From positions 1 through 37,794 of the IMG/VR virus record IMGVR_UViG_3300030110_002358: 37,794 nucleotides of DNA. The stretch is one strand, 5' to 3'. The DNA is from a virus. The position numbers and the translations under genes are program-made. The notes under the pieces were generated by a model. That model saw only the letters and a list, made by a program, of their open reading frames with translations, made no database searches and had not been told where the DNA came from. Positions 1-37,794 of the stretch are shown piece after piece. Positions within the stretch are counted from its first letter, which is position 1; every line of letters begins with the position of its first letter.

Positions 1-317
1 TTTATATATTTTGAGTATTCAATAGATAACTCTTTTTGATTTCTGTCCATATCTTTCCATTCATCAAAATTTTCTTCGTTATTGTGATTCCAAGGCTTGT
101 GTTGACAATCGTGTGTATATTCAAGGCTTATTTGACCTTTCCACCCTTCTGCGTGAAAACATTCACCTGAATCACCAGCTCCTTCATACCATACTCTAAT
201 ATACTTATATCCTAAGTCTTTAAAGTATTTATTTAAACTTTTTAATGATTTAGCTTGATTTATTCTTTTTGTTTTTCTTTCTTCGTACCACTTGTCTATA
301 TCAAATGTATATGACAT
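1..317 (-). CDS. Partial small phage protein with a GAGDSGE motif
   Basis: This minus-strand gene starts at 317 and runs off the left edge, so only its first 105 codons are seen and there is no stop. The start is set by an AGGAG ribosome binding site just upstream of the ATG. The protein begins MSYTFDIDKWYEERKTK and continues with a helical, basic stretch. It then has VWYEGAGDSGECFHAEGW, followed by residues rich in His, Asn, Trp and Asp. The GxGDSG motif after a beta-strand resembles small uncharacterised phage/plasmid families such as DUF6878 (from memory, not searched). It is the last visible gene of the minus-strand array and is preceded by a long hairpin with a T run. The function is unknown. 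Confidence 0.75.
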   Translation of the reverse strand, partial: MSYTFDIDKWYEERKTKRINQAKSLKSLNKYFKDLGYKYIRVWYEGAGDSGECFHAEGWKGQISLEYTHDCQHKPWNHNNEENFDEWKDMDRNQKELSIEYSKYI

Positions 318-347
318 ATTATCTCCTTTATTTTATTAAAAATAGTG

Positions 348-419
348 AAAAAAAAGAGATTATAAGCCCTTGCTCGGTAGTCGTATTTCATACTCACGTG
401 AGACTCATAGGGCTTATAA
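348..419 (-). terminator. Long hairpin with T run (minus strand)
   Basis: Arms 360-369 and 410-419 are perfectly complementary (TTATAAGCCC with GGGCTTATAA). They enclose a 40-nt loop that contains its own palindrome CTCACGTGAG (393-402). Reading the minus strand, TCTC and eight T residues (348-355) follow the hairpin, as in an intrinsic terminator. The loop is longer than in a standard terminator, so it could also be a processing structure. It would end any RNA transcribed from the 421-661 region. Confidence 0.6.
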
Positions 420-420
420 A

Positions 421-661
421 CTTTGGGGCGATCCATCTGTTATTTAGAGGTGTTTTTAGTGATCAGCCAAGTCGTCCCCCGACCATATGTCTACAATATG
501 ATTATCGTATCATTGATATAATGTTTAGCTATCTTACACCAATATAGCTATTGAAAATACCTAGGTCATTATCCTTACCCCGTCGTAACAGGTTGGACTA
601 AGTTTTGGCATACTTTATGAGTAGTTCTGCAGATACTTTAAACTCAACTGTTAGGTATGCC
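421..661. ncRNA. Possible structured RNA in a gene-poor gap
   Basis: Positions 321-669 hold no convincing gene. A 92-codon open frame crosses this stretch on the plus strand, but it lacks a ribosome binding site, has an odd composition and overlaps the start of the 317 gene. The segment 421-480 is about half G+C by count, clearly above its surroundings. It can fold: GGGGCGA near 425 pairs with TCGTCCCC near 472 with one bulge, an AGCTAT/ATAGCT hairpin lies near 527-549, and GGCATAC (607-613) pairs with GTATGCC (655-661). The minus-strand terminator at 348-419 would form its 3' end. No tRNA or other known RNA class was recognised. The strand is inferred to be minus. Confidence 0.3.
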
Positions 662-669
662 AGCCAATT

Positions 670-876
670 TTAAGAAACTAGTTTTAATCTGTTTTTAGCA
701 TATACTACTTTTGAAGACAACATTCTTTGATCTTCTGAGTATTTACCAGACATAATTATCTTTTGAACGCTTCTGTGTTCTCTGATATATGATCTAAGTT
801 CGTTTTTAGTCATAATTCTAATTTCATCAAACGGATTTGTGTTTTCTGTTAAAATTCTTAACCATTTTGATCGCAT
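670..876 (-). CDS. Small basic protein of unknown function (68 aa)
   Basis: The ATG at 876 is chosen because a strong GGAGG site sits just upstream. A TTG further upstream in the same frame (888) would place that site inside the coding region. The product begins MRSKWLRILTENTNPFDEIR and is rich in Arg and Lys, with predicted helices around MTKNELRSYIREHRSVQKII. No known domain was recognised. It is one cistron of the minus-strand array, preceded by the terminator-like hairpin at 895-925 and followed by the foldable region 421-661. A small basic helical protein in an early-gene array could bind nucleic acid or a host factor, but this is only a guess. Confidence 0.75.
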   Translation of the reverse strand: MRSKWLRILTENTNPFDEIRIMTKNELRSYIREHRSVQKIIMSGKYSEDQRMLSSKVVYAKNRLKLVS

Positions 877-894
877 TTTAACCTCCAAGTTATT

Positions 895-925
895 AAAAAA
901 AAAGAGAACATTATTTCAGCTCTCT
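895..925 (-). terminator. Intrinsic-terminator-like hairpin (minus strand)
   Basis: On the minus strand AGAGAGC pairs with GTTCTCT (one G-U pair) and is followed by nine T residues (895-903). It lies between the stop of the 935-1081 gene and the ribosome binding site of the 670-876 gene. About twenty bases remain before the next start codon, too few for a promoter. Confidence 0.7.
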
Positions 926-934
926 TTTCTTTTT

Positions 935-1081
935 TTAATGAGTATCTTCTGGATATGTATTTTCATTCATCCATTCAGCCCAACAATCCCACTCTTTGCA
1001 TAAATATTCATATTTAGCGTAGTAGTTTTCATATTTTGTGCCTTTTATTTCTTCTCCGCATTGAACACATTTATCAGGCAT
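935..1081 (-). CDS. Zinc-ribbon-like mini-protein (48 aa)
   Basis: A GGAG site lies six bases before the ATG at 1081, and the start overlaps the end of the upstream gene (ATGCCTGA), suggesting translational coupling. The 48-residue product starts MPDKCVQCGEEIKG and holds four cysteines, C5-x2-C8 and C28-x4-C33, a layout typical of a single zinc-binding knuckle or ribbon. The rest is rich in Tyr, Trp and acidic residues (WDCWAEWMNENTYPEDTH). Small proteins of this kind in phage early regions often bind host proteins or nucleic acid, but no specific function can be assigned. It is followed by the hairpin at 895-925. Confidence 0.75.
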   Translation of the reverse strand: MPDKCVQCGEEIKGTKYENYYAKYEYLCKEWDCWAEWMNENTYPEDTH

Positions 1082-1334
1082 CTTTAACTCCTAATACAGG
1101 TAATACATCTTCTGATTTTTCTGTAAGACAAGTTAAAACACCACCGTCATTACCTTCGTCATCTTGCATAGCTATAACTCTTGTGCCGTTATCTAGTATG
1201 AATGTAATTGGTCTTTTATACCACATATATTTATTGCATTCTTTACTTGTCATATACTCTACTTTTACGATTTTTCTATTCAATAAACGTTTTTTAGCAT
1301 ATTTAGTCCATTGATCTGTAAGATTTTTTGTCAT
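1074..1334 (-). CDS. Conserved small phage protein with DDEGNDGG motif (86 aa)
   Basis: The ATG at 1334 is preceded by GAGG with good spacing. The product has a basic N-terminus (MTKNLTDQWTKYAKKRLLNR) and then IVKVEYMTSKE, YKRPITFILDNGTRVIAMQ, DDEGNDGGVLTC and a C-terminal PVLGVKDA. The pattern 'KIVKVxYM...W...P..xLDxGT.......DDEGNxGG' is recalled from uncharacterised phage and bacterial proteins, where it looks like a small beta-rich fold with a conserved DDEGN loop. The function is unknown. The gene is coupled to the zinc-ribbon gene that overlaps its 3' end, the only junction in this array without a hairpin between cistrons. Confidence 0.8.
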   Translation of the reverse strand: MTKNLTDQWTKYAKKRLLNRKIVKVEYMTSKECNKYMWYKRPITFILDNGTRVIAMQDDEGNDGGVLTCLTEKSEDVLPVLGVKDA

Positions 1335-1351
1335 TTTAACCTCGAATAATT

Positions 1352-1401
1352 AAAAAAAAAGAGAACACTATCCATAGATTGCTCCATAGATAGTGTTCTC
1401 T
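1352..1401 (-). terminator. Strong intrinsic terminator (minus strand)
   Basis: A 13-bp perfect stem (1360-1372 with 1389-1401) is followed on the minus strand by nine T residues (1352-1360). It lies directly after the stop of the 1408-1701 gene and just before the ribosome binding site of the 1074-1334 gene. It is a near copy of the hairpin at 2638-2682, sharing the GAACACTAT arm. Confidence 0.85.
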
Positions 1402-1407
1402 GTTAGA

Positions 1408-1701
1408 TTAGAATGGTGTTGCACTCAAATCTATTTCTACCATATCATCTTCATTATTTAGAGTATTTCTCCAAATATTCCAAGATTTTCCAGATTCAGA
1501 TAGATTTATATTACCTTTAAATTCCAATCTTTGTTTAATTGTATCTAATACTATTGGATGTGGATCTTCTGTATTAGATAAATTATTAGTTTCAATTGGA
1601 ACAGATATAAAATCTACATCTTCAGTTACTGATTTGTGAAATATATTATCTTCTCCGTCTATCATTTGTATTGCATTGAACTTTATTTTATTGTTAGACA
1701 T
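1408..1701 (-). CDS. Acidic protein of unknown function (97 aa)
   Basis: AGGAG lies just upstream of the ATG at 1701. The product is acidic, begins MSNNKIKFNAIQMIDGED and ends NNEDDMVEIDLSATPF. The middle part predicts as beta strands (DVDFISVPIE, QRLEFKGNINL, KSWNIWRNTL). There are no cysteines, membrane segments or recognisable motifs. It is the longest complete gene of the minus-strand array, bounded by hairpins on both sides. A short acidic beta-rich protein with an aromatic C-terminus could be a single-strand-DNA mimic or an inhibitor, but nothing in the sequence proves that. Confidence 0.75.
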   Translation of the reverse strand: MSNNKIKFNAIQMIDGEDNIFHKSVTEDVDFISVPIETNNLSNTEDPHPIVLDTIKQRLEFKGNINLSESGKSWNIWRNTLNNEDDMVEIDLSATPF

Positions 1702-1729
1702 ATTGTCTCCTTGTTAGTTAATTTATTAT

Positions 1730-1757
1730 AAAAAAAGAGAATACGTTTTTTAAACGT
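1730..1757 (-). terminator. Weak hairpin plus T run (minus strand)
   Basis: ACGTTT pairs with AAACGT over a three-base loop (1743-1757), followed on the minus strand by ATTCTC and seven T residues. The stem is AT-rich and lacks the usual AGAG partner, so it looks like a degenerate copy of the array's standard element. It sits just before the ribosome binding site of the 1408-1701 gene. Confidence 0.5.
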
Positions 1758-1773
1758 TGGGTTTTATAACGTG

Positions 1774-1799
1774 AAAAAAGAGCAGACTTACGTCCACTC
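1774..1799 (-). terminator. Hairpin overlapping a gene end (minus strand)
   Basis: GAGTGGAC pairs with GTCTGCTC (two G-U pairs, loop GTAA), followed by six T residues (1774-1779). The 5' arm is made of the last sense codons of the 1788-1934 gene and its stop codon lies in the loop, so coding and terminator functions share bases. Confidence 0.65.
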
Positions 1800-1934
1800 C
1801 TTTATACATTCATCACAAATTAATTCATCTTCATTGGTTATATTTAAATCATCTAATTTAAGCATATCAGTACAAATGCTACATTCTTTCCATTGATTTA
1901 ACCATTCATTTAATAATACTTTAAATTCTTGCAT
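1788..1934 (-). CDS. Zinc-ribbon-like mini-protein (48 aa)
   Basis: The start at 1934 follows an AGAGG ribosome binding site. The product begins MQEFKVLLNEWLNQWKECSI and has two cysteine pairs, C18-x2-C21 and C40-x2-C43, separated by an acidic stretch (DDLNITNEDEL). This is a textbook spacing for a four-Cys zinc ribbon. The N-terminal 17 residues form an amphipathic helix rich in Leu and Trp that could contact a partner. It is flanked by the hairpins at 1774-1799 and 1954-1988. The function is unknown; host RNA polymerase or nuclease inhibitors are plausible but unproven. Confidence 0.75.
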   Translation of the reverse strand: MQEFKVLLNEWLNQWKECSICTDMLKLDDLNITNEDELICDECIKEWT

Positions 1935-1953
1935 AATTACCTCTTTTTATTAT

Positions 1954-1988
1954 AAAAAAGGAGGAAGGCACCGAATTAACGATGCCTT
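1954..1988 (-). terminator. Intrinsic terminator (minus strand)
   Basis: A nine-pair stem, AAGGCATCG with CGGTGCCTT (1980-1988 with 1965-1973, one G-U), has a six-base loop. It is followed on the minus strand by CCTCC and six T residues. It lies just upstream of the ribosome binding site of the 1788-1934 gene. Confidence 0.75.
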
Positions 1989-2036
1989 TTATTATGAAGA
2001 ATTGTAGGATAAAGGAATATAATGATTATTATACAC

Positions 2037-2060
2037 AAAAAAAGAGCAAGCTGTTGCTCA
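2037..2060 (-). terminator. Intrinsic terminator (minus strand)
   Basis: GAGCAA pairs with TTGCTC over a four-base loop (2045-2060), followed by eight T residues (2037-2044). It lies 17 bases after the stop of the 2078-2320 gene. The 48 bases between this and the next hairpin hold no start codon on the minus strand and no visible gene. Confidence 0.75.
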
Positions 2061-2077
2061 CTCTTTTAATTGATTTT

Positions 2078-2320
2078 TTACAGTTCATCGCCATTTACTT
2101 TATATGAATTAGTAATTAAATGATGACCTAGTAATTTCTTTAGTTCATATCTAACATTACCTAATTTATGGTAATAATTATTTAAATCTTCTGAACTATT
2201 ATTAGTTTCGGTTTTATAAGCACCTACACTTTTATTAGAATTTATTGTTTCTCTTAATATTTCTACATAAGCTATTAATTTATACAATTTAACATCTACA
2301 ACGTCTTTTAAATCTTCCAT
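2078..2320 (-). CDS. Helical protein of unknown function (80 aa)
   Basis: AGGAG precedes the ATG at 2320. The product starts MEDLKDVVDVKLYKLIAYVE and predicts as two or three helices with a polar, Asn/Ser-rich linker (SVGAYKTETNNSSEDLNN). A second helix follows (YYHKLGNVRYELKKLLGHH). There are no cysteines and no recognised domain. It sits in the hairpin-separated minus-strand array between two Cys-rich mini-protein genes. A two-helix hairpin of this size is compatible with a small regulator or inhibitor, but the function is unknown. Confidence 0.75.
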   Translation of the reverse strand: MEDLKDVVDVKLYKLIAYVEILRETINSNKSVGAYKTETNNSSEDLNNYYHKLGNVRYELKKLLGHHLITNSYKVNGDEL

Positions 2321-2347
2321 TGAACACTCCTATTCTTTAATTATTGT

Positions 2348-2377
2348 AAAAAAAGAGCATAACATTAGTCATACTCT
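2348..2377 (-). terminator. Hairpin overlapping a gene end (minus strand)
   Basis: AGAGTAT pairs with ATGCTCT (one G-U), followed by seven T residues (2348-2354). The 5' arm is the end of the 25-codon gene at 2365-2442, so the coding end doubles as terminator stem. It sits just before the ribosome binding site of the 2078-2320 gene. Confidence 0.7.
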
Positions 2378-2442
2378 TCATCACAATTAGGACATTTAGT
2401 AGAATACTTAGATTCTTCTTTATAACCACAGCAGCAAGTCAT
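2365..2442 (-). CDS. Tiny Cys-rich protein (25 aa)
   Basis: The minus-strand ATG at 2442 follows AGAGG with normal spacing, and the frame closes at 2365. The 25-residue product is MTCCCGYKEE followed by SKYSTKCPNCDEEYD. It has five cysteines: C3-C4-C5 and C17-x2-C20. CPNC followed by acidic residues is the typical second half of a zinc ribbon, and CCCGY the first half, so this looks like a stripped-down zinc ribbon. It is too short for usual gene callers. Support comes from the ribosome binding site, from its fit to the array's gene-hairpin spacing, and from the terminator formed by its own 3' end. Confidence 0.6.
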   Translation of the reverse strand: MTCCCGYKEESKYSTKCPNCDEEYD

Positions 2443-2461
2443 ATATACCTCTATTTTCTAG

Positions 2462-2491
2462 AAAAAAAGAGCAAACGTTTATGTTTACTCT
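2462..2491 (-). terminator. Intrinsic terminator (minus strand)
   Basis: AGAGTAAAC pairs with GTTTGCTCT (nine pairs, one G-U, six-base loop). It is followed by seven T residues (2462-2468). It separates the 2497-2616 remnant from the 25-aa gene. Confidence 0.8.
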
Positions 2492-2496
2492 TTAAA

Positions 2497-2616
2497 TTAT
2501 ATTACCTTACTTATACCCGTTTGTAAGTTTTCTCTGTCTTCTTTTTCACTATAGTTACAGTATTTAAACGATAAATTTATCATTTAAGCCAGGTTTATTG
2601 TTAATTTTATGTTCAT
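2497..2616 (-). pseudogene. Tiny gene split by an in-frame stop
   Basis: A start at 2616 with an AAAAGG site encodes MNIKLTINLA and then TAA (2584-2586). The very next codon, in the same frame, is ATG (2583), which opens a 28-codon frame (MINLSFKYCN, then YSEKEDRENLQTGISKVI) that ends at 2497. Without the stop this would be one 39-codon gene of the size usual in this array. It may be a nonsense-interrupted gene, or two coupled mini-genes in which the second start is used by reinitiation. The second ATG has no good ribosome binding site. No domain is recognisable. Confidence 0.4.
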
Positions 2617-2637
2617 TATTTTACCTTTTATTACTAC

Positions 2638-2682
2638 AAAAAAAGAGAACACTATACATAGATTACTCTACATATAGTGTTC
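2638..2682 (-). terminator. Strong intrinsic terminator (minus strand)
   Basis: GAACACTATA pairs with TATAGTGTTC (2647-2656 with 2673-2682), with extra pairing inside. On the minus strand it is followed by CTC and a run of seven T residues. It is nearly the same as the hairpin at 1352-1401, showing that the element is repeated. Confidence 0.85.
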
Positions 2683-2689
2683 ACGTTAA

Positions 2690-2839
2690 TTAGACCATTT
2701 CACGCAGTTTATTACGCATTCCTTTAAAGCCTGTAATAAAGCCACAAGTAACAATAGCGGTAACGTTGCCAACTGTTTCAAATGTTTTGAATGTGTATTT
2801 AGCAGCTTTACCTTTAGCTTGTTTATAGTTTACGTTCAT
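2690..2839 (-). CDS. Small basic protein with hydrophobic centre (49 aa)
   Basis: The ATG at 2839 has an upstream CGAGG site with slightly long spacing. The product starts MNVNYKQAKGKAAKYTFKTF and continues with VGNVTAIVTCGFITGF, a hydrophobic segment near the minimum length for a membrane helix. It ends with a basic tail (KGMRNKLREMV). Codon use here (CGT, CTG, GTC, ACC) differs from the AT-rich neighbours and hints at a different origin. The function is unknown. A small membrane-active or host-binding early protein is possible. Confidence 0.7.
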   Translation of the reverse strand: MNVNYKQAKGKAAKYTFKTFETVGNVTAIVTCGFITGFKGMRNKLREMV

Positions 2840-2869
2840 AATAATATACCTCGTTAGTTAACATAACAC

Positions 2870-2900
2870 AAAAAAAGAGCATACGTGTTAGGTATGCTCT
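2870..2900 (-). terminator. Intrinsic terminator (minus strand)
   Basis: A perfect nine-pair stem, AGAGCATAC with GTATGCTCT (2876-2884 with 2892-2900), has a seven-base loop. It is followed by seven T residues (2870-2876). The downstream context TTAACATAACACAAA is repeated near 3030-3045. Confidence 0.85.
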
Positions 2901-2905
2901 ATGTA

Positions 2906-3016
2906 TTATCCTCTCTTAACTATGAATATTTCTGTGAACCATTCAGGCATTTCATCAGGTAATTCAGGATTAGAAAGTATGATAGATTTAAATTCTTCAA
3001 CTGTTATAACGTACAT
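2906..3016 (-). CDS. Tiny acidic protein (36 aa)
   Basis: AAGGAG lies eight bases before the ATG at 3016, and the frame closes at 2906. The product starts MYVITVEEFKSIILSNPELP and ends DEMPEWFTEIFIVKRG. It is acidic, with one helix (VEEFKSIILSN) and a hydrophobic aromatic C-terminal strand. No domain is recognised. It is the first gene of the minus-strand array downstream of the divergent control region, so it is probably the earliest transcribed. Confidence 0.7.
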   Translation of the reverse strand: MYVITVEEFKSIILSNPELPDEMPEWFTEIFIVKRG

Positions 3017-3043
3017 TGTATTCTCCTTATATTAACATAACAC

Positions 3044-3065
3044 AAATAAAGAGTACATTAATGTA
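3044..3065 (-). other. Degenerate terminator-like element in the 5' leader
   Basis: The palindrome TACATTAATGTA (3054-3065) is followed on the minus strand by CTCTTTATTTG. It sits in the same position relative to the 2906-3016 gene as the hairpins ahead of the other genes. The T run is broken by an A. The flanking sequence TTAACATAACACAAA is shared with the leader of the 2690-2839 gene. Confidence 0.45.
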
Positions 3066-3080
3066 TGTGTATGGATTATG

Positions 3081-3086
3081 ATTATA
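3081..3086 (-). promoter_or_regulatory. Candidate -10 box for the minus-strand genes
   Basis: The minus strand reads TATAAT here, a consensus sigma70-type -10 box. The start of the first minus-strand gene lies about 65 bases downstream. At 17-bp spacing the -35 position reads ACTAAC, a poor match, so activity may depend on an activator or a phage factor. Confidence 0.4.
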
Positions 3087-3097
3087 CGTGTGTGTGT

Positions 3098-3257
3098 GAT
3101 TGGGTTAGTGTACGATAAGGTCGTGTGTGTGCATTACATACGTTAGCTCACACGACTATGGTGTGGGTAAGATTAGGTTGAACTCAATTAAACGATTCAA
3201 CTCAACCTAATTCAACCCCCACACCACTTAAACGTGGGGGGTACGGTTAACCCAATC
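3098..3257. repeat. Nested inverted repeats in the divergent control region
   Basis: Positions 3017-3319 hold no gene. The outer pair GATTGGGTTA (3098-3107) and TAACCCAATC (3248-3257) encloses a GTCGTGTG/CACACGAC hairpin (3120-3127 with 3149-3156). It also encloses a long stem in which GGTGTGGG (3160-3167) pairs with CCCACACC (3218-3225) and TTAGGTTGA pairs with TCAACCTAA (3173-3181 with 3202-3210). CCCCCAC (3216-3222) can instead pair with GTGGGGG (3234-3240), which would break the long stem, so two alternative folds exist. A GT-rich tract lies at 3089-3098. The location between divergent gene sets fits a control region, replication origin or packaging site. Confidence 0.7.
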
Positions 3258-3285
3258 TCTCTCACTCTCATTCTAAAATAACTTT

Positions 3286-3322
3286 TTGATTTAGTACTCT
3301 CCCAGTATTATATTACTCTATG
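3286..3322 (+). promoter_or_regulatory. Candidate promoter giving a leaderless transcript
   Basis: TTGATT (3286-3291) is followed after 17 bases by TATATT (3309-3314). A start of transcription six to eight bases later would fall on the ATG at 3320. No ribosome binding site precedes that ATG, which agrees with a leaderless message. The 11-base core GTATTATATTA (3305-3315) recurs upstream of the portal gene at 5955-5965. Confidence 0.45.
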
Positions 3323-3508
3323 GCTAAGAAGAACAAATATTTAGTGTTTAACATCTTTACAAAGCAATTTGAAGACGATATACCAAAGGATCAGGACTAT
3401 AATGATTATATTCAAATAATAGATGCTGAGAAAGAGATAGCTCGTAAGATGATAAAGCTAAAACTAGAAAAAATTGAAGCAAAAGATTACGATGAGAGTA
3501 CGGATTAA
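3320..3508 (+). CDS. Small charged protein of unknown function (62 aa)
   Basis: This is the first gene of the plus-strand transcription unit. The product starts MAKKNKYLVFNIFTKQFEDD. Its C-terminal half is a highly charged helix (AEKEIARKMIKLKLEKIEAK) ending in an acidic tail (DYDESTD). There is no visible Shine-Dalgarno site, and a promoter ends just before the ATG, so translation may be leaderless. It precedes the terminase genes, separated by a 203-base non-coding stretch. It could be a regulator or a packaging accessory protein, but no domain supports either. Confidence 0.65.
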   Translation: MAKKNKYLVFNIFTKQFEDDIPKDQDYNDYIQIIDAEKEIARKMIKLKLEKIEAKDYDESTD

Positions 3509-3564
3509 AGTAAGAGTAGACGTATATAGGAGTATTCGTGGAAAGTAGAGCGTATATTCTTACT

Positions 3565-3596
3565 ACAAACGTAATGTTTGACAACATTAAGTTTGT
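3565..3596 (+). promoter_or_regulatory. Strong dyad/hairpin upstream of the terminase genes
   Basis: ACAAAC-G-TAATGTT (3565-3578) pairs with AACATTA-A-GTTTGT (3583-3596) around a TGAC loop, thirteen pairs with one mismatch. The loop side contains TTGACA (3578-3583), a consensus -35 hexamer, although no good -10 box lies at 17 bp. No T run follows, so it is not an intrinsic terminator. It could be an operator, an RNA processing site or a leader structure. The rest of 3509-3711 is AT-rich with no visible gene. Confidence 0.5.
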
Positions 3597-3711
3597 AAGT
3601 GTAGTAGGAGTAGTATAAAGTTAGATAGGAAAGTAAGTATTTTAATTGCTCTATGGGTTATAGACAAGATAGTTATGTTAATTATGTTTTTATTTTTTAG
3701 ATAGGGGGAAT

Positions 3712-4485
3712 ATGGATCAGATTAAAAGAAGAATAGGTGGAAAAACAAGAGAATTTGTAATATACTCTAAAGATGAAGCAGATACTAAGGGATATGCTTA
3801 TATTGATTGGAGACATGCAGATAAAGGTGACTATGCCTTGTCAGATGATGGATATGTAGGTGAATGCCTTGATAGAAAGGTATATACAGACAAGAAAGGT
3901 AGGACTAAGACCTTTGTTAAGTGTGCGCATGGTGTGCAATGGGTTACAAATACAGGACAATTCCTATATGAGCCTAATAAAGAGATAGGTAACTACTCGC
4001 ACGTTAAGGCAAGGAGTTGGGTAGATAGGGAAGCCAAGACACAAAGAGCAAATAATGCAGTAAATGCATACGTTGCCAGTGTTATTGGGGGTGAGAAGCC
4101 TGATTGGGAAATGATTGGTAAGATATACAGACCAGATCAAAAGTTCCCAGAGGCTACAGTAAGAAGGTTGTTTAAGAAACAAAGGATACAAGATATGGTA
4201 GAAAAAAAATTAAAAGAAATATTACTAGATAAGGGTATTACTCAAGATCAAGTATTGGAATTGCAGTTAGAGGCTTTAAACCTTGCAAGGACTAAAGGTG
4301 ATATTTCTAATTTTTTAAAAGTAACTGATAGTTTTATGGACTTATTGCAAATGAAGCCAGGTAAAGTGGTAACTACAGATACTATGGAAATAGATATGAC
4401 TAGTAAAATACTAGATGCAATAGAAACAGAAGAAAAGAAAGTAAAGATGGAAAGAAAGGTTGAAGAACAAGAAGATATTAGATAA
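3712..4485 (+). CDS. terS: Terminase small subunit (probable)
   Basis: The 257-residue product precedes and overlaps the large terminase gene, the usual place for the DNA-recognition subunit of the packaging motor. A GGGGG ribosome binding site lies just before the ATG. The N-terminal 100 residues form a beta-rich region (DDGYVGECLDRKVYTDKKG). A helical domain follows with DWEMIGKIYRPDQKFPEATV, where successive helices resemble a DNA-binding unit. It ends with LEALNLARTKGDISNFLKVT and an acidic/basic coiled tail. Position, size and the helical oligomerisation-like segment support the call. It matches a TerS type recalled from marine phages with an extra N-terminal domain. The pac or cos recognition site is not visible. 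Confidence 0.7.
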   Translation: MDQIKRRIGGKTREFVIYSKDEADTKGYAYIDWRHADKGDYALSDDGYVGECLDRKVYTDKKGRTKTFVKCAHGVQWVTNTGQFLYEPNKEIGNYSHVKARSWVDREAKTQRANNAVNAYVASVIGGEKPDWEMIGKIYRPDQKFPEATVRRLFKKQRIQDMVEKKLKEILLDKGITQDQVLELQLEALNLARTKGDISNFLKVTDSFMDLLQMKPGKVVTTDTMEIDMTSKILDAIETEEKKVKMERKVEEQEDIR

Positions 4486-5950
4486 ACTAAAAGAAAATAT
4501 GATTTTATTTGGCAAGGTATCTATGCCTAATATGTTTTCTGTACCATCACCACAGTTTCATTACCAGATTGCTGAAACATTAAAGAATAAAGAAAATAAA
4601 CAAGTAAATATTATAGCACCTAGGGGACATGCCAAGTCATCTATAGTAGGTGGTGTGTTTCCTTTATATCATATAATGTTTGATAAAGGTCCTAAGCTAA
4701 TTGTATTAGTATCTAGAACGCAAGACCACGCAGTTAAGTTACTTGGTACTATAAAGGACGTATTAGATTATTCTGCAACATTTAGGCAGATGTTTGGATA
4801 TTGGGGTATGAACTCTGCTAAGTCTTGGGCTAAGACAGAAGTTACTTTAAAAGATGGTACTATGATTATATGCAAAGGTACAGGCCAGCAGCTACGTGGT
4901 ATAAAGCACGGTAATCAAAGACCTACATTAATTATTGTAGATGATCCAGAAGATGAGAATAATACTAAGACAGCAGAGGCTATGGAAGGAAACCTAAGAT
5001 GGTTATTACAATCAGCTATACCATCATTAGATCCAATGAAAGGTAGAATAGCTATTATTGGTACTCCAATTCATCAAAGATGTTTAGTAGAAACATTAAA
5101 AGAAATGGATGGATGGCATAACTTCTTATTTAAACCAGACTTAGATAAGAATATTGCATTATGGGAAGAGTGGCAGCCAGTTGATAAACTTAAACAAAAG
5201 AAGAAAGAGTTAGAATCAATTGGACGTGTAAGTGTATTTTATAGAGAATACCTTTGTGAGATAGTAGGTGATGAAGATCAACTGTTTAAAGAAGAGTATA
5301 TAAACTATTACAAAGGTAAGATAATGCATGAAGATGGACATGCATATTTAAATTTAGAAAATTTAGAAGGAACAGAAGTAAAAGAAAGAAGAGCAGTAAA
5401 TTTATTTATGGGAGTAGATCCTGCGTCCTCCACAGCACAAACAGCAGACTATAGTACTGTTGTTACTTTAGCCATAGACAAAGAAGGCAATCGCTTTGTT
5501 CTCCCTTATTACAGGAACAGGGCTACTCCTATGAATTTAGCAGAATCAATTATAAATCAATTTAAAATATATAAACCAACTAAGACTAGAATAGAGTCGG
5601 TTGGTTATCAAGAGATGTTAAGAGAATATGTTAGAAAAAGATGTGAAGAAGAAAAGATATTTATATCAGGATTGGAAATAAAAGAAAGACCTCGTAATTC
5701 TAAGTCATCAAGACTAGAAACACTGCAGCCTTACTTTGCACAAGGTAAAGTCTATATAACTAAGGATATGATAGAGCTTAGAGATGAATTGCTACTATAT
5801 CCTAGAGGTAAGCATGACGATTTACTAGATGGACTGTATTATGCAAATAAAGGTATATTTACACCGCATCATGATAGTTCAGACGATAAAAGCAGTGAAA
5901 ACAATACTTTTCAAGGTAAATTTAAAAATGATTCTTGGATGACAGTGTGA
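4460..5950 (+). CDS. terL: Terminase large subunit (ATPase and nuclease)
   Basis: This is the DNA-packaging motor protein. The ATPase domain has a Walker A-type loop APRGHAKSS (53-61), Walker B LIIVDDPED (157-165) with the catalytic acidic residue, and the coupling motif GTPIH (201-205). The RNase H-like nuclease domain shows metal-binding acids at D320 (MGVDPASS), E379 (RIESVGYQ) and the KHDDLLDG cluster (451-458). The 496-residue length is normal. The frame starts with TTG at 4460 inside the small subunit gene, 26 bases before that gene ends, with GAAAGG upstream. An ATG at 4499 is an alternative start with a poorer ribosome binding site. All key motifs are intact, so the protein should be functional. 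Confidence 0.97.
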   Translation: MKNKKILDKLKENMILFGKVSMPNMFSVPSPQFHYQIAETLKNKENKQVNIIAPRGHAKSSIVGGVFPLYHIMFDKGPKLIVLVSRTQDHAVKLLGTIKDVLDYSATFRQMFGYWGMNSAKSWAKTEVTLKDGTMIICKGTGQQLRGIKHGNQRPTLIIVDDPEDENNTKTAEAMEGNLRWLLQSAIPSLDPMKGRIAIIGTPIHQRCLVETLKEMDGWHNFLFKPDLDKNIALWEEWQPVDKLKQKKKELESIGRVSVFYREYLCEIVGDEDQLFKEEYINYYKGKIMHEDGHAYLNLENLEGTEVKERRAVNLFMGVDPASSTAQTADYSTVVTLAIDKEGNRFVLPYYRNRATPMNLAESIINQFKIYKPTKTRIESVGYQEMLREYVRKRCEEEKIFISGLEIKERPRNSKSSRLETLQPYFAQGKVYITKDMIELRDELLLYPRGKHDDLLDGLYYANKGIFTPHHDSSDDKSSENNTFQGKFKNDSWMTV

Positions 5951-5964
5951 CCTCGTATTATATT
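5935..5964 (+). promoter_or_regulatory. Candidate promoter upstream of the portal gene
   Basis: TTGGAT (5935-5940) is followed after 18 bases by TATATT (5959-5964). The surrounding GTATTATATTA matches the candidate promoter at 3305-3315 exactly. It would start transcription near 5971, ahead of the portal and head genes. Confidence 0.4.
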
Positions 5965-5973
5965 AAAGGCAAT

Positions 5974-5989
5974 TTAATTAGCTAATTAA
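5974..5989. repeat. Perfect 16-bp AT-rich palindrome
   Basis: TTAATTAGCTAATTAA reads the same on both strands. It lies just downstream of the candidate promoter and ten bases before the portal start codon. It may be a protein-binding operator or simply a feature of the AT-rich leader. Confidence 0.5.
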
Positions 5990-5998
5990 TTAGGTATT

Positions 5999-8257
5999 AT
6001 GCCAAACAAAGAACAAGATGTTCAATTACAAGAGCAGGAAGTTAAGCTAACCGAAGAACTAGTTAGGGAATACTCTTCTGCTAGAGCTGATTGGGCTAAA
6101 CAAGCTGTTGAAGACAGTGAGTTTAAATCAGGCGCTCAGTGGACAAAAGAACAAGTAAACAAATTAAAAGCAAGAAATCAAGCACCAGTAGTTGTTAACT
6201 GTATACATAATGCAGTTGAACAAGCTAAAGCTATGCTTACAACTAATAAACCTAGGTTTCAAGTAGTAGGTAGAGAATCTAGCGATAATGAAACAGCTAG
6301 AGTTATGTCAGATTTATTGGCTTGGGTGTGGGATAATTCAAATGGAAATACTGTTTTAAAGCAGTGTATAGAAGATTACTACGTTAAAGGGATAGGATGT
6401 ATAATGGCTTACCCTGATATGAACGCTGATTTCGGTAAGGGTGATGTCGTTCTCAAGTCCGTTGATCCTATGGATTTATATATTGATCCAGCATCACGTG
6501 ACACATTCTGTCAAGACGCTAACCATATAATAATAGCGAAGAAAACAATGCAATCTCAATTACTTCTTCAATTCCCTGATTACAAAGATTTAATTTTATC
6601 TGCTGATGAAACAGGAGTTTTAGGTGATTATCCCACAACTAGAGATGTAAGTATTGAAAAACAACAAGTAGGACCTTTTAATAAAGGCAATTCTAATAAT
6701 GCTCTAGATGAAGATAGACAATTAGAATTAATGGAAAGGTATACTAAAGTTAAAATGCCTATGTTGAGAGTGTTTGATCCTTTTGAACCTAAAGAGCATG
6801 TATTAACAGAAGAACAATTTGAAGAATTTTTAGAAAGACCAGCTTTTATTATTGAAAGAAGAGGTAATCCAGAACCAGCGTATGTTACAGGGAGAGAGGA
6901 AGTAGGACAAGCTAAACTCTTATTTGATGAGTTTGATGGTATTTACCATGAGTATGTAGATCCTATGTCTGGTCAACCAGTGCAACTAAAAGGTGAAGAG
7001 CAAGCAGGTTCAGTTCCAAATTCTACTACTAGAATAATACCAATTAAGATTAGAGACTTGTTTGAAGACAAGCAAATACAAGTAACTCCTATTAAATGTG
7101 ATAGAATCAGATGCATTATATCAGTAGGTGATAAACTTATTGCAGATTATATGAAACCTATAGAGCATTATCCAGTAGTTACTTTAATGAATCATCACGA
7201 TAGAAGTCCTTTTCCTATGAGTGATGTTAGACTTGTTAAAGGTTTACAAGAATACGTTAACAAGGTAAGAAGTTTAATTATAGCACATGCTTCTAGTTCT
7301 ACAAATGTTAAGTTGTTAATACCTAGAGGTTCTATGGATAAACAACAATTAGCACAAGAATGGGCTAAGGCAGGTACTGCTGTTATAGAGTTTGATCCAG
7401 AATTAGGACAACCTATTGTAGCAGGTCCAGTTCCTCTTCCTAATGAATTATATAACAATGAAAGAGAAGCAAAAGCTGATATAGAAAGAATTTTAGGTAT
7501 ATATGCATTAATGCAAGGTGATCAAGGTGCTGCACCTCAAACATATAAAGGTACTTTAGCACTAGATGAATTTGGTCAAAGAAGAATAAGATCTAAAAAA
7601 GATGATATAGAGTATATGTTAAATCAACTTGGTAAAGTTGTTATACAAATGATGCAATGGATATATACAGATGAAAAGACTATTAGAGTATTACAACCTA
7701 ATAGCTCTCCTAAAAATGTAGAAATAAATCAAATGGTTTACGATGATTTTACTAATGTTATTCTAGGGAGAATAAATGATATAACAATAGGCAATTATGA
7801 TGTGCAAGTTATATCTGGCAGTACATTGCCTAATAATAGATGGGCTAGATTTGAATATTATAAAGAATTATACTCAATGGGAGTAATTGATCAAACAGAG
7901 TTATTAAAACAAACTGACGTTGCAGATATGGAAGGTGTTCTTGAGAGAGCTGGAATACAATCTCAATTACAAGGACAAGTCGGGCAACTAGAAGAAGAAG
8001 TTAAAAAACTCAAAGGTGATCTACAAACAGCACAACGTGAGTCATTACACGATAGAAAACGTGTTGAATTAAAAGATTTTGAGGTGAAACTTGCTAAGAT
8101 GGAAGCATCTATGCAAGCAACAGCTCAATTGTACAAGCATAGAACTAATGATCAGTTCAAGCAGGTAAAAGAAGAAGTTGAAGAAATGGCTAGTAATAAT
8201 GAGTCAGAAAACGTCATCTCTGCTAGAAATGAAGAGTTGCTAGGCTTGGAAGAATAG
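5999..8257 (+). CDS. Portal protein (P22-like)
   Basis: The portal forms the dodecameric ring at one capsid vertex through which DNA enters and leaves. The 752-residue length, the position directly after the large terminase and the N-terminal region all fit P22-type portals. That region includes WAKQAVEDSEFKSGAQWTKE, then NQAPVVVNCIHNAVEQAKAM and TTNKPRFQVVGRES, followed by YYVKGIGCIMAYPDMNADFG and VDPMDLYIDPASRD. After about residue 655 a long, charged coiled coil (EEEVKKLKGDLQTAQRE onward) forms the C-terminal barrel or an extension. The first residues are acidic and Gln-rich. The start has only a weak AGG site upstream. Codon use is the same AT-rich pattern as in the neighbours. Confidence 0.93.
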   Translation: MPNKEQDVQLQEQEVKLTEELVREYSSARADWAKQAVEDSEFKSGAQWTKEQVNKLKARNQAPVVVNCIHNAVEQAKAMLTTNKPRFQVVGRESSDNETARVMSDLLAWVWDNSNGNTVLKQCIEDYYVKGIGCIMAYPDMNADFGKGDVVLKSVDPMDLYIDPASRDTFCQDANHIIIAKKTMQSQLLLQFPDYKDLILSADETGVLGDYPTTRDVSIEKQQVGPFNKGNSNNALDEDRQLELMERYTKVKMPMLRVFDPFEPKEHVLTEEQFEEFLERPAFIIERRGNPEPAYVTGREEVGQAKLLFDEFDGIYHEYVDPMSGQPVQLKGEEQAGSVPNSTTRIIPIKIRDLFEDKQIQVTPIKCDRIRCIISVGDKLIADYMKPIEHYPVVTLMNHHDRSPFPMSDVRLVKGLQEYVNKVRSLIIAHASSSTNVKLLIPRGSMDKQQLAQEWAKAGTAVIEFDPELGQPIVAGPVPLPNELYNNEREAKADIERILGIYALMQGDQGAAPQTYKGTLALDEFGQRRIRSKKDDIEYMLNQLGKVVIQMMQWIYTDEKTIRVLQPNSSPKNVEINQMVYDDFTNVILGRINDITIGNYDVQVISGSTLPNNRWARFEYYKELYSMGVIDQTELLKQTDVADMEGVLERAGIQSQLQGQVGQLEEEVKKLKGDLQTAQRESLHDRKRVELKDFEVKLAKMEASMQATAQLYKHRTNDQFKQVKEEVEEMASNNESENVISARNEELLGLEE

Positions 8258-8286
8258 TTGCTGATAATGACAAACTAGGAGAATAA

Positions 8287-9189
8287 ATGGAAAATACAAT
8301 TCCAACAGAACCAGCAGTAATGGAGACGACTGATCCTGCAAAAGCACCAATAGGGCAAGCAGGAACAACACCGTCTGAAGTAAATGTCTTTTCGACTGAA
8401 GGGGACATGATTTCACCATCTAATGAAACTGCTACAGGGCAATTAGCCAGTCAAGCTAATGCTGTCCCAGAACAACAGACTTCAGTAAAACAAGATGCAG
8501 ATCGTTATGAGTATTGGCAATCAAAACACGATAGGACTCAAAGTGAGCTTAATAATTTACAAGAACAGTTTAATTCTTATAGACAACAAATGGATCCTCT
8601 AGCTCAGACAATACAGCAGAATCCACAAGTCTTACAAAATTTACAGCAATCGCTTTCCAATGAACAACCTGCCGAGCAGAATTCATTGAAGCAACCTGTT
8701 CGTCCTGAGAAACCACATTCTTACAACGAGGTAGATGCATATAATGATCCAGATAGTGATTCTTTCAAGTATAGACTTGAAAATGACATGTATCGAGATA
8801 ATATGATAGATTATTATGGAAAAGTTGATGAACATCGACAAATGCAACAAGCACAAGCACAAGAAGTTCAAAATCAAAGAGCTGCAGAAGGACAAGCGTA
8901 TAATCACGCTGTGTCTGGTTTAGGCTGGAGTCCTGAGAAAACTAGTGATGCTATAAAATGGTTGCAAAATCCTAATAATGTGACATTCGACACATTGTTT
9001 AAAGTTTATGAAATGATGAATGCACCAAGTAAACAACAGGTGCAAACTCAACAAAGAGTAGCTGAATATCAAAATAGAGAAGAGAGATTAAAAGTACCAC
9101 AATCAACAGCTGTTGCTAGTGGAACTTCTCAAGCTCCTAAAAATGATGAACAGTTATTCAACGAAAGCATGCTAGCTTGGAAAAAATAA
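8287..9189 (+). CDS. Capsid scaffolding protein (probable)
   Basis: A 300-residue, Gln-rich, highly polar protein lies between the portal and major capsid genes, the standard location of the scaffold. AGGAG precedes the start. The N-terminal 65 residues are disordered (Pro, Thr, Ala rich). A coiled coil follows (YEYWQSKHDRTQSELNNLQE onward, about 74-115), then more Gln-rich helix. The protein ends in a basic tail (EQLFNESMLAWKK), which in scaffolds of this class contacts the capsid protein. No protease motif is visible, so the scaffold is probably expelled or cleaved by another enzyme. The call rests on composition, helix pattern and position rather than on sequence similarity. Confidence 0.8.
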   Translation: MENTIPTEPAVMETTDPAKAPIGQAGTTPSEVNVFSTEGDMISPSNETATGQLASQANAVPEQQTSVKQDADRYEYWQSKHDRTQSELNNLQEQFNSYRQQMDPLAQTIQQNPQVLQNLQQSLSNEQPAEQNSLKQPVRPEKPHSYNEVDAYNDPDSDSFKYRLENDMYRDNMIDYYGKVDEHRQMQQAQAQEVQNQRAAEGQAYNHAVSGLGWSPEKTSDAIKWLQNPNNVTFDTLFKVYEMMNAPSKQQVQTQQRVAEYQNREERLKVPQSTAVASGTSQAPKNDEQLFNESMLAWKK

Positions 9190-9200
9190 AATAAATCTAT

Positions 9201-9237
9201 CCCTGACCGAAGGCTTAAAAAGCAGTTGAGCGAAGGG
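9201..9237 (+). other. Hairpin ahead of the major capsid gene
   Basis: CCCT (9201-9204) can pair with AGGG (9234-9237) around inner folds, including GCTT-AAA-AAGC (9213-9223). The segment is GC-richer than its surroundings and lies 17 bases before the capsid start codon. There is no T run, so a role in message stability or translation is more likely than termination. Confidence 0.35.
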
Positions 9238-9253
9238 TAATTGGAGAAAGAAA

Positions 9254-10612
9254 ATGGCAGCAAAAGATCTATCGGCTTCTGGAGTTCTCTTTACGGATAG
9301 ACGTAATTTTTACATCGATCCTCAAGTGACTAAAGAATTGTGGACGGACGTAACACCATTTACAACCGTTATCGCAAACAAGGAAACAAGAAACGTTCCA
9401 GATCCCGTATTTAAAATGTTCGAACACAAACAACCATGGGTTAAGCAAAGTTTTTTCGCAGCAAGTGAAATAGGCGCACCAGGTGCTAATACTGAATCAG
9501 CAGATTTAGATGTTGATAATATAGTAGGACTACCTGCATGTGATGCTTCTTGGCTTGGCCTAGTTGTTGAGTGCTGGGATAGCACTGAAACAACTAAAAG
9601 AGGTGTTGCAATAATAACTACAGTAACCGATGCAAACACTATTCAATTTACACCATTAGATGCTGATTTAGATTGTGCAGATAATGATGTATTTCATGTA
9701 GTTGGTAATGCACACGGTGAAGGTGGTTACTCACCTGAAGCATGGGCAGATGAACTTAAAGTAGTTTATAACTCTTGCCAAATATTCAAGAATCCTCTTG
9801 AAATTACTGGTACATTGTTAGAAGCAGCTTTAAGAGGTGAATCATCTGAATTAGCTAGATTAAGAATGCAGAAATCACAAGAACACAAAATCCAAAAAGA
9901 AAGAGCTTTCTTATTTGGTAAACGTGTAGGTGGTACTGGATTAGGTGAATCAGCTTTTGCAGACGGTTATAGAGGCTCGGATGTTGATGAAACATTTGCA
10001 GATGGCGGTATTAATGGCGCAGCAGTTGGAACAATAGCTACTCCAGCAGGTTCAGGAGCAGGATTAGTTAGAACAACTTATGGTATTATACCAGCTATTG
10101 AAGCATACGGTAACTCAACAACAACTCACGATTATCAAAACATATTTACAGCATCAGAAGCAAGTTATACATATGCTAATTTTGTTGATGATATGGAAAA
10201 AGTATTCCAATATGTTCCAACATCAGGTGTTAAAAAAGCATTTGTTGGTGCTGGTGCATTAGGTTACTGGTCTAAAATGGCAGGTAACTCTGGATTCGCT
10301 GGTAATAATGGATGGAGTGTTAACATAGGTGATATGAAAAGAGATGCTTTAGGGTTCAATTACAGAACTTTAGAAACACCTCATGGAATGTTACAAATGA
10401 TTCCTACTCCTGCATTGAGAGGACCATATAACAAATACATGCTAGTAGTTGATGATGATAATTTATTCCACTCACAGTATAGAGCTTCAATGTATCAAAC
10501 GAATATCAAAACTGATAATGCGTATGATGGCGTTAAAGATCAATACATGTCTGATGAGGGAATCGGTATTACTAACATTAACTCACATTCGTTAATTAAA
10601 ATCACAGCGTAA
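9254..10612 (+). CDS. Major capsid protein
   Basis: This 452-residue protein follows the scaffold gene and is the expected main shell subunit. It starts MAAKDLSASGVLFTDRRNFY, and the segment TKELWTDVTPFTTVIANKET is typical of HK97-fold capsid proteins, closest by memory to the SU10-type family (PF17236/DUF5309). The central part includes a long helix with a basic face (ESSELARLRMQKSQEHKIQK, the spine-helix candidate). Near the C-terminus is YMLVVDDDNLFHSQYRASMY. Codon use at the 5' end is enriched in C-ending codons, as expected for strong expression. The GAGAAAG site upstream supports the start. No N-terminal delta domain is seen, which agrees with a separate scaffold. Confidence 0.92.
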   Translation: MAAKDLSASGVLFTDRRNFYIDPQVTKELWTDVTPFTTVIANKETRNVPDPVFKMFEHKQPWVKQSFFAASEIGAPGANTESADLDVDNIVGLPACDASWLGLVVECWDSTETTKRGVAIITTVTDANTIQFTPLDADLDCADNDVFHVVGNAHGEGGYSPEAWADELKVVYNSCQIFKNPLEITGTLLEAALRGESSELARLRMQKSQEHKIQKERAFLFGKRVGGTGLGESAFADGYRGSDVDETFADGGINGAAVGTIATPAGSGAGLVRTTYGIIPAIEAYGNSTTTHDYQNIFTASEASYTYANFVDDMEKVFQYVPTSGVKKAFVGAGALGYWSKMAGNSGFAGNNGWSVNIGDMKRDALGFNYRTLETPHGMLQMIPTPALRGPYNKYMLVVDDDNLFHSQYRASMYQTNIKTDNAYDGVKDQYMSDEGIGITNINSHSLIKITA

Positions 10613-10625
10613 GGAGGGCTAAGAA

Positions 10626-11072
10626 ATGGCTAGACCTTATATTGGTGGAACGAACGGTGGCGTAGTAAACTGCGATGCTGCAACAACTTTAGGAAAATCT
10701 GATTCTGGTAAAACATTTTATGTTACAGATACAGGTTCTTCAGGCTACACTATAACATTACCAACTCCTGCAAATGCAGGTATAGGTTGGAATTGTAAAT
10801 TTGTAGTTAATTGTGCAGCAGGATCTACATTATCTAATAGTGGCGGTGAAGATGTCGTATTAAATGATGGGCAAACAGATGTTATGGTTGTTCATTATAT
10901 TGATGCAGCTGATGCAGGTGCTGTTAGTGTAGTAGTAGACGATCAAGCTGATACTGTAGGATTTGATCATACTTGTAAGAAGGGCGATTTTATCGAACTT
11001 CATACAGATGGTACGATCTGGTTTGCTTATGGTGTTAGTGGTGCAGATGGCGGAATATTGGTAGCTACTTAA
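10626..11072 (+). CDS. Capsid decoration/fibre-like protein
   Basis: The product is 148 residues and starts MARPYIGGTNGGVVNCDAA. AAGGAGGG precedes it, only 13 bases after the capsid gene. The sequence is beta-rich, with SGYTITLPTPANAGIGWNCK, VVLNDGQTDV and a C-terminal DFIELHTDGTIWFAYGVSGA. The pattern 'LPTPxNAGxGWxxKFVV ... GDFIELxxDGTxWxxxG' is recalled from phage virion surface and fibre proteins that fold as beta-barrels. Its place right after the major capsid gene and its strong ribosome binding site suggest an abundant head decoration protein. A hairpin follows the gene. Confidence 0.65.
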   Translation: MARPYIGGTNGGVVNCDAATTLGKSDSGKTFYVTDTGSSGYTITLPTPANAGIGWNCKFVVNCAAGSTLSNSGGEDVVLNDGQTDVMVVHYIDAADAGAVSVVVDDQADTVGFDHTCKKGDFIELHTDGTIWFAYGVSGADGGILVAT

Positions 11073-11091
11073 TATTAGTTTAACAGAACTA

Positions 11092-11119
11092 GGAGCAAGT
11101 CGTATAAAGGGCTTGCTCC
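11092..11119 (+). other. Perfect 8-bp hairpin after the decoration gene
   Basis: GGAGCAAG (11092-11099) pairs with CTTGCTCC (11112-11119) over a 12-base loop. No T run follows on the plus strand. It may protect the 3' end of the abundant capsid and decoration message or act as a processing or attenuation site. Confidence 0.5.
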
Positions 11120-11140
11120 GAATCTGTCACAAAGGAAACT

Positions 11141-11767
11141 ATGGTATTTAAAACAAGAATAGGTTATTACACAGGCACAACAGATGGCTATACTGACGAT
11201 GAATCAAAGCAGTATATTGTTGATGGTTGTTATGATGTGTATAATAAAATCAAAGCTACAAAAGGCGGATTCGTAACTCAAAAATTTGGGATATGGTCTG
11301 ATCCTTCTATAACTAATGGTAATGCTATAGATATAGATGAAGTTTATGAAATAATATACGTTCAAAGAAATGGAATACCAGCTACTGAAGTTAGTCCAAA
11401 TTTAATACATAAATATACTGATACAGATTCAATACATTATGCATCTGAAAATGATCCAATATATTATTTTCAAGAACAGTATATGACTGTTAAACCAGCA
11501 CCTACTGGTTCAGCTCATTTGTATTATATATATTTACCACAGTATGCAGTAACAAGTTATGACTCAGCTACTTCATCTATTGATAAGTTTCCTGCTGAAT
11601 TTTATGATCACGTTCTTGTTTATGCATCTATAAAGATATGTGAAGCATTATATCATAATTACATAGAAGATGAAGAAGATGCAGAGCTTGCTCAACTTAT
11701 GACTGGTAGAATTGATAGATTGAAAGCTCAATATAGTGAAATGTTTATAGTAGGAGGAGCAGAATGA
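11141..11767 (+). CDS. Head-tail connector/adaptor protein (probable)
   Basis: The 208-residue product sits after the capsid and decoration genes, where adaptor and tail-completion proteins are found. The N-terminal half is mixed helix and strand (TDDESKQYIVDGCYDVYNKI, then DEVYEIIYVQRNGIPATEV). The middle is aromatic (IYYFQEQYMTVKPAPTGSAH), and the C-terminal half is helical (FPAEFYDHVLVYASIKICEA through EDEEDAELAQLMTGRIDRLK). This 'P-A-E-F-x-x-x-L...' helical pattern is typical of connector proteins that bind the portal ring, in the gp6/gp4 style. A related C-terminal segment occurs in the 12847-13257 product. AAAGGA precedes the ATG. Confidence 0.65.
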   Translation: MVFKTRIGYYTGTTDGYTDDESKQYIVDGCYDVYNKIKATKGGFVTQKFGIWSDPSITNGNAIDIDEVYEIIYVQRNGIPATEVSPNLIHKYTDTDSIHYASENDPIYYFQEQYMTVKPAPTGSAHLYYIYLPQYAVTSYDSATSSIDKFPAEFYDHVLVYASIKICEALYHNYIEDEEDAELAQLMTGRIDRLKAQYSEMFIVGGAE

Positions 11768-12039
11768 AGTTAAAAGAAATGATAGAGAATATTAAAGAAT
11801 TACATCCTAATGTATCAGATCAAAGAATTGTAAAGTTATTAAATCAAGCTAATATTGAATTTTGTACAGATACAAGAGTATCAGAAGCATCTTATCTAAT
11901 ATCAGGTGGTACGGTAAAAGATAAGACATATTATACATTAGACGATGCAATTATAGGAATTAATGAAGTTTATATAAATGGCGAAAGATCGCAAAGATTA
12001 GAAGTTAAACCAGATAAAGAAGATGAGGATATGACATAA
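11764..12039 (+). CDS. Small connector-associated protein (91 aa)
   Basis: The start overlaps the end of the upstream gene by four bases (ATGA), and GGAGGAG lies just before it. The product starts MKLKEMIENIKELHPNVSDQ and continues RIVKLLNQANIEFCTDTRVS. The helical N-terminus 'ML..ii.l.p..s...il.llNqA..ef' is common at the start of phage head-tail adaptor proteins. The second half has beta strands (DKTYYTLDDAIIGINEVYIN) and an acidic tail (KPDKEDEDMT). It probably binds at or near the portal together with the 208-residue connector, but this is based on position and a weak family resemblance. Confidence 0.55.
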   Translation: MKLKEMIENIKELHPNVSDQRIVKLLNQANIEFCTDTRVSEASYLISGGTVKDKTYYTLDDAIIGINEVYINGERSQRLEVKPDKEDEDMT

Positions 12040-12500
12040 TGGGAATAAAAAAAAATATTTTAAAAGGAATAGCAGCAGGTCTTGGATTAGGAGGAACTGC
12101 AATGTATCTTGGAAATGAAGGTGAAGGAGAAACTTTTACTTCTTATCCTAGAGATGCTAGATATAAAAGATTATTACGTGGAGAACAAATTCCATTACCT
12201 GGTCTTGAAGGATCTGTCCCTCTTCAGATTGAAAAAGATAGATTTGGATATGGAATACCTACTCCCAATGCAGGTACAGTAGGAATGTTTGATGCTCAAT
12301 CACAAAAAGATCACGCTGTAATTTGGGGAAAATTTGTACAACCTTACAATAAAGATTTTGGAATGAATGAATTAGCTATGTTTATGCAGGCATCAGTTCC
12401 ACAAAAAGAAGAAATGTTAAAACAATACGCAGGTGATACTGATGATGCTCTTTGGAGATCTGAAGAATGGATGCGTATATCAGACGCTAGGAGACCATAA
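12039..12500 (+). CDS. Small protein with hydrophobic N-terminus and internal DRFGYG tag
   Basis: The product is 153 residues. It starts MGIKKNILKGIAAGLGLGGT, a basic end followed by a Gly-rich hydrophobic stretch that could be a membrane anchor or non-cleaved signal. At residues 65-72 it has EKDRFGYG, the motif found at the very N-terminus of three other proteins in this window. The C-terminal part is helical (NKDFGMNELAMFMQASVP through DALWRSEEWMRISDARRP). Start and stop are coupled to both neighbours (TAATG). No known domain was recognised. A virion or ejection role is suggested by the shared motif and by location among connector genes. Confidence 0.6.
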   Translation: MGIKKNILKGIAAGLGLGGTAMYLGNEGEGETFTSYPRDARYKRLLRGEQIPLPGLEGSVPLQIEKDRFGYGIPTPNAGTVGMFDAQSQKDHAVIWGKFVQPYNKDFGMNELAMFMQASVPQKEEMLKQYAGDTDDALWRSEEWMRISDARRP

Positions 12501-12847
12501 TGGCGAAAGATAGATTTGGATATGGGACAGAGCAAAACCCTAATTGGAATGATTTAGGTTTTGATCGCAAATTAGATGTTCAAAAACAAATAGGACAGGT
12601 AATACTTAGAACATTACCTGCTCATATTTCAAGAGATCTTGATAATACAGATGAGCCTTACAAAATGGCTGAAGTTATTTTAAATGCAAATAATGGCAAT
12701 ATTAATCAAGCAGCTGAGTATATAATATCTTTAAATAAAGATTATATGCAAAAATCTTATTCAGAGAATCATATGCTTGGTGATTACTATGATTTTTTTA
12801 TTAATTCAGTACCTAAAGTAGCAAATGTTAAATGGAGTGATAAATAA
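12500..12847 (+). CDS. Small protein with N-terminal DRFGYG tag (115 aa)
   Basis: The product starts MAKDRFGYGTEQNPNWNDLG, so the shared tag is at residues 4-9. It then continues as helices (RKLDVQKQIGQVILRTLPAH, NNGNINQAAEYIISLNKDYM). Twenty bases of the tag (AAAGATAGATTTGGATATGG) are identical to the internal copy in the upstream gene, pointing to local duplication or strong constraint. The start is coupled to the upstream stop (TAATG). No enzymatic motif is visible. Its place among head-tail genes and the tag suggest a virion accessory protein. Confidence 0.6.
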   Translation: MAKDRFGYGTEQNPNWNDLGFDRKLDVQKQIGQVILRTLPAHISRDLDNTDEPYKMAEVILNANNGNINQAAEYIISLNKDYMQKSYSENHMLGDYYDFFINSVPKVANVKWSDK

Positions 12848-13257
12848 TGGGAGTATTACATTCAAGTGGATATGTTTATTGGGTAGAAAGAGGAAAGTTA
12901 GCAGTAGGAGTAACATCTAATAATGGTGTTACTGTAACTCCTCCTAGCACAGCAAGTCACTCAATAAGATTATATGTAAAAGAAGTAGCACCAATGGATA
13001 ATGGTAGTGGTGCAGAAATATCAGAATTTTCTACAGGTGCTTCTATAAATTTAGCAGAATTCTCTAAACTACCAGCACAATTCCATGAGGGGTTAATAGC
13101 AAAAGTATTAGAAAAATTATATCAAGGTACTGCAGAGGGGTTGCAAGCAGCTCAATACTGGAGAACTATTTATGAAGATCATAGAAGAAAAGCAATGAGA
13201 TATGCTAATTCTAGGAGAAATGACTCAGGCGTAAGTATATTACAACATGATATGTAA
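12847..13257 (+). CDS. Second connector-like/tail accessory protein (136 aa)
   Basis: The product starts MGVLHSSGYVYWVERGKLAV and has a beta-rich first half (VTSNNGVTVTPPS, IRLYVKEVAP). The second half is helical: LPAQFHEGLIAKVLEKLYQG, then a charged helix with RRKAMRYANSRRNDSG. The segment LPAQFHEGL...KVLEKLY parallels FPAEFYDHV...KICEALY in the 11141-11767 product. The two may therefore be paralogues or share a portal-binding helical module. It ends the connector block, right before the fibre gene. It may be a tail-completion or nozzle-proximal protein. Confidence 0.55.
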   Translation: MGVLHSSGYVYWVERGKLAVGVTSNNGVTVTPPSTASHSIRLYVKEVAPMDNGSGAEISEFSTGASINLAEFSKLPAQFHEGLIAKVLEKLYQGTAEGLQAAQYWRTIYEDHRRKAMRYANSRRNDSGVSILQHDM

Positions 13258-13265
13258 GGAATAAG

Positions 13266-15527
13266 ATGGCTACTTTTTTAAGAGACGATTCAGATTTATC
13301 AGTATTAACTGGTGTAGCCTCTACTACCGTTGGTAGTATTAGACTTACAGGGACAACAATAGGTCTAGAGTCTGATACAGATTTACTAACATTAGGAAGC
13401 AGTTTATTAGATGTTAACGCTGCTAATATACATTTTAATGGATCTACATTAGAATTTAAAGACACATCAACTGATGCCACTACAATAACACTCACACAAT
13501 CAACAGGTAATATATCTTGTACTAGTTTAACAAGTACAGGAGATTTGACTGTATCTGGAGGTAAAATAACCTTTGGTAATAGTGAGTTTATAAGTAACGA
13601 AACAGATAACTATATACAATTAGGCAATTCAGCTTCAGATGCTGACCTAGGAGTAATGCTGTCAACTGGCGAAAATTATGATTCTAGAATAATATTCACT
13701 AGTCACGTTAATAGATGGAGTGTAGGATATGATGCAAGTGATACTACAGATCATCCTTTATTATTCAATCAAGGGCTAGGAGCATTAGGAGCTAATACTA
13801 AAATGAAATTAGCTCAAGATGGTGATTTGGAAATAGCAGGCGATTTAACTGTTACAGGTAATAAGATTACTTTTGGTGCAGGTGGTATTATAGAAGAAGA
13901 AAGTAGTAGTGCTGTAATGTCATTTACTACAGAAGCAAATTATGCATTTAAAAGTTTATCAGGTGAGAATTTAAATATGTACTTTTATGCTGATAACTTA
14001 GAAGATAATTCAGATTCATGGAACTTTGAATTTGTAGATGGTGGAGATTTTAAAATAAAAAGTGGTGCTACTGGTGGTTATGTTTCTATAATGGAATTAA
14101 CCAATGCTGGTAATCTTCAAATAGATGGAAAGATAACAATATCTGGCAATATTATAGAAGATAATGATGGCACTGATATGATTACATTTGATTCAAGTGG
14201 TAATTCTACATTAGCAGGTAATACTACAGGTACATTTATAGGTAATTTAACTGGAACAGCATCTAATGCTACATTAGCAGTAGAAGCTACTAATAGTACA
14301 ATAGTCGCAAATAATTCAGCTGACGAAACAGTTTATCCTACTTTTGTAGATGGAGCAACAGGAACTCAAGGATTAGAGACAGATACAGGGCTTACATATA
14401 ATCCATCAACTGGAATGCTTACTTCTACTGGATTTACAGGTGCATTAACAGGTAATTCTTCAACAGCAACAGAGGCTACAAATGTTACAGTATCAGCTAA
14501 CAATACCGCAGATGAAACTGTATACCCAGTATTTGTTGATGGTGCTACTGGTACACAAGGTATTGAAACAGACGCAGGATTAACTTACAATCCTAATAGT
14601 GGAGTTTTAACTTCTACTAATTTTACTGGAGCATTAACAGGAAATGCAGCTACTGCAACTCATTGTTCAGATACAGTAACAACAATAGATGCTTCTAGTG
14701 GATCTTATCAAGTTGTTATTCAGCCTACTTCTAGTGGTTCTAATACTACTGCTTTAGGAAGAGATGATTATATACTATGGGATGCAGCTAATCACATATT
14801 AACAACTCAAGAAATAGGACTATCTGGAACAGATCCAAAATTTAGTATATATGATGATGATGATACAGGGGATTACTTTAGAATACAAATAGCACAACAT
14901 GGAGCTACAACTATAAGCACTGTAGATGATGATGCGGCAGCAGCACATTTAACTTTAGATCCAGACGGAGATCTAATAGTATCAGGAGCAGATGTTAAAA
15001 TAGATGCTACTCAAAAATTATATTTAGATGGTGGAGGAAATACATATATCTCTGAATCTACTGGAGATGCAATTACTTTTACAGTAGGTGGATTAGATAT
15101 GCTTACATTGGCAGAAACAGTAGTAGGAGATTATGCTAAATTTGATTGTGGTGTAGGATTTGACCAAAAAGAACCTACTTACGATGCTACCGATACTAAT
15201 GTTCTTTTTGATTCAGGTAATAAACAATTTCTTACATTTGGAAGTGGTAATATAGCTGATTTAAATTTACATTTTCCTAGTGTGTCGGGTAATTATACAT
15301 TACTATTAAAACAAGATGGAACAGGAAGTAGAACAGTAGCAGCAGATGGATGGCTAGTATTTGATCAGGGAGCTGGAACAGCAGCAGGAAGTTCTACAGT
15401 TAAATGGGCAGGAGGAAGTCCGCCAACATTAACAACAGATGCTAATCACGTTGATATATTATCTTTTTATTGGGATTCAGATAATGAAATAGCTTATGGA
15501 GTAGCAACATTGGATTTTCAATTTTAA
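13266..15527 (+). CDS. Tail fibre protein with repeat domain
   Basis: The 753-residue product is rich in Thr, Ser, Gly and Asn and almost free of Cys, typical of a trimeric beta-structured fibre for receptor binding. The N-terminal part has beta-helix-like turns (GDLTVSGGKITFGNSEF, then again GDLTVTGNKITFGAGG). Residues 341-466 are two 63-residue tandem repeats with the core ADETVYP.FVDGATGTQG. The C-terminal domain (HFPSVSGNYTLLLKQDGTGS through YGVATLDFQF) resembles the end domain of many marine phage fibres. The next three genes are joined by TAATG overlaps, so it is made together with the methyltransferase and the adhesin-like protein. Confidence 0.85.
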   Translation: MATFLRDDSDLSVLTGVASTTVGSIRLTGTTIGLESDTDLLTLGSSLLDVNAANIHFNGSTLEFKDTSTDATTITLTQSTGNISCTSLTSTGDLTVSGGKITFGNSEFISNETDNYIQLGNSASDADLGVMLSTGENYDSRIIFTSHVNRWSVGYDASDTTDHPLLFNQGLGALGANTKMKLAQDGDLEIAGDLTVTGNKITFGAGGIIEEESSSAVMSFTTEANYAFKSLSGENLNMYFYADNLEDNSDSWNFEFVDGGDFKIKSGATGGYVSIMELTNAGNLQIDGKITISGNIIEDNDGTDMITFDSSGNSTLAGNTTGTFIGNLTGTASNATLAVEATNSTIVANNSADETVYPTFVDGATGTQGLETDTGLTYNPSTGMLTSTGFTGALTGNSSTATEATNVTVSANNTADETVYPVFVDGATGTQGIETDAGLTYNPNSGVLTSTNFTGALTGNAATATHCSDTVTTIDASSGSYQVVIQPTSSGSNTTALGRDDYILWDAANHILTTQEIGLSGTDPKFSIYDDDDTGDYFRIQIAQHGATTISTVDDDAAAAHLTLDPDGDLIVSGADVKIDATQKLYLDGGGNTYISESTGDAITFTVGGLDMLTLAETVVGDYAKFDCGVGFDQKEPTYDATDTNVLFDSGNKQFLTFGSGNIADLNLHFPSVSGNYTLLLKQDGTGSRTVAADGWLVFDQGAGTAAGSSTVKWAGGSPPTLTTDANHVDILSFYWDSDNEIAYGVATLDFQF
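14286..14663 (+). repeat. Two tandem 63-codon repeats inside the fibre gene
   Basis: Repeat 1 is 14286-14474 and repeat 2 is 14475-14663. Both encode AT(N)..V.ANN.ADETVYP.FVDGATGTQG.ETD.GLTYNP..G.LTST.FTGALTGN. The protein repeats are nearly the same, but most synonymous codon positions differ: VDGATGTQG is written with A-ending codons in one copy and T-ending codons in the other. Confidence 0.85.
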
Positions 15528-16078
15528 TGGCTTTTAAAGATGATATACTAGAATTTTTAGATAATAAGATAATAAGTCCATCAGGTATTGAAGTTATGAT
15601 GGATTGGGAATCTCCTATAATGGAAAAATCAGCAGAGTTTATATGTCATAACAAAGGTGACATACTTGAAATAGGATTTGGTATGGGAATATGTGCAGAT
15701 TATATACAATCACAAAATGTAAATTCTCATACAATAATTGAAATACATCCACAGATAATTGAAAAATTAAATGAATGGGCTAGTAATAAATCTAATGTTA
15801 CTATTGTAGAAGGTGATTGGAATGAATTAGATAATCTGTCTACTTATGATGGGATATTTTTGGATACTTTTGGAGATTTAAACTTAGATAAATTTAAAAA
15901 CTTTGCTTTAGATAAAAGTAAAGAAGGTGGTAAAATTACCTATTGGAATAATGAAGAAAAAGAATATAACCCCTATGAGTTTGATTCTATAAGTTATGAA
16001 AGGGTTTCTATAACTCCTGAGTTTAATAATTATACAGTAATGCAAAATAACTACTATATGCCAAAGGTAGAATTATAA
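15527..16078 (+). CDS. GAMT-like class I SAM methyltransferase
   Basis: The 183-residue product has the core of a class I S-adenosylmethionine methyltransferase: motif I ILEIGFGMG (47-55), an acidic strand end IIEIHPQIIEKL (70-81) and YDGIFLDTF (107-115). The upstream MMDWESPIME (24-33) and the GFGMGICADYIQ wording are close to guanidinoacetate N-methyltransferase and fungal Rmt2-type arginine methyltransferases, which begin with W-E-x-P-x-M. The likely substrate is therefore an amidino or guanidino group, but that is inference. It is short, lacking part of the C-terminal substrate lid. It is embedded in the fibre operon by TAATG overlaps on both sides, which suggests co-expression with the fibre. 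Modification of a virion protein or of host metabolites is possible. Confidence 0.8.
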   Translation: MAFKDDILEFLDNKIISPSGIEVMMDWESPIMEKSAEFICHNKGDILEIGFGMGICADYIQSQNVNSHTIIEIHPQIIEKLNEWASNKSNVTIVEGDWNELDNLSTYDGIFLDTFGDLNLDKFKNFALDKSKEGGKITYWNNEEKEYNPYEFDSISYERVSITPEFNNYTVMQNNYYMPKVEL

Positions 16079-16737
16079 TGCCTAATTTTAGTGCAAATTC
16101 AAATGATTGTATGATAGGTAATACTAGTGCTAGTAGTTGGTCTGATGCAAGGGGAAATGCTAGTACGTCAGGAAACATTTTTCTTTCAAACGGAACATTT
16201 AATACATTTGGAATCTATAATATTTATTCAGGTGGTAGAGGTGGAAATACTTATTATTGTAGAAGATCATACTTTCAATTTGATTTATCTGGAGAAAGTG
16301 AAACTGCAGAATCGGCTACTTTAACTTTAAGATTAGATGCAACAGGAGTAAGTTCTCCTGGGGTTACTATAGTTAATTCTACAGGAATACCGACTAGTAG
16401 TTCTGATTTTGGTATGTGTTTTTCAAGCGGATCTATATTAGGAACTGAATTAGTAACTGCTGTTTCAGTTTCTACAACTGAAGGTGATCATACATTTACT
16501 TTTAATGCATCAGGAATTAGTGCTATAAATAGCGCTATAGGATCAGGAAACTTAAATTTATGTTTAATGGGAAATGACTATGACCATGATAATAGCGCAC
16601 CTTCATTAGGAGGTAATTATAATAAAACAACAGTGTATTATCAAAATCATGGCACTTCTACTTATAGGCCTAAGTTGAGTATAACATATGCTGCAGCGGC
16701 AACAGATAATTCAGTATTTTTTGGGACAAATTTTTAA
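16078..16737 (+). CDS. Jelly-roll-like adhesin/fibre protein (219 aa)
   Basis: The product starts MPNFSANSNDCMIGNTSASS and contains CRRSYFQFDLSGESETAESA followed by TLTLRLDATG. This is the pattern of DNRLRE/CBM-type jelly-roll domains, in which a conserved aromatic core is followed by 'A..A.L.L......'. The region CLMGNDYDHDNSAPS carries acidic residues that could bind calcium. It ends PKLSITYAAAATDNSVFFGTNF. It probably binds a sugar at the fibre tip or the cell surface. It is coupled to the methyltransferase gene by a TAATG overlap. Another candidate would be a capsid surface protein. Confidence 0.65.
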   Translation: MPNFSANSNDCMIGNTSASSWSDARGNASTSGNIFLSNGTFNTFGIYNIYSGGRGGNTYYCRRSYFQFDLSGESETAESATLTLRLDATGVSSPGVTIVNSTGIPTSSSDFGMCFSSGSILGTELVTAVSVSTTEGDHTFTFNASGISAINSAIGSGNLNLCLMGNDYDHDNSAPSLGGNYNKTTVYYQNHGTSTYRPKLSITYAAAATDNSVFFGTNF

Positions 16738-16749
16738 TCAGGAGGTAAA

Positions 16750-16890
16750 ATGAAAGATACGTTAGAAAAAAAGCTAGAAGGTTATAAAAAACAATTAGAA
16801 GAAGCAAAAGCTCTTTATTTTAAATTACAAGGAGCTATAGAAGCTACCGAGCTTTTAATTAAAGAGGGGGAGAAAGACACTAAGAAATGA
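16750..16890 (+). CDS. Small coiled-coil protein (46 aa)
   Basis: GGAGG (16741-16745) lies before the ATG at 16750. The product, MKDTLEKKLEGYKKQLEEAK onward, is almost all one charged helix with heptad-like Leu/Ala spacing (ALYFKLQGAIEATELLIKEG). It ends GEKDTKK. It opens a run of four very short coupled genes ahead of the endolysin and may belong to the lysis unit (spanin- or antiholin-like accessory) or be a fibre chaperone. No signal peptide is present. Confidence 0.65.
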   Translation: MKDTLEKKLEGYKKQLEEAKALYFKLQGAIEATELLIKEGEKDTKK

Positions 16891-16979
16891 TAGAAGATTT
16901 TAGAGACTTATTATATTTTATGGCAGGATTCTTTACAACTTTTTGTATTGGATATATGTTAAAAAAGGAGAATGAATGA
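16887..16979 (+). CDS. Single-pass mini membrane protein (30 aa)
   Basis: It starts inside the previous stop (ATGA) and ends overlapping the next start. The product is MIEDFRDLLYFMAGFFTTFC followed by IGYMLKKENE. It has one hydrophobic segment of about 17 residues (LLYFMAGFFTTFCIGYML) with a basic C-terminal flank. It resembles a minimal holin- or pinholin-like or lysis-regulator peptide. The GGGGGAG site inside the previous gene serves as its ribosome binding site. It is too short for standard gene calls, but the coupling on both sides supports it. Confidence 0.6.
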   Translation: MIEDFRDLLYFMAGFFTTFCIGYMLKKENE

Positions 16980-17242
16980 TACAAACTCTTTTAGTAAAAT
17001 GGATATTTAAAGCAGTTTATAAAGCAATAAAAAGAAAGCATGATCTAAAGAAAATTGATGATTATGTTAATAAGCCAAATGAACTAGATAAGCAAATGAA
17101 ACAATCTCAAAAGAATGTAAATAAGGCTTTAAAACGAATTGAAGAATTAGAAAAAGATTTAGCAACATTAAAGCTAGATGCTCATCCGCCTATTAAAGGC
17201 TTAGAAAGAAGACTAAGAAAATTAGAAAAGGAGAAGAAGTAA
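16976..17242 (+). CDS. Coiled-coil protein with amphipathic N-terminus (88 aa)
   Basis: It starts four bases inside the previous gene, with AAAGGAG upstream. The product opens with MIQTLLVKWIFKAVYKAIKR, an amphipathic or partly membrane-embedded helix. A long charged coiled coil follows (KQMKQSQKNVNKALKRIEEL, LERRLRKLEKEKK). A membrane-anchored coiled coil next to an endolysin fits an inner-membrane spanin, but the hydrophobic segment is short and no lipoprotein partner is visible. It may therefore be another lysis or virion accessory protein. Confidence 0.65.
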   Translation: MIQTLLVKWIFKAVYKAIKRKHDLKKIDDYVNKPNELDKQMKQSQKNVNKALKRIEELEKDLATLKLDAHPPIKGLERRLRKLEKEKK

Positions 17243-17391
17243 TGGAGTTTATTCAAAATAATTGGGAATGGTTTTTATTAGGATTTATGGTAGTAGAGAA
17301 AGCTATTAAATTAAGTCCTAGCAAGCATGATGATATGTTGTTAGACATATTGATCAAACCAATGATAGAAAAACTAAAGCCTAAAAAGTAA
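17242..17391 (+). CDS. Holin-like small membrane protein (49 aa)
   Basis: TAATG coupling joins it to both neighbours, and GGAGAAG lies upstream. The product starts MEFIQNNWEWFLLGFMVVEK and continues AIKLSPSKHDDMLLDILIKP. The pattern 'NW...L.g...EKa.KltP.k.DD.l.D.l..pl' is recalled from small proteins encoded next to peptidases and fibres in phages of several groups, where they are often called putative holins. The hydrophobic segment (WFLLGFMVV) is short. Location right before the endolysin gene favours a lysis role, but it is not proven. Confidence 0.6.
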   Translation: MEFIQNNWEWFLLGFMVVEKAIKLSPSKHDDMLLDILIKPMIEKLKPKK

Positions 17392-17780
17392 TGGCTAAGT
17401 TTGGTAAAAAATCAAAGATGGTATTATCTACATGTGAAGACGACTTACAAAAAGTCTTTAACGAAGTTATTAAACATGTTGATTGTAGCGTAATAGAAGG
17501 ACATAGAAGTGAAAAAAGACAAAATGAATTGTTTAAAAAAGGGTTTACAAAAGTTAAATATCCGAATGGCCGTCATAACTCTTATCCTAGCAGGGCTGTT
17601 GACGTGGTCCCTTATCCTATTGATTGGGAAGACAGGGAGCGTTTTCATCTTTTTGCAGGATTTGTGTTGGCTACTGCACGCTCTATGGGAATTACGTTAA
17701 GATGGGGAGGAGACTGGAATATGAACTTCCAAGTCGATGATAATAAGTTTGACGACTTTCCTCATTTTGAATTAAGATGA
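17391..17780 (+). CDS. M15-family peptidase endolysin
   Basis: The 129-residue product is a peptidoglycan endopeptidase or carboxypeptidase of the M15 type. It shows EGHRSEKRQNELFKKG (36-51), the zinc ligands H62 (GRHNSYPSRAVDVVP) and D71, and H125 in DDFPHFEL. RWGGDWN (104-110) matches the W-G-G-D-W signature of phage Ala-Glu endopeptidases (VanY/M15C type). It has no signal peptide or cell-wall-binding domain, so export probably depends on a holin. The start is coupled to the holin-like gene upstream (TAATG). Confidence 0.92.
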   Translation: MAKFGKKSKMVLSTCEDDLQKVFNEVIKHVDCSVIEGHRSEKRQNELFKKGFTKVKYPNGRHNSYPSRAVDVVPYPIDWEDRERFHLFAGFVLATARSMGITLRWGGDWNMNFQVDDNKFDDFPHFELR

Positions 17781-17857
17781 TAATAGGATATATAGAAATA
17801 CCTGAAGACTACTGGGAGGTAAGTATAGAATGCGAGTATCAAGAAGGGCAGTCGTAA
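17777..17857 (+). CDS. Possible overlapping mini-gene (26 aa)
   Basis: An ATG overlapping the endolysin stop (ATGA) opens a 26-codon frame, MIIGYIEIPEDYWEVSIECE followed by YQEGQS. It ends 28 bases inside the next gene in another frame. Its GGGAGG (TGG GAG GTA) also serves as ribosome binding site for the 17830 gene. It could be a coupling leader peptide that carries ribosomes to the phosphoesterase gene rather than a functional protein. Confidence 0.35.
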   Translation: MIIGYIEIPEDYWEVSIECEYQEGQS

Positions 17858-18594
17858 TACCCGATCAGCATTTTCCAATACATGACGAAAAAGCTATCGA
17901 GGTAACGTTAAGGGCTTTAAAAATAATAAAGCCTGATACATTTATAAATTTAGGAGATGTTGGTGAATGGGAATCTGTATCAGCATGGAGATGGAAACGT
18001 AAGAAAAAACCACCTTTAGAGTACCAATTACCTATTATAGATGAAGAAATATCTAAAGTAAATGAAGGTATTGATAGATTTGATAAAATTCTTGATAAAA
18101 TAAAGTGCAACAAGCGTTATATTTTAGCAGGAAATCATGACGAATGGTTGACATATGGCTTTGTTGAAGAGTTTCCTTACATGAAGGATTACACTTTTTT
18201 AAAGGCTTGTAAGTGGAAAGAAAGAGGATATAAATACTATGAATATAACGAACCACTCAAATTGGGAAAAGTTTCTTTTATTCACGGTGCGTTTGCCACT
18301 AATCTTCATGCTAAAAAACATTTACTTGCTTATGGGGAAAATATCATCTATGGGCATACCCATGATGTCCAGCGTCATACGCTCACTAGATTGGGTGGAA
18401 CGATCGGTGCTTGGTCGATGGGATGTTTAAAAGATATGTCAAGAGAAAAGAACAAATGGTTAAGAGGCGTACCACACAATTGGAATCACGCCTTTGCAAT
18501 AGTAGATTGGTTTAGTAATGGAGATTTTAAAGTGGAAGTAATAGAAATAGTTAACGGAAAAACAACAGTTTGGGGACAAAGTATTTATGCCTAA
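17830..18594 (+). CDS. Calcineurin-like metallophosphoesterase
   Basis: The 254-residue product carries the full set of metal-binding motifs: D12-Q-H14 (PDQHFPIHDE), GD43 (NLGDVGEWESV), G101-N-H-D104-E, H152 (FIHG) and G175-H-T-H178. These are the five blocks of the calcineurin-like superfamily, which binds two metals and cleaves phosphomonoesters or phosphodiesters. No membrane segment or extra domain is visible. It lies between the endolysin and the giant tail gene and overlaps the latter by eight bases. Possible roles are cleaving host nucleotides or nucleic acids, or acting on a cell-surface or virion phosphate. The sequence does not decide. Confidence 0.9.
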   Translation: MRVSRRAVVIPDQHFPIHDEKAIEVTLRALKIIKPDTFINLGDVGEWESVSAWRWKRKKKPPLEYQLPIIDEEISKVNEGIDRFDKILDKIKCNKRYILAGNHDEWLTYGFVEEFPYMKDYTFLKACKWKERGYKYYEYNEPLKLGKVSFIHGAFATNLHAKKHLLAYGENIIYGHTHDVQRHTLTRLGGTIGAWSMGCLKDMSREKNKWLRGVPHNWNHAFAIVDWFSNGDFKVEVIEIVNGKTTVWGQSIYA

Positions 18595-21500
18595 ACAGAA
18601 GTGGGAAATATCAGCGTTTACTAAAGGAATTATAGGATCTGCATCGGAAGATGATATTCCAGTAGATGCCTCCTCCTTTTCATTAAATATAGATGCTATA
18701 GCAGAAGATGGTACATTACAAGGTATTAAAAAAGATACAGTATTAGATAATTCATCTGGTTTTATAGACCTAGCTTCTGATGGAACACCTGCTAAAAAAG
18801 TTCAAAATGTAACTGTAACTAAAACAGTAGAGCCTGTAGCGACTATAGATATAGTACATGATACTGATGGTACTGGTATAACTAATAATAGCGGTATAGT
18901 TGAAATAACAACAGCATCTAATCACGGATTGTTAACAGGCGATGTAATAAATTTTACAGGAACAGAAGGCAACTCTGCTCCTCATGATGAATATGATGGA
19001 GTTTATACAATAACTAGATTAGATGATACTAGTTTTACAATACCAGCTACTTTTACATCAAGTGTTGTTACTGATGGTACATATACTATTAAATCTAGAG
19101 CAGCAGGTACTTTTAGTTATAATGAATCTATAATGATATTTCAAACAGTTGATTACAACTATTATATTTGTTTTGCTTTAGATACAAATGGTAATGGTAG
19201 CGCTGACAATGCAGCACCAGAATTTAATTATTTAGATATACAAGGTTATAGAAAATTATCAGTTCTTTTAAATACTACTGTTAATACAACAGCAAAAATA
19301 GCAGAAACTATAGCAGGAGTTACAAATCCTTATTCAGACGACTTTGTATTTTCTTATTCATCAGGATCAAGTTTTACAATAACAGCAAAGAAATCAGGTG
19401 ATTGTCCTTTGTTTTTAACAAATGATTTAGTTACAGTAAGCACAACTACAGAAGGACAAGGAACACCATTTAAAGCAAACGACTTTCAAATATCTAATGA
19501 AGGTAATGGAATTTATACACTTATAGGAATTGATTATAGTGAAAACACTATATTAAAATGGGAAGATTTATATGATAATAATTCTAATAGAGTTTTTACT
19601 AATTTAGAAACGGATATAGTTCATAATAATAAATCCACTTTTCAAACTAAAAATAAAACAATGCATTTAGGTTTAGGTAATGGAGAAGAGTATAATACTA
19701 AGTGGATAGGAAAATTAGAAATAGAACAATTAAATAGGAATATATCTGGCTGGGTTGTTACTGATGATAAACTAGAAAGTCTTCCAAGACAATTTGCTCC
19801 TTTAGATTTTGATATAATGGTGTCTACTCCAATATACGATGTTGGCTCAGATGCTAATGTATTTAGTGAACAACAATCATATCATGCATCTGTTACAATT
19901 ACAAGCAATGCTACAAACGATGGTAATTTAAATAAAGTATTTAATCATGCAAGCGGAGCAGTATTTACAACAGGCGGAGCTATTCTTAACGATTACGGGA
20001 AAACAGATAATTCTGCTCCTAAAATAGGATGGACATTTAAAGTTGCAGATACACAAGATTGTGGTACTGATTTAAGAGATGCTAAAAGATATAGATATGG
20101 AGGTAATGCAGCATTAGCTGCTCACGATATATTTATGGTAATAGATCCAGGTACTGATGCTACAACTACAGATGCAAAAGTAGAGTATATAGGAAATGCT
20201 CAAGGAGGAACAGCAAATGCTGGTACAGCTGCATTTTTTATGGCAGCTCAAGAAGGATCAACTTTTTTATATAGAGTTAGTACAACAGCTAGTACTGATA
20301 GTACAGCAAGTTTTTCAACTACAGCTCCTAGAAATGTTGCTTATGATTTAACTGAAATAATAGACGATGCTTCTGGAATATCTACTATACATCCTTGTAG
20401 AAGTCCTTTGACATCTGGATTGACTGCTACAACATCTGGTTATATGAATTATAGCGCAACTATTAATACTACACATATAGCAAATCAAACATGCAGAGCA
20501 TTGCATGGAGTATATTGGATTGGTACAGTAGCAGGTAATTTTTATAGAATTAATACAATGGATATGAATAGCCAACATCATACTAGTTCATTTAATGGAA
20601 TTAAATTAGATGCTAAAATGGTATTAGACTATAGAGAAATTGGTAAATGTGACGCTGATCCAGGAGATAGCGCAGATTTTAAACATTGGTATGGCGGTAT
20701 ATATGGAGCTACTGGGTTTTATAATACTACTGGAACTGCAAAAACAATGCCTTCAGATGCAGGTACATGGGCAGAAGATTATTCAAATTACTGGTCACCT
20801 ACTCCTCAAAATAGTAGAATTTGCGGAGTAGTAGAAACATGGTCGAATAAAGCTAATTGCGAAACAGCAGCAGATGTATTAGGCGGTGATGGTACTATGA
20901 GATATGCATATGATGATGATTCTGATAGAGATGGCACAGGAGAAAGTGAATATCCAAATGCTGTTAGTTTACATCATCATCACGCAGAAACAGCTGGAAG
21001 TTCTACAAAATGGTCTTTTGCAGATAATAAGACTGTATGCGTTACGAATGCGGAGAGTGGTCATGATGTTGGTCAAATTATTACAGGCTATGATTCTTCT
21101 ACAAATAATTGTCACGATGATTTTTTAGGTAATACTATTATAAATAAACTACACGGACAAAGTTCTTTTTATATACCAGCTGATAATACAAACGTTGGAT
21201 CTAATAGTTTTAGTTATTACTCTTGTAAAGTATGGGTATTATTTACAAGTAATGACAATAATCCATATTCACGATGGAATTTAATGTTATACAATTTTTA
21301 CCCAACAACATGTGATTCTGATAACAAAGTTTTAATGTACGATAGAACTCCTCCTTATGATGAATTTGATGAAATGACTACAGGGGAGTTGTCAGCATAT
21401 GAAAGCAACGATTATACTACAGCAGGAAGTTTGCCAGTACAAAAAGGTTCAATGATATTTGCTAAAAATAGTAATTCAGCTTTTGACTATCAGAATAGTT

Positions 21501-24500
21501 CTTATGGAGAAGGTATTGATCCAGAAGAACAGCCTTCAGTATGGGGAATTATAAGAAGAGATGGTTCTTGTATACAAGGAAGTTCTACTTTTTTATCTAC
21601 CGATGGCGCTCAACATTACCAGTTTGGATATAATATAGGATGGGGTGGAGCAATAGATGGAGCAAATACTCCTAATTATAGAAAAATTAAACCTATTCCA
21701 CAAACTTTAGTTTCTGATATACCAGGTGGTAATAGACATAAAGTAAATTTCGCTGGTATGCTATCAGGTAAAATGTGCATGTATGGATATGGATTCCATA
21801 ATAGACGAAATTTAGCAGGACAAGGATGGGCGCATGCAGATGGGGCTTATTATACCTTATCTGAAAAACCAGCTATATTTACTATTACTGACACAGGTGC
21901 AGCAGAAGATGATGCAAGGGCTTTTGCAGCATATTATAAAGCAGAAGATGCTATAAATAATCAAAACGATTATCATTATACAGACGGAGGTAGGTATAAA
22001 AAAAGAAAGATTATGGGTTCTGATAATGATGAGTTGTATAAAGCTGGAGGCACAAGTTACAGTACATATGATGGATCATCATTAACAGATAGTACTATTC
22101 CATATGTAAATTCTACTTGTGCTACTACTCTTTATCACGGTCAAATAGGAGACTTTTTATATATAGATAGAAAATGGCTTTCTTGTGAACCTTTAACAGG
22201 CACAACAAGTAAAAGATTATTAGGAAAAGCTGATGAAACTGTTGATACTTATTCTTCTAATAGACATTTATTAATGGCAGTAAATGTTCATGATCCTCAC
22301 CCTCCCCCTATTACTAGTACTAGATGGGGTAGTAATATGAGATTTTATGGAGATACTGGACATAGTTCTGTTATGTCTACAAATATAAGAGGCCTTGGTT
22401 ATGTGCATACTAATAATAATGGCTGTAGACTTAGTTATCACGTGTATGATGAAGAGGCTGGACCAGGACAACCTGCACGAGTTTACATGGATTCACTTAA
22501 TGATGCTTTAAAAACTAATATTCCAGCTAACGACGGATTTACAGGTCATGGAGCATCTTCTAGACAAAATCAATTATTTTGCGTTCTTCCAAAAGACGAT
22601 ACTTCACTAGAAGGAACAGCAAGCGGAGAAGGCTATAATGCAACAGCAAGTAGCGATGCAGATAATTGGGTTTATGATATAAATAGATACCCTCCTAGTT
22701 GGGAAATTGTTCATGAAAAAGCTGCTACCTTTTCTTTAATATCTGCTAATGCTGATCAATTTGATTTTATATACAAAATGACTATGTTAAAAGTCGGATC
22801 TGTTTATCAGTATTTAATTTCTTCTGAAAAAAGTGCAGGAGGAGATTCAATAGCTGCTCTTTCAACTGTAAGTACAAGCAATTCTTCAGATAGTTTTTTA
22901 GGTACAACTATGGGAGGAACAACTTATAAAGAATACCTTGTTGGTATATGGAAAGTTGAATACCCTCTTGCAAAGAACTCTTATTATGCTCCTAAAACAG
23001 TGGGAGAAGATGTAGCTGGTTTATACGATGCATTAGACATTGTTTACAATAAAGAATATTCAGACAATCCTAAACTTTTAACAGTTCCTCTTATACACGC
23101 TTATAATACAGCTGATCCAGCTAGTTCTGCACAATGGGGTAATTTTTGGGCATCAGGACAAGGTAATATAACAAACTCTACTGATGCAGGAATAGATAAT
23201 GAGCAAGTGCAATTTATAGCACCTTTATCTGGAGATCAACTTGATTTAAATGCAAGTACACCTAACTTTACAGATTTAGCAGATGTTTCTACTTATACCT
23301 ATAATAATAGTTTAATTGCATTAACTTCAGGTAATACTGGTTTAATAGATGAATTCCCTGACGGTGCAGATGTAAAGTATAAAGCTACTTTGTTATACGA
23401 TGGTTATCAAGAAGGTCCTTTACCATTATTCTTTCATAAATTTAAAATCAATGGTGGAAAAGAATCAATGAATGTTACTCTTAGCATATCTGCTGCTAGT
23501 ACATCATTATTAAGTCCTAGAGCTACAGATATTGTTATATATAGAAAAAATAGTATTTCTGAATTGTATAGAATGGTTAAGCAAATAAGTTTAAAAAGAG
23601 AAGATTGGCAACTTACAGATAAAGGTAATTTTGAATATTCATTTATAGACAATGGAAGACTTGGTTCTTACGAGGCTTTATCAGGTGTTGCTGAGTCATC
23701 AATAGACACTTCATTAAACTATGAATTATCAGCGCAATTAAACGATTATTTATTTGTAGCTAAGGCTTACCATAAAGATATTAAAAAGAACGGTTCTAAG
23801 TACATATTTAGGTCTCAGAACAGTAAGTTTAGCGTGTTTGATGTTACTAAAGATTATGCTATACTTCCTAGTGTCCCTACAGCATTAGCTGCTTTTAATG
23901 GTAAGTTATATGCATTTGATAAAAGTAATACTTATAGAATAAACCCTGATAGTATGGTTGTAGAAGATCATTTTGAAGGAATAGGATGTTTAGGACCAAA
24001 AGGATTTTCTGTAACAGAATATGGTATGTGTTTTGCAGATGCTAATAATATTTATTTACACGATTCTACAAAGCCTACTCCTATAGGGCAGAATATATTA
24101 AGTGTATCATTATATGAAGGATGGCAAATAGGATGGCAAGAAGCAGTTAAAAAATCATTATCATATGGTCAAGAACCATTAGTATTCTTTGATGGACAAA
24201 GCACTTCGTTTGTATGTCTTGTATTAGGTAGTTGTGATCATCAATGTAGTAATACAGTATCTAGAGCTTGGGCTTATAGTATACTTAGAAATAGATGGGA
24301 TTATTGGGAAGCACCTCAATCTAATACAGCAGTTCAAGGAGACAATGGAGATATTCTATTATCAGATGGTAGTTTCTTATATAACTATAGAGATAGTTCT
24401 TACAAGAAAGAATGGAGATGGAGAACTAAGAAAATAGTAGCAGATAAACATACGTCTACAAAAAGATTTCATAGAGTTAAATTAACAGGATCTCCTACTT

Positions 24501-25015
24501 TAGATACTATAAGCACTCCTCCTAAATGGAATGATGATGTTACAGTATTTGTAGACGGAGATATACAGCAATTAAGTATTTTAAATAAAGGTTATAGTAA
24601 AGAATTTAGTGGATGTTTCTTTAATGGAGGATCAGGAGGACCAGGTACTTCTATTTCAGATAGTGACACAACAGTAAATGTTACTGGATTAAATGGCGGT
24701 GATATAGGGGGTACTCTTCCAGAAGTAGGAACTTACATAATGTTAGATGATGAAATAATGTTAGTTACAGCACAGCCTAGTACAGCTTCATTAACAGTTA
24801 CAAGGGCGCAAATGGGTACTACTGCAGTAATACATACAAGCGCAGTTACTGCAGGAACAGAAGGAATAGAAAACCAAAGGTTGTATAATATATCACCTTG
24901 TATTAAATTACCTTCTAAATGCAGAGGTAAAACTATCGAAGTTTATTTACAAAATCAAAAGTCAATTGTAAAAAGCCTTGGCATTGATTTATTAGTAAAG
25001 AGTAGTGGGTTTTAG
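18587..25015 (+). CDS. Giant tail/virion surface protein (2142 aa)
   Basis: The N-terminus (KWEISAFTKGIIGSASEDDI, then ASSFSLNIDAIAEDGTLQGI) matches the start of phage tail hub or nozzle proteins, with an 'F.kGi........ip..A.s..lN.d....G.L..i' pattern. Residues about 84-169 form a small beta domain with ITTASNHGLLTGDVINFTG, like domains inserted in many virion proteins. The central 1300 residues are rich in Asn, Ser, Thr, Tyr and His, with many aromatic residues. After about residue 1580 a propeller-like tail-hub region appears (LAAFNGKLYAFDKSNTYRIN, YSILRNRWDYWEA). Near 2012-2090 is a second inserted domain (YIMLDDEIMLVTAQP, TVTRAQMGTTAVIHTS). The C-terminus is strand-rich. It probably forms the nozzle or tail stem with a very large insertion. 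A host-contact or enzymatic function in the insert is unknown. Confidence 0.75.
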   Translation: MPKQKWEISAFTKGIIGSASEDDIPVDASSFSLNIDAIAEDGTLQGIKKDTVLDNSSGFIDLASDGTPAKKVQNVTVTKTVEPVATIDIVHDTDGTGITNNSGIVEITTASNHGLLTGDVINFTGTEGNSAPHDEYDGVYTITRLDDTSFTIPATFTSSVVTDGTYTIKSRAAGTFSYNESIMIFQTVDYNYYICFALDTNGNGSADNAAPEFNYLDIQGYRKLSVLLNTTVNTTAKIAETIAGVTNPYSDDFVFSYSSGSSFTITAKKSGDCPLFLTNDLVTVSTTTEGQGTPFKANDFQISNEGNGIYTLIGIDYSENTILKWEDLYDNNSNRVFTNLETDIVHNNKSTFQTKNKTMHLGLGNGEEYNTKWIGKLEIEQLNRNISGWVVTDDKLESLPRQFAPLDFDIMVSTPIYDVGSDANVFSEQQSYHASVTITSNATNDGNLNKVFNHASGAVFTTGGAILNDYGKTDNSAPKIGWTFKVADTQDCGTDLRDAKRYRYGGNAALAAHDIFMVIDPGTDATTTDAKVEYIGNAQGGTANAGTAAFFMAAQEGSTFLYRVSTTASTDSTASFSTTAPRNVAYDLTEIIDDASGISTIHPCRSPLTSGLTATTSGYMNYSATINTTHIANQTCRALHGVYWIGTVAGNFYRINTMDMNSQHHTSSFNGIKLDAKMVLDYREIGKCDADPGDSADFKHWYGGIYGATGFYNTTGTAKTMPSDAGTWAEDYSNYWSPTPQNSRICGVVETWSNKANCETAADVLGGDGTMRYAYDDDSDRDGTGESEYPNAVSLHHHHAETAGSSTKWSFADNKTVCVTNAESGHDVGQIITGYDSSTNNCHDDFLGNTIINKLHGQSSFYIPADNTNVGSNSFSYYSCKVWVLFTSNDNNPYSRWNLMLYNFYPTTCDSDNKVLMYDRTPPYDEFDEMTTGELSAYESNDYTTAGSLPVQKGSMIFAKNSNSAFDYQNSSYGEGIDPEEQPSVWGIIRRDGSCIQGSSTFLSTDGAQHYQFGYNIGWGGAIDGANTPNYRKIKPIPQTLVSDIPGGNRHKVNFAGMLSGKMCMYGYGFHNRRNLAGQGWAHADGAYYTLSEKPAIFTITDTGAAEDDARAFAAYYKAEDAINNQNDYHYTDGGRYKKRKIMGSDNDELYKAGGTSYSTYDGSSLTDSTIPYVNSTCATTLYHGQIGDFLYIDRKWLSCEPLTGTTSKRLLGKADETVDTYSSNRHLLMAVNVHDPHPPPITSTRWGSNMRFYGDTGHSSVMSTNIRGLGYVHTNNNGCRLSYHVYDEEAGPGQPARVYMDSLNDALKTNIPANDGFTGHGASSRQNQLFCVLPKDDTSLEGTASGEGYNATASSDADNWVYDINRYPPSWEIVHEKAATFSLISANADQFDFIYKMTMLKVGSVYQYLISSEKSAGGDSIAALSTVSTSNSSDSFLGTTMGGTTYKEYLVGIWKVEYPLAKNSYYAPKTVGEDVAGLYDALDIVYNKEYSDNPKLLTVPLIHAYNTADPASSAQWGNFWASGQGNITNSTDAGIDNEQVQFIAPLSGDQLDLNASTPNFTDLADVSTYTYNNSLIALTSGNTGLIDEFPDGADVKYKATLLYDGYQEGPLPLFFHKFKINGGKESMNVTLSISAASTSLLSPRATDIVIYRKNSISELYRMVKQISLKREDWQLTDKGNFEYSFIDNGRLGSYEALSGVAESSIDTSLNYELSAQLNDYLFVAKAYHKDIKKNGSKYIFRSQNSKFSVFDVTKDYAILPSVPTALAAFNGKLYAFDKSNTYRINPDSMVVEDHFEGIGCLGPKGFSVTEYGMCFADANNIYLHDSTKPTPIGQNILSVSLYEGWQIGWQEAVKKSLSYGQEPLVFFDGQSTSFVCLVLGSCDHQCSNTVSRAWAYSILRNRWDYWEAPQSNTAVQGDNGDILLSDGSFLYNYRDSSYKKEWRWRTKKIVADKHTSTKRFHRVKLTGSPTLDTISTPPKWNDDVTVFVDGDIQQLSILNKGYSKEFSGCFFNGGSGGPGTSISDSDTTVNVTGLNGGDIGGTLPEVGTYIMLDDEIMLVTAQPSTASLTVTRAQMGTTAVIHTSAVTAGTEGIENQRLYNISPCIKLPSKCRGKTIEVYLQNQKSIVKSLGIDLLVKSSGF

Positions 25016-25450
25016 ATGGCTATAATTAATAGTACAAAAGTTCCTCCTAGAGTTTCTAATGAAGAGTTTCAAAAAGCATTGAATGAAATATATGTTCATT
25101 TAAATCATTTATTCACTTCTCAGAAAGGAACAGAAGATGTAGAGAGTTTGTCTGCAGGAAAACTAGGAGATATGAGAGTTGTAGAGCGTTCTGATAAAGA
25201 AGCAGGAATAGAAATAAGAACAAGTAAAGGTTGGTATTCTAACGGTATATTTAACGATACACCTAGAATTGTAAAATTAACAGATAGTGGTGGAAGTTCT
25301 GTTACTGCAAATAATACAATAGAAACAATAACAGCAGACGCTACAGTAAAGGATGCGATAAAGGAATTATCTGTAAAATTAAATGAAGTAATAGAACTTC
25401 TTAACGGTATAAATAATACCTCTTTTAAATTTTCTAATAGGAGAAATTAG
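25016..25450 (+). CDS. Small structural protein (144 aa)
   Basis: The ATG directly follows the stop of the giant tail gene. The product starts MAIINSTKVPPRVSNEEFQK with a helix (ALNEIYVHLNHLFTSQ). A short beta part follows (DMRVVERSDKEAGIEIRTSK, GWYSNGIF). A C-terminal helix with regular hydrophobic spacing (TVKDAIKELSVKLNEVIELL) could form a trimer or coiled coil. It may be a tail needle-like plug, an adaptor for the giant tail protein or a fibre base. No known family was recognised. Confidence 0.6.
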   Translation: MAIINSTKVPPRVSNEEFQKALNEIYVHLNHLFTSQKGTEDVESLSAGKLGDMRVVERSDKEAGIEIRTSKGWYSNGIFNDTPRIVKLTDSGGSSVTANNTIETITADATVKDAIKELSVKLNEVIELLNGINNTSFKFSNRRN

Positions 25451-25451
25451 T

Positions 25452-26216
25452 ATGAGTATTTTCAGTCCAGTTATAGACAATAGTCCAATTGATCAATATG
25501 GTGCAGCTGGTAATGCAGGTCAATTAGGAAATTATTCAGCAGTAGCATTTAACCGTGCTAATGAATTATACAATCCTCTTAGTGAAAGAAATAGAATGAC
25601 AATGAATAGCATGCGTGAAGATGCGTTAAACATGCAAGCTCAAGGTAATATACTTAATGCAAGAAATGCAGCGGCAAGTGGAATAGGTGGTAATTTTGCA
25701 CAGACTGCTTTACAAAATCAAAACCTTATGAGTAAAATAAGAAATCAAAGTACTAAAGATTTTCTTTCTACTTTAAATCAAAACACACAATTAGCTCAAG
25801 GCTTTCAAGGGCAAGCAGGTCAGTTTACATCACAAGCTGGTAATATTAAAGGAAATTTAAATCAGTTATTTAGACAACGAGCATCTGCTAATCAACAAGC
25901 AAAACAAAAGTCTAATGCAATGAAATTTGATGCATTAAAAATGTTAGCAGCTCCAATGTTAGGACCAGCTATGGGAGCAGCAGGTGGAATGCTAGGAGGT
26001 GGTTTATTAGGAATGGGTAGTGGTCAAGGATTTCAAGCAGGTGTTCAAAACTTTGCTAGCAATCAATTAAATCCTACTGCTATGCAACCCATGCAAAATC
26101 CAATGAATGCTAATTATGGATTTAATCCACCTAATATTGCTAGTTCATTATTTAACTACGCTAGTAATTATCATCAAAATCAACTTACACAGAACTTAAC
26201 ATCAAGAGGTTATTAA
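25452..26216 (+). CDS. Internal virion/ejection protein, Gln-rich (254 aa)
   Basis: The product starts MSIFSPVIDNSPIDQYGAAG. It is rich in Gln, Asn and Ala, helical, and has a Gly/Met/Leu-rich hydrophobic stretch (MLAAPMLGPAMGAAGGMLGG onward) that could insert into a membrane. This combination is typical of small podovirus ejection proteins such as T7 gp14 or P22 gp7-like proteins, which are stored in the head and form a channel across the host envelope. AGGAG precedes the start. It opens the internal-protein cluster that leads to the giant protein. Confidence 0.65.
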   Translation: MSIFSPVIDNSPIDQYGAAGNAGQLGNYSAVAFNRANELYNPLSERNRMTMNSMREDALNMQAQGNILNARNAAASGIGGNFAQTALQNQNLMSKIRNQSTKDFLSTLNQNTQLAQGFQGQAGQFTSQAGNIKGNLNQLFRQRASANQQAKQKSNAMKFDALKMLAAPMLGPAMGAAGGMLGGGLLGMGSGQGFQAGVQNFASNQLNPTAMQPMQNPMNANYGFNPPNIASSLFNYASNYHQNQLTQNLTSRGY

Positions 26217-26866
26217 TGAGTATAGATACAGCAGCAATGAACTTTATTAATCAGCATAATCAAATGAAAATTGCTAGAACTAATGCAGGTTTAAATAAAT
26301 ACGGAATTGATACTAGAGCGCAATTGCAACAACAAAATATAGATTTAAGAAATAAATTATTTGATTTAGTGCAGCTGCCAGAATCTCAAGAAAGAATGAG
26401 ACAAGCTACATATGCTCAAGACAAATTAGAAGCAGGACAACAAGCAGAAGCATTGGGTGTTAGTACAGACAATTTGCAACAGACAAGACAAAAGCAATAT
26501 AAAAATCAATTAGATGAAATAGACAGAGCAATAAACGAAATGCCTGAAGATTTGCAATTTAGTTTAATGGATATGTTTACTGGTAAGAATATAGGGAAAA
26601 TACCTGGAAGATTAAACGTTAGAGCTAATCAATTATGGGATTCGTTTTTAAAATATGGAAGGCCAGATGCGCCTAAAGATTTAGATCCTTTAGGATCAGC
26701 TAGTAGATATTTAACAAGCAGAGGATTTAGTCCTCTCCAAGTAAATGAGGCTTTAAAAAATTATGTAGATCCTAGAGGTTATGTTAAAAATCAAAAATCT
26801 GAAGATATTATAGAAGAATTAAAAAATAAGAATATATTAGGCACATTGTATCAAGGAGGAGAATAA
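26216..26866 (+). CDS. Helical internal virion protein (216 aa)
   Basis: A TAATG overlap couples the start to the previous gene. The product starts MSIDTAAMNFINQHNQMKIA and is nearly all helical and Gln-rich (TRAQLQQQNIDLRNKLFDLV, QKQYKNQLDEIDRAINEMPE). In the C-terminal third is RYLTSRGFSPLQVNEALKNY. Composition and position match the middle members of podovirus ejection clusters (gp15-like), but there is no direct family recognition. It lacks a membrane segment and probably forms part of an internal core or tube. Confidence 0.6.
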   Translation: MSIDTAAMNFINQHNQMKIARTNAGLNKYGIDTRAQLQQQNIDLRNKLFDLVQLPESQERMRQATYAQDKLEAGQQAEALGVSTDNLQQTRQKQYKNQLDEIDRAINEMPEDLQFSLMDMFTGKNIGKIPGRLNVRANQLWDSFLKYGRPDAPKDLDPLGSASRYLTSRGFSPLQVNEALKNYVDPRGYVKNQKSEDIIEELKNKNILGTLYQGGE

Positions 26867-26873
26867 GATAATT

Positions 26874-27470
26874 ATGGCAAATTTAACTACTTCAAAATTA
26901 AAACAAACTAGCCTAGAATTTGAGCAAGTTAAGGAATTAGTAAATAGATATCATGCTGGTGAATTATCAGGTTTAAATGAAAAAGATTTAGAGCAAATAG
27001 CAATACTAGCAGCTCAAATGGGAATTGAATTTAAAGTAAAATCAAAGCCTATTAGAAAAGGTTTGTTTGATTTAGCAGATACAGCTGCATTTGGATTAAT
27101 TCCTAATGAATTAAGACCTACTTCTATTGGTCAAGAATGGCACGGAGAATCGGGTATAGATAAATTTGCTGGTGGAGTTGGAACTTTAGGAGGAGCAGTT
27201 TTAGGAGGATTAGGTGTATTAAAATTAGCTGGTAAAGCTAAAAGTATGTTCAGTAAAGCTCCATTTGGTACTTACGGTGGAGGTAATAAAGTTGCTCAAA
27301 TGAATCCTCAAAGAGACAGACTTTTAATAGACGCTGCTAATAGATACTTGCCTAGAACGCCTGGATATTTACCAAAACCACCTGGATATTTGCCTAGTCA
27401 TTTAGGAAGAAAGGTTCCAAGTACACCTGGAATGGGTGAAGTAGTAAATATAATGGGCAGGGCTTATTAA
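26874..27470 (+). CDS. Internal protein sharing the giant protein's N-terminal module (198 aa)
   Basis: The product starts MANLTTSKLKQTSLEFEQVK. Residues about 20-120 (LVNRYHAGELSGLNEKDLEQ, then IAILAAQMGIEFKVKSKPIR and DKFAGGVGTLGGAVLGGLGV) follow the same order of elements as the start of the 2711-residue protein: a helix with 'L..la...(g/n)(i/v).F', a charged linker, and a Gly-rich hydrophobic 'GhlaGf' stretch. This suggests duplication of a membrane-active N-terminal module. The C-terminal part has a PGYLP repeat (RTPGYLPKPPGYLPSHLG). It may be a co-ejected partner of the giant protein. Confidence 0.6.
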   Translation: MANLTTSKLKQTSLEFEQVKELVNRYHAGELSGLNEKDLEQIAILAAQMGIEFKVKSKPIRKGLFDLADTAAFGLIPNELRPTSIGQEWHGESGIDKFAGGVGTLGGAVLGGLGVLKLAGKAKSMFSKAPFGTYGGGNKVAQMNPQRDRLLIDAANRYLPRTPGYLPKPPGYLPSHLGRKVPSTPGMGEVVNIMGRAY

Positions 27471-27490
27471 TTAAAACAATATACACTCAT

Positions 27491-27505
27491 GCTCTCGTCA
27501 AGAGC
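27491..27505 (+). other. Short hairpin in the 27471-27532 gap
   Basis: GCTCT pairs with AGAGC over a CGTCA loop (27491-27505). It lies 28 bases before the start of the 27533 gene, in one of the few plus-strand intergenic gaps over 50 bases. It has no T run and may serve message processing or a local start of transcription. Confidence 0.3.
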
Positions 27506-27532
27506 TTAAAGTAAACTCAAAGGAGAATAAAT

Positions 27533-28081
27533 ATGGCAGATAATTTACATAAATTAACAGTACAAGAAGCAACAAATCAAATAGCTCAAAGAAAAGTTAT
27601 AAGAGTTATTCCAACTATAGAAACAAGTGAATATGTTTCAGGAGATGTAATATTTAATTCTGTAGCTATTCCAAATGCAGTAATAGGAAAAGGTGGTTGC
27701 TCTAAATTAATAGCTGCATATATGGTTAGTAATTCTACAGATAACTTGTTATTTGAAATGATATTTACAGAAAATTCTGCAACTTTTGGAACTGTTAATG
27801 CAACAGCAAATATTTCAGATGCAGATATAAGAACTGCAAAAGTATTAGCATCTTGGGCTTGTGAAGCAGTAGATGATACAACTGAGCATCTTGATAACTC
27901 TGAAATAAAAAGAATATTTGATACAAGAAGTGCAAATGGAAATACTGTACCAAGTGTTGAGCCAACATTACTTCAAGCAGCTGAAAATTCAACAGATGTA
28001 TATTTTGCAGTATTAGGTGGCTCAACTATTACTTATGCTGGAACAACTGATTTAGAATTTATATTTCATATTGAATATTAA
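27533..28081 (+). CDS. Beta-rich virion surface protein (182 aa)
   Basis: It has a strong AAAGGAG site and its own leader gap, suggesting high expression. The product starts MADNLHKLTVQEATNQIAQR and contains TSEYVSGDVIFNSVAIPNAV, then LIAAYMVSNSTDNLLFEMIF. It ends YAGTTDLEFIFHIEY. The pattern 'Y..GDv......(i/l).na......g.s..i....v.d........l.lF' is recalled from structural proteins of marine phages, often decoration or head-fibre proteins with a beta-sandwich fold. It lies within the internal-protein cluster, so a tail or head surface role cannot be decided. There are only two cysteines. Confidence 0.6.
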   Translation: MADNLHKLTVQEATNQIAQRKVIRVIPTIETSEYVSGDVIFNSVAIPNAVIGKGGCSKLIAAYMVSNSTDNLLFEMIFTENSATFGTVNATANISDADIRTAKVLASWACEAVDDTTEHLDNSEIKRIFDTRSANGNTVPSVEPTLLQAAENSTDVYFAVLGGSTITYAGTTDLEFIFHIEY

Positions 28082-28096
28082 ATAAAAGGAAATAAA

Positions 28097-28456
28097 ATGG
28101 CAGGAGATAGATTTGGCTACGGAACTGAACCTACAAGTTTTGATTATAAATATTTATTACCTCCAAAAAGAAACTTATATTACGAATCATGGGGCAAGAA
28201 TCCAGAAGGTAAAATGCTCTACGCTTGGTTAGATCAAGATACTGGTGAATGGTATGATGATGATATATATGGAAAAAATCTACCAAGAAGAAGTCAATTA
28301 TACTACGGTGCAGGGTTTCAAGAAAATTGGGATAATGCAATACAGCAAGGTTTAACTAGCAGGCTAAAAAAAGATTTTGTAAATTACTTTGATTACCTTA
28401 TGGGTGATAAGAGGCAAAAGATGCCTCAAGATTTGTTTCCAGTAACAAATAAATAA
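28097..28456 (+). CDS. Small protein with N-terminal DRFGYG tag (119 aa)
   Basis: AAAGGA precedes the ATG. The product starts MAGDRFGYGTEPTSFDYKYL, with the tag at residues 4-9. It then has aromatic segments (KRNLYYESWGKNPEGKMLYA, DTGEWYDDDIYGKNLPRRSQ) and a C-terminal helix (LTSRLKKDFVNYFDYLMGDK). No enzymatic motif is seen. It sits directly before the giant gene, with two bases between stop and start, so it is probably made with it. The tag shared with two connector-block proteins and the peptidoglycan-binding protein downstream argues for a common destination such as the virion interior. Confidence 0.6.
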   Translation: MAGDRFGYGTEPTSFDYKYLLPPKRNLYYESWGKNPEGKMLYAWLDQDTGEWYDDDIYGKNLPRRSQLYYGAGFQENWDNAIQQGLTSRLKKDFVNYFDYLMGDKRQKMPQDLFPVTNK

Positions 28457-28458
28457 TT

Positions 28459-31400
28459 ATGTCTACATATGATGATAGAATATTAGAGTTAGTAAAGCAC
28501 TACAGATACAATCCTTATTTATATTCCGAACAACAAGTTGACGAGCTACAAAGATTAGCAGACGATAATAATGTTCCCTTTAATAGAAAAACTGATGACT
28601 TTAATTTTAGAAAAACTATGAGTCATTTAGTTGATGGGTTCTTTGAAGGGTTTACAACAATACCAGTTTCTACATTAAAAGGCGATCATCCTACTACAAC
28701 ATACGAATCAATAGCACATTCATTAGGGCATTTAGCAGGTTTTGCTCCAGGTATTATATCAGCACCATTAAAGCTAGGCGCTAAAGGTCTAGCTAAAATA
28801 GGTTTTGGAGAGCAAGCTAAAGATGCTTTGGGTAAGATTACTTATAAAGGTGCAGCTAGATATGTAGATGATGCAGCTGAAATTACAAGGGAAGCAAACC
28901 ATTGGTCAATACCTATGATATTTGGAGATATAGGTAAAAGAAAATTTCAACAAGGTTTAGAGGTTAGTAAATTACAATCATTAGATTTTTTAAAGAAAGG
29001 TGCAGGTGCTAGATCAGTATTAGAACAAGCAGTTCATTTAGGTACAGCAAGTGCAGTTTCTTCTGTATGGAAAGGTCCTGATGAAATGATGCATTCTGCA
29101 TATAGTGGTGCTATAGCAGGTGGTGCATTTGGAGGATTAGGAGAAGTAAGAATGATAGGAAACTATCTTAAATCTAAAAATCCTAGTACATATAGAAAAG
29201 GTGAGCAAAGAGTTAAGTCAGCTATAGGTGCAGCTATGCTTGGAGTTCCTACAGCACTACAAGGTGAACCTATAGAAATGATTATGTATCAGACGCTTTT
29301 AGGCGGTTATTTTGGATATGGATCTAGACCTTCTATGGAGGCAGAAGGTGGCAAATTCATACAAAGATTACAATATGAAGGTGATAAGAAGTTTATATTT
29401 CGTCCTACTCAACATCCTAGGTGGGATAAATACTCTACAGGCGCTCAAGAGTATATAAAAAAGGAAGTTACTGAAGGTTCTAAAGATTATTTATATAGAC
29501 AATTTAATTACTTAGGTTATGATAAAGACTATGTTAATGCTGAAGTCACTAGAAAAGCTAGAGAATCAGAAGGATTAGGAGCTAACGATCCACTACCTCA
29601 AGAAAAATTAGATGCATTCTTTAGAAGCGAAGCACATGATTTTTATATGTCAGGTCCTGGTTCTAAGAAATCTTCTGAAATACATATTCATAAAGATTTA
29701 ACAGATGCATTGTCAGATGCAGAACAACAAATGGATGCTAATGATCCAGTAGATTTAACTCCAACTCCTAAGAAAAAGAAGGGTGAACCTAAAACTAACG
29801 CTCAGGAAATGAAAGAACGTGAAAATGACGTTGATATATTTGCTGCAGGTTATGATCCTACTACAGGTAATGTTACTATAATAGGTGGTATTGATAGAAA
29901 GAAGATAGGTTTTAGGGGGGATTACGAAGGAACTGTTAACGGAGAAAGCAGAGTTAACAGACCTTCTGATGTTTTAGAAAATACACAGTATATTACTTGG
30001 GATGGCGTTTTTATAAAAGATTCTAAAACAGGCAAGTATACTAAATATAAACCATTGTCTTACGGAACTACTAAAAACGCTTCTACAGATTGGAAGACAA
30101 GTACTACTAAAAATGTAGATACTAAACTTCTATGGAAAATAGAAAGTAAACTACACGAATCTGGTAGATATTTATACGGTGGTATTAAAGATAAAGGTAT
30201 ACTTACTATTAGAGAATACCATGCAGATGCTAATAGATACACTAATGAACAGCTTATTAAAGCCTTATCAGAAAGAGATTCTATTAGATCATATGCACAA
30301 ATAAGAAAATCTTTATTAGATAGTAGAAATGAATGGATGAGTTATTACAAGTTTGATTCATCAGCAGATAAGCAATATATAATAGACAGACATGATAAAA
30401 GCTGGAGATCTAATATATTAGCAGAAGCTGAAAGAAATGGATTATATGAACAAAAAGATTTAAGTAATATACATAATTTAATGACTGACGGTTATTCTAA
30501 GAATGTAGTTGATTGGAATAAAAGAGAGCAATTATATAACGACAAGTCAATGCCACTTCCTAAAGATACATTAGGTACTTTAAAAAGCGCAATATTTACA
30601 GAAAACTTTTTAGACGTATCTAAGAATCAGTATATAAATATAAAAGGTGAAAGAGAATATTTTGATAGTGATACAGATGGAACTATATATTTCTTACAAA
30701 AAGATATAGACATTATGTATGATAGATTAGGTTTAAAAGAGAAATGGAAAGACAGTCAATATAGTGATGTCAATCCTTCTATGATAAAACCAGTTATTAT
30801 AGTTAAAACACCAATGGGTACTATGATAGTTAAAGCAGCTGGCAGAGGTGCTAGTAAGCCCTTAGAACAATATATGATTAATAATGGATTAAGATCTGTT
30901 ATAATGAAATCTGCTACAAAACATACTGGTTCTATAGGAGGTCCTAATGGTGAAAGATTTAATACTTTTAATATAGATAAACTAAAACAAAGAGTATATG
31001 AACATGAAGGCAATTTAAATACATTAGATATTAATGAAGCAGATATTAGAATTAATTTAGGTACTTTTGAAAATCCTGCTACTGCATTAAAAAAGCAGAA
31101 GATAGCAAGACAGCTTGCTAGTAATTTAAATCAAGGACAAGCTGGAGGAGCTTTAGAAGCTCTTTGGAAAGAAGTTTACCTTCCTAATATAGAAGGCGAT
31201 CCGAATGTAAACAAAGCTATCAAGAATTATGTAGAAAGCGAAGGCTGGATGCAGAAAACATTTGGATATAAAAAGTTTAAAGTTGATGATTTAGATATAA
31301 ATATAATACATGATATATTAACTAAACACGGTAATACAGAGTTAGCTAAAGATATAGCAAGACAAATTGCTAGACAGGATAAGAAAGGCCAATTAGAAGA

Positions 31401-34400
31401 TGTAGATAATTTTACACCAGAACAATATCAGCAATACGTTTATAGAAATAATAGAATATTAGATTCTGCTGATTTTTCTCAATCATTAAGAGAGATTAAT
31501 TTAGGAAATTCTAGACAATTTTTTGAAAATGTTTATAAGAAATATCTAGTTACTAGAGCTTATGCTCCTAAATATAAATACTCATCTAAAGGTTGGTTAG
31601 CTCCTAAAGATCCTCATTTATTATTAAGTACTAAAGATATTAAAGATGGACACTTTATGTTAGACAGAGATATGGGTAAAATGACAGTTAATTATAAAGG
31701 GAAAGATAGAAAATTAGAGGAGGCATGGAATGATTATGTTAAAAATGGTAAGCCAAAAAGTGAAGCTAATGCTTTCGATTTTCTTGTTATTCGTGTTCCT
31801 GCCGATAGTATTTCTGGGACTAGGGTTCTTAAGTTTGATGGCTTTACCACCCAAAAAGGAGTGTCCATTACTACTAATGCAAAGGATAATGCATACTTAG
31901 GTGGTGCAGATAAAGATAGTGATAGTGCTTTTTTATATCAAAATATGCCAAGGAAAGTTGTAGATGCTGTTAAAAAACAACAAGATCAATGGTCTAAAGA
32001 CAATAGATGGATAGACGGAAAGTCTGAAGTATTTGATCCAGTTTTTGGAGCATCAGGCAATCAAGCATATAATACAATTGAAAGTAAGTTTTCTCCTTCT
32101 ATGAGAAGAATAGTTGCAGACTCAGCTGCAAAGGGACAGAAGGGATTAGGTTATGGAGTTGTAGCTAAAGATAACTTATTAGGTATTGCAGATTTTTTAA
32201 AAGGAAAAGGTGCAGTTACTTTTTCAATGAATTCTCCTAAAGGTAAATACCTAGGTAAGGTTACTTTAGAGTTAAAACCAAATGGACATAATATATTAGC
32301 AAGGTTAGGAAGAGAGGTTGTTAATCGTTCTGCTGATGCAGCTAACTATCCTAAGATGATTGATTTTACAGACCTTCCTAATATTATGTTAAACAGTGCT
32401 TTTAATATGAAAGGTGTTAAGCTAGGTAAAAAAATGAAAGAAGTTACTTACGATGATTTAGCAAATACATCTTTAAATGCAATATTTGATGCTAGAGCAA
32501 AAATAAGTTCTAGTAATAAAACATCATTTCCTTTATGGCAAAGAAGTATAAACCAGTTAAATGATTTAAATTCTTTTCCTACACTTTCTTCTAGAGTTGC
32601 AGAAAGATTAAACCAAGCAATGGTTGATTCTAAAGGTGATATGAAAATCTTTAATGATGTTAAAGTTTTAGAAAACTTAAATAAAGCAATGAGTGAAAGT
32701 GTTAAGCAGTATATAAGAAATAAGAATACTAATCCAGCATATAGAGTTTTAACTCAATTAAATTTTAAACTACAAGCAAAGCCTTATGGTAATTATAGCC
32801 AAATGAGATATAAAGTTGAAAGAGATTTTGAACAGCTTACTTCTTGGAACGCTATTGCTAAATCAGGAAATGATATATATGCAGCGTTAAAGAAAATGGG
32901 TTATGGTGATAAAGCAATACAAGAATTAGATGTAAATATATTAAGCAAGATAGCAAAAACAGCTGAAACTATTAAAAAAAGAACTAGACAATTTCATCCA
33001 GATTCAGAAGTTAAAAATGAATTTGGTGAAATAGTACATTCTTCTAGCGAATACTTTGATAAACAAGTTTTAGATTATAAGAATGGATCTTTAAACAAGT
33101 TAGTAAAACAATACGATAAAAGACACGGAAAGGATAATCTTATAAATTCTGATATGCTTCACAAATATTTTGATATGTGGTTGTTAAGTCCATTTGTAAG
33201 AACTAAATCTACTGATACAAGTTTTAGTAAGATACCTTTTCAATCTAAAAGCATAAATCAAAAATCATTAGAATATTATACTAAGCAGCATAATGATTTG
33301 TTCCAATCTATAATAGGAACTGTTACTGGTAAAAAGCCAAAAGAAAAAGCTCTTTTTGATATGGAAACTTTTGATTATAAAACTCCTAAAAAACAAGCTC
33401 AAGAAGATATTATAGATAAAGCTATAAATAAAACTCCAGATGTTAAGAAAAATCCTAACGAATCTTTAAGTGATTTATTTAGAAGAAAGGCTTTAACTAA
33501 AGATCAGTTTGATTTAGTAAAAGATTTTGAAAGAAGACTTGATAATAATCAGCATATAAGAGATAATTTTAAAGATTTTTATGAAAACTTTATTATTGAA
33601 GTTGCAGGAGGTCCAGCTAAGGATATAAGTTTAATTGATATAAAAGATATAAATGCAATTAACAGATATATGAAAGATATGGATAATAGATTTACTAAAG
33701 CTGGTACTAAATTACCTGACTTTGTTTGGAGAGCATCTCCAGAATATGTTGATTTATATATGAGAAATTTTGAAAACAAATACTTTGCTACTTTTCAAGA
33801 GAATGTAAAGACTAAAGAAGGATTTGTTAAAAGAACAATTAGAAAATACACTGGCACTTTAGGTATCATAAAAGATTATGTACACAAAACTACTAGCGAA
33901 ATTGAAAGACAGACAGGTAAAGTAGAAGAGTTTAATGACAGAGCTTATATACACAGGAATCTTCCTGTTAAAGAAGCAGAAGGTATTAGTGAATTAATAT
34001 TCTTAAAACGTGAAGGTGTGGATTATAAATCTACTGACTTATATAAACAGCTTAATAAAAAGTCTTTTAATATAAGAAACAAAGAACGATCATTAGATGA
34101 AATTATAGAAAGAGATAATAATAAGTATACTGAGCAGTTTGAGAATTTTAGTAAAAAATATATACACGCTACAGATAACAAAGGGAATTATATAGATTTT
34201 TCACAGATAGATGTTAAAAACAAATACGGCAAATATAGCAAGTATTTATCTTGGGATAAGGATGGTAAGTTTAATGCAAAAAACTTCGAAAAAGCTATAA
34301 TGTCGGACGTTATGAAGGGTAAGGGTATTCCTGAAGTACCTATAGAAGTTATTTTAAGAGCATCTTATGAGTTAATGTTAGAAACTCAAATTAATAATAA

Positions 34401-36594
34401 GACTTATAAAAAGAGCATGTCTTTAAAACAACGTAGAGAACAATTTAGAAAGAAAGTAAAATTCAATCCTATAGGTAGATTTGAATTTGATACATATATA
34501 CCTCATATTAATTTTGGAAGAAATAAAAAGAGTAGAGAAGTTATTGATAAATGGATTAATGAAAGAGTTCAAGAAGTATATGATAAGACACTATCAGATA
34601 CAGGTAGTGTTAAGAAAGCAGAGAGAATGGCTAAACTTAAAAGATTAAGTTATGAGATAATGCAAGATAGATCTACTTCTGAAGATTTAGGAATGAGTAG
34701 TGTTACAACAGAATCTGTTATGTACGATTTTTCTAAGATGAGTATAAAAGATATAGATAGTACGCTTCTTAATCACAGACCAGGCTCTGCATTAGAAAGA
34801 CACGCTGATATGCCTGGCTGGGATAGAACACATAATGCAATTGACTTTTATAAAAAAGGTATATTTACTGCAATGTATAAAGCAATGAGTGGTTATCAAT
34901 CTAAAAAATCAATAATGAATTTTGAGAAAGAAGCTGCATTTGGAGAGAACACTGCAGACTGGGCTTTATATTTAAAATCATATTACAGAGATTCAATGGG
35001 ATTACCTACAATATTTGGTAATCAAATGCATAGGTTTATAAAAGCTGATAAAAATACTACTACTATATTAGGTGTTGATGCTGAACCAGTGATGAGTAAA
35101 TTATTTGGACCTAAATTTAAACGTAGAGGTTTTTATTTAACTAGTGATCAAGCAGTTATAGAAGCAAATAGTAAAATTAATAATTGGTTTAAAAAGCACG
35201 GAAGACAACTTCCTTGGATGAGTAAAGTTCCTGAAATGCCTAAAGAAAGTTTAAAGAAAAGCGATCCAGTGTTATATGAAAAAATGTATCAAGCACACAT
35301 GTCTGCTATGTCAAGAATAGTTCACAATATGGGAAGAGTTGAAGCTAAGTTCAATCTTTTAACTATATTAGGACATCCTAAATTATATGTCGGGAATTTA
35401 TTTGGTGGAACTACTAATACTATTACAAGAGCTGGTCTTAAAAACTTTATGCGTTCTTACGATAAAAAGTGGATTAAGAACAATTTATTAGTTAATGAAA
35501 AAGGTGAGTACAAATTAAGATTTAAAGATGGTAGCTCTGTTAAGAATAAGAAAGATTTAGATAAATGGATAGCAGAAAAAGGAATTATAGAATCGTTTAT
35601 TACTAACGAGCTTAACTTAAATATTGGATTGAGAGATGCTAGAGGTATAGCTAAACAAAACTTAAAAGATTTTTCTAAAGATTTAAAATCTAAGTTAAAG
35701 AAAGATCCTGATATGAATGATAATACCATTCTCGAATTAGCTAAGAAATATAAAGTTGACAAACTTCTTATAGATAATGCAGCAGTATTTATGCAGTCAT
35801 CAGAAAGAAAGTTAAGAAGAGACTCTTTTTTATCACATGCTATTAAATATATGGAAGTATATGGTAAGGATGGATTAAGATTAAATTTAGATGATCCAGC
35901 TGTTATGGAAGCTGGGTTAAAAGGAGTAGAAGCAACTCAGTTTGTTTATCATAGTTCTTTTAGGCCAGGCTATATGAGAACTTCCTTGGGAAAAGTATTA
36001 TCTCGTTTTAAATTATTTGTATTTAATTCGGTAAGAGTTCGTAAAGAAATGCTAAGAAAAGCTAAATACTACGGATTTGAACCAGGCACAGAGCAGTTTG
36101 AAAGGTTTAAGACAGACTTTCAAATTAATATGTTTATAGCTGCACTTGCCTCTGCTTTTGCATATAGTTTATTCGATACTAGTTTACCACCTCCTTACGA
36201 TTGGGTTCAAGAAACTGGAGAGTGGTTATTAGGAGACAAGAAAGAAAGAGATAAAGCCTTTTTTGGTCAATGGCCTTATCCTGTAGCTCCTTTAAATATA
36301 GTAACACCTCCAGTAGCTAGATTACCAATGTCATTCTTTGGTAGTTTAATAAATAATGACTGGGATAGGTTTATGGATTATCAAGTTTATACAATGTTTC
36401 CATTTGGTAGAATGATTAGATCTGCAGATAAAATTGTTGATGAACCTTATGGAACAATAGAGGGTAGAGCAATGCAACAAATTTTTGGGTTACCTTTAGA
36501 TACTGTTAGAAGTAAAATTAAGAGAGCTAATGTGTTAGCTCAAAGAAAAGAGTTAATTGACAAAGAACTGTCTGATATGACAGAAGGAGAATAA
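28459..36594 (+). CDS. Giant virion protein with RNA-polymerase-like DxDxD module (2711 aa)
   Basis: N-terminal residues 1-300 match the start of large polyvalent phage proteins: EQQVDELQRLADDNNVPF, VDGFFEGFTTIP, IAHSLGHLAGFAPG, then Gly-rich hydrophobic stretches (YSGAIAGGAFGGLGE). Residues 1107-1160 hold R1112-V-P-A-D, VLKFDGF and GGAD1151-K-D-S-D1155. The order R-x-P, a strand ending in GF, and then G-x-D-x-D-x-D is that of the catalytic barrel of two-barrel RNA polymerases (cellular NADFDGD; crAss-like phage RNA polymerase GSDFDID). MKSATKHTG (816-824) may mark the partner barrel with its lysines. Near 2305 is GHPKLYVGNLFGG, and near 2555-2575 a membrane-like segment (NMFIAALASAFAYSLF). 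It is probably packaged in the head and ejected. Polymerase activity is inference. Confidence 0.7.
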   Translation: MSTYDDRILELVKHYRYNPYLYSEQQVDELQRLADDNNVPFNRKTDDFNFRKTMSHLVDGFFEGFTTIPVSTLKGDHPTTTYESIAHSLGHLAGFAPGIISAPLKLGAKGLAKIGFGEQAKDALGKITYKGAARYVDDAAEITREANHWSIPMIFGDIGKRKFQQGLEVSKLQSLDFLKKGAGARSVLEQAVHLGTASAVSSVWKGPDEMMHSAYSGAIAGGAFGGLGEVRMIGNYLKSKNPSTYRKGEQRVKSAIGAAMLGVPTALQGEPIEMIMYQTLLGGYFGYGSRPSMEAEGGKFIQRLQYEGDKKFIFRPTQHPRWDKYSTGAQEYIKKEVTEGSKDYLYRQFNYLGYDKDYVNAEVTRKARESEGLGANDPLPQEKLDAFFRSEAHDFYMSGPGSKKSSEIHIHKDLTDALSDAEQQMDANDPVDLTPTPKKKKGEPKTNAQEMKERENDVDIFAAGYDPTTGNVTIIGGIDRKKIGFRGDYEGTVNGESRVNRPSDVLENTQYITWDGVFIKDSKTGKYTKYKPLSYGTTKNASTDWKTSTTKNVDTKLLWKIESKLHESGRYLYGGIKDKGILTIREYHADANRYTNEQLIKALSERDSIRSYAQIRKSLLDSRNEWMSYYKFDSSADKQYIIDRHDKSWRSNILAEAERNGLYEQKDLSNIHNLMTDGYSKNVVDWNKREQLYNDKSMPLPKDTLGTLKSAIFTENFLDVSKNQYINIKGEREYFDSDTDGTIYFLQKDIDIMYDRLGLKEKWKDSQYSDVNPSMIKPVIIVKTPMGTMIVKAAGRGASKPLEQYMINNGLRSVIMKSATKHTGSIGGPNGERFNTFNIDKLKQRVYEHEGNLNTLDINEADIRINLGTFENPATALKKQKIARQLASNLNQGQAGGALEALWKEVYLPNIEGDPNVNKAIKNYVESEGWMQKTFGYKKFKVDDLDINIIHDILTKHGNTELAKDIARQIARQDKKGQLEDVDNFTPEQYQQYVYRNNRILDSADFSQSLREINLGNSRQFFENVYKKYLVTRAYAPKYKYSSKGWLAPKDPHLLLSTKDIKDGHFMLDRDMGKMTVNYKGKDRKLEEAWNDYVKNGKPKSEANAFDFLVIRVPADSISGTRVLKFDGFTTQKGVSITTNAKDNAYLGGADKDSDSAFLYQNMPRKVVDAVKKQQDQWSKDNRWIDGKSEVFDPVFGASGNQAYNTIESKFSPSMRRIVADSAAKGQKGLGYGVVAKDNLLGIADFLKGKGAVTFSMNSPKGKYLGKVTLELKPNGHNILARLGREVVNRSADAANYPKMIDFTDLPNIMLNSAFNMKGVKLGKKMKEVTYDDLANTSLNAIFDARAKISSSNKTSFPLWQRSINQLNDLNSFPTLSSRVAERLNQAMVDSKGDMKIFNDVKVLENLNKAMSESVKQYIRNKNTNPAYRVLTQLNFKLQAKPYGNYSQMRYKVERDFEQLTSWNAIAKSGNDIYAALKKMGYGDKAIQELDVNILSKIAKTAETIKKRTRQFHPDSEVKNEFGEIVHSSSEYFDKQVLDYKNGSLNKLVKQYDKRHGKDNLINSDMLHKYFDMWLLSPFVRTKSTDTSFSKIPFQSKSINQKSLEYYTKQHNDLFQSIIGTVTGKKPKEKALFDMETFDYKTPKKQAQEDIIDKAINKTPDVKKNPNESLSDLFRRKALTKDQFDLVKDFERRLDNNQHIRDNFKDFYENFIIEVAGGPAKDISLIDIKDINAINRYMKDMDNRFTKAGTKLPDFVWRASPEYVDLYMRNFENKYFATFQENVKTKEGFVKRTIRKYTGTLGIIKDYVHKTTSEIERQTGKVEEFNDRAYIHRNLPVKEAEGISELIFLKREGVDYKSTDLYKQLNKKSFNIRNKERSLDEIIERDNNKYTEQFENFSKKYIHATDNKGNYIDFSQIDVKNKYGKYSKYLSWDKDGKFNAKNFEKAIMSDVMKGKGIPEVPIEVILRASYELMLETQINNKTYKKSMSLKQRREQFRKKVKFNPIGRFEFDTYIPHINFGRNKKSREVIDKWINERVQEVYDKTLSDTGSVKKAERMAKLKRLSYEIMQDRSTSEDLGMSSVTTESVMYDFSKMSIKDIDSTLLNHRPGSALERHADMPGWDRTHNAIDFYKKGIFTAMYKAMSGYQSKKSIMNFEKEAAFGENTADWALYLKSYYRDSMGLPTIFGNQMHRFIKADKNTTTILGVDAEPVMSKLFGPKFKRRGFYLTSDQAVIEANSKINNWFKKHGRQLPWMSKVPEMPKESLKKSDPVLYEKMYQAHMSAMSRIVHNMGRVEAKFNLLTILGHPKLYVGNLFGGTTNTITRAGLKNFMRSYDKKWIKNNLLVNEKGEYKLRFKDGSSVKNKKDLDKWIAEKGIIESFITNELNLNIGLRDARGIAKQNLKDFSKDLKSKLKKDPDMNDNTILELAKKYKVDKLLIDNAAVFMQSSERKLRRDSFLSHAIKYMEVYGKDGLRLNLDDPAVMEAGLKGVEATQFVYHSSFRPGYMRTSLGKVLSRFKLFVFNSVRVRKEMLRKAKYYGFEPGTEQFERFKTDFQINMFIAALASAFAYSLFDTSLPPPYDWVQETGEWLLGDKKERDKAFFGQWPYPVAPLNIVTPPVARLPMSFFGSLINNDWDRFMDYQVYTMFPFGRMIRSADKIVDEPYGTIEGRAMQQIFGLPLDTVRSKIKRANVLAQRKELIDKELSDMTEGE

Positions 36595-36595
36595 A

Positions 36596-37117
36596 ATGGC
36601 AAGAGATGCTTATGGTTTTGGGACACCTAAAGTTCCTTTTGATAGAACAATGAAAAATAGACAAGGTCTTCCTAGACAAGGACTTTATCCTAATTACTAT
36701 GATGAAGCTGGTAATTATATAGGATTAAATGAAACACCTGCAGCAGGCACAGGCTTAAAAAAGAATATGTTTGGTATGCCTGAAGCATGGCAATATGCCC
36801 CTACAGGTAAAGCACTTGATACTAGTGAGATTGATTTTTCTAATAAAGATCAAGTTATGGCTATACAATCTGCAATTGGAGCAGATGTAGATGGAGTTTG
36901 GGGACCACAAACAGAAAAATTATACAGAGAAGCAATAAATCAAAGAAGAGGGCAAATGGGATTAGAATCTTATAGCTACGAACCAGAACCTGAAATGTAT
37001 CCAGCTGGTTCTATTGTAATGCCTGGAGATCCAGACGCTGGTAGTTTATTTGATTTAGCAGAGCCTACTAATTCTTTTGAGGCTTATCAAATGTATAATC
37101 CTAGAATGAGGAGATAA
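36596..37117 (+). CDS. DRFGYG-type tagged protein with peptidoglycan-binding domain (173 aa)
   Basis: The product starts MARDAYGFGTPKVPFDRTMK, a variant of the shared tag. Residues about 84-113 (KDQVMAIQSAIGADVDGVWG, then PQTEKLYREAI) match the PG_binding_1 signature 'v..iQ.aLg..vDGvwGp.T..a...'. The rest is Pro/Tyr/Met-rich and probably disordered. A cell-wall-binding protein made right after the giant ejection protein, carrying the same N-terminal motif as other virion-region proteins, fits a role in passing the peptidoglycan layer during DNA entry. GGAG overlaps the end of the giant gene upstream. Confidence 0.7.
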   Translation: MARDAYGFGTPKVPFDRTMKNRQGLPRQGLYPNYYDEAGNYIGLNETPAAGTGLKKNMFGMPEAWQYAPTGKALDTSEIDFSNKDQVMAIQSAIGADVDGVWGPQTEKLYREAINQRRGQMGLESYSYEPEPEMYPAGSIVMPGDPDAGSLFDLAEPTNSFEAYQMYNPRMRR

Positions 37118-37119
37118 TT

Positions 37120-37701
37120 ATGTCAGATAGACCTTGGGTTCCTGGTGGACCAGAGTCATCTATGATGCCACAAGAAGGCAGAGTTCAAATGGCTCAAGAA
37201 CAAGAAAAAGCAACACGATTAGCAAAAGAAGCTATATTTATTTGGAATAATTTAGTTGAAGATAAAGGTCCTTTACAACAAAAGCAAGATGAATTAGGTT
37301 GGGAAAGAAGAATAGAGGAGTTGTTATCTAACGATGGTTTTCAAAACTTTTTAAATGCTAATACTATAGCAGATAAAATGATGGCTTTAAGAGATACAGG
37401 TATGAGAGGTGGTTATAATATGAATGATGAACAATTAGCTCAATATATATTAAAACATTCTCCAACGTCATTAACCGAAGATCCTGCTGTATCTACTGAA
37501 ACTAGATTACTTGAAGAAGAAATGAATAAACCAAAATCTATATTAGATTCTATTGAAGATAAAGGAAGGCAATTAATGAAAGGATTACATAATACTACTG
37601 GAGGTGTTGTTGGAAAGTATTATGGAGATGATGGAATAGAAAAATTCAAAGAAGACTACCCAGCTCCAGAAGGATTTTATGAAAAATATGGTATAAAATA
37701 A
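37120..37701 (+). CDS. Helical protein of unknown function (193 aa)
   Basis: The start follows AGGAG with normal spacing. The product begins MSDRPWVPGGPESSMMPQEG with a Pro/Gly/Met-rich disordered end. A helical, acidic central part follows (ATRLAKEAIFIWNNLVEDKG, NTIADKMMALRDTGMRGG). The C-terminal part carries VGKYYGDDGIEKFKEDYPAP and ends FYEKYGIK. No domain is recognised. It lies at the end of the tagged/internal protein cluster but lacks the DRFGYG motif. It may be a virion accessory or late regulator. Confidence 0.55.
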   Translation: MSDRPWVPGGPESSMMPQEGRVQMAQEQEKATRLAKEAIFIWNNLVEDKGPLQQKQDELGWERRIEELLSNDGFQNFLNANTIADKMMALRDTGMRGGYNMNDEQLAQYILKHSPTSLTEDPAVSTETRLLEEEMNKPKSILDSIEDKGRQLMKGLHNTTGGVVGKYYGDDGIEKFKEDYPAPEGFYEKYGIK

Positions 37702-37794
37702 ATGGATTGGCTTCAAGTATTAGAACAATATGGAGTTCCTCTTGTAGTCGCTTGTGCATTTTGGATGTTTATACAAAAACAGAATAAATTTATA
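37702..37794 (+). CDS. Partial small membrane protein (holin/BhlA-like)
   Basis: The ATG follows directly on the previous stop, and 31 codons are visible before the window ends. The product starts MDWLQVLEQYGVPLVVACAF and continues WMFIQKQNKFI. It has one membrane segment (VPLVVACAFWMFI) followed by a basic, Gln-rich flank. The 'W...LeqyG.P......a.w.fi.kq..fi' pattern resembles small BhlA/UviB-type holin-like peptides in phages. The right part is missing, so length and function stay open. Confidence 0.6.
   Translation, partial: MDWLQVLEQYGVPLVVACAFWMFIQKQNKFI

Follow-up and report, generated by a model that had tools for sequence, protein, structure and literature searches.

How can the distal genes of an apparent phage operon be transcribed when a terminator-like hairpin follows nearly every gene? 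The question is raised by IMG/VR virus record IMGVR_UViG_3300030110_002358, which we analyzed as a single window of 37.8 kb (37,794 nt). An earlier note on this DNA had described, between positions 348 and 3065, an array of minus-strand mini-genes separated by ten hairpins with T-runs and one degenerate copy. It had proposed that polymerase must either read through by antitermination or that the hairpins are RNA processing or stability elements. The genes for terminase, portal, and major head protein lie on the plus strand of the window. No close isolate was found by DNA search, and searches with terminase and portal gave distant matches only; the portal matches were weak and, among six, included two phages of alphaproteobacteria. 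The relatives used for comparison are IMG/VR contigs, which we take to be marine from their sample numbers; the group is uncultured and probably marine. The closest relative, L003, is 99.8% identical to the window over 6 kb and reaches 2 kb further left.

Hairpins followed by T-runs close most genes of the array

Using a strict rule (a hairpin plus T-run at -8 kcal/mol or better), we found nine elements on the minus strand of positions 348 to 3065 and none on the plus strand (Table 1), compared with a mean of 0.4 and a maximum of 2 in 200 dinucleotide shuffles of the same region. Elsewhere in the genome, a loose detector returned mostly long ragged stems with short T-runs. Nine strict elements and the weaker copies together make the earlier count essentially right, and a hairpin does sit at almost every junction, the exception being 1081/1074, where the genes overlap. 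One of the described hairpins has to be reclassified, as the last element, at 348, is instead a structured RNA module of about 60 nt (RNA-C) followed by a T-run. The gap to the next start codon, put at 15 to 30 bases in the earlier note, is indeed short (22 to 36 nt) at most junctions but reaches 65, 77, and 105 nt at three.

Table 1. Elements of the early array and its upstream region, in the order of minus-strand transcription after the plus-strand promoter
Feature	Position	Strand	Remarks
Probable promoter of plus-strand operon, TTGATT-17-TATATT	3286-3314	plus	consensus match; conserved in relatives, best score 7.16
Candidate -10 (TAGAAT) of early array promoter, without a good -35	3275-3270	minus	inferred; conserved TTTAGAATG block; weak score 3.16
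Leader hairpin H2, candidate antitermination RNA	3227-3158	minus	folding z, strand stability, basal-stem covariation
Terminator-like hairpin	2900-2876	minus	5 nt past stop of gene 3016-2906
Terminator-like hairpin, 16 bp	2682-2647	minus	
Terminator-like hairpin	2493-2466	minus	
Terminator-like hairpin	2378-2353	minus	overlaps end/stop codon of gene 2442-2365
Terminator-like hairpin	2067-2040	minus	
RNA-E, conserved noncoding stretch	2048-1960	minus	ends in weak hairpin 1988-1965
Weaker hairpin, interrupted T-run	1988-1965	minus	ends RNA-E
Terminator-like hairpin	1800-1779	minus	overlaps end/stop codon of gene 1934-1788
Degenerate hairpin, then TTTTTTT	near 1763-1733	minus	read from sequence
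Strongest terminator-like hairpin, 19 bp, -28.1 kcal/mol	1401-1360	minus	slot kept in relatives with other sequences
Terminator-like hairpin	929-899	minus	5 nt past stop of gene 1081-935
RNA-A, closed by GGCATAC/GTATGCC	666-604	minus	conserved in relatives
RNA-B, conserved structured RNA	604-421	minus	found in relatives; no Rfam match
RNA-C (420-360) plus eight-T run	420-348	minus	closing helix covaries in ten homologs
Eight-T run closing RNA-C	355-348	minus	

The stems in the window are mostly 9 to 12 bp long, with two at 16 and 19 bp, and each simple element places a stable hairpin directly before a T-run on the transcribed strand, as expected of an intrinsic terminator. Their d'Aubenton-type scores are all positive in the window phage, several of them weak (median, 22 over 57 elements from the relatives' scan described below). 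The claim that the arms differ in sequence but remain paired, which was drawn from changes between hairpins of one genome, is borne out: for the inner five pairs of eight simple stems, 38 of 40 cells were paired, compared with 26.6 when the 3' arms were dealt among the hairpins, and 2 of 40,320 such permutations reached 38 (arms were registered by hand, and location of the hairpins by folding biases these tests towards pairing).

The layout recurs in relatives with different stem sequences

Conservation in related phages and covariation of the hairpins, which the earlier note had named as checks, both came out in favor of the element. Before duplicate removal, a scan of 23 contigs, some of them near-duplicates, gave 64 strict elements for the array strand and 7 for the opposite one; 57 nonredundant elements were left afterwards. 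The most constant property, missed in the earlier note, is the short distance from the stop codon to the start of the stem (median, 6 nt for elements with an assigned upstream gene); nine of the 57 overlap the gene end. The distance to the next start codon is looser, at 22 to 38 nt in about half of the cases and longer otherwise. A T-run (median length, 7) comes after the core stems and an A-run (median, 2) before them; because the T-run was a selection criterion, the evidence for this asymmetry comes from the shortness of the A-run and from the counts per strand.

At a single orthologous slot, the one that follows the family of window gene 1701-1408, a hairpin and T-run are present in each of the 10 members, with very different sequences. 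When six classes of these sequences are compared, 53 of 54 cells are paired, a value reached by 4 of 720 permutations (mean, 41.5) that ignore phylogeny. In the distant relatives L016 to L018 (terminase identity, about 75%), the layout persists with different stems. Some junctions in other phages have overlapping genes or a larger RNA module in place of the hairpin, and five contigs (L026 to L028, L031, and L033) have zero terminators by the strict rule. A literature search on phages with a terminator after every gene found nothing relevant.

Another reading is that the hairpins serve mainly as recombination boundaries for the swapping of mini-genes. The window phage (in its L003 version) and L025 are 97% identical until 9 nt past hairpin 1401-1360, where different genes begin. 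However, breakpoints fall at hairpins in 9 of 77 cases, with 5.9 expected, which is no clear enrichment, and the stem sequences differ between junctions. We therefore regard this explanation as very improbable.

The simple hairpins are probably intrinsic terminators

The alternative of RNA processing or 3'-end stability holds that the hairpins mark sites where a single long message is cleaved or trimmed, without termination. Hairpins adjoining stop codons protect 3' ends, and the array hairpins sit in just that position; moreover, structured RNA modules without a T-run fill the same kind of junction. However, a long T-run is needed for termination and not for a stability hairpin, and stems of 9 to 12 bp, the length of most of those found here, are short for RNase III. 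The strand asymmetry, the long T-run, and the mostly short stems together favor intrinsic terminators over double-strand cleavage sites. Judged from these sequence properties, the simple hairpins are likely intrinsic transcription terminators, and processing or stability as their main role is unlikely.

If so, genes beyond them must still be reached. The longest relative consists of L013 joined to L286, which are parts of the same contig. Its array-strand genes run on to those for a DUF932 protein, an annealing protein of the ERF type, and a helicase like DnaB, and 11 strict terminators precede ERF (8.7 kb) and the helicase (10.9 kb) on the same strand. With replication genes downstream on the same strand, either read-through or undetected promoters are needed. 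Thus, of the two roles offered in the earlier note, the need for read-through gains support from these genes, and the leader hairpin described below offers a candidate for antitermination, whereas cleavage loses ground to termination.

Internal promoters of an unrecognized type could restart transcription past each terminator and make each mini-gene its own unit. Similar sequence follows many of the T-runs (ATGTATAA or ATGTTAAC), and a conserved block follows one terminator. Against this, sigma-70 promoters, tried as candidates, showed no enrichment at 32 junctions (mean z, -0.27), a result which also backs the earlier remark that there is little room for promoters, and usually just 22 to 38 nt are left before the start codon. 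We consider internal promoters slightly less plausible than processing. An N4-like virion polymerase with hairpin promoters is also conceivable; a giant protein of 2402 aa has no match in PHROGs. A second giant protein, of 2711 aa, is encoded at positions 28459 to 36594 of the window (plus strand) and has no Pfam or PHROGs match. A boxA-like motif (TGCTCTTT) at many stems was rejected as a signal because CTCT plus T already produces it and the distant relatives L016 and L018 do not retain it.

A conserved leader hairpin is a candidate antitermination RNA

Comparison across relatives revealed a conserved block between the array and the divergent plus-strand operon. It contains a long hairpin, H2, whose upper stem is invariant across phages and whose basal stem changes yet pairs in 62 of 70 cells; with arms registered by hand, 2 of 5,040 arm reassignments reach that value, the true one included. 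The folding z of H2 is -4.5 on the array strand and -3.4 on the plus strand. H2 is more stable on the array strand in 8 of 11 phages (total, -374 versus -345 kcal/mol, with more G-U pairs), and in a longer segment that includes its flanks the plus strand is the more stable. A leader acting on the plus strand was rejected because H2 is less stable there in total, though not in every phage; H2 likely, though not certainly, works on the array strand. If transcription starts at the candidate promoter, a conserved structured RNA lies close to the beginning of the early transcript. The conservation and covariation of H2 would fit a put-like RNA, but they would fit other leader functions as well. No antitermination RNA family in Rfam matches the window at an E value of 5 or less. 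On the basis of these comparisons, we assign H2 a role in antitermination only tentatively.

On the other side of the block, the -10 element of the plus-strand promoter is very near the ATG at 3320. Over positions 3286 to 3322 (plus), promoter and start codon are so close that the mRNA could be leaderless.

Antitermination and ribosome occlusion may together carry polymerase through the array

The best single account, to which we assign a probability of roughly 45%, combines terminators, leader antitermination, and ribosome occlusion. The mini-genes would form the promoter-proximal part of an early operon that host RNA polymerase transcribes and that continues, as in the longest relatives, into genes for recombination and replication. 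Each simple hairpin would close the preceding mini-gene and give it a discrete 3' end. The leader hairpin, made just after the start, would turn the polymerase terminator resistant, as HK022 put RNA or conAn2 do. A terminating ribosome, a route that the earlier note did not consider, would partly hide a stem lying a few nucleotides past the stop codon, so that polymerase could pass. Transcripts begun elsewhere or poorly translated would stop at the next hairpin, leaving each mini-gene insulated.

Known systems provide precedents for several of these steps. Terminators within an operon are usually a sign of processive antitermination, and with conAn, from pLS20-family conjugative plasmids, polymerase gets past more than 20 of them in a plasmid operon (PMC8955417). 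The array resembles conAn in that many intrinsic terminators lie within an apparent operon that has an element at its start. It differs in that these are phage early genes rather than conjugation genes, with terminators at nearly every gene; in addition, the RNA element is unrelated by search, and no conserved ConAn1-like first protein was seen by eye, the first array genes differing among L003, L010, and L013. In HK022, put RNA makes host polymerase resistant to terminators at least 10 kb away (PMC9378689), and there too a structured RNA lies just downstream of an early phage promoter, with terminators before early genes. For the leader described here, no Rfam match or sequence relation was found, and it is a long hairpin preceded by a smaller C/G-rich one, a layout that may differ from the put fold; its antitermination activity is putative.

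Several observations count against the combined account. The leader is like put only in general layout and prefers the array strand modestly (8 of 11 phages); the search for a promoter of the array yielded no good one, and some relatives lack strict terminators. A phage polymerase is also possible: a search for the T7-type single-subunit enzyme (PF00940) gave no match in 10 contigs, and the control genomes gave none either, so its absence is not proven. Moreover, several window stems are weak, and leaky termination alone might therefore suffice.

This closest rival, which we consider appreciably less likely than the combined account, dispenses with dedicated antitermination. It predicts a falling gradient along the array, with ribosome occlusion giving most of the read-through. 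It accords with the low scores of some window stems and with the few nucleotides between stop codon and stem, since in Escherichia coli ribosomes repress a terminator located several base pairs past a gene almost completely (PMC4824070). However, it leaves the conserved, covarying leader hairpin unexplained, and ten or more leaky terminators in series would still cut expression of the distal genes strongly. The same stop-to-stem spacing could reflect either ribosome gating or an uncoupled host, and in the latter case it would mean efficient termination. In the review account of Johnson 2020 (PMC7858274), Bacillus subtilis terminators lie a few nucleotides past stop codons, which is taken to indicate that transcription is uncoupled. 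The short distance is shared with the array; there the spacing is that of a known host, whereas here the terminators belong to an apparent phage operon.

If it holds, early phage genes that nearly all end in a terminator, together with a leader RNA that is conserved and covaries, would open two questions to testing: are there protein-free antitermination RNAs other than put and EAR, and do ribosomes in nature gate terminators that fall within their footprint?

Structured RNA modules occupy some junctions

The junctions also contain RNA modules that show conservation and covariation and have no entry in Rfam; one of them is common in viral contigs. RNA-A, RNA-B, and RNA-C adjoin one another at positions 348 to 666 (minus strand), in the gap that separates a 68-aa gene from the next, and each recurs at other junctions in relatives. 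In the closing helix of RNA-C, which covaries strongly, 28 cells are changed on both sides among ten homologs, versus 8.0 ± 2.4 in shuffles and at most 8 when slid. After one gene family, a simple hairpin is found in the window phage and RNA-C in L006 and L023. RNA-B is 98.4% identical over 191 nt between L033 (about 800 to 990) and L035 (7347 to 7535), where its neighbors differ, as if the RNA itself had moved. RNA-E follows one terminator and contains the inverted repeat TATAAY-4-RTTATA, with changes in both of its arms; in relatives it ends in GGCTTCCTC plus T.

RNA-D (GAGAGCCAATAACTGGTCCT...AAAGGAATATGTGAGGCTCTC) is a conserved junction RNA found in L003 at 277 to 336 (minus) and in many of the contigs L049 to L162, for a count of at least 100 viral contigs. 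Its outer helix covaries, and 14 of 110 copies among the matches listed have a T-run. One occurrence is in a bin labeled 'Flavobacteriales', but strong Shine-Dalgarno sites speak against a Bacteroidota host; the other three genome matches of the RNA-D 18-mer lack the rest of the element. In L003, the early region also carries a spore photoproduct lyase-like radical SAM gene (363 to 1226, minus; PF20903, E = 2.3e-24).

It is conceivable, though rather unlikely, that the leader hairpin represents a new class of RNA that brings about processive antitermination without protein, and that RNA-A to RNA-E are likewise new, exchangeable intercistronic RNAs that share slots with terminators and help to divide the early message. 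RNA-A to RNA-E have no match among Rfam covariance models, no known ribozymes or riboswitches were found, and a search for isolated phages carrying RNAs of these types found none. They share with GOLLD and the large ornate phage RNAs (RF02032; PMC12286853) the property of being large structured RNAs in phage intergenic regions, but are shorter and belong to no Rfam family. One relative, L031, has a GOLLD match near such genes (3722 to 4151; E = 7.7e-46) and also carries RNA-A and RNA-B.
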